A DNA stretch of 33,649 nucleotides, from NCBI GenBank assembly GCA_030595925.1, contig JAUVLC010000018.1, positions 1 through 33,649 of the forward strand. Direction: 5' to 3'. How positions within the stretch are numbered: position 1 is the stretch's first letter; each line of letters opens with the position of its first letter. Both the position numbers and the translations under genes were made by a program. Shown here piece by piece: positions 1-33,649 of this stretch. The notes beneath the pieces are model-generated. The model saw only the letters and a program-made list of their open reading frames with translations, searched no databases and was not told where the DNA came from. This DNA is from Clostridia bacterium. Its GTDB lineage: Bacteria; CBDUZB01; JAGLHV01.

Positions 1-311
1 TTCTAATAATCTGTGTTGTTTATTTTTTCCTTCTTCGCTCAATCATTATTCTGATCGATATTAACATCATAATAATGCCAAGAATTACTAATAGTGTTTG
101 CATATTCTAATCCTTCCTTTTTGAAATTAGCAATTAATTTATTTTCATTTATTGTATATAAAAAAAAGCTAAAATGCAAGAAATTGCTCAAATAAGTGGT
201 GACAAGACTTGTTCTGACTTTCATTTTTAAATAAGCACGGTTATTACTCCTTATTAGTTTTTGTTTTTTTTAAGGTTTACTTTGCTAGGAAATTTTACTG
301 TTGACTTTGTA
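1..311. other. AT-rich region before the first gene
   Basis: No gene is supported here. A short minus-strand open frame (39-224) has no ribosome binding site and no recognisable domain, and its composition is that of AT-rich non-coding DNA. A TTGACT at 301 looks like a -35 box, but it lies 28 bases from the next -10 box, so the closer box at 312 is preferred. Confidence 0.5.
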
Positions 312-340
312 TTGTTTTATTGTTAATTTATCTATATAAT
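312..340 (+). promoter_or_regulatory. Promoter of the TPR gene
   Basis: A TTGTTT -35-like box at 312-317 and a perfect TATAAT at 335-340 are separated by 17 bases. Transcription would start near 347. The ATG at 380 follows a GGGGGGAGG ribosome binding site. Confidence 0.6.
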
Positions 341-379
341 AATACCCTTTATTTTTTTTGAAGAAGGGGGGAGGAATAA

Positions 380-2212
380 ATGAGTTTTTTGAAAATAAGA
401 TACAAAAAACATATTTTTAAAGCAACATTAATTTTTACTGCTATTATTTTTTTGTGTAATTATTCGGGATCAAAAGAAATGTCTGAATCTATAGAAGAAT
501 GCAAAGAAATGATCAGACTTGATCCTGATAATGTGGAAGCACGTTTCAATCTTGGATTGCTTTATGCGGAAAAAGGTTTATATAGTGAGGCTATAGCAGA
601 ATTTAAAGAGGTGGTAAGGATTAACCCTGATTTTACTATGGTGCATGGTAATCTTGCCCTGGCTTATGAAAAGAAAGGTCTGTATGAAAAAGCGATAGAT
701 GCATATAAAGAGGCAATAAGAATAAATTCCGATGATGTGGCAGTACGTTATAATCTGGGAATGCTTTATGGCGAAAAAGGTTTACATAATGAGGCTATAG
801 TGGAGTTTAAAAAGGTGCTAAAGATTAAATCTGATTTTGCTCTGGCACACCGTAATCTTGGTTTGGCGTATGAGAAGCAGGGTTTGAAGAAGCAGGCGAT
901 AGAGGAGTATGAAGAGGCAATAAGGATAAATCCCGATGATGTGGCAGTGCGTTATAATCTGGGAATGCTTTATGGTGAAAAAGGTTCACATAATGAGGCT
1001 ATAATGGAGTTTAAAAAGGTGCTAAAGATTAAATCTGATTTTGCTCTGGCTTATGGTAATCTTGGGGTGGCTTATGGTAAAAAAGGATTGCCTAATAAGG
1101 CAATAATAAAATATAAAGAGGCGATAAGGATTAATCCTGATATTGCAGATGTTCACTATAATCTTGGTTTGGCTTATGAAGAGAAAGATTTATATAATCA
1201 GGCGATAAAAGAGTATAAAGAAGTGCTCAGGATAGAGCCTGAACATGCGGAGGCACATTGTAATCTGGGGGTAGTTTATCGGGATAAAGGTTTGCACAAT
1301 CAGTCAATAGAGAAGTATAAAGAAGCACTCAGAATAAATCCGGATTATGCAAAAGCACATTATAATCTTGGAGTGGCTTATAGTGAGAAAGGTTTGTATG
1401 ATTGGGCGGTAGAAGAATATAAAGAATCGCTCAGGATAAATCCGAATGATGCAAAAGCTCACTGTAGTCTTGGTTTTCTTTATTGGAAGAAAAAATTATC
1501 TGATGAAGCGATAAAAGAGTATAAAGAAGCTCTTAGAATAGATCCTGATAATGCGGAGGCGCATTGTAATTTGGGAGTAGTTTATAGAAATAAAGGGTTG
1601 CTTGATCAGGCAGTAATCAAGTATAAAGAGGCACTGAGAAAAGATTCCGGTTATGAAGAGGTTCACTATAATCTTGGGAATGTTTATTGCCAAAAGGGTT
1701 TGTATAATAAGGCAATAAAAGAATATAAAAAGTCGCTTAAAATCGATCGCAATTATGCGGAAGTATATTGTAATCTGGGAGTGGTTTATTACAAAAAAGG
1801 ATTACTTAATAAATCGATAGCAAAATATAAAAAGGCACTCAAGATAAATACTAATGATGCCAGAGTTTGTTGTAATCTTGGAGTAAGTTATTGTGATAAA
1901 AAATTATACAATAAAGCAATGAAAGAATATAAAAAAGCTCTCGTGATTCAACCTGATGATTCAGCTGTGCACAGTAATCTTGGGTTGCTTTATGGGATGA
2001 GGGGTATGTATGACCAATCAATAGAAGAATGTAAAGAAGCACTTAAGATAAATCCTCATTTTGCGGACGCGCATTATAATCTTGGGTTAGTTTATTCAAG
2101 TTTTGGTAAAGAAAAAGAAGCAATGGAGGAGTATATTGTCTTGAAGGGATTAGATGAGGAATTGGCTATAAAACTTTTTGATTTGTTTATAAGTAAGCAT
2201 TCTTCCCCATAG
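380..2212 (+). CDS. Secreted or membrane-anchored TPR protein
   Basis: A 610-residue protein that is almost entirely tetratricopeptide repeats. After a basic N-terminus and a hydrophobic segment (about residues 13-30, a signal peptide or anchor), I count about 16 consecutive 34-residue repeats, each with an N-L-G-x-x-Y core and A-I-x-E-Y/F-K in the second helix. TPR solenoids are protein-interaction scaffolds; the partner cannot be read from sequence. The hydrophobic segment suggests the repeats lie outside the cytoplasm. A strong ribosome binding site precedes the ATG. Two adjacent repeats have been duplicated recently at the DNA level (about 710-850 and 914-1054, offset 204 bp). The gene is followed by htpX, which has its own promoter, so the two are probably separate transcripts. 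Confidence 0.85.
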   Translation: MSFLKIRYKKHIFKATLIFTAIIFLCNYSGSKEMSESIEECKEMIRLDPDNVEARFNLGLLYAEKGLYSEAIAEFKEVVRINPDFTMVHGNLALAYEKKGLYEKAIDAYKEAIRINSDDVAVRYNLGMLYGEKGLHNEAIVEFKKVLKIKSDFALAHRNLGLAYEKQGLKKQAIEEYEEAIRINPDDVAVRYNLGMLYGEKGSHNEAIMEFKKVLKIKSDFALAYGNLGVAYGKKGLPNKAIIKYKEAIRINPDIADVHYNLGLAYEEKDLYNQAIKEYKEVLRIEPEHAEAHCNLGVVYRDKGLHNQSIEKYKEALRINPDYAKAHYNLGVAYSEKGLYDWAVEEYKESLRINPNDAKAHCSLGFLYWKKKLSDEAIKEYKEALRIDPDNAEAHCNLGVVYRNKGLLDQAVIKYKEALRKDSGYEEVHYNLGNVYCQKGLYNKAIKEYKKSLKIDRNYAEVYCNLGVVYYKKGLLNKSIAKYKKALKINTNDARVCCNLGVSYCDKKLYNKAMKEYKKALVIQPDDSAVHSNLGLLYGMRGMYDQSIEECKEALKINPHFADAHYNLGLVYSSFGKEKEAMEEYIVLKGLDEELAIKLFDLFISKHSSP

Positions 2213-2300
2213 ATTTGCAACCATTCCGAAATAGCTGTTTAGTAAAAACCCATCATTTGAAATTCAATAAATTTTAAATAAAAGTAAATTTAAAAAAACC

Positions 2301-2329
2301 TTGATTTTCTGGTTTTAATTAAATATAAT
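2301..2329 (+). promoter_or_regulatory. Promoter of htpX
   Basis: TTGATT at 2301-2306 and TATAAT at 2324-2329 have a 17-base spacer. The expected start site, about 2336, supports translation from the ATG at 2384 and not from the upstream in-frame TTG at 2339, which would sit almost on the transcription start. Confidence 0.7.
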
Positions 2330-2383
2330 AAGCGACAATTGAAGCAATTAATTGAAAAACATATTATACGAGGGGGACATAAA

Positions 2384-3232
2384 ATGAATGGATTGAAAAC
2401 TTTTTTATTGATGACTGGGTTAATGTTTTTATTTATGTTTATAGGAGGAGCAATAGGTGGAAGTCAGGGAATGGTTATTGCTTTTATTTTTGCCTGTGGG
2501 ATGAATTTTTTTGCTTATTGGTTTTCGGATAAAGTTGTTTTAAAAATGTATAAAGCAAAAGAAGTAAACGAACAGGAATTTCCCCGGCTTTGTGCTATAG
2601 TGAGAAATTTAGCTGATAGAGCTAATTTACCTATGCCCCGGGTTTATATTATTCCTGCACAGGTGCCTAATGCTTTTGCTACGGGTAGAAATCCGGAAAA
2701 TGCAGCAGTAGCAGTGACCCAATCTCTTTTGGAAGTGTTGAACGAGCAGGAATTAAGTGGTGTTTTAGCCCATGAGTTAACCCATGTTAAAAACAGGGAT
2801 ATTCTTATTTCTACTATTGCCGCTACTTTAGCCGGAGCAATTACTATGTTAGCTTATATGGCCCGCTTTTCTGCTCTTTTTGGTGGATACGGAGGTCGCA
2901 GCAGGGGTAGAGATGGAGGAGGAATAATTGGTTTATTAGCTATGGCTATTTTAGCTCCCATTGCGGCGATGTTAATTCAAATGGCAATTTCCCGTTCCCG
3001 GGAATATATGGCTGATAAAGGAGGAGGAGAAATTTCCGGTAACCCTCTTGCTTTAGCCAGTGCTTTAAAAAAATTAGAATATGCCGCCCAGAGGAATCCG
3101 GGAAGTTCCAATTCTACTACGGCTCATATGTTTATTGTCAATCCATTTCGAAAAGGTTTTTTAACCGGTCTATTTAGCACCCATCCTTCAACTCAGGAAA
3201 GAGTAAAAAGGTTAGAAGTAATGGCTCGATAA
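2384..3232 (+). CDS. htpX: Membrane metalloprotease HtpX (M48B)
   Basis: Zinc-dependent endopeptidase of the cytoplasmic membrane that degrades misfolded membrane proteins, by analogy with the M48B family. The zinc site is visible: HELTH at residues 130-134 and the third ligand Glu207 in [10 protein letters not shown]. Two hydrophobic segments lie near residues 5-25 and 30-50, and two more flank a glycine- and arginine-rich loop in the middle, which is the usual HtpX layout. The length of 282 residues is typical. The ATG at 2384 was chosen because an AGGGGGA ribosome binding site lies 7 bases before it; an in-frame TTG 45 bases upstream would add an unusual polar N-terminus. No regulator is visible nearby. 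Confidence 0.95.
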
Positions 3233-3460
3233 TTTTGACAAGTGTGGACTGCACTGTCATGGACGATGTACTCCACCTATATACTCCAAAAATGGTTTTT
3301 ATATTTTTCATATCATTTATGGGAGAACTAAAATCATTTTTGTATGATGACTGATAGCGGGTATTTTTTAAAAGCATGCTAAATTTTATGTTAGAACAGG
3401 ATTGTTGATAACGGATGAATAAAATTAGTTTATAACTAAATTCAGGTGATAATTTTTTTC
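3233..3460. other. Intergenic region between htpX and the gap promoter
   Basis: No gene is supported. A minus-strand open frame (3174-3467) overlaps the end of htpX and has no recognisable features. A short GC-richer stretch at about 3240-3285 (GTGGACTGCACTG and following bases) stands out from its AT-rich surroundings and could be a remnant of a mobile element end. I could not confirm this. Confidence 0.35.
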
Positions 3461-3489
3461 TTGACATTAAAAAAAGAATATAGCATAAT
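3461..3489 (+). promoter_or_regulatory. Promoter of the gap-pgk operon
   Basis: A perfect TTGACA at 3461-3466, a 17-base spacer and CATAAT at 3484-3489 make one of the clearest sigma-70 type promoters in the window. Transcription would begin near 3496 and leave a leader of about 145 bases before gap. I found no riboswitch in the leader. Confidence 0.8.
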
Positions 3490-3573
3490 TGGGTTCCAAT
3501 AGGTTAAGAGGAGAAATCAATTCTAAGTTTACCTAAATTTGATTATCGAATAAATTTCCCACTTAATTGATAA

Positions 3574-4647
<1,074 letters not shown>

Positions 4648-4662
4648 GGGGACAATTTTTAT

Positions 4663-5853
4663 ATGGATAAGATGACCATGAAGGATATAGCCATAAGAGA
4701 TAAAGTTTTAGTGCGGGTGGACTTTAATGTTCCGATGGAAGGGAACAAAATTACAGATACTACTCGAATAGAAAGAGTTTTGCCTACTATAAGATATCTT
4801 CTGGAGAAAAATTGCCGTTTAATATTAATGTCTCATTTGGGCAGGCCGAAAGGAAAGGTCGTCCCTGGTATGAGTTTAGCTCCGGTGGCCAAAAAACTGG
4901 AAGAATTACTAGGACAAAAAGTTATTATGGCTTCTGATTGTATAGGTCCGGAAGTAAAAAATTTAGTAGGCAATCTTAAACCGGGGGAAATTTTACTTTT
5001 AGAAAATTTGCGTTTTCATCCGGAAGAAGAAAAAAATGATCAAGGCTTTGCTTCCCAGCTTGCTGCGTTAGGGGATATTTTTATACAGGATGCTTTTGGG
5101 ACTGTTCATCGGGCACATTCTTCTACGGTAGGTATCTGTAAGTTTTTACCTTCGGCAGCAGGATTTTTATTGGAAAAGGAAATTAAATTTTTAGGTGATG
5201 TTTTAAAAAATCCGGAACGTCCGTTTTTAGCTATTTTGGGAGGAGCAAAGGTATCCGGTAAAATAGCAGTTATTGATAATTTACTCAACAAAGTGGATTC
5301 TTTGTTGATTGGCGGGGCAATGGCTTATACTTTTTTGGAAGCACAGGGAATAAAGGTGGGTAAGTCCCTGGTAGAAAAGGACAAAGTTGATTTGGCAAGA
5401 AACATATTAAAGAAAGCAAAAGAAAAAAATGTAGTTTTTTTGCTTCCCACGGATCATGTTATTGTCGAGGAAATTAGCGAAACAGCAGAGAGTAAATTAT
5501 CTCAGGGGATAGAAATTCCTGATCAATGGATGGGAGTGGATATCGGCCCTGGCACTATTTCGCGGTATAAAACAGTCATAAGACAGTCCAGGACGATTGT
5601 TTGGAATGGACCCATGGGTGTTTTTGAGGATAAAAGATTTGCAGCAGGGACAATGGAAATTGCTCAGGAAATAGGAAAAGTTACTCAAGATGGAGTGTTG
5701 AGCATTGTTGGGGGGGGGGATTCGGTTGCTGCAGTGGAAAAAGCCGGGGTAACTGAAAAACTTTCTCATATTTCTACCGGAGGTGGTGCTTCTCTGGAAT
5801 TTTTGGAAGGCAAAGAACTTCCGGGAATCGCTGCATTACAGGAAAAAGAATAG
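4663..5853 (+). CDS. pgk: Phosphoglycerate kinase
   Basis: Transfers phosphate between 1,3-bisphosphoglycerate and ADP, the first ATP-yielding step of glycolysis. Family marks are RVDFNVPM near the N-terminus, SHLGRPKG (3-phosphoglycerate site), LENLRFHPEE, and the C-terminal nucleotide-binding GGGDSVAAV. The 396 residues match the monomeric bacterial enzyme. GTTAGGGGGA before the ATG supplies the ribosome binding site. The gene follows gap with a 15-base gap. One oddity is that the GGG of the conserved GGGDS motif is encoded by an unbroken run of ten G (5710-5719), which is prone to slippage. The stop codon is followed at once by a tandem repeat array. Confidence 0.98.
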   Translation: MDKMTMKDIAIRDKVLVRVDFNVPMEGNKITDTTRIERVLPTIRYLLEKNCRLILMSHLGRPKGKVVPGMSLAPVAKKLEELLGQKVIMASDCIGPEVKNLVGNLKPGEILLLENLRFHPEEEKNDQGFASQLAALGDIFIQDAFGTVHRAHSSTVGICKFLPSAAGFLLEKEIKFLGDVLKNPERPFLAILGGAKVSGKIAVIDNLLNKVDSLLIGGAMAYTFLEAQGIKVGKSLVEKDKVDLARNILKKAKEKNVVFLLPTDHVIVEEISETAESKLSQGIEIPDQWMGVDIGPGTISRYKTVIRQSRTIVWNGPMGVFEDKRFAAGTMEIAQEIGKVTQDGVLSIVGGGDSVAAVEKAGVTEKLSHISTGGGASLEFLEGKELPGIAALQEKE

Positions 5854-5855
5854 TT

Positions 5856-6177
5856 CACAGATAACAGATAACAAATAGTCCATAGTCGATAGTCCATAGT
5901 CCATAGACAGAAACAGACTTAGTCCATAGTCCATAGACAGAAACAGACTTAGTCCATAGTCCATAGTCCATAGACAGAAACAGACTTAGTCCATAGTCCA
6001 TAGTCCATAGACAAAGACAAAAGACAAAGACAAAAGACAAAGACAAAAGACAAAGACAAAAGACAAAGACAAAAGACAAAAGACAAAAGACAAAGACAAA
6101 AGACAAAGACAAAAGACAAAGACAAAAGACAAAGACAAAAGACAAAGACAAAAGACAAAAGACAAAAGACAAAAGAC
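5856..6177. repeat. Tandem repeat array after pgk
   Basis: The array begins 2 bases after the pgk stop. The first part (about 5856-6010) is built of 7-mers such as AGATAAC and AGTCCAT, arranged in 30- to 37-base higher-order units that end in AGACAGAAACAGACTT; full units are at 5891-5920, 5921-5950 and 5951-5987. The second part (about 6010-6177) alternates AGACAAA and AGACAA. No T occurs on the + strand from 6009 to 6177. There are no unique spacers, so this is not a CRISPR array. Open frames across it are low-complexity artefacts. Confidence 0.9.
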
Positions 6178-6209
6178 TGCAAATGGCGAATGGCAAAAGA
6201 AAAAAGGCA

Positions 6210-6245
6210 ATTTTCCCCCTTAGAAAAAGGGGGTTAGGGGGATTT
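6210..6245. repeat. C-run/G-run dispersed repeat, copy A
   Basis: TTTTCCCCCTTAGAAAAAG is followed by a run of G, then TTA, then a second run of G and ATTT. The C5 block pairs with either G5 block, so a hairpin or a G-rich structure is possible. Closely related copies are at 22501, 23639 and 26911. Confidence 0.85.
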
Positions 6246-6657
6246 GACACGAACGAAGTGAGTATGTGACTATTTATGACTATTTGTGACGCAGTATTCA
6301 GGAGCCAGAGGTTTGAACGAGGAAAATAAAGGCAAAATATGTTTCTCTCTAGACACATAATTTTACCTTTCAGGCACGCAAAAACAAACTAAAAATGGAA
6401 AACTCGCTTTGCTCAGACAGTTCCATTTTTTTAACGCTTGTTTCTGCTAAAATTTGCTATATCGTTCGAAACACATTTCACCTTTATTTTTGGATTTGAA
6501 TTTGCCTGCCTGCCCGCCAGTCAGTAAGTTGGGGAGTTGGGAATTTGAAAAAGTGGTCAAATATAGTACATGGGTGTTTATGACATAATAATTGTAAGTT
6601 AAAAGATTTTAAATTGAGGGTTGTAAGTTAGTAACGATAAACGGAGAGGAAGAAAAA
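6246..6657. other. Intergenic region upstream of apgM with repeat fragments
   Basis: No gene is seen. A 10-bp inverted repeat (6391-6400, AAAAATGGAA, with 6421-6430, TTCCATTTTT) encloses a 20-base loop and runs into a T tract. It could be a weak terminator for the gap-pgk transcript. The stretch 6451-6490 is nearly identical to 23757-23793. I found no convincing promoter for apgM. Confidence 0.5.
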
Positions 6658-7866
6658 ATGGTAAGTCAGGAATTTTTGAGTAAGTTGACTGTAAAAAACG
6701 ACAAGAAAATAGTTCTTTTGATTATGGATGGTTTGGGAGGAGTACAGGATGAGTCTCTCGGCAAAACGGAGTTAGAAATAGCCAATTGTCCTAATCTGGA
6801 CGCTTTAGCTAAAGAAAGTATTTGTGGGCTAAGCGATCCTATTTCTCCGGGTATTACTCCGGGTAGTGGGCCTGCTCATTTGTCCTTGTTTGGATATGAT
6901 CCGCTGCGTTATGAAATAGGACGGGGTTTATTGGATAGTCTGGGTATTGATTTTGAGTTTACGCAGCAGGATTTAGCTTCCAGAGGTAATTTTGCTACTT
7001 TAGATAAAGAAGGTGTAATTACTGATCGCCGTGCCGGAAGAATAGCGACAGAAAAAAACAATCAAATCTGCAAAGAACTTTTTTCTGATTTAGAAATTGA
7101 TGGGGTCAAAATTTTTGTAAAGCCGGTAAAAGAACATCGCCTTTCAGTTATTTTTCGAGGGGAGGGGCTTTCTGATAAAATTAGTGATGTAGATCCGCAA
7201 AAAGAAGGATTGAAACCATTAAAAGCTCAGGCTTTAAATAGTGGTGCTGAACGGGCAGTGAATATTGTGAATAAATTTTTAAAAATGGCTAACGAAAAAT
7301 TAACTAAATTTTATCCGGCTAATACAATTTTATTAAGAGGGTTTTCTTGTATGGTGGATTTACCTTCTTTTAAGGATGTATATAAGTTGAATGCTGCGGC
7401 AATTGCCGGATATCCTATGTATAGGGGATTGGCCAGTTTGTTGGGTATGGATGTTTTATCGGTTACTAATTCAATAGAAGAAGAATTCAAACTTTTAGAG
7501 AAAAATTTTAAAAATTACGATTTCTTTTTTATTCATATAAAACAAACAGACAGTTCCGGTGAAGATGGCGATATGCCCAGGAAGGTGAAAGTGATTGAAG
7601 AAGTGGACAGGAATATTCCTTTATTACGGAAACTTTCTCCGGATGTGGTAGTAATTACCGGAGATCATTCTACCCCGGCCAGATTAAAAGGACATAGCTG
7701 GCATCCTGTACCTATTTCAATTTATTCCCCTCATTGTCGTTTTGATCCGGTAATAGAATTTACTGAAACAGAATGTATCAAGGGAGGATTGGGAAGGATT
7801 TTTGCCGGAGAGATAATGGCTTTAGCTTTGGCTAATGCAGGGAAACTGATTAAGTATGGTGCATGA
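6658..7866 (+). CDS. apgM: Cofactor-independent phosphoglycerate mutase, archaeal type
   Basis: Interconverts 3- and 2-phosphoglycerate without 2,3-bisphosphoglycerate, using two divalent metal ions in the cytosol. It belongs to the alkaline-phosphatase superfamily but to the short ApgM branch first described in archaea, not the roughly 510-residue GpmI. Evidence: 402 residues; metal-binding MDGLGG near residue 23; the PGSGPAHLSLFGYDP segment with the probable catalytic serine at about residue 70; and C-terminal TGDHSTP followed by a GHSWHPVP metal site. An AGAGGAAG ribosome binding site precedes the ATG. It is separated from pgk by 800 bases of repeats but completes, with gap, pgk and ppdK, much of lower glycolysis here. 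Confidence 0.95.
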   Translation: MVSQEFLSKLTVKNDKKIVLLIMDGLGGVQDESLGKTELEIANCPNLDALAKESICGLSDPISPGITPGSGPAHLSLFGYDPLRYEIGRGLLDSLGIDFEFTQQDLASRGNFATLDKEGVITDRRAGRIATEKNNQICKELFSDLEIDGVKIFVKPVKEHRLSVIFRGEGLSDKISDVDPQKEGLKPLKAQALNSGAERAVNIVNKFLKMANEKLTKFYPANTILLRGFSCMVDLPSFKDVYKLNAAAIAGYPMYRGLASLLGMDVLSVTNSIEEEFKLLEKNFKNYDFFFIHIKQTDSSGEDGDMPRKVKVIEEVDRNIPLLRKLSPDVVVITGDHSTPARLKGHSWHPVPISIYSPHCRFDPVIEFTETECIKGGLGRIFAGEIMALALANAGKLIKYGA

Positions 7867-7937
7867 TGAATTATGTAATTATTTTTGAATGAAATGATAA
7901 AATTAAGATGGTAATCAGAGGAGGAAAAGGATAAAAA

Positions 7938-8300
7938 ATGGGAAAATTTTTGTTAGGTATTCATATAGTTGCTTGTGCGGGGTTAATCTGTTTCGTGCTT
8001 TTACAGGTAGGGAAAGGATCTGCTTTGACTGGTTTGTTTGGTGGAGGAGGAGGTAATGATTCTCTTTTTGGAGGTGTGGGAGGAAGTCCTTTTTTAAGGA
8101 AAATTACTACAGCGTTTGCTATTCTTTTTTTTACGACATCGTTGGTTTTAGCAATAAGGGCAGCCAGATTTACACAAAGAAGTGTTGTGGAGAAAGCAGT
8201 ACCGCAGGAATTACCTGATGAAATAGAACCAATACCTGAAATGGAAAAAACACCCAAGGCTTCTGAATTACCGGTTGATACAGTTGAAGAAAAGAACTAA
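7938..8300 (+). CDS. secG: Protein translocase subunit SecG
   Basis: Small accessory subunit of the SecYEG channel in the cytoplasmic membrane. It has the two-helix SecG plan: one hydrophobic helix at about residues 3-22, a glycine-rich cytoplasmic loop (GLFGGGGGNDSLFGG), and a second helix at about 53-71. A charged, proline- and glutamate-rich tail of about 45 residues follows. At 120 residues it is slightly longer than most because of that tail. An AGAGGAGGA site lies before the ATG. Its place after the glycolytic genes and directly before a tRNA-Leu gene recalls the common bacterial gap-pgk-tpiA-secG-tRNA-Leu arrangement. Confidence 0.93.
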   Translation: MGKFLLGIHIVACAGLICFVLLQVGKGSALTGLFGGGGGNDSLFGGVGGSPFLRKITTAFAILFFTTSLVLAIRAARFTQRSVVEKAVPQELPDEIEPIPEMEKTPKASELPVDTVEEKN

Positions 8301-8360
8301 TATCAAAGATTAGGTTACATTTATTATATAGGGGATTTGGTGTGATATTTATAATAAGGA

Positions 8361-8442
8361 GGGCAGGTGGCGGAATTGGCATACGCGTGCGCTTGAGGGG
8401 CGTATAGGGAGACCTGTGCGGGTTCAAGTCCCGCTCTGCCCA
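8361..8442 (+). tRNA. tRNA-Leu, anticodon GAG
   Basis: The acceptor arm GGGCAGG (8361-8367) pairs with TCTGCCC (8435-8441), closing with a G-U pair. The anticodon stem TGCGC/GCGTA (8388-8392 and 8400-8404) encloses loop TTGAGGG with anticodon GAG at 8395-8397, reading CUC and CUU leucine codons. A longer variable arm typical of class II tRNA, then T-arm GCGGG-TTCAAGT-CCCGC. The discriminator is A8442 and CCA is not encoded. The next gene starts only 10 bases downstream. Confidence 0.95.
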
Positions 8443-8452
8443 TTATAAAAAA

Positions 8453-8932
8453 ATGAAAAATAAAATAAAAATTAAAATAATTTCATTTATTTGTTTATTC
8501 CTTCTGAGTGGGAATGCTTTTTTGCTAAGTGATGAGAATAAAACACAAAAAAGAGATGCCCTTTTTGCGGAAGGCATAGAATATGCTAATAAAAAGATGA
8601 ATAATCAAGCGATTGAAAAATTTAAGAAATGCATTTTACTTGATAAACAATTTGTTGATGCCTATTGTAGTTTAGGGGTGGTTTATATCAATGAAAAAAT
8701 GTATGGAGAAGCTCTTTTAGTCTTGGAGAAGGCGGTGAGCATGGATTCCAGGAAAGCCATTGCCTATTATCTTTTAGGGAAAGTTTATGAAAAAGAAAAA
8801 AAATATGAAGAGGCGGTAAAAACCTGGAGAAAGTTTATTTCGTTGGAATCAGATACTGTGCGCACGACGGAAGCAAAAGAACACTTGAATTTTTTATTGG
8901 GAAAAATAAATGAAAATAAAAATAAAAAATAA
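8453..8932 (+). CDS. Small secreted TPR protein
   Basis: A 159-residue protein with a lysine-rich N-terminus and a hydrophobic signal segment (about residues 9-25, ending in SGNAFLLS), then three tetratricopeptide-like repeats (about residues 34-137): A-I-E-K-F-K-K-C, SLGVVY, A-L-L-V-L-E-K-A, LLGKVY and so on. It is probably periplasmic and probably binds other proteins; no specific function is visible. The ATG is only 10 bases past the 3' end of tRNA-Leu and has no clear ribosome binding site, so it is probably made from a transcript that also carries the tRNA. It overlaps the following lipoprotein gene by 23 bases, suggesting coupled translation and a shared role. Confidence 0.75.
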   Translation: MKNKIKIKIISFICLFLLSGNAFLLSDENKTQKRDALFAEGIEYANKKMNNQAIEKFKKCILLDKQFVDAYCSLGVVYINEKMYGEALLVLEKAVSMDSRKAIAYYLLGKVYEKEKKYEEAVKTWRKFISLESDTVRTTEAKEHLNFLLGKINENKNKK

Positions 8933-9521
8933 AATAATTTGGTTTGGTTTACTGTTTACTGTTTTATATGCGGGATGTGTTCCTTATGCTGTAATTAAAG
9001 AGGATTATGATTTTGCTAAGATTAGGCAGGTTGGAGTATTAGATTTTTCTTCTGCTTATGAAAGTGGCGGTTACAATATGGGAAGTGCAGTGGCTGATGA
9101 ATTTGTTCGTCAATTAATGAGGAAAGGGATGGATGTGGTTGAGAGGCAAAGATTAAATGCTGTATTACGAGAGCATAATTTGATGCAGCGGGGGATGGTT
9201 GATTTAAATACTGAAGCACGCAAAAAAATAAAAAAGATTTTAGGGGTAGATGCGATAATTACCGGAACAGTAATAAAGTGTTTGCCTGATCGCAGGGATG
9301 TTATTTATTTTGAAGATGAAAATGGGGAAGTAAGAAACAAGATATTTTTGATTGATGCGGAATTGGGTGTTAGTGTGAGGATGATTGATGTGGATACAGG
9401 ATTGATTGTCTGGAGTAGTTCTTATACGAGCAGTTCTTTAGATATAGAAGGAGCGATAAATTATACTGTTTCAGTACTTTTAAATTCCCTGAAAGGGAAA
9501 AATTTTTTTAAAAAAATATAA
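8910..9521 (+). CDS. CsgG-like outer-membrane lipoprotein
   Basis: A 203-residue lipoprotein. The signal peptide ends in the lipobox LYAGC at about residues 19-23. The mature part resembles the CsgG/HfaB-like family: a QVGVLDFSS strand near the N-terminus, then a helix with VADEFVRQLMRKGMDVVERQRLNAVLREH, then GVDAIITGTV and a C-terminal VSVRMIDVDTGLIVWSSSYT. In CsgG this fold makes an oligomeric outer-membrane export pore, but many short homologues of this size lack the pore hairpins and have no assigned function. No curli subunit genes are nearby. It overlaps the upstream TPR gene, and ppdK follows after 28 bases with its own ribosome binding site. Confidence 0.75.
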   Translation: MKIKIKNKIIWFGLLFTVLYAGCVPYAVIKEDYDFAKIRQVGVLDFSSAYESGGYNMGSAVADEFVRQLMRKGMDVVERQRLNAVLREHNLMQRGMVDLNTEARKKIKKILGVDAIITGTVIKCLPDRRDVIYFEDENGEVRNKIFLIDAELGVSVRMIDVDTGLIVWSSSYTSSSLDIEGAINYTVSVLLNSLKGKNFFKKI

Positions 9522-9549
9522 TTAAATTTACAAAAGGAGAAGTTAAAAA

Positions 9550-12306
9550 ATGGCAAGGAAAGAACCTAGGTATGTTTATTTTTTTGGAAATGGAAGGGCA
9601 GATGGAAATGGGAAAATGAAGGATTTATTAGGAGGAAAAGGAGCGGGATTAGCGGAAATGACCAGTTTGGGAGTACCTGTTCCGGCAGGATTTACCATAA
9701 CCACCGAAGTTTGTAATTATTTTTACGAACATAAACAGAAATTACCTCTTCAGTTGAATGGTCAGATAAAAAAAGCTTTAGTAAAAATAGAAAAATCAAT
9801 GGGTAAAAAATTTGGTGATAAAAATAATCTTTTGCTTGTTTCCGTTCGTAGCGGGGCTAAATTTTCGATGCCGGGAATGATGGATACCGTTTTGAATTTA
9901 GGATTAAACGATGAAAGCGTAGAGGGCCTGGCACAAAAGACGGGGAATAGAAGGTTTGCTCTTGATTCTTATCGCAGATTTATTCAAATGTTTGGTAATG
10001 TGGTTTTAGAAATAGATAAAGAAATCTTCGAAGAAATTCTTTCTGATAAAAAGAAAGAAGGTGGAGTAAAGTTAGATACCCAATTAGCTGCTGAAGCGTT
10101 AGAAGATGTTATCGTTAAATTTAAGCAAGCGGTAAAACAAAAAGCAAAAATAAATTTTCCGCAGGATCCTTTTAAACAGTTGGAAATGTCCCGTGATGCG
10201 GTTTTTAATTCTTGGAATAATCCCCGGGCGAAAACTTATCGTAAATTGAATAAAATCCCGGATAATCTTGGTACTGCAGTAAATATTCAAGCAATGGTAT
10301 TTGGAAATATGGGAGAAACAAGTGCCACGGGGGTAGGATTTACCCGTAACCCTTCAACAGGAGAAAAGGTTTTTTATGGGGAATATTTAATCAATGCTCA
10401 GGGAGAGGACGTTGTTGCCGGGGTTAGAACCCCTCATCCGATTAATGATTTAGCGAAACAAATGCCAAAAATTTATAAACAGTTACGGCAAATTACCGGC
10501 AAATTAGAAAAACATTATCGTGATGTTCAGGATTTTGAATTTACCGTAGAAGATAATAAGTTGTTTATGCTGCAGACACGAATAGGCAAAAGAACCGGAT
10601 TTGCGGCAATAAGGATTGCCGTGGATATGGTTAAAGAAGGTTTGATTAATAAGAGAGAGGCATTAATGCGGGTTAATCCGGAACAGATAAATCAACTCCT
10701 TCATCCTATATTTGACCCCAAGGAGCGATTTACCTATAAAGTTATTGCTAAAGGATTGGCTGCTTCTCCGGGAGCGGCTAGCGGAAAAGTAGTATTTACC
10801 GCTGATGAAGCAGTTGCTTACTCGGAAAAAGGGGAGAAAGTAATTTTAGTGCGTACAGAAACCTGTCCCGATGATATTCATGGTATGCATGCCGCACAAG
10901 GGATTTTAACTGCTCGAGGGGGAATGACCAGTCATGCTGCCGTAGTCGGTCGGGGAATGGGTAAAACCTGTGTGGTTGGATGCGGAGCTATAACTATTAA
11001 TGAAAAACAGGAATGTTTTAGTGTTGGAGAGATAAAGGTAAATAAAGATGATTTCATCTCTATTGATGGGAATACAGGGCAGGTAATACTGGGTAAGATT
11101 CCCACCCAACCTTCGGAAGTTCTTCAGGTTTTTCAGGGGAAAATACAGGAGAAAAAATCAAATGTGTTTCAATATTTTAAGAGTTTAATGAAATGGGCTA
11201 ATGAAATCCGGGAAATTGGGATACGGGCTAATGCTGATATTCCCACCGATGCGAAAGTGGCTTTCCAATTTGGAGCAGAAGGGATTGGTCTTTGTCGCAC
11301 CGAACATATGTTTTTTGCTTCTGACAGATTACCCGTAATGCAGGAGATGATTTTAGCTGAGACGGAAGAAGGAAGAAGAAAAGCATTAGATAAATTATTA
11401 CTTATGCAAAAAAAAGATTTTTATGGTCTTTTTAAAGAGATGAAAGGTCATCCTGTAATTATTAGAACACTTGATCCTCCCTTGCACGAATTTCTTCCCA
11501 AACGGGAAGATTTGATGGTAGAAGTTGCTTTGGCTAAAGGGAGAAAGCAGAAATTAAATGGAAAAGAAAAAATTCTTGCGCGGGTAGAAAAACTGCATGA
11601 ACTTAATCCAATGTTAGGGCATCGGGGATGTCGTTTGGGAATTACTTATCCGGAAATTACTGAAATGCAGGTAAGGGCTATTATAGAGGCGGCGTGTAAG
11701 TTGGCTAAAGAAGGAAAAAAAGTGCTTCCGGAAATAATGATCCCTTTAGTGGGGCATGTCAATGAATTAAAAAATCAAAAAGAAATAGCTGTTAAGATAG
11801 CAGAAGAGACGATTAAGAAGTATAAGGTTAAGGTAAAGTATATGATTGGAACAATGATTGAAATACCGCGTGCGGCATTGACTGCAGATGAAATTGCTCA
11901 GGAAGCGGAATTTTTCTCTTTTGGCACCAATGATATGACTCAAATGGGTTTTGGTTTTTCCCGGGATGATGCCGGTGCCTTTATTGCTCAATATTTAGAA
12001 AAAAAGATTTTTACTGAAGATCCATTCCAAACATTGGATCAGGGAGGTATTGGAAAGTTAATGCAGATTGGAATAGATAATGGGCGTCGGGTAAAGAAAA
12101 ATTTGGAAGTAGGTATTTGCGGGGAACATGGCGGCGATCCTGAATCAGTAAAGTTTTGTCATCGGGTAGGAATGAATTATGTTTCCTGTTCTCCTTATCG
12201 GGTTCCTGTTGCCTGTTTGGCTGCCGCACAGGGCGCAATAGAATCACCGAGAAAGTCAGCAGTAAAAAATAAAAAATCAACAAAAAAAGTAAAGAGAAGA
12301 AAATAA
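9550..12306 (+). CDS. ppdK: Pyruvate, phosphate dikinase
   Basis: Interconverts ATP, phosphate and pyruvate with AMP, pyrophosphate and phosphoenolpyruvate. It can serve gluconeogenesis or pyrophosphate-linked glycolysis. Domains run in order: N-terminal ATP-grasp (GGKGAGLAEM; SVRSGAKFSMPGMMDTVLNLG), central phosphohistidine swivel domain with TARGGMTSHAAVVGRGMGKTCV (His462), and C-terminal PEP/pyruvate barrel with GTNDMTQMGFGFSRDDAG and the catalytic Cys857 in GICGEHGGDP. At 918 residues the length is normal apart from a lysine/arginine-rich tail of about 20 residues that is not part of the fold. An AAAGGAGAAG ribosome binding site precedes the ATG. Confidence 0.98.
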   Translation: MARKEPRYVYFFGNGRADGNGKMKDLLGGKGAGLAEMTSLGVPVPAGFTITTEVCNYFYEHKQKLPLQLNGQIKKALVKIEKSMGKKFGDKNNLLLVSVRSGAKFSMPGMMDTVLNLGLNDESVEGLAQKTGNRRFALDSYRRFIQMFGNVVLEIDKEIFEEILSDKKKEGGVKLDTQLAAEALEDVIVKFKQAVKQKAKINFPQDPFKQLEMSRDAVFNSWNNPRAKTYRKLNKIPDNLGTAVNIQAMVFGNMGETSATGVGFTRNPSTGEKVFYGEYLINAQGEDVVAGVRTPHPINDLAKQMPKIYKQLRQITGKLEKHYRDVQDFEFTVEDNKLFMLQTRIGKRTGFAAIRIAVDMVKEGLINKREALMRVNPEQINQLLHPIFDPKERFTYKVIAKGLAASPGAASGKVVFTADEAVAYSEKGEKVILVRTETCPDDIHGMHAAQGILTARGGMTSHAAVVGRGMGKTCVVGCGAITINEKQECFSVGEIKVNKDDFISIDGNTGQVILGKIPTQPSEVLQVFQGKIQEKKSNVFQYFKSLMKWANEIREIGIRANADIPTDAKVAFQFGAEGIGLCRTEHMFFASDRLPVMQEMILAETEEGRRKALDKLLLMQKKDFYGLFKEMKGHPVIIRTLDPPLHEFLPKREDLMVEVALAKGRKQKLNGKEKILARVEKLHELNPMLGHRGCRLGITYPEITEMQVRAIIEAACKLAKEGKKVLPEIMIPLVGHVNELKNQKEIAVKIAEETIKKYKVKVKYMIGTMIEIPRAALTADEIAQEAEFFSFGTNDMTQMGFGFSRDDAGAFIAQYLEKKIFTEDPFQTLDQGGIGKLMQIGIDNGRRVKKNLEVGICGEHGGDPESVKFCHRVGMNYVSCSPYRVPVACLAAAQGAIESPRKSAVKNKKSTKKVKRRK

Positions 12307-12360
12307 ATTTACGGGTGATTAAACGCTAAATGATAATTTTTGGTTTGTAATTTAGATAAG

Positions 12361-12625
12361 TAGGGTCTGCTGAAAAACCCAGCAGTCCCTGATTTCACAG
12401 ATTAGAAATCAGATTACACAGATTAAAACTCGGACGACAAAATCGGTGTAATCTTTTCAATATCTGTGTAATCAAGGCTTACTGAAAAATTTATATGCAA
12501 TCAAAAGCGTAAGGTGTTTGGTGGTTTTGTACAAATTTTGTGCACTTTTAATTACATTTTTGTAATCATTTGCATATCTATTTCGGTGATATTTTGCATT
12601 TGTTTGTTTTTTTCAGTAAGCCCTA
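12361..12625. repeat. MITE-like dispersed repeat, copy 1
   Basis: A 265-base element in the gap between ppdK and pal. Its ends are imperfect inverted repeats, TAGGGTCTGCTGAAAAA at 12361-12377 and the complement of TAGGGCTTACTGAAAAA at 12609-12625 (14 of 17 match). Both ends are bounded by TA. It has no coding capacity. A shorter copy lies in opposite orientation at 28295-28458. The gap 12307-12733 contains nothing else that I recognise except a TATAAT at 12687-12692, which may be the pal promoter. Confidence 0.75.
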
Positions 12626-12733
12626 AGTAGGTATTGTTGGAAAAAGGGGGGGTGGGGTTAAAAAATCAAAAATTTTCAGGATGGGATATAATGTTGTTTC
12701 AACAAAAAAATAGAAAAGGAGGTAGGAGGCTTT

Positions 12734-13252
12734 ATGAAAAAAAGAGATAGTTTATTATTCGTAATGATGCTTATTTTTGTATTAGGCATGTGGGGTTGTG
12801 CAAAGAAACAAACGGTTAGACCGGAAGAAGAAATAGAAGAAGCTACAGGGGAGACTGAAGAACAGGCGGAATTTATACCGGAAGAGTCTGTCCGGGGTGA
12901 GTCTTTTAGTGAAACTTCGGAATTAGAAGATGTGTTTTTTGGGTTTGATAAATACAATGTTGGTGCCCATGCCAGAACAATTTTAAATGAAAATGCGGCA
13001 TGGCTTGCTGATCAGGAAAATGCTTATGTTCAAATAGAAGGACATTGTGATGAAAGAGGAACAGTGGAGTATAATCTGGCTTTAGGACAGAGAAGAGCTA
13101 CCAGTGTGCGTAGTTATTTGATTAAATTGGGAGTAGACCCTAAAAGAATTTCTTCTATAAGTTATGGGGAAGAAAAACCTTTTGATTCAAGTAATAATGA
13201 AGATGCTTGGGCAAAAAACAGAAGAGCTCATTTTTTAGTGCGGTTTGAATAA
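12734..13252 (+). CDS. pal: Peptidoglycan-associated lipoprotein Pal
   Basis: Outer-membrane lipoprotein that ties the outer membrane to peptidoglycan and works with TolB in the Tol-Pal envelope-constriction system. The signal peptide ends in the lipobox GMWGC (Cys22). A Glu-rich linker follows, then a C-terminal OmpA-like domain with FFGFDKYNV, the peptidoglycan-binding GHCDERGTVEYNLALGQRRA, and NRRAHFLV at the end. At 172 residues the length is typical. AAAAGGAGG lies ahead of the ATG. It is first in a four-gene cluster; the tolQ and tolR genes common in such clusters are absent from the window. Confidence 0.96.
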   Translation: MKKRDSLLFVMMLIFVLGMWGCAKKQTVRPEEEIEEATGETEEQAEFIPEESVRGESFSETSELEDVFFGFDKYNVGAHARTILNENAAWLADQENAYVQIEGHCDERGTVEYNLALGQRRATSVRSYLIKLGVDPKRISSISYGEEKPFDSSNNEDAWAKNRRAHFLVRFE

Positions 13253-13299
13253 AAGCTATAGTAAGTTTTTTATCAGTTTTAAAAAAAGGAAGTGAAAAA

Positions 13300-14082
13300 A
13301 TGATAAAAAAAATAATAATTGTTTTGCTTAGTATTTTTTTTAGCGGTTGTGCTACGATGAATGAATATAAGAGCATACCTCCCAGGGTCAAAAAATTAGA
13401 AGAAAAATTAAATACTTTACAAAAAAATTATGCCGGTATGAATGCAAGAATTGACGAATTAAATATTTCTGCTCAAATCATAGACGGTAAGGTAGATGAA
13501 AATCATTATAATATGACGGATATTTCAGGGAGATTGGATGCTATTGAAAGTAATTTAGGGCAACGTTTATTTTTGCTGGAACAAAAAGCGGGATTTTCGG
13601 CAATACAAAGTTATCCTAAATCTTCTAGTTCAACAGAGCAAGCTAAGAAACAAGACAAATCCAAAAACGAAAAAAAACAAGTGTTTAAATCACAAAAACC
13701 TTCTCCCCGTCAATTGTATCAGGCTGCTTATGATGATTATGTAAAGCGTAATTATGCTTTGGCACTAACCGGTTTTCAACAATATATTAAAGAATATCCG
13801 CGGGGAGAATTGTCCAGTGGAGCCCAATATTGGATTGGTGAATGTTATTATAGCCAGGGAGATTTTAAGAGTGCCTCATCTGAATTTGGTAAAGTAATTG
13901 TTCGTTATCCCAAAAGTAATAAGATTCTTGCTGCTAAATTAAAAAAAGCGTATTCTTTAATTCAATTGGATAAAGAAAAAGAAGCGATATCTCTTTTTGG
14001 GGAAATTATTGACCAGAGCCCTCTCTCTACAGAAGCAAAGCTGTCTAAACGGAAAAAAGCGGAGTTAGAGAAAGAAGAGTGA
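13300..14082 (+). CDS. cpoB: Tol-Pal system protein CpoB/YbgF-like lipoprotein
   Basis: A 260-residue envelope protein that in other bacteria coordinates cell-wall synthesis with Tol-mediated outer-membrane constriction. The N-terminal hydrophobic segment ends in IFFSGCAT, a good lipobox with Cys at residue 16; the well-studied homologue is soluble in the periplasm. A predicted coiled coil (about 27-100) with heptad-spaced L/I, a lysine- and serine-rich linker (about 105-140), and a TPR domain (about 142-250; LYQAAYDDYVKRNYALALTGF, SGAQYWIGECYYSQGDF) follow in the CpoB order. It lies 47 bases after pal and overlaps the next gene by 4 bases. Confidence 0.88.
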   Translation: MIKKIIIVLLSIFFSGCATMNEYKSIPPRVKKLEEKLNTLQKNYAGMNARIDELNISAQIIDGKVDENHYNMTDISGRLDAIESNLGQRLFLLEQKAGFSAIQSYPKSSSSTEQAKKQDKSKNEKKQVFKSQKPSPRQLYQAAYDDYVKRNYALALTGFQQYIKEYPRGELSSGAQYWIGECYYSQGDFKSASSEFGKVIVRYPKSNKILAAKLKKAYSLIQLDKEKEAISLFGEIIDQSPLSTEAKLSKRKKAELEKEE

Positions 14083-14795
14083 GAGCGGTGAATATTAAGC
14101 GATATACGTTACAGCTATTAGATATAAGGAAAGCAATTGTTGTTTCTATTTGTTTTCATATATTAATTTTAGGAATAAGTTCTTTCCTGAAACATATATC
14201 TCTTAGAAAAACTTATTGGGTAATAGAACCTGTAGAGTTAGTGCCTTTCTCTTCTCCTTCGCCTGTAGTAAAAAAAACTGCAAAGAAACAAGAAAAGCAG
14301 AAAAAAAAGGAAAAAAAAGTTGTCATTTCAGCTAAAAAAAAACCTGTAATTAAAAAACAAATAAAAAAATCTGAAGAAAAAAAAGAAGAGAAAAAAGACA
14401 CTACAACCAAAAAGAACGAAAAGACAACTCAAGATGAAGAGAAAACAATTCAAGAGACACAATCCAGGAGTGGGATAGTTTCGGTGGAAGGGAAAAAATT
14501 TCCTTTTGCTTATTATCTTGAACTTATTCAAAATAAGATTAATCAGGAATGGCGTTCTCCCTGTAGTGTTATGGAAAACAAAAAAGTAGTTGTTTTTTTT
14601 AAAATTCTCAGGGATGGACAGGTTAAAAATATTTCTATGGAAAAGGGTTCAGGTAATTTTCTCCTGGATCAGTCAGCTTTAAGAGCAATCTGGCAGTCGG
14701 CTCCTTTACCTCCTTTACCTCAGGAATACAAAAAAGATTTTTTAAATGTACATTTTAGATTTGAATTAAAATTACAAAAGGAAGGGTTAAATTAA
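14079..14795 (+). CDS. TonB/TolA-family energy-transducing protein
   Basis: A 238-residue protein with a short cytoplasmic N-terminus, one membrane helix (about residues 19-36), a long lysine/glutamate-rich periplasmic spacer (about 62-130) and a C-terminal TonB-type domain (YLELIQNKINQEW, VVVFFKILRDGQVKNISM, GNFLLDQSALRAIWQSAPLPPLP). This plan fits TonB or TolA, which carry energy from the inner membrane motor to the outer membrane. Between pal/cpoB and tolB it most likely plays the TolA role, although the C-terminal domain matches the TonB family better. The GTG start at 14079 overlaps the cpoB stop (GTGA); an alternative GTG is at 14088. tolB follows with a 1-base overlap. Confidence 0.85.
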   Translation: MRAVNIKRYTLQLLDIRKAIVVSICFHILILGISSFLKHISLRKTYWVIEPVELVPFSSPSPVVKKTAKKQEKQKKKEKKVVISAKKKPVIKKQIKKSEEKKEEKKDTTTKKNEKTTQDEEKTIQETQSRSGIVSVEGKKFPFAYYLELIQNKINQEWRSPCSVMENKKVVVFFKILRDGQVKNISMEKGSGNFLLDQSALRAIWQSAPLPPLPQEYKKDFLNVHFRFELKLQKEGLN

Positions 14796-16063
14796 TGCCT
14801 CGTTTATTTAGGTTTGGGATTATTTGTTTGTTAATGCATTTTTGTTTATCTATATCCTCCGGGGAAGCAACGGATGTGTATCTTAGAGGATTAAAGAAAG
14901 CAGGAAGAAAAATAAATATTGCTATTCCTGATTTTGAGGAAGAATTTCCTTTAGTTACTGGAAATAAATTTGCAAAAAAAATAGCTGCTATTTTAAAAAA
15001 TGATTTGACTATGTCCGGATGGTTTAAAATTATTGAAAAAGACGGAGTTGATGTTGACATAGGAAAGTCATCGGATATAGAAGCTTTGATTAGAGGAAAA
15101 TACAAAATAAAAGAAGGTAAAATAGTATTGGAATGTTCCCTTTTTTATGTTCCGACTCAGAAGTGGATTATAGGCCGTAACTATATAACCAGTGAGAAGA
15201 AATTGCGTTCAAAAATTCATAAATTCAGTAACGAAGTTATTTTCAGATTGACAGGGGAAAAAGGAATTGCTCATACTAAAATTGCTTTTGTTTCTGATAG
15301 TTCCGGACACAAAGAAATATATGTTATTGATTGTGATGGGTATAATCTGCATAAGTTAACCAGGGATAAATCTTTAAATGTTTTACCCCGTTGGTCTAAT
15401 GATGGAAAGCGGATTATGTATACTAGTTACAAGAAAAAGAATCCGGATCTTTATTTAATAATGGCCAATGGACAATACAATGTTCCTATATCTACTTTTC
15501 AGGGGTTGAATTTAAGTGGTGATTGGTCTCCTAAAGGGGATGAACTTTTGATTACTTTAAGTAAGAAAGGTCCCCCGTCAGTTTATGTTTTTGATTTAAA
15601 AAGAAAAAAGATTCGTCGCTTAACTTATTTTTGGGGCATTGATTGTTCTCCGTGCTGGTCACCTAATATGAGGGAGATAGTGTTTAGTTCTACGCGTACG
15701 GGAAATCCTCAGATTTATGTGGTAGACAATGAGGGCACTAACTTGCGCCGGTTGACTTACAAGGGATGGTATAATGTTACACCAAATTGGTCACCAAAAG
15801 GAGATAAAATTGCTTATGTATCTTCTGATAAAGGAGGATATAACATTTATATTATAGATGTTAATGGCATTAATGTTCAGCAGTTGACTAAAAATGCCGG
15901 AGATAATGAAGATCCTTTCTGGTCTCCTGACGGCCGGTATATTATATTTAGTTCTACCCGCAGGGGAAAATCCGAGCTGTATATGATGAGAAAGGATGGA
16001 ACCGGCCAATTTAAATTTCTCTCTTTAAAGGGAAACTGTTTTACTCCTTCCTGGTCGGATTAG
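14795..16063 (+). CDS. tolB: Tol-Pal translocation protein TolB
   Basis: Periplasmic partner of Pal and TolA. A signal peptide (about residues 1-25, ending SSGEA) is followed by the N-terminal TolB domain (about 30-160; INIAIPDFE, LTMSGWFKII) and a six-bladed beta-propeller (about 165-420). Propeller repeats are marked by W-S-P/N-x-G-x-x-I/L at intervals of roughly 43 residues: WSNDGKRIMY, WSPKGDELLI, WSPNMREIVF, WSPKGDKIAY, WSPDGRYIIF. Its 422 residues are typical. The ATG shares one base with the preceding TAA, so translation is probably coupled. It closes the cluster; the order pal-cpoB-tolA-tolB differs from the enterobacterial tolQRAB-pal-cpoB. Confidence 0.96.
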   Translation: MPRLFRFGIICLLMHFCLSISSGEATDVYLRGLKKAGRKINIAIPDFEEEFPLVTGNKFAKKIAAILKNDLTMSGWFKIIEKDGVDVDIGKSSDIEALIRGKYKIKEGKIVLECSLFYVPTQKWIIGRNYITSEKKLRSKIHKFSNEVIFRLTGEKGIAHTKIAFVSDSSGHKEIYVIDCDGYNLHKLTRDKSLNVLPRWSNDGKRIMYTSYKKKNPDLYLIMANGQYNVPISTFQGLNLSGDWSPKGDELLITLSKKGPPSVYVFDLKRKKIRRLTYFWGIDCSPCWSPNMREIVFSSTRTGNPQIYVVDNEGTNLRRLTYKGWYNVTPNWSPKGDKIAYVSSDKGGYNIYIIDVNGINVQQLTKNAGDNEDPFWSPDGRYIIFSSTRRGKSELYMMRKDGTGQFKFLSLKGNCFTPSWSD

Positions 16064-16085
16064 AAGATAGTGTCAGTGTTAGACA

Positions 16086-16145
16086 GTAGGGCAAGGCTTT
16101 AGCCTTGCATTAAAAGGGGAAGCAAACCTAAAAGGTTTGCCCTAC
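16086..16145. repeat. Double-hairpin element 1
   Basis: The outer stem GTAGGGCAA/TTGCCCTAC (16086-16094 and 16137-16145) encloses two perfect hairpins: GCAAGGCT/AGCCTTGC at 16091-16108 and GCAAACCT/AGGTTTGC at 16122-16140. It lies just after tolB and could also end that transcript, though no T-run follows. Confidence 0.75.
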
Positions 16146-16479
16146 AGGATATTAATTTGAAGGTTGATGGCTAAAAATCTCTTATGGCAAAATTAGAGGA
16201 AAAAATATGTTTTTTTCGTTTATGCGTAATTTTACCCTTGATAACCAGGCAAAAACAAGACAGTTATTTAAATGTAGGGGCGATCTTGGTTGCCCAAAAG
16301 ACTCAAAGGGTGGGCTAATTATTAAAATTGGTAAAGGAAGAAGCATAAAATATACGATGCACGATTAGTGCACGGTTAGTGCACGATTTTTCTATTTTTG
16401 TTTTTCCCATCGGAGGCAGTAATAGAAATTTTTTAACTTATCCTCTTTTGTAATCGGCATAGTTTTAACAGATAGATTG
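16146..16479. other. Intergenic region with repeat fragments
   Basis: No gene is seen. It contains a fragment (16274-16315, GTAGGGGCGA onwards) that matches the left half of the double-hairpin element at 23694 and lacks its right arm. A short direct repeat of GTGCACG lies at about 16360-16393. The stretch 16200-16260 resembles 6330-6390 in patches (AAAATATGTTT, TAATTTTACC, CAAAAACAA). Confidence 0.5.
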
Positions 16480-16731
16480 TATAATAAGAAACTTACTCAT
16501 ATTTGTGGAAACTTTTTTAAAAATTTGTTGTAATTATAACGAATTTATGAAATTTTTTTGTTTTGACCAGAAAATGGCAGTGAATATTATTCTATTTCTA
16601 TAGCCGCAACTTTTAAGTTGCGTAGGTTTTAGGTTGCTGTTTACGCAGGCTAAAGCCTGCGGCTACCAATAATATTTTGTGGTATTTATTACGTAATCTT
16701 TGCCATAAATATGAGTAAGTTTTTATAATAA
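16480..16731. repeat. Long imperfect inverted repeat enclosing double-hairpin element 2
   Basis: AAACTTACTCATATTTGTGG at about 16489-16508 is matched in inverse orientation at 16703-16723 with one mismatch (CCATAAATATGAGTAAGTTT). Inside, AATATTATT arms flank a double hairpin at 16601-16665: outer stem TAGCCGCA/TGCGGCTA, inner hairpins CGCAACTT/AAGTTGCG and CGCAGGCT/AGCCTGCG. There is no coding capacity. Confidence 0.7.
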
Positions 16732-16778
16732 TTACAGTACAGATTTAGATTTGGTTTCAGGAAAGAAAAAGGATTTTT

Positions 16779-16807
16779 TTGACATTTATTGAATTTTTTG
16801 GTATATT
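16779..16807 (+). promoter_or_regulatory. Promoter of the PASTA-rpe unit
   Basis: A perfect TTGACA at 16779-16784, a 17-base spacer and TATATT at 16802-16807. The start site would be about 16814, leaving a short leader with an AGGGGT ribosome binding site before the ATG at 16849. Confidence 0.8.
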
Positions 16808-16848
16808 AAGCCATTAATCCGGTAAAAGTATTTTAATTAGGGGTTGTA

Positions 16849-17862
16849 ATGAATATTCTTGATAAGTTGTTTACGGGTGATAAAAAAATAAAAGCAAAAA
16901 AAATATTAAAGATTGTTGGGGAAATTGTTTTTCTTTTAGTGCTTTTGTTTTCACTTGGATTATACGGAATTAACCAATTAATGAGCGTGCTTGTACATAG
17001 CAGAAAATCCGTTATGGTTCCGAGTTTAATGGGAAAAACCATAGAAGAAGCAGTGGATATTTTGAGTGAGGGAAATCTGTATTTAAAAAAAGAGGCAGAA
17101 CAATATAGTCGTTCTATGCCTCCGGGTTATATAATTTTCCAATCTCCTTCTGCCGGTAATTCGATAAGAGAAAAAAGAGAGGTTAAGGTAATTGTTAGTC
17201 AGGGAGGAGAAGTAGTTTTTGTTCCGGATATAGCAAATAAAGGTTTGCGTAGTGCGGAAATTATATTAAGAGAAGCAGGCTTATCTCTGGGAGAACAAAC
17301 AAGAGAATATTCTATTAAAATCCCCAGGGATTCAGTAATTTTACAGGATCCTCTTCCCCACAGTACTGTAGAAAAAGGAATGTTGGTTAACTTGGTAGTT
17401 AGTGATGGCCCTCCTTTGGAAGGTTCTTTATTAATGCCTGATTTAATCGGTAAAAACATTAAAGAAGCTATGGAAATACTCGGGCAGTGGAATTTGGTTG
17501 TTGAAAAAATTGCTCGGGAAGAAGAGAATAAATATGCTGCTGATACTGTAATTGCTCAAAATCCCCAACCGAATATTTTAATACAAGAAGATAATAAAAA
17601 AGTATTTTTAACCATAAGTATTAAAGAAGGAACAAAAGTTTCTTCCCTCAGGAAAGAAACTAAATTTATTTATTACGAGATTTCTCAAGGGATGTTTGAT
17701 AAACATTTACGAATGATACTTGTAGATGATTCAGGTGAAAGAACGGTATATGATAAAACTCATCCGCCGGGTACAAAGATAAATATCCCTGTTGAAGTTG
17801 TTGGAAAAGGAAAAGTTAAAATATATATTAATGATATTTTAATGGCAGAAAAGGATTTGTGA
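16849..17862 (+). CDS. PASTA-domain membrane protein without a kinase domain
   Basis: A 337-residue protein with a lysine-rich cytoplasmic N-terminus, one membrane helix (about 22-42) and an extracytoplasmic region of three PASTA repeats: about 56-119 (MVPSLMGKTIEEAVDILSE), 124-188 (VPDIANKGLRSAEIILREAG) and 197-262 (MPDLIGKNIKEAMEILGQW). An unassigned C-terminal region of about 70 residues follows. PASTA domains occur in penicillin-binding proteins and Stk1/PknB-type kinases and bind muropeptides or contact the cell wall. Here neither kinase nor transpeptidase domain is attached, so a cell-wall sensing or scaffolding role is inference. The next gene, rpe, starts 4 bases after the stop, so they share a transcript. 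Confidence 0.85.
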   Translation: MNILDKLFTGDKKIKAKKILKIVGEIVFLLVLLFSLGLYGINQLMSVLVHSRKSVMVPSLMGKTIEEAVDILSEGNLYLKKEAEQYSRSMPPGYIIFQSPSAGNSIREKREVKVIVSQGGEVVFVPDIANKGLRSAEIILREAGLSLGEQTREYSIKIPRDSVILQDPLPHSTVEKGMLVNLVVSDGPPLEGSLLMPDLIGKNIKEAMEILGQWNLVVEKIAREEENKYAADTVIAQNPQPNILIQEDNKKVFLTISIKEGTKVSSLRKETKFIYYEISQGMFDKHLRMILVDDSGERTVYDKTHPPGTKINIPVEVVGKGKVKIYINDILMAEKDL

Positions 17863-17866
17863 TTCT

Positions 17867-18520
17867 ATGGTAAAAATTGCTCCGTCCATTTTAACTTGTG
17901 ATTTTAGTGATTTAACTCAGGAAATAGGGAGAGTGGAAAAAGAAAATGTAGATATGTTGCATTTGGATATTATGGATGGACATTTTGTTCCTAATATTTC
18001 TTTTGGGCCGATGGTCGTAAAATCTTTGCGTTCAAAAACGAATTTATTTTTTGATGTACATCTAATGATTGAGAATGCAGATAAATTTTTAGTGCCTTTT
18101 AGCGAAGCCGGAGCAGATCTTATTACGGTGCATATTGAGGCATGTAAAGATTTGAGAAATACTTTAAATAAAATTAAAAGTCTTGGTAAAAAAGTAGGTG
18201 TGTGTTTAAGTCCGGATACTCCTATTGAAAAGGTAGTGAAGTTTTTGCCGGAGTTAGACATTGTGATGTTGATGAGCGTTTTTCCCGGATTTGGAGGGCA
18301 GGGATTTATTTGTTCTGTCCTTAAAAAAATAGAGAAATTAAAAGCGATAATAGAAAAGGAAAAACTAAACCTGGATATTGAGGTTGACGGTGGCATAAAT
18401 ATCAAAACGGCAGCACAGGCAGTTTCTTCCGGAGCAAACATATTAGTAGTTGGTTCAGCTATTTATCAGGCAGAAAATTTAGGGCAAACAATAAAATTTT
18501 TAAAAAATCTTTCCCCTTAA
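17867..18520 (+). CDS. rpe: Ribulose-phosphate 3-epimerase
   Basis: Interconverts ribulose 5-phosphate and xylulose 5-phosphate in the pentose phosphate pathway. It is a TIM barrel with the family marks APSILTCDF near the N-terminus, the metal-binding HLDIMDGHFVPNISFGP, DVHLMIENAD, MLMSVFPGFGGQGF, and the phosphate-binding EVDGGINIKTA and GANILVVGSAIY. At 217 residues it has the usual length. It starts 4 bases after the PASTA gene with no strong ribosome binding site of its own, so coupled translation is likely. rpsP, with its own promoter, comes next. Confidence 0.97.
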   Translation: MVKIAPSILTCDFSDLTQEIGRVEKENVDMLHLDIMDGHFVPNISFGPMVVKSLRSKTNLFFDVHLMIENADKFLVPFSEAGADLITVHIEACKDLRNTLNKIKSLGKKVGVCLSPDTPIEKVVKFLPELDIVMLMSVFPGFGGQGFICSVLKKIEKLKAIIEKEKLNLDIEVDGGINIKTAAQAVSSGANILVVGSAIYQAENLGQTIKFLKNLSP

Positions 18521-18525
18521 AGTTG

Positions 18526-18554
18526 TTGACATAATTGATTTTTTAGGATATTAT
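18526..18554 (+). promoter_or_regulatory. Promoter of the rpsP operon
   Basis: A perfect TTGACA at 18526-18531, a 17-base spacer and TATTAT at 18549-18554. The start would be near 18561 with a short leader to the rpsP ATG at 18589. It begins 5 bases after the rpe stop. Confidence 0.8.
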
Positions 18555-18588
18555 AAATGTTTACAAAATTGAAGAAGGAGGGTGTTTG

Positions 18589-18903
18589 ATGAGTGTAATA
18601 ATAAGAATGAAACGGGTAGGTGTAAAGAAAAAACCACATTATAGGATAGTTGCTGTGGATGCAAGGAAAAGAGATACGGGAAAAGTATTGGAAATTTTGG
18701 GGCAATATGATCCAAGAAAATCAGTAAATTCAGAGAAAATAACGGTGAATAAAGAAAGAGTTATTCATTGGTTGTCTTGCGGAGCGGTTCCTTCAGGGAC
18801 AGTAAGTAGTTTTTTAAGTAAGATTGATGGTATTAGTATTAAAAAGAAATGGATTAAAAAAAAGCTGCCTAAAAAATCTAAGAAAACCGGCAAAGATAAA
18901 TAA
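18589..18903 (+). CDS. rpsP: 30S ribosomal protein S16
   Basis: Small-subunit ribosomal protein needed for 30S assembly. The N-terminus IIRMKRVGVKKKPHYRIVAVDARKRDTGKVLEILGQYDP is diagnostic, and INVNKERVIHWLSCGAVPS-like sequence follows (here ITVNKERVIHWLSCGAVPS). At 104 residues it is longer than the roughly 80-residue core because of a lysine-rich tail. An AAGGAGGG site 6 bases ahead selects the ATG at 18589; an in-frame TTG just before it is not needed. It is first in the order rpsP-khpA-rimM-trmD-rplS, a classic bacterial translation operon. Confidence 0.97.
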   Translation: MSVIIRMKRVGVKKKPHYRIVAVDARKRDTGKVLEILGQYDPRKSVNSEKITVNKERVIHWLSCGAVPSGTVSSFLSKIDGISIKKKWIKKKLPKKSKKTGKDK

Positions 18904-18926
18904 ATTTGGTTCTCAGGAGAAAAATA

Positions 18927-19157
18927 ATGGTAGAACTTTTATTGTATTTGGCAAAGGCGTTGGTAAATAAACCTGAAGAAGTACAGGTTAAAGAAATAAA
19001 AAGAGAAAAAAATGTCACGTTGGAATTAGTAGTTAATTCAAATGATTTTGGAAGAATAATAGGGAAAGAGGGCAGAACGATAAAGGCGATAAGGAATATT
19101 ATTAATGCTGCTTCTGTAAAACAGGAAAAAAAAGTTACAATAGAACTTGTGGAGTAA
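18927..19157 (+). CDS. khpA: KH-domain RNA-binding protein KhpA
   Basis: A 76-residue single KH-domain protein with the RNA-binding loop IIGKEGRT (GxxG) and the usual start MVELLLYLAKALVNKPEEV. In other bacteria KhpA, often with KhpB/Jag, binds many RNAs and affects cell elongation; the gene usually sits between rpsP and rimM as here. The ATG at 18927 was chosen because CAGGAGA lies 6 bases before it; an in-frame TTG at 18906 would add 7 residues foreign to the family. It lies 23 bases after rpsP. Confidence 0.95.
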   Translation: MVELLLYLAKALVNKPEEVQVKEIKREKNVTLELVVNSNDFGRIIGKEGRTIKAIRNIINAASVKQEKKVTIELVE

Positions 19158-19205
19158 AACAAAATATAATCTAATTTTTTTTTAATAGTCAACAAACAAA
19201 TAATA

Positions 19206-19454
19206 ATGAATAATAAAATGGATGATGAAGTTTTTTATGTAGACGATTTGCTTGGATTAAATGTTTTTTCCGAAGATAAAAAAAAATTGGGGGTTATTAC
19301 CCGGGTTTGGAAAACAGCAGGTAATGATGTATATGTTGTAAAGAACGATAAGAAAGAAATACTTGTTCCCGCATTAAAAAAAGTGGTGAAAAAAATAGAC
19401 CTGGATAAAAGGGAAATGATAATTTATCTTTTAGAAGGATTAGATGAGTTATAA
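19206..19454 (+). CDS. rimM: Short RimM-like protein, PRC-barrel domain only
   Basis: RimM helps mature the 30S head and binds S19; it normally has about 165-175 residues in two domains. Here only 82 residues exist, matching the C-terminal PRC barrel from its first strand (EVFYVDDLLGLNVFSEDKKKLGVITRV) through DVYVVKNDKKEILVPALKKVVKKIDL to the final YLLEGLDEL. The 48 bases back to khpA leave no room for the N-terminal barrel. Position between khpA and trmD supports the identity. The 3' end overlaps trmD by 11 bases. No ribosome binding site is clear; ATG codons at 19206 and 19218 are both possible. It may be a minimal RimM or a remnant kept for coupling to trmD. Confidence 0.8.
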   Translation: MNNKMDDEVFYVDDLLGLNVFSEDKKKLGVITRVWKTAGNDVYVVKNDKKEILVPALKKVVKKIDLDKREMIIYLLEGLDEL

Positions 19455-20244
19455 AAATAAATTGATATTTGATGTTTTGACTACATTTCCGGATATGTTT
19501 ACCGGCCCTCTTACTGAAAGCATTATTAAACGGGCTCAGGAAAAGAAAATTGTACAAATAAATTTACATAATTTAAGAAATTATACGACAGATAAACATT
19601 GTTTTACCGATGACTATGCTTATGGGGGCGGGGCAGGGATGATTATGAAGCCCGAGCCCATTTTTTACGGGGTCGAAAAAATATTAGCTGAACGGACTAA
19701 GGGGAAAAAAAAGATAAAACCGAATGATATTCGTATAATTCTGATGTCTCCCCAGGGGAAACAATTTACTCAGGGATTGGCAGAAGAATTAAAAAGTGTA
19801 AAATGCCTGATTTTAATTTGTGGCCATTATAAAGGGGTGGATGAGCGGGTTAAGACATTAATTACCGATGAAATTTCAATTGGGGATTATATTTTGACCG
19901 GTGGAGAATTACCGGCAATGGTGTTAATTGATGCAGTGACACGTTTAATTCCTAAAGTGGTAGGGAGACAGGAATCAGTAAAGAAAGATTCATTTTCGGG
20001 GCGATTACTTGATTATCCTCATTATACACGACCGGAATCTTTTAGAAATTTGAAAGTGCCGGCAGTTCTTTTGTCCGGAAATCATAGCCGGATAAAAGAA
20101 TGGAGAAAGACTGAAGCATTAAAAAATACTTTTGCTCAAAAACCGGGACTTTTAGAGAAAATTAGAAAAAGCAAAGAAGAAAAGAAAATATTAGCAGGGT
20201 TTAAATTAACTTCGAAAAAAAGAATAAAGAATAATGAAAAATAA
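19444..20244 (+). CDS. trmD: tRNA (guanine-N1)-methyltransferase TrmD
   Basis: Makes m1G37 in tRNAs that have G at position 36, using S-adenosylmethionine, which prevents frameshifting. It is a SPOUT-fold enzyme with the knot motifs [11 protein letters not shown] and [17 protein letters not shown], plus [23 protein letters not shown] and [12 protein letters not shown]. At 266 residues it is within the usual range of 240-270, with a lysine-rich tail. It overlaps the rimM-like gene by 11 bases, implying coupling. The tRNA-Leu(GAG) gene in this window encodes G36 and G37, as a TrmD substrate should. Confidence 0.97.
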
Positions 20245-20279
20245 AAACTAATTTTCATTTAAAAAAAAGGAGTGGGAAA

Positions 20280-20633
20280 ATGAGTTTAATAAGAACAATA
20301 GAAAAGAACGTATTAAAGGAAATGTTTAAAGAAAATATTCCTTCTTTTAAGTCCGGGGATAGATTAAAGGTACATATAAAAGTGGTTGAAGGTGAAAATA
20401 AAAGAATTCAGATTTTTGAAGGGGATGTGATTTGTCGAAAAAATCAAGGGTTAGGCAGCACTTTTACTGTACGAAAAATATCCGGGGGAATAGGGGTGGA
20501 AAGAACTTTTCTTCTTCATTCTCCTAATTTGGATAAAATCGAAGTAGTTAGAATTGGGAAGGTAAGGAGAGCAGCTCTTTATTATTTGAGGAAGAAAATC
20601 GGTAAAGCTGCCCGAATCAAAGAAAAGAAATAA
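20280..20633 (+). CDS. rplS: 50S ribosomal protein L19
   Basis: Large-subunit protein at the interface with the 30S subunit. Family signatures are [30 protein letters not shown], the [26 protein letters not shown] core and [19 protein letters not shown] at the C-terminus. At 117 residues it has the standard length. A strong AAAAGGAGTG site precedes the ATG. It follows trmD by 35 bases in the conserved order. Confidence 0.98.
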
Positions 20634-20647
20634 ACCCGGTAAATTAA

Positions 20648-21307
20648 ATGAAAAAATTCCTGGAATTATTTGTTTTTGACCGGAAAATAAGGCAAAAAGG
20701 GTTTCAATTGTTGGCTGGTTGTGATGAGTCGGGGCGGGGACCTTTAGCAGGTCCTTTAGTGGCGGCAGTGGTAATATTACCGGCCGGTTTGTATATTCAG
20801 GATTTAAACGATTCTAAAAAAGTAACTGCAAAAAAAAGGGAAAAATTATTTCAGATTATTTCCACTCATTGTCTTGGTCTGGGAATTTCAATTGTTGATG
20901 AAGAAACAATTGACCGATTAAATGTTTTTAATGCTACCTATTATGCTATGAGACAGGCTTTTAATAATATGAATTTTGTGCCTGATTGTTTATTAGTTGA
21001 TGGGAATAATATTGTTTCAGGAATAGATGTTTATCAGGAGAGTATTGTCGGTGGTGATGGAAAGAGTGCTGTTATTGCCGCAGCTTCTATTGTGGCTAAA
21101 GTAACAAGGGATAGAATTATGAGAGAGATGGACAGTAAATATCCCGGTTATGATTTTGCCCGCAATAAAGGGTATGGAACAAAAAGTCATATGGAAGCCA
21201 TTGGCAAATATGGTCCTTGTGTTATACATCGTAAAACTTTTCAACCGGTAAAGGGTTTAATATGGGAGACAAACACTTACAATTTGGCAGGGATGGAGAA
21301 AAAATAG
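20648..21307 (+). CDS. rnhB: Ribonuclease HII
   Basis: Removes ribonucleotides from DNA by cutting the RNA strand of RNA-DNA hybrids and single embedded ribonucleotides. The active-site carboxylates are visible: Asp26 and Glu27 in GCDESGRGPLAGP and Asp118 in CLLVDGNN; the last is probably in DRIM. DSKKVTAKKRE and GYGTKSHMEAI are family motifs. At 219 residues the length is normal. It starts 14 bases after rplS without an obvious ribosome binding site. The last 46 bases overlap yraN in another frame; the ORF continues about 20 residues beyond the conserved HRKTFQPV end. Confidence 0.96.
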   Translation: MKKFLELFVFDRKIRQKGFQLLAGCDESGRGPLAGPLVAAVVILPAGLYIQDLNDSKKVTAKKREKLFQIISTHCLGLGISIVDEETIDRLNVFNATYYAMRQAFNNMNFVPDCLLVDGNNIVSGIDVYQESIVGGDGKSAVIAAASIVAKVTRDRIMREMDSKYPGYDFARNKGYGTKSHMEAIGKYGPCVIHRKTFQPVKGLIWETNTYNLAGMEKK

Positions 21308-21630
21308 CGGTAGAATATTTACGTAAACAAAAATACAAAATAATTTGTGAAAATTATTGTTCAAAGCTGGGGCAAATAGATATTATTGCCCGGGATGAAG
21401 ATACAATTGTCTTTGTAGAGGTTAAACGCAGGACTTCTAATTGGTTTGGTTTTCCTCAGGAAGCAATAGATAAAAAGAAACAAAATAAAATAGCAAAATC
21501 TGCCTTGTGTTATATTAAAAAAAAGAAAATTGCTCATAATAATTTGCGGTTTGATGTGGTTTCTATTTGTGGTAATACGGTGGATTTAATAAAAAATGCT
21601 TTTCCTTTAGATAAAAAATATATTTATTAA
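21262..21630 (+). CDS. UPF0102 nuclease-like protein YraN
   Basis: A 122-residue member of the UPF0102 (YraN) family, which has a restriction-endonuclease-like fold and no settled function. The order GRDGEKIAVEYLRKQKYKI, then LGQIDIIARDEDTIVFVEVKRR, is characteristic: the D and the E-V-K correspond to the PD-(D/E)XK-type metal site. The conserved N-terminus begins only about 8 residues after the ATG at 21262, so the 46-base overlap with rnhB seems real. rnhB-yraN adjacency is frequent in bacteria and suggests a link to nucleic-acid processing, which remains inference. Confidence 0.9.
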   Translation: MGDKHLQFGRDGEKIAVEYLRKQKYKIICENYCSKLGQIDIIARDEDTIVFVEVKRRTSNWFGFPQEAIDKKKQNKIAKSALCYIKKKKIAHNNLRFDVVSICGNTVDLIKNAFPLDKKYIY

Positions 21631-21719
21631 ATTTTTTAAAATATTTTTTATTTCCTGCCATATTTATTCTGCAACATAAAAATGGATGCTGCTGATATTT
21701 TTGAGAAAAAGGATATTCA

Positions 21720-22478
21720 ATGTTTGATACTCATGCCCATTTATCCAGTAAAGATTTTAATGAAGACCGGGAAAAAACCATAAAAGAAGGAATAAAAAAT
21801 GGTGTTACCGGAATGATTTGTCTTTATTCCGATTTTAAAGAAGAGAATCTGGAAGATTTTTTTAAATTGATTGAAAAACATAATTTTATTTATGGAGCAA
21901 TTGGTATTCATCCTCATCAGGCGGTAATTTACAACGAAATCCGGCAAAGTTTTGAAGATTCATTAAAAAGACCGGAAATAATTGCTGTGGGGGAAATAGG
22001 TCTGGATTATTATTATAAAAATTCTTCTCCGGTTGTTCAAAAGGAAGTTTTCCGAAAACAGTTACGATTAGCTAAATTATTTAAATTGCCGGTGATTATT
22101 CATAGCCGGGATTCAATGGAAGATACGTTGCAAATAATCAAAGAGGAAAAAATTAGTTCCGGGGTAATGCATTGTTTTTCCGGCAATAAGGAGGAATTAA
22201 AGGAGTGTTTGGGTTTGGGTTTTTATATTTCTCTTTCGGGGATAGTAACTTTTCCTAAGGCGAAAATGATGAAAGAAATTGCCGGATTAATTCCAATAAA
22301 TAGATTGTTGTTAGAGACGGATGCTCCTTATCTTGCTCCCCAACCGGTAAGGGGAAAAAGAAATGAACCCTCTTTTATAAAACATACCTATGGGGAAGTT
22401 GCTTTAATTCGGGGGATTTCTTTGTCAGAGTTGGAAAAGAGTACTCTTCAGAATGTTAAAGACCTGTTTAATATTTAA
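21720..22478 (+). CDS. TatD-family metal-dependent DNase
   Basis: A 252-residue TIM-barrel hydrolase of the TatD/YcfH family; characterised members are metal-dependent 3'-5' deoxyribonucleases involved in DNA repair. Metal ligands are visible in order: HAH (residues 4-6), E in GEIGLDYYY, H in PVIIHSRDS, H in GVMHCFSG, and D in LLETDAPYLAP. GKRNEPSFI is the family signature near the C-terminus. A GAAAAAGGA site 6 bases before the ATG at 21720 supports the start. It lies 89 bases after yraN, in a gap of AT-rich sequence with no clear terminator. Confidence 0.93.
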   Translation: MFDTHAHLSSKDFNEDREKTIKEGIKNGVTGMICLYSDFKEENLEDFFKLIEKHNFIYGAIGIHPHQAVIYNEIRQSFEDSLKRPEIIAVGEIGLDYYYKNSSPVVQKEVFRKQLRLAKLFKLPVIIHSRDSMEDTLQIIKEEKISSGVMHCFSGNKEELKECLGLGFYISLSGIVTFPKAKMMKEIAGLIPINRLLLETDAPYLAPQPVRGKRNEPSFIKHTYGEVALIRGISLSELEKSTLQNVKDLFNI

Positions 22479-22500
22479 GGGTAATGAGAAAAAAATGATA

Positions 22501-22539
22501 AATAATTTCCCCCTTTGAAAAAGGGGGTTAGGGGGATTT
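22501..22539. repeat. C-run/G-run dispersed repeat, copy B
   Basis: AATAATTTCCCCCTTTG is followed by A5, G5, TTA, G5 and ATTT. It differs from copy A chiefly in the central TTG. It lies 23 bases after the tatD stop. The gap to the next gene also holds degenerate 7-mers (AGTCCAT, AGTCGAC, AGGCAAA at 22604-22624) related to the array after pgk. Confidence 0.9.
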
Positions 22540-22650
22540 AGATAAAAGACAGATGACAGAAAGTTATAAATTAAAAGTTATTAGTTGAAAAGTTTGAAAA
22601 ACAGTCCATAGTCGACAGGCAAAGACTTATTTAAAAATAAAAGGGAAAAA

Positions 22651-23589
22651 ATGAAAATAATGAATACTGAGATTAAAATTGTTCAGAAGAATATATTTAA
22701 ACAGTCTGTAGAGGCAATAGTGGTTTTTACCGATAACGATTTAGTGTTAAATAAGAAAGAAATATCTTTTATTCGGAAGGGGAATGTTTTTGCCGGGATT
22801 AAGAGAAAAATTATTGGGGGTAAAGCTATAGCCTTATCGATAGATAAGTTACCGATTAAATATGTGATTTGTGCCGTTCTTGGAAAAAAAAGTTTTGAAA
22901 TTGATAAAGAGAAGATAAAGCTTGCTATAAGGGATATTTTAAAGATAGCAGAAGAAAAGAAAATTAATTCCATTGCTTTTTCGGTTTTATGGCTTCAAGA
23001 AAAAATATCTTTAAAAGATTTTTCCCGGATAATGATTAGGGAAATATCAACGTATTTAGAAAAGAAATCTTTTTTAAAAGAAATTGTTTTTATTCTTCCG
23101 GATAAAAAAAGTTCTTTTTTCTTCAGGGAATTAGTAGCTGATTGTATCGGTTATATAGAAAGGGAAAAAGGGACATATCCCATTCCTACGGTGGATATTA
23201 TCATTGAGTTGAAAGAAAAGATAGTTTTAATCAAAAGGAAAAATCCTCCTTATGGTTGGGCAATTCCCGGGGGATTTGTGGAATATGCTGAAAGTTTGGA
23301 AGCGGCTGCAACCAGGGAAGCAAAAGAGGAAACGAACTTATCTTTGCAAAATCTTTTTCAATTTCACACTTATTCTAACCCTGGCAGGGACCCCAGATTT
23401 CATACTATTTCTACGGTTTTTATTGCTCAGGGAAAGGGAAATCCTGAAGCGAAAAGCGATGCTCTGGAATTGGGGATATTTAACCTGCAAGATTTACCCG
23501 GAAAATTTGCGTTTGACCACAAAAAAATAATTAAGGATTATTTTAATTTCAAAAAAACAGTTCTGATTTATAGTAAGGATACAGATTAA
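22651..23589 (+). CDS. Degenerate macro domain fused to a Nudix hydrolase
   Basis: A 312-residue two-part protein. The C-terminal half (about residues 175-305) is a Nudix hydrolase with a nearly complete Nudix box at residues 208-230: GFVEYAESLEAAATREAKEETNL, where G-x5-E-x7-R-E-x-x-E-E is intact and the last G is N, as in many ADP-ribose pyrophosphatase-like members. The N-terminal half (about 5-170) follows the order of a macro domain (VEAIVVFTDNDLVLN; GGKAIALSIDKLPIKYVICAVLG; AEEKKINSIAFSV; EIVFILPD) but lacks the N-A-A-N and glycine-rich ADP-ribose loops. Turnover of an ADP-ribose-like nucleotide is plausible; substrate is unknown. ATG codons at 22651 and 22660 are both possible. Confidence 0.75.
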   Translation: MKIMNTEIKIVQKNIFKQSVEAIVVFTDNDLVLNKKEISFIRKGNVFAGIKRKIIGGKAIALSIDKLPIKYVICAVLGKKSFEIDKEKIKLAIRDILKIAEEKKINSIAFSVLWLQEKISLKDFSRIMIREISTYLEKKSFLKEIVFILPDKKSSFFFRELVADCIGYIEREKGTYPIPTVDIIIELKEKIVLIKRKNPPYGWAIPGGFVEYAESLEAAATREAKEETNLSLQNLFQFHTYSNPGRDPRFHTISTVFIAQGKGNPEAKSDALELGIFNLQDLPGKFAFDHKKIIKDYFNFKKTVLIYSKDTD

Positions 23590-23638
23590 AGAGAGATAAA
23601 GGTTGGGGTAGTGTAAAAAATTAGATGAAAGAAATGGC

Positions 23639-23678
23639 AAATAATTTCCCCCTTTGAAAAAGGGGGATAGGGGGATTT
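23639..23678. repeat. C-run/G-run dispersed repeat, copy C
   Basis: Same plan as copy B, with GGATAGGGGG in place of GGTTAGGGGG. Like copy A it is followed by GACTATTTGTGACG, so the shared unit is longer than the C/G core. The preceding bases (GAAATGGCAAATAATTT) also match copy D. Confidence 0.9.
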
Positions 23679-23693
23679 AAGACTATTTGTGAC

Positions 23694-23793
23694 GAAGGGG
23701 CGACTCTTGGTCGCCCGAAAGGTTTGAAGGGTGGGCAAGCCCACCCCTACGCGAAAAATTTGCTAAGTCGTTCAAAACACATTTCACCTTTTT
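23694..23793. repeat. Double-hairpin element 3 plus shared flank
   Basis: Hairpin GGGCGAC/GTCGCCC at 23698-23716 and hairpin GGGTGGGC/GCCCACCC at 23729-23746 sit within an outer AGGGG/CCCCT stem. The following stretch 23757-23793 is nearly identical to 6451-6487. The rest of the gap 23590-23881 has no recognisable gene. Confidence 0.7.
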
Positions 23794-23881
23794 CAAAGAG
23801 GGGAGGACGACGGGAACACAAAACTAAACAAATATTCCCGTTAACAAATTATATGAATTATAAACTAAATGTCAAATACTT

Positions 23882-23909
23882 TTGACAATACCAATGTTAG
23901 TAATAGAAT
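23882..23909 (+). promoter_or_regulatory. Promoter of the transporter gene, probably leaderless
   Basis: A perfect TTGACA at 23882-23887, a 16-base spacer and TAGAAT at 23904-23909. The ATG at 23917 begins 8 bases after the end of the -10 box, so the transcript would start at or next to the start codon. Confidence 0.6.
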
Positions 23910-23916
23910 GGCCGGA

Positions 23917-25230
23917 ATGAAGATTAATGATATAAGCAGGAAGAAAGAAATTTTTTCCTGGGCAATGTATGATTTTGCCAACTCAGCATTTGCTACAACG
24001 ATTTTGGCCGTGGTTTTTAATGTTTATTTTGCCACGGTGGTGGTAGGAGTAGGAGGGGTAAGAATTTTAGGGTTTAATCTGCCCGGTGATGTGCTTTGGG
24101 GATATGTAGTTTCTTTTTCGATGATTTTAGTTTGTTTGAGTAGTCCTATCCTGGGAGCAATAGCTGATTTTTCGCGAACGAAAAAGAAATTCCTGTTTTT
24201 TTATTGTTGTCTGGGTAGTTTATTTACCGCATTATTATTTTTTGTGCGGCAGGGAGATTATATTGTCGCAATAATTTTCTTTGTTGTAGCCAATCTTGGA
24301 TTTTCCGGAGGAAATGTATTTTACAATGCCTTCCTTCCGGAAATTAGTAATAAGAAAAATGTAGGAAGAATTTCCGGTTTGGGTTGGGCGTTGGGATATT
24401 TAGGAGGGGGATTGTGTCTTCTCCTTAATTTAGGAATGATTCAAAGTCCTCAATTATTTGGTATTCCGGAGAAAAATTTTTTACCGGTAAGAATAAGTTT
24501 GTTAAGTGTGGGGGTTTGGTGGATTTTATTTGCTTTACCTATTTTTTTCTGGACAAAAGAAGAAAATAAGAGTCAGTCTGTTCGATCTTTATTAAGCTAT
24601 ATAGATACTGGTTTTAGCAGGCTTAAGTCTACTTTTAAAAAAATAAAAAATTACAAACAGCTTACCAGATTTCTAATATCATATTTAATTTATAACGATG
24701 GAATTCAGACTGTAATTGTAATGGCGGCTGTTTTTGCCGGTAAGGAATTAGGAATGCTTCAGGGAGAGATAATTAAATGTTTTCTCCTAATTCAGGGGGT
24801 TGCTTTCCTGGGAGCACTTTTATTTGGATATTTAGCAGATAAAATAAATATAAAAACTTCTTTGGTTATAACCCTTTTTATTTGGTGTGCGGTAGTTGTT
24901 TGGGCTTTTTTTATACGTTCGAAAATGGAATTTTGGATTTTGGGTTGTGTGGTAGGTCTTATTCTGGGAGGCAGTCAATCAGCCAGCCGTTCTCTTTTTT
25001 CGGTTTTTATCCCTTCGGAAAACAGTGCTGAATTTTTTAGTTTTTTTGCCATAAGCGGTAAATTTTCCAGTATCCTGGGCCCTTTTGTTTATGCACTATT
25101 AGGACAGATTTTTAATTCAAGCAGGATTTCGATTTTATCCCTTTTGGGGTTTTTTCTGGTAGGATTGTTTATTTTGTACTTTGTGGATGAAGAAAAAGGG
25201 TTTTTAGAAAGTAAAAATTCTATTTTATGA
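23917..25230 (+). CDS. MFS transporter, UMF1/Atg22-like family
   Basis: A multi-pass membrane protein of the major facilitator superfamily. The N-terminal SWAMYDFANSAFATTILAVVFNVYF is the hallmark of the UMF1/Atg22-like family, which in yeast exports amino acids from the vacuole; bacterial substrates are mostly unknown. About 12 hydrophobic segments are visible, with a charged central loop (WTKEENKSQSVRS) dividing two halves and GGSQSASRSLFSVFIPS in the second half. With the start at 23917 the protein has 437 residues. An upstream ATG at 23869 would give 453, but it lies before the best promoter and has no ribosome binding site. Neither ATG has one, so leaderless translation from 23917 is my preferred reading. 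Confidence 0.88.
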   Translation: MKINDISRKKEIFSWAMYDFANSAFATTILAVVFNVYFATVVVGVGGVRILGFNLPGDVLWGYVVSFSMILVCLSSPILGAIADFSRTKKKFLFFYCCLGSLFTALLFFVRQGDYIVAIIFFVVANLGFSGGNVFYNAFLPEISNKKNVGRISGLGWALGYLGGGLCLLLNLGMIQSPQLFGIPEKNFLPVRISLLSVGVWWILFALPIFFWTKEENKSQSVRSLLSYIDTGFSRLKSTFKKIKNYKQLTRFLISYLIYNDGIQTVIVMAAVFAGKELGMLQGEIIKCFLLIQGVAFLGALLFGYLADKINIKTSLVITLFIWCAVVVWAFFIRSKMEFWILGCVVGLILGGSQSASRSLFSVFIPSENSAEFFSFFAISGKFSSILGPFVYALLGQIFNSSRISILSLLGFFLVGLFILYFVDEEKGFLESKNSIL

Positions 25231-25265
25231 GAATAAATATTGATACTTCTTCCCATTTCAAATAC

Positions 25266-25294
25266 TTGACCTTTGATATTAAAAATGATATAAT
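25266..25294 (+). promoter_or_regulatory. Promoter of uppS, probably leaderless
   Basis: TTGACC at 25266-25271, a 17-base spacer and a perfect TATAAT at 25289-25294. The only usable ATG, at 25303, is 9 bases after the end of the -10 box, where transcription itself should begin. There is no ribosome binding site. Confidence 0.75.
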
Positions 25295-25302
25295 CCATTA
25301 AT

Positions 25303-26058
25303 ATGCGAAAATATTCTCATCGAAAAAAAGAAAATGCAGCAGGAATTTTAAATAAGGAAAAAATTCCGGCCCATATTGCTATTATAATGGATGGTAATGG
25401 AAGATGGGCTCAGCAAAAAGGATTTCCCAGGTTTTTGGGTCATAGAAAGGGAGCCGAAAGGGTCAAAGAAATAGTTAAAAGTTGTCGTAATATAGGGGTT
25501 AGTTTTTTAACCCTTTATGTTTTTTCTTCGGAAAATTGGTCTCGTCCGGCAAAGGAAATAAAGGTATTAATGGTTTTGTTAAGGGAGTTTCTTCTAAAAG
25601 AGGAAAAAGAGTTTAAAAAGAACAGGGTTAAATTGATTGTCTCCGGAAAAACTGACCAGCTGTCTTCTAAGACGCAAAAAATATTGGAAAAAGTAATGAA
25701 AGCGACTGACTCTGATTCTTTTGAGATTGTTCTGAATTTAGCTCTGAATTACGGTGGACGGGAGGAAATAGTAGAAGCAACTAAGAAAATTGCAGCCGAT
25801 GTTTTGGCGAAGAAATGCCGGTTGTCAGAAATAGATGAGGGATTTTTTAAAACTTATTTATATAGTGCTGATTTACCGGATCCGGATTTGTTGATTCGAA
25901 CAGGAGGGGATATGAGGATTTCTAATTTTTTGCTCTGGCAGATTGCTTATACTGAAATACACATAACTTCTGTTTTATGGCCGGATTTTTCTAAAGACAA
26001 TTTAATTGAAGCAGTAATGGTTTATCAAAAAAGAGAGAGAAGGTTTGGAGGGGTCTAA
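25303..26058 (+). CDS. uppS: Undecaprenyl diphosphate synthase
   Basis: A cis-prenyltransferase that builds the C55 lipid carrier for cell-wall synthesis from farnesyl and isopentenyl diphosphate. Family marks are HIAIIMDGNGRWA with the metal-binding Asp30, FLGHRKGAERV, FLTLYVFSSENWSRP, LNLALNYGGREEI, PDPDLLIRTGGDMRISNFLLWQIAYTEIH and the RERRFGGV C-terminus. At 251 residues the length is typical. No alternative start lies before the conserved MDGNG, so the ATG at 25303 is fixed, and the promoter places it at the very 5' end of the mRNA. cdsA follows after 3 bases; further down come the isoprenoid genes dxr and ispG. Confidence 0.98.
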   Translation: MRKYSHRKKENAAGILNKEKIPAHIAIIMDGNGRWAQQKGFPRFLGHRKGAERVKEIVKSCRNIGVSFLTLYVFSSENWSRPAKEIKVLMVLLREFLLKEEKEFKKNRVKLIVSGKTDQLSSKTQKILEKVMKATDSDSFEIVLNLALNYGGREEIVEATKKIAADVLAKKCRLSEIDEGFFKTYLYSADLPDPDLLIRTGGDMRISNFLLWQIAYTEIHITSVLWPDFSKDNLIEAVMVYQKRERRFGGV

Positions 26059-26061
26059 GAA

Positions 26062-26892
26062 ATGGGTTTAATGAAAAGGACAATAACCGGCTTAATAGCT
26101 ATTCCGATATTACTTTTAATTATTTGGTGGGGATATTTTCCCTTTTTGTTTCTGGTTTGTGGAATAGTAGCCTTAGCCTTATCAGAGTTTTATAACTTAG
26201 CTCAACGGCAGAATTTTAAGCCATTTAGGTTTGGGGGTACTGTTTGTGGAGTGTTGTTGGTAATTTTGATTTTTTTAAATGACGCTAAATTTGGTATAAC
26301 AGTCGGGGGGGAAGAAAATAGTTTACTGATTACTTCTTTCTTATTACTTTTCTTCACTATAAGAATAATTAAAGGCGAAATAGCAGGAACTATTTCTGCT
26401 ATTGGGATAACACTTTTAGGTGTTTTTTATGTGGCCTGGTTTTCCGGATATTTAATTTTGATAAGAAATTTCAGGCCTTATGGCATGCAATATACTTATA
26501 TTTTATTTCTTACTATCTGGATTTTAGATACGGCGGCTTATCTTGTAGGTATGAAATATGGTCGGCATAAACTGGCAAAATCAGTAAGTCCTCATAAGAC
26601 GATAGAAGGTTCGATTGCCGCTATGATTTTTGCACAAATAACTCTTTTTATTACCAAGTGGTGTTTTTTTGGTTCATTGCGATATTGGGATTGTTTCATT
26701 ATTGCTTTGATTTTGGGAATAGGGGCACAATTAGGGGATTTAGGTGAATCTTTGATAAAGAGAGATGCGGGAGTAAAAGATTCGGGAAATCTTTTGCCGG
26801 GGCACGGAGGTGTTTTGGATAGATTTGACAGTTTCTTTTTTGCTGCTCCGTTATTGTATTACTACCTTCGTTTTTTTGTGGAACATAATTAA
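26062..26892 (+). CDS. cdsA: Phosphatidate cytidylyltransferase
   Basis: Integral membrane enzyme that makes CDP-diacylglycerol from phosphatidate and CTP, the branch point of phospholipid synthesis. It has about seven to eight hydrophobic segments and a complete C-terminal family signature, SLIKRDAGVKDSGNLLPGHGGVLDRFDS (residues near 232-259), with the K-D and H-G-G-x-x-D-R-x-D metal-binding residues. DTAAYLVGMKYGRHKLAKSVSPHKTIEG is also characteristic. At 276 residues it is of normal length. A GGAGGGGT site at the uppS end serves the ATG at 26062; a second ATG is at 26071. In most genomes dxr would follow at once, but here an insertion sequence intervenes. Confidence 0.97.
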   Translation: MGLMKRTITGLIAIPILLLIIWWGYFPFLFLVCGIVALALSEFYNLAQRQNFKPFRFGGTVCGVLLVILIFLNDAKFGITVGGEENSLLITSFLLLFFTIRIIKGEIAGTISAIGITLLGVFYVAWFSGYLILIRNFRPYGMQYTYILFLTIWILDTAAYLVGMKYGRHKLAKSVSPHKTIEGSIAAMIFAQITLFITKWCFFGSLRYWDCFIIALILGIGAQLGDLGESLIKRDAGVKDSGNLLPGHGGVLDRFDSFFFAAPLLYYYLRFFVEHN

Positions 26893-26910
26893 TGGTAATG
26901 TCAAAAGAAA

Positions 26911-26949
26911 TGGTAAATAATTTCCCCCTTTGAAAAAGGGGGGTAGGGG
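26911..26949. repeat. C-run/G-run dispersed repeat, copy D, left part
   Basis: The same element as copies B and C, interrupted after GGGGGGTAGGGG by the insertion sequence. The remainder continues at 28277-28293. Positions 26940-26949 are the left target duplication GGGGTAGGGG. Removing the IS and one duplicate restores a full-length repeat. Confidence 0.92.
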
Positions 26950-28276
26950 CACTAGTGTCCGGTTGTTTCTGGGCTGATCTTTGAAATATATAATAAAATC
27001 AACAAGTTTTAGCGAAAATAAAATTTTATGATTTGAATTTACTTTTTCATTTATGCAATAATAATTATTAAATCTATTTGGCCGGAGGCATAAATGAACA
27101 TTGGAAAATCTATTTTCGCTCAACTCATGGAATTTATACCACATTACGAATTTAGTAAATGTGTAAAAAAATATCAAGGTAATTATAAAGTACATAAGTT
27201 CGCATGTTGGGAACAATTCCTATGTATGGCATTTGCCCAACTTACTTATAGAGAAAGTCTTCGTGATATTGAAGCTTGTCTTCGTTCAGCGAAACAGAAA
27301 CTTTATCATCTTGGCATTAAAAGCAAAATATCTCGTAGTACTCTTGCTAACGCTAATGAAAGAAGAGATTGGCGTATTTATCGAGACCTTGGATATTCTC
27401 TTATTCAACGCGCTAATAAACTTTATTCAGGTAAAGACTTTGCCATATCTTTAAAGAATGTAGTGTATGCATTAGATGCTACATCTATAGAACTTTGCGT
27501 ATCTCTTTTTCCTTGGGCTGCATATTGTAAAAAACAAGCAGCTATTCAAATGCATACATTATTAAATTTACGAGGGAATATCCCTTCAGTAATTGTTATT
27601 ACAGATAAAAAATTCTCTGAGCGAAAAATTCTCGACGAATTAATCATAGAACCAGGAGCTATATACATACTAGATCGAGGCTATACTGATTATGCTCGTT
27701 TTTATTCTATACACCAAAATCAAGCATATTTTTTGACACGAGCTAGAATAAATTTTAGTTTCAAAAGATTGTATTCTCTAAAAGTTGATAAAACAACTGG
27801 AATACAATGTGACCAAGTTGTTTGTATAAAACATTATAATTGTAAAAAATTGTTTCCAGACAAATTACGCCGTATAAAATATACTGATTTAAAAACAGGC
27901 AAACATTTAGTTTTTTTAACGAATAATATGAATCTACCAGCAAAAACAATTGCAGATTTATATCGCAGTCGTTGGCAAATAGAATTATTTTTTAAATGGA
28001 TAAAACAACATTTAAGAATAAAAGCTTTTTATGGACGAACTGAAAATGCTGTAAAAACACAAATTTGGATAGCTACATCAATTTATGTGCTTATAGCAAT
28101 TGTGAAGAAAGAACTTAAACTGGAATTAAATCTCTACACAATTCTACAGATTTTAAGTGTATCCTTATTTGAAAAAGTACCGATTTTACAAGCACTTTCT
28201 GATTTTGATTGTCAAAGAACAAGTCACGATTCCCAAATGTCCTTATTTTAAAGGCGAAAACAACCGGACACTAGTG
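26950..28276 (+). mobile_element. Intact IS4-family insertion sequence
   Basis: A 1327-base element bounded by perfect 19-bp inverted repeats, CACTAGTGTCCGGTTGTTT at 26950-26968 and its complement at 28258-28276. It is flanked by a 10-bp direct target duplication GGGGTAGGGG (26940-26949 and 28277-28286). Each tip is itself an 8-bp palindrome, CACTAGTG. One transposase gene fills the interior and has no frame break. Matching ends and duplications suggest a recent insertion. A 10-base duplication and the Y-(2)-R-(3)-E-(6)-K motif fit family IS4. Confidence 0.95.
27094..28251 (+). CDS. IS4-family DDE transposase
   Basis: A 385-residue transposase that catalyses cut-and-paste movement of the surrounding element. 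The N-terminal part (about 1-75; FAQLMEFIPHYEFSKCVKKY) resembles the DUF4372 domain of this IS4 subgroup. The catalytic triad is visible: Asp128 in YALDATSIEL, Asp194 in YILDRGYTDY and Glu297 in YRSRWQIELFFKWIKQ. The last also forms the IS4 signature Y-x2-R-x3-E-x6-K. A GGAGG site lies before the ATG. The frame is complete, so the enzyme is probably active. Codon choice (more CGT, CGA and CAT) appears different from the neighbouring housekeeping genes, fitting foreign origin. Confidence 0.95.
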   Translation: MNIGKSIFAQLMEFIPHYEFSKCVKKYQGNYKVHKFACWEQFLCMAFAQLTYRESLRDIEACLRSAKQKLYHLGIKSKISRSTLANANERRDWRIYRDLGYSLIQRANKLYSGKDFAISLKNVVYALDATSIELCVSLFPWAAYCKKQAAIQMHTLLNLRGNIPSVIVITDKKFSERKILDELIIEPGAIYILDRGYTDYARFYSIHQNQAYFLTRARINFSFKRLYSLKVDKTTGIQCDQVVCIKHYNCKKLFPDKLRRIKYTDLKTGKHLVFLTNNMNLPAKTIADLYRSRWQIELFFKWIKQHLRIKAFYGRTENAVKTQIWIATSIYVLIAIVKKELKLELNLYTILQILSVSLFEKVPILQALSDFDCQRTSHDSQMSLF

Positions 28277-28293
28277 GGGGTAGGGGGATTTAT
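28277..28293. repeat. C-run/G-run dispersed repeat, copy D, right part
   Basis: The right target duplication GGGGTAGGGG (28277-28286) followed by GATTTAT, the end of the interrupted repeat that starts at 26911. Confidence 0.9.
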
Positions 28294-28294
28294 T

Positions 28295-28458
28295 TAGGGT
28301 GTTAAAATCCAAAATCACCCAAAAACCTTGCATTTTTGGTTGCATATAAATTTTTCAGTAAGCCTTGATTACACAGATATTGGAAAGATTACACCAATTT
28401 TGTTGTCTGGGTTTAATCTGTGAAATCAAGGGCTGCTGAGTTTTTTCAGCAGACCCTA
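28295..28458. repeat. MITE-like dispersed repeat, copy 2 (shortened, inverted)
   Basis: The stretch from about 28314 to 28458 matches the complement of 12361-12560, for example TGCATATAAATTTTTCAGTA at 28341-28360 and TTGATTACACAGATATTG at 28365-28382. It lacks about 100 bases of copy 1, including an internal ATTACACAGATTA-like duplicate. The dxr-proximal end forms CTGCTGA/TCAGCAG, a 7-bp hairpin at about 28433-28452. Confidence 0.8.
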
Positions 28459-28478
28459 ATTATTGACAGAGAGGAATT

Positions 28479-29636
28479 ATGAAAAAAATTTCTATTTTGG
28501 GATCTACAGGTTCAATAGGAGTAAATACTTTAAAGGTAATAAAATCCCTGGGTGAAGGATATAAGGTTGTTGGCTTGTCCGCTCGGCGAAACGTTAATTT
28601 ATTGGTTAAACAAATTAAAGAATTTAAGCCGGAAATAGTTGCTTTGATGGATGAGGAAAAAAGTAAAGAATTAGAAAAAAAACTCTCCGGGGTTAAGTAT
28701 CAACCGGCACATATTTTTTATGGTCTTGACGGGTTAATTAAAGTAGCAACTTATAAAAGGAGTAATTTTTTAGTTTCTTCTTTAGTCGGAGCTGTGGGTT
28801 TGATTCCTACTCTGGAAGCGATAAGAAAAAAAAAGACTATTGCTTTAGCTAATAAAGAAATATTAGTTATGGCCGGGGAAATTATCATCAGGGAAGCGTT
28901 AAAATATAAAACCCAAATACTTTCTTTAGATAGTGAACATAGTGCTATTTTTCAATGTCTTAGAGGGGAAAAAAAGAAGGAAATAAAAAAAATAATTCTT
29001 ACTGCTTCAGGGGGTCCTTTTTATCATTTTTCTCCCCAAGCCTTAAAGAAGGTAACGGTGGCGGAAGCATTGAATCATCCTACCTGGTCTATGGGGAAAA
29101 AGATTACTATTGATTCGGCTACGTTAATGAATAAAGGGTTGGAATTAATAGAAGCTCATTACCTCTTCGGTATTGATATAGAAAAAATTAAGATATTGGT
29201 TCATCCTCAAAGCATAATTCATTCTATGGTGGAATTTATTGATGGGGCGGTCATTGCTCAATTGGGAATTACTGATATGCGATTGCCGCTTCAATTTGCT
29301 TTGACTTATCCCCATCGCCGGAAAAACAATTTTCCTGCTTTAAGTTTGGAAAAATTGGGTTCTCTTACTTTTGCTAATCCGGATTTTAATCGATTTCCCT
29401 GTTTACATTTAGCAATTAAAGCAGCCCGTAAGGGTGAAAGCATGCCTACGGTATTAAATGCTGCCAATGAGATAGCTGTTGATGCTTTTTTAAATAAAAA
29501 AATCAAGTTTATGGATATTCCTGTTTTAATTCAGTATACAATGAATAAACACAAATTAATTACAGGTCCGACCCTGGAAGATATTTTATCAGTAGATTCC
29601 TGGACCAGGAATAAAATAAAGGAGGCAATAAATTGA
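28479..29636 (+). CDS. dxr: 1-deoxy-D-xylulose 5-phosphate reductoisomerase
   Basis: The first committed step of the MEP isoprenoid pathway: NADPH-dependent rearrangement and reduction of DXP to 2-C-methyl-erythritol 4-phosphate. Features are the N-terminal Rossmann motif ILGSTGSIG, LANKEILVMAGE, the metal site with Asp151 and Glu153 in LSLDSEHSAIFQ, NHPTWSMGKKITIDSATLMNKGLELIEAHYLF, and LNAANEIAV. At 385 residues it is normal. A GAGAGG site precedes the ATG. The IS and a repeat lie directly upstream, so any transcript from uppS-cdsA must cross them. The last 4 bases overlap the start of rseP. Confidence 0.98.
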   Translation: MKKISILGSTGSIGVNTLKVIKSLGEGYKVVGLSARRNVNLLVKQIKEFKPEIVALMDEEKSKELEKKLSGVKYQPAHIFYGLDGLIKVATYKRSNFLVSSLVGAVGLIPTLEAIRKKKTIALANKEILVMAGEIIIREALKYKTQILSLDSEHSAIFQCLRGEKKKEIKKIILTASGGPFYHFSPQALKKVTVAEALNHPTWSMGKKITIDSATLMNKGLELIEAHYLFGIDIEKIKILVHPQSIIHSMVEFIDGAVIAQLGITDMRLPLQFALTYPHRRKNNFPALSLEKLGSLTFANPDFNRFPCLHLAIKAARKGESMPTVLNAANEIAVDAFLNKKIKFMDIPVLIQYTMNKHKLITGPTLEDILSVDSWTRNKIKEAIN

Positions 29637-30676
29637 TTTCTGTTTTAGCGGTTTTATTTACTTTTAGTGTGGTTATATTTTTTCATGAATTAGGTCATTT
29701 TTTAGTGGCTAAGAAATTTGGGGTTTGGGTAAAGACTTTTTCATTGGGTTTTGGCCCGGAACTTTTAGGTAAAACTATAAAAAATACAAGGTATCGCCTG
29801 TCTCTGATTCCTCTTGGAGGATATGTAAAAATGGCAGGAGAAGATCCGGGAGAAAAAAAAGAAGGGGTTAAAAGTGAATTTCTTTCGCAATCATGGGGAA
29901 AGAGGATTCTGATTGTTCTTGCCGGGCCGGTAATGAATTTTTTATTAGCGATAGTGATTTTTTCTTTAGTTTTTTATATTTGGGGACAACCGCAGATAGT
30001 GAAAGAACCAATAATTGGTGAAGTTTTAGAAGGTTTTCCTGCTCAGGAAGCAGGTATAAAAAAAGGGGACAGGATTATTAGTATAGATGGGAAAGAAATT
30101 ACTGAATGGGAAGGAGTCGTAAAAGGTGTTCATCCTAGTATGGGAAAAACATTACATATAAAGATTTTACGCGAAAACAAAGAGATAGAATTTTTAGTTG
30201 TACCTCAGATAGACCAGGAGAGAGATGTAGCTTTAATTGGAATTACAGCTAAAGTTGAGATGAAAAAAATAGGTTTTTTCCGCTCTTTTTTTGAAGGAAC
30301 AAAACAGACAATTATGTGGATTGTTTTTACCTTAAAATCCATTGGTTTAATGTTTACCAAAATAGGTGGGGTTAATCTTTCCGGCCCTTTAGGTATCGGA
30401 CAAATAGTAGCAGAAGTATCCAAAACCGGTTGGGAAAATTTCCTTTCGTTAATAGCCTTAATTAGTCTTAATATTGGCTTATTTAATCTCTTTCCTATTC
30501 CTATTTTAGATGGTGGACAGATGGTATTTTATTTATGGGAAGGGTTAACCGGAAAGCCGTTAAGTGAGAAGAAAATAAGAATTGCTCAAATGGTAGGCCT
30601 TAGTATTTTAATGGTAATTTTTGTTTTTGCTATGCAATGTGATATATCCAGATGGAGAAACGGGTGGGGAAAATAA
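29633..30676 (+). CDS. rseP: Site-2 membrane metalloprotease RseP
   Basis: Intramembrane zinc protease that cuts regulatory or leftover signal sequences within the bilayer. The zinc motif HELGH (residues 18-22) lies in the first membrane helix, and the third ligand region NLFPIPILDGGQMV is near the C-terminus. A single PDZ domain lies between (about 125-200; EVLEGFPAQEAGIKKGDRIISIDGKEI), whereas the E. coli protein has two. At 347 residues it matches one-PDZ homologues. The start is TTG, overlapping the dxr stop by 4 bases, with AAAGGAGG 8 bases before it. No sigma-E-like target gene is in the window. Confidence 0.95.
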   Translation: MISVLAVLFTFSVVIFFHELGHFLVAKKFGVWVKTFSLGFGPELLGKTIKNTRYRLSLIPLGGYVKMAGEDPGEKKEGVKSEFLSQSWGKRILIVLAGPVMNFLLAIVIFSLVFYIWGQPQIVKEPIIGEVLEGFPAQEAGIKKGDRIISIDGKEITEWEGVVKGVHPSMGKTLHIKILRENKEIEFLVVPQIDQERDVALIGITAKVEMKKIGFFRSFFEGTKQTIMWIVFTLKSIGLMFTKIGGVNLSGPLGIGQIVAEVSKTGWENFLSLIALISLNIGLFNLFPIPILDGGQMVFYLWEGLTGKPLSEKKIRIAQMVGLSILMVIFVFAMQCDISRWRNGWGK

Positions 30677-31743
30677 CACGCAAGATAAAAATAGGGAAAC
30701 TTGATATTGGAGGAGGTAGGCCTGTTTTAGTGCAGTCAATGACTAAAACAGATACCAGGAATGTTACCTCTACAGTAAAACAAATAAAAGATCTGGAAAA
30801 AGTGGGTTGTGAAATAGTGCGGGTGGCAATTCCTGATATGGCTGCAGCAAAAGTATTAAGTAAAATAAAGGATAAAATAAATATTCCTTTAGTTGGTGAT
30901 GTTCATTTTGATTACCGTTTGGCTTTGGAAGCGATTGCTCAGGGAGTGGATAAACTAAGATTGAATCCCGGAAACATAACTAAAAAAGAAGAGATTGGAA
31001 AGATAATAAAAGCAGCTAAAAAGCGAAAGATACCTATAAGAATAGGAATTAATTCCGGTTCTTTAGAGAAAAACATCTTAAAAAAATATGGAAAAGTTAC
31101 TCCGGAAGCAATGGTGGAAAGTGCTTTAGGCTTTGTCAGAATTTTTGAGAATTTATCGTTTTTTGATATAGTGCTTTCCTTAAAAGCTGCAGATGTTCCT
31201 ACTACCATAAAAGCATACGAATTAATTTCCCGAAAATGTGATTATCCTCTTCATCTGGGAATTACCGAAGCAGGAACCCCTTTTTCCGGCACAATAAAAT
31301 CAGCAGTAGGAATAGGGACCTTACTTTTTAAGGGGATCGGAGATACTATCCGGGTATCACTCACCGGTAATCCCCGGGAGGAAGTGAAGGTAGGTTTTGA
31401 AATTTTAAAAAGCCTGGGTTTGCGTCAATATGGCCCCACAATAATTTCCTGTCCTACCTGTGGCCGATGTAAGATACCTTTAATAAAAATTGCACAAGAG
31501 GTGGAAAAAGGCCTGGCACAGATTTATAATTTTAAATCACCGGCTTTAATTAAATCTATACAAATTGCTATTATGGGATGTATAGTTAATGGTCCGGGAG
31601 AAGCAAAGGAAGCGGATATCGGAATTGCAGGGGGCCAACATTTTGGGATTTTGTTTAAAAAAGGAAAAGTTATTAAAAAAATTCCGCAAAAAGATTTATC
31701 CAAAGAATTATTAAAAGAAATAAAAAAGCTTATAAACATTTAA
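30652..31743 (+). CDS. ispG: 4-hydroxy-3-methylbut-2-en-1-yl diphosphate synthase
   Basis: Iron-sulfur enzyme of the MEP pathway that converts MEcPP to HMBPP. The N-terminal TIM barrel carries VLVQSMTKTDTRNV, PLVGDVHFDYRLALEA, LRLNPGNI, IGINSGSLEK and LHLGITEAGT. The C-terminal half carries the [4Fe-4S] ligands Cys267 and Cys270 in SCPTCGRC and Cys310 in MGCIVNGPGE, with the fourth-ligand glutamate in the same motif. At 363 residues it is the short bacterial form without the inserted domain of plants. It overlaps rseP by 25 bases, so translation is probably coupled. With dxr it places two MEP steps in this unit. Confidence 0.97.
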   Translation: MEKRVGKITRKIKIGKLDIGGGRPVLVQSMTKTDTRNVTSTVKQIKDLEKVGCEIVRVAIPDMAAAKVLSKIKDKINIPLVGDVHFDYRLALEAIAQGVDKLRLNPGNITKKEEIGKIIKAAKKRKIPIRIGINSGSLEKNILKKYGKVTPEAMVESALGFVRIFENLSFFDIVLSLKAADVPTTIKAYELISRKCDYPLHLGITEAGTPFSGTIKSAVGIGTLLFKGIGDTIRVSLTGNPREEVKVGFEILKSLGLRQYGPTIISCPTCGRCKIPLIKIAQEVEKGLAQIYNFKSPALIKSIQIAIMGCIVNGPGEAKEADIGIAGGQHFGILFKKGKVIKKIPQKDLSKELLKEIKKLINI

Positions 31744-31777
31744 TTGAAAAGTAATTTTTAATAAGGAGAAACAAGTT

Positions 31778-33502
31778 ATGCGCTTTAGTAAAATTTTATT
31801 ACCTACGTTAAAAGAAGTTCCTGCCGAAGCGGAAACAATTAGCCACAAACTTATGTTACGTGCCGGATTAGTGCGTAAATTGGTTACCGGGGTATATGTG
31901 TATCTTCCTTTGGGCTTTAAAATCTTAGAAAAAATAAAAAAAATTGTCCGTGCAGAAATGAATAAAATTGGCGGACAGCAAATGATGATGCCCGCAATTC
32001 ATCCTGTGTCTTTATGGAAGGAAAGCGGCCGCTGGGATTTATTTTCTCCGGTGATGTATCGTCTTCTGGATAATGAAGGTAGAGGAAATACTGTTTTGGG
32101 TGCCACTCACGAAGTAATAATTACTAATTTAGTCAAAAGAGAAATACAATCTTATCGTCAGCTTCCCCAACTTTTTTATCAGATTCAGACCAAATTTCGC
32201 AATGAACTTCGCCCCCGTTTTGGTCTTATTCGCTGTCGTGAATTTACGATGATGGATGCTTATTCTTTTCATTCCACGCAGAAAAGTCTGGACGAAACTT
32301 ATTCCGCTGTGTATGAGGCACATAAAAGGATTTTTGACCGTTGTGGGTTAAGCTATAAGATAGTAGAAGCGGATAGCGGCCCTTTCGGAGGTAAAGTTTC
32401 ACACGAATATATGGTTTTGTCTGATTCCGGTGAAGACAAGATTTTAATTTGTGAAGCTTGTGGTTATGCTGCTAACATAGAAAAATTAGCAACGCAAAGT
32501 AATTCTATGACAACCAATAAAGAGGAAAAAAAGCAATTACCTTTAAAAGAGGTAGAAACTATTAATATGAAAACAGTAGAAGAAGTTGCCCGTTTTTTAA
32601 AAGTGAAGTCCCGGGATTTAATTAAAACTCTGGTTTATCAAAACCAGGAAGAAAAGTTGTTAGTTTTAATACGGGGGGATGATGAATTAAATGAAGTAAA
32701 ACTTAAAAATTACCTGAAGTCTTCTCAGTGGACTCTGGCTGATGAGGAAGTGGTTAGGAATTTAACTAATGCTCCCTGCGGTTTTGCCGGTCCGGTGAAA
32801 ATAGAAGGGGTAAAAATTATTGCCGATTATAAAATAAAAGAAATGTGCAATGCCGTAACCGGAGCCAATAAAGAAAATTATCATTTAATAAATGTTAATC
32901 CGGGTAGAGATTTTACGGTAGATGAATATCTGGATTTAAGAACAGTAAGGGAAGGTGAACCCTGTCCGAAATGTAAGGGCAAATTTATGTTGAAAACCGG
33001 GATTGAAATAGATCACATTTTTGATCTGGGAACAACGTATAGTCAGGCTTTGGGAGCTAATTTTCTTGATGACAAAGGAGTGGAAAAACCCTTGATTATG
33101 GGATGTTACGGCATTGGTATTTCCCGGCTGATTAGTACAATAATTGAACAAAATTGTGATGAAAAAGGAATTATCTGGCCTTTTGAGATTGCTCCTTATA
33201 AAGTATTAATTGTAGCTTTGAATTATTATGACCAAAATGTAAAATCTGTGGCAGATAAACTATATAGTGAATTTATTGATTTAAAAGTGGACGTGCTTTT
33301 AGATGACCGGGAAGAAACCCCGGGAGTAAAGTTTAAGGATGCTGATTTGATCGGAATCCCCATAAAAATAGTAATCGGGAAAAAAGGATTAGCCGAAGGC
33401 AAAGTAGAGATACAAGAACGCAAAACAAATAAAACAGAAAAAGTGAACATAGAAGAAATAAAAAACAAAATTCTTTCTTTGATATTGTCATTTAATACAT
33501 AA
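31778..33502 (+). CDS. proS: Prolyl-tRNA synthetase, bacterial type
   Basis: Charges tRNA-Pro in the cytosol. It is a class II synthetase with the catalytic core split by an editing insertion: motif 1/2 region (LLPTLKEVPAEAETISHKLMLRAGLVRKL; FRNELRPRFGLIRCREFTMMDAYSFH), an inserted YbaK-like editing domain (about residues 245-385; VARFLKVKSRDLIKTLVY, CNAVTGANKENYH), motif 3 (GCYGIGISRLIS) and the C-terminal anticodon-binding domain (about 480-574). At 574 residues it is the usual bacterial length. Two Cys pairs, CEAC near 228 and CPKC near 395, flank the editing domain. The TAA stop is followed immediately by a heptamer repeat array. Confidence 0.98.
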   Translation: MRFSKILLPTLKEVPAEAETISHKLMLRAGLVRKLVTGVYVYLPLGFKILEKIKKIVRAEMNKIGGQQMMMPAIHPVSLWKESGRWDLFSPVMYRLLDNEGRGNTVLGATHEVIITNLVKREIQSYRQLPQLFYQIQTKFRNELRPRFGLIRCREFTMMDAYSFHSTQKSLDETYSAVYEAHKRIFDRCGLSYKIVEADSGPFGGKVSHEYMVLSDSGEDKILICEACGYAANIEKLATQSNSMTTNKEEKKQLPLKEVETINMKTVEEVARFLKVKSRDLIKTLVYQNQEEKLLVLIRGDDELNEVKLKNYLKSSQWTLADEEVVRNLTNAPCGFAGPVKIEGVKIIADYKIKEMCNAVTGANKENYHLINVNPGRDFTVDEYLDLRTVREGEPCPKCKGKFMLKTGIEIDHIFDLGTTYSQALGANFLDDKGVEKPLIMGCYGIGISRLISTIIEQNCDEKGIIWPFEIAPYKVLIVALNYYDQNVKSVADKLYSEFIDLKVDVLLDDREETPGVKFKDADLIGIPIKIVIGKKGLAEGKVEIQERKTNKTEKVNIEEIKNKILSLILSFNT

Positions 33503-33554
33503 GATTCAGGATACAGGATTCACGATTCAGGATTCACGATACAGGATTCACGAT
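33503..33554. repeat. Heptamer tandem repeat after proS
   Basis: Seven direct 7-mers in exact phase starting at the first base after the proS stop: GATTCAG, GATACAG, GATTCAC, GATTCAG, GATTCAC, GATACAG, GATTCAC, then GAT. Related 7-mers (GATGCAG, AATACAG, GATTC) resume at 33631 and run off the end of the window. Confidence 0.9.
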
Positions 33555-33581
33555 AAAAAAATTACAGATTGCAATGTTTAT

Positions 33582-33618
33582 CCTCTCCCTTGAGGGGAGA
33601 GGACTAAGGTGAGGGTGA
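33582..33618. repeat. Hairpin repeat related in plan to the C-run/G-run elements
   Basis: CCTCTCCC (33582-33589) pairs with GGGAGAGG (33595-33602) around a 5-base loop TTGAG, and is followed by ACTAAGGTGAGGGTGA. The layout of C-rich arm, TTGA, G-rich arm, TA, then a second G-rich block is that of the repeats at 6210, 22501, 23639 and 26911. It could also be the proS terminator, although no T-run follows. Confidence 0.65.
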
Positions 33619-33649
33619 GATTACAAACAGGATGCAGAATACAGGATTC

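Follow-up and report, generated by a model that had tools for sequence, protein, structure and literature searches.

The window analysed here is a 33,649-nt stretch of a 2.6-Mb assembly (hereafter G000), on which a custom gene-calling script trained on long ORFs placed 32 genes. Within it, the phosphoglycerate kinase gene (pgk) stands between two other glycolytic genes, and an array of short tandem units occupies the gap behind it (Table 1). The initial annotation had this array begin 2 bases past the pgk stop, in the likely 3' untranslated region of an essential operon. The first point was confirmed in the sequence, and Pfam matches place the array between pgk and the phosphoglycerate mutase gene. 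After the TAG come TT and then CACAGATAACAGATAACAAATAGTCCATAG; the chain of words opens with CACAGATAACAGATAACAA and continues with AGTCCAT heptamers. The units are variable and are not perfect copies. TRF reported a 37-mer built of AGTCCAT units at 5883-6013 and a 13-mer, AGACAAAGACAAA, at 6009-6173 (12.5 copies, 97% matches), and unit length in the T-free tract alternates between 6 and 7. The progression from AGTCCAT to AGACAAA/AGACAA described earlier therefore holds, except that GATAACA-type heptamers, and not AGTCCAT, are the first words. The segment said to lack T measures exactly 169 nt and is T-free because the repeat unit itself is; the next longest T-free run in the window is 40 nt. 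Behind these units come TGCAAATGGCGAATGGC and then the hairpin CCCCCTTAGAAAAAGGGGG. The mosaic thus extends beyond 6177, with AAATGGC units from 6181, the hairpin, and a dispersed MITE-like repeat whose inverted ends are imperfect when read by eye.

Table 1. Features of the pgk locus and other repeat-bearing sites in the window
Feature	Position	Strand	Basis or remark
Glyceraldehyde-3-phosphate dehydrogenase gene, preceding pgk			Pfam
pgk, phosphoglycerate kinase	4663..5853	+	PF00162, 5e-163; stop TAG 5851-5853
GATAACA-type heptamers immediately 3' of pgk stop	5856..5876	+	sequence reading
AGTCCAT heptamer block, 30/37-nt higher-order units	5877..6008	+	TRF, sequence; similar segment behind pgk in G001
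T-free AGACAAA/AGACAA tract, 169 nt	6009..6177	+	expanded linker between two dispersed words
AGACTGCAAATGGCGAATGGC	6174..6200	+	junction common to 10 other stretches
CCCCCTTAGAAAAAGGGGG hairpin module	6215..6233	+	also at 22509, 23648 and 26924 of the window
Dispersed MITE-like repeat	about 6316..6493	+	right limit approximate; 8 copies in sample by left end
Cofactor-independent phosphoglycerate mutase gene, next after pgk	6658..7866		Pfam
Word- and hairpin-bearing insertion behind TatD-family gene	22479..22650	+	absent from G001 and G002
Word- and hairpin-bearing gap, 279 nt	23590..23868	+	19 nt in G002, 55 nt in G001
GATTCAG/GATACAG heptamer array	33503..33555	+	starts at first base after proS stop

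As had been anticipated, any transcript continuing past pgk would carry a U-free stretch with no predicted structure, the T-free tract folding at 0 kcal/mol. The description of the tail as weakly structured applies to this tract and not to the tail as a whole: the predicted fold of 5854-6250 is stronger than that of most shuffled sequences (z -2.4; 2 of 100 shuffles as good). The initial annotation had named a terminator between pgk and the array as evidence against such a tail, and our search found none there. Three terminator-like matches occur in 5600-6900 (shuffle mean 1.0), one within pgk (5777-5797) and two, overlapping, within the next gene (6860-6877); the stretch from 5798 to 6859 is free of them, and so are the array itself and the space between it and the stop. 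The hairpin at 6215-6233 is not followed by a T-run and does not have the form of an intrinsic terminator (hairpin plus T-run). An Rfam scan of the window returned only a tRNA (8361-8442) above the gathering score, and the array matched no RNA family. A lack of Rho was considered as a cause of such tails and rejected; Rho is encoded in the genome, and its absence therefore cannot account for them.

The words found behind pgk are dispersed through the genome of this uncultivated bacterium. A 16-mer, AGTCCATAGTCCATAG, occurs 108 times in the G000 assembly (65 on one strand, 43 on the other), and its reversed control does not occur at all. A motif-centred sample was drawn, comprising 60 stretches (59 of them around listed sites); together with the window, these contain 64 clusters of the 16-mer. 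Perfect-repeat counting yields few arrays because the units vary. Some loci nevertheless carry sizeable runs, with about 10 AGTCCAT units in L129 and long, perfect runs of AGATAAC and AGACAA in L135 and L143. The contigs of L114, L132 and L135 start inside long perfect heptamer or hexamer arrays. Among the 55 contig ends inspected, three lie within perfect repeat arrays; we therefore conclude that the assembler broke at such arrays and that those lengths are lower bounds. The proposed search for other arrays directly after stop codons was productive, with one at 33503 behind proS and many elsewhere. Similar words stand where the contig ends, about 100 nt further on from the proS array (33503-33649).

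The repeat is a mosaic made of short words with a period of 7 or 8. The tendency is for AGTCCAT words to come first and a C5/G5 hairpin last, and for AGACAAA, AGTTATN, GGCACAAA and AAATGGC words to stand between them. The junction AGACTG(C/T)(A/G)AATGG was found at one place in each of 11 stretches, and a longer succession of AGTCCATAGA(C/T)AA, an A-rich linker and AGACTG(C/T)(A/G)AATGG at one place in each of 9 stretches, among them that of pgk. The position of the linker is taken up at pgk by the T-free tract; most other copies have a short linker (e.g., CAGATAAA in L131), and L145 has one enlarged to about ten AGACAAA-like units. Gaps between unrelated genes can be aligned over long distances, the pgk gap with that of L153 (455 columns, 76%) and the L136 gap with that of L128 (396 columns, 84%). 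In three of the eight copies of the MITE-like repeat (L128, L151 and L153), a heptamer block lies inside the repeat at the same junction.

By mean position within a gap, AGTCCAT preceded AGTTATN (27 versus 5), GGCACAAA (21 versus 2) and the hairpin (14 versus 3), all beyond label shuffles, and was weakly ahead of AGACAAA (12 versus 6) and AAATGGC (9 versus 6). AAATGGC in turn preceded the hairpin (8 versus 1). Several word pairs had no order by this measure, such as AGTTATN and GGCACAAA (6 versus 7). A first-occurrence measure puts AGTCCAT in the lead nearly everywhere, but it favours words with many occurrences; by this measure the order seen at pgk, with GATAACA ahead of AGTCCAT, is the rarer one (4 of 24). 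A strict genome-wide word order was therefore dropped in favour of a tendency, and the case rests on the shared junctions and alignments. Read from sequence, these favour dispersal of pre-assembled blocks over an order made by local slippage.

Copies in the motif-centred sample have a marked position and orientation relative to genes. The 64 clusters fell into tandem gaps in sense (39) or antisense (7), convergent gaps (5) and a divergent gap (1), with one inside an ORF and 11 flanked by a gene on a single side; positions drawn at random from the gaps of these stretches were divided between sense and antisense as 803 and 852. Tandem sense clusters were closer to the upstream stop than to the next start in 37 of 39 cases (random, 414 of 803). 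Distances of at most 60 nt from the stop were seen for 29 of 39 (159 of 803 random positions), that at pgk being 37 nt, and distances of at most 60 nt from the next start for 0 of 39 (124 of 803). Polarity on a downstream gene can have no part in convergent gaps, yet 7 of 9 AGTCCAT sites there (5 stretches) lay nearer the stop they read away from, which favours an anchoring mechanism over polarity. Antisense AGTCCAT sites made up 11 of the 63 in tandem gaps; 7 of these 11 point away from a gene whose start is 65-93 nt distant. This placement recalls a rule described for the heptameric repeats of PMC4692102, which stand nearer the 5' neighbour whatever its orientation.

Other words showed a similar orientation in tandem gaps, most of which were chosen for their AGTCCAT content. 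Sense outnumbered antisense for GATAACA (18 versus 4), AGACAAA (15 versus 2), AGTTATN (23 versus 6), GGCACAAA (16 versus 5), AAATGGC (17 versus 0) and the hairpin (25 versus 3), and the MITE-like repeat was in sense in all 6 cases. Binomial tests were applied to AGTCCAT, these five words, the hairpin and CTAAATT. The p-values for the five words and the hairpin ranged from 0.027 to 1.5e-5; CTAAATT had no bias (5 sense, 7 antisense), and TTGGTTT did not occur in sense (0 sense, 1 antisense, 2 convergent). It should also be noted that the copies are related by descent, and site counts are therefore not independent. A motif-free sample (20 stretches not selected by motif, plus the window, with two stretches masked) contained only 7 clusters of AGTCCATAG (3 sense, 3 antisense, 1 one-sided) and two of GTTATAAGTTA (1 sense, 1 antisense), and 8 of its 18 readable stretches were free of words. 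Its base composition was not special: A made up 0.365 of the 150 nt behind stops and 0.362 before starts, and T 0.315 and 0.330. Therefore, such tails are not general.

We compared the window with the two other genomes of the genus, G001 and G002, whose pgk genes are 83% and 90% identical to that of G000. Related words lie directly 3' of pgk in both. Part of the pgk block is probably old at its place, because G001 has TAGTCCGTAGATAGAAATAGACTTAGTCCATAGACA at the position where G000 has TAGTCCATAGACAGAAACAGACTTAGTCCATAG. The AGACAAA expansion was found in G000 only. At least one congener could be compared at 24 of the 31 junctions in the window, and at two of the 24 (behind 22478 and 23589) G000 has word- or hairpin-bearing insertions absent from both congeners. 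Word patterns had no match on the congener contigs for these two junctions. At the first, the congeners have 16 and 13 nt from stop to ATG in an alignment read by eye; the gene caller set the start further upstream, giving an overlap. In a comparison with one congener, the hairpin behind 26892, which has an insertion sequence inside in G000, corresponds to 24 nt in G001. AGTCCAT in the congener stretches was seen in tandem sense (7), antisense (1) and one-sided positions (3).

Outside G000 the repeat is sparse. In a search of 386 genomes, the 16-mer was found 3 times in G001, 9 times in G002, and once each in 3 of the 383 genomes beyond the genus, which share only the domain with G000; AGTTATN triplets occur in 9 of these 383. 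Of the 80 pgk matches kept, the best named ones are 63% identical and carry the label Elusimicrobia. None of 80 loci from named relatives, regardless of whether a pgk stop was recognised, had an array of period 5-30 starting from -5 to +100 nt of the pgk end. Matches in viral contigs (29 stretches) are at about chance level for tens of gigabases, by our estimate. The AGTCCAT word does recur outside the genus in viral contigs with a period-7 context, clearly so in five (L260, L263 at 4012-4048, L266, L267 and L269).

Taken together, these data lead us to regard the pgk array, on balance, as one overgrown copy of a dispersed mosaic repeat that is frequent in G000 and has few copies in its congeners. 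With the same measured preference, we lean towards an origin in which the mosaic settles behind stops in sense orientation, with filtering by survival and with local slippage changing unit number. New copies would arise when pre-assembled blocks are inserted or copied, in part within MITE-like repeats. They may persist just behind stops since both neighbouring genes are spared there, and in sense since the transcript is then A-rich and U-poor; the reverse orientation would bring long U-rich stretches into operon mRNA. Slippage would alter the number of units within a copy, and at pgk would have stretched an A-rich linker into the 169-nt T-free tract.

Targeted placement is a serious rival, if a rather unlikely one. 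A mobile system might place the mosaic site- and orientation-specifically at the 3' ends of genes, for example by acting at transcript ends or via an RNA intermediate. The orientation bias in tandem gaps, shared by the MITE-like repeat and the hairpin (25 of 28), is consistent with such a system, as are the pattern in convergent gaps, the insertion differences between congeners, and the presence in the genome of 13 matches to Y1 transposases and 2 to reverse transcriptases. However, antisense copies occur, and the heptamer block is without established common ends or a target duplication. Nor was a mover found at the eight loci examined (6 of the 13 Y1 and both reverse-transcriptase matches), which carry no words; around the six Y1 loci, the hairpin was likewise absent from 2-3.3 kb.

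The mosaic may instead be kept for what it does at the 3' end, which we consider unlikely. The heptamers would cycle through the three frames and provide backup stops, and the U-poor unstructured stretch that follows would shape RNA decay or termination. At 33 of 37 sites with the 16-mer at most 80 nt from a same-strand stop, every sense frame meets a stop within 60 nt, compared to 46 of 102 gaps used as controls. The stop trinucleotides of the first 90 nt add up to 287 when read in sense (218 in shuffles, sd 11) and to 61 when read in antisense (161 in shuffles, sd 10). Of the 37 element-bearing genes, 19 end in TAG, compared to 48 of 304 genes without words (p 4e-6), and in several element-bearing genes the repeat word itself supplies the TAG. 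In AGTTATN of the G000 sample, N is A (33), T (22) or G (35) and never C, the letters giving TAA, TAG and TGA stops; N = C does occur in some other genomes. In G002, moreover, the pgk TAG reads TGG, and the frame runs on for 7 residues, encoded by the repeat word, to a TAG inside that word (L181, 2189-2213).

Other observations stand against a ladder of backup stops. The copies are related, so few independent events underlie these counts. AGACAAA, GGCACAAA, GACGAAA and AAATGGC are stop-free, the T-free tract has no stops on either strand, and the ladder is interrupted by AGTCGAC and AGTCCAC units. None of the three frames is preferred (medians 21, 16 and 23 nt). Furthermore, PMC6764699 reports, in its title, that evidence for selection of fail-safe 3' stop codons is lacking in eubacteria. 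In its boldest form, which we hold to be doubtful, this reading would make the mosaic a spreading 3'-end element, common in the species and present in the genus, composed of stop-rich heptamers, a U-poor unstructured stretch and a hairpin, and acting on mRNA. The period of 7 would cycle the frame, and orientation and arrangement would be kept through the action on mRNA. All-frame backup stops and a transcription-transparent tail are a possible, unproven function of the mosaic.

A purely local origin, with each array grown in place by slippage as new units took over, is very unlikely. Unit numbers do vary among loci, perfect arrays occur, and the AGACAAA expansion is absent behind pgk in G001 and G002. 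However, unrelated loci share words, junctions and succession, and align over long distances, which contradicts a local origin for the succession of words and leaves it standing for unit number. The initial annotation had read the order of units as growth by slippage with successive takeover. Slippage is plausible for copy number, the linker having grown to 169 nt at pgk in a tract that both congeners lack; unit order as a record of takeover is not borne out, as eight other stretches have the same words in the same succession and the gaps align. Finally, it is most improbable that the pgk array is an assembly artefact of a short-read metagenome genome, for while some contig ends do lie in perfect repeat arrays, the flanks are unique on both sides, the 6/7 unit pattern is irregular, and related words stand at the orthologous place in two other assemblies.

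Dispersed, intergenic short tandem heptamers are known as STRR from heterocystous cyanobacteria. The G000 mosaic is likewise short-worded, tandem and dispersed, and differs in its units and host group. A similar placement is described for G-rich heptameric repeats, GGGGA(C/T)T and GGGAATC, in Nostoc and Xanthomonas, which have a period of 7 and are intergenic, mostly between co-directional genes (PMC4692102). Most downstream copies there are on the coding strand and at most 50 bp from the stop, and some overlap the stop codon itself; G000 likewise has 7-nt intergenic tandem units with the stop-proximal sense clusters counted above. According to the same report, those repeats are G-rich and quadruplex-forming and prefer 4 units, and the Nostoc copies prefer the non-coding strand. 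The G000 mosaic, on the other hand, is A-rich and U-poor, with several words joined at shared junctions, long arrays, a hairpin and MITE-like repeats; by inspection, its AGTCCAT, AGACAAA and GATAACA units contain no G-tract and are not of the G-rich quadruplex type.

TAACTGA direct repeats of Beggiatoaceae, Cyanobacteria and Bacteroidetes (PMC4679880) resemble the mosaic as intergenic heptamer arrays with a scattered phylogenetic distribution and, in some genomes, mixed heptamers. They are described as having one unit, with copies in the BOGUAY genome mostly just upstream of starts, whereas the G000 mosaic lies mostly behind stops. The TAACTGA unit is not present in the pgk array, and no sense cluster is start-proximal. 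Borg tandem repeats, as reported in PMC9879509, are A-enriched and T-depleted on the gene-carrying strand, and some start in the end of an ORF; they have perfect units and belong to archaeal extrachromosomal elements, whereas the units of the pgk array vary. The hairpin module and the 6316-6493 repeat resemble non-autonomous repeats of the REP/RAYT and MITE kind as these are described, but the heptamer blocks are non-palindromic and no linked transposase was found at the loci examined. Among the matches listed in a literature search, in which subscription journals are mostly missing, there was no account of a multi-word A-rich set. On this comparison, the G000 mosaic would appear to be new in being multi-word and A-rich, stop-proximal sense-strand heptamers being already known (PMC4692102).

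A few distant bacteria have been reported to carry heptamer arrays at the ends of genes, with no settled cause given in the reports cited here. In G000, dozens of related copies have a strand bias and shared junctions, and its congeners have word-free sites. These copies let one ask whether selection, a targeted mover or copying at 3' ends lies behind post-stop placement. If the tails do act on mRNA, they would represent a spreading kind of bacterial 3' untranslated region.

Other repetitive sequence was also seen in the window. A DDE transposase gene (PF01609 and DUF4372) lies in an insertion at about 26943-28330, just behind a C5/G5 hairpin; the insertion is flanked on both sides by GGGGTAGGGG, likely a 10-bp duplication. 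Two further gaps of G000, behind 12306 and 16063, exceed those of G002 in length because of sequence other than the words. The gaps 12307-12733 and 28252-28478 share another dispersed sequence (CTGCTGAAAAA and GATTACACAGAT) that is unrelated to the heptamers. In addition, a gene at 380-2212, TPR-repeat-like by reading, contains DNA tandem repeats of 102/204/306 nt at 522-1729.
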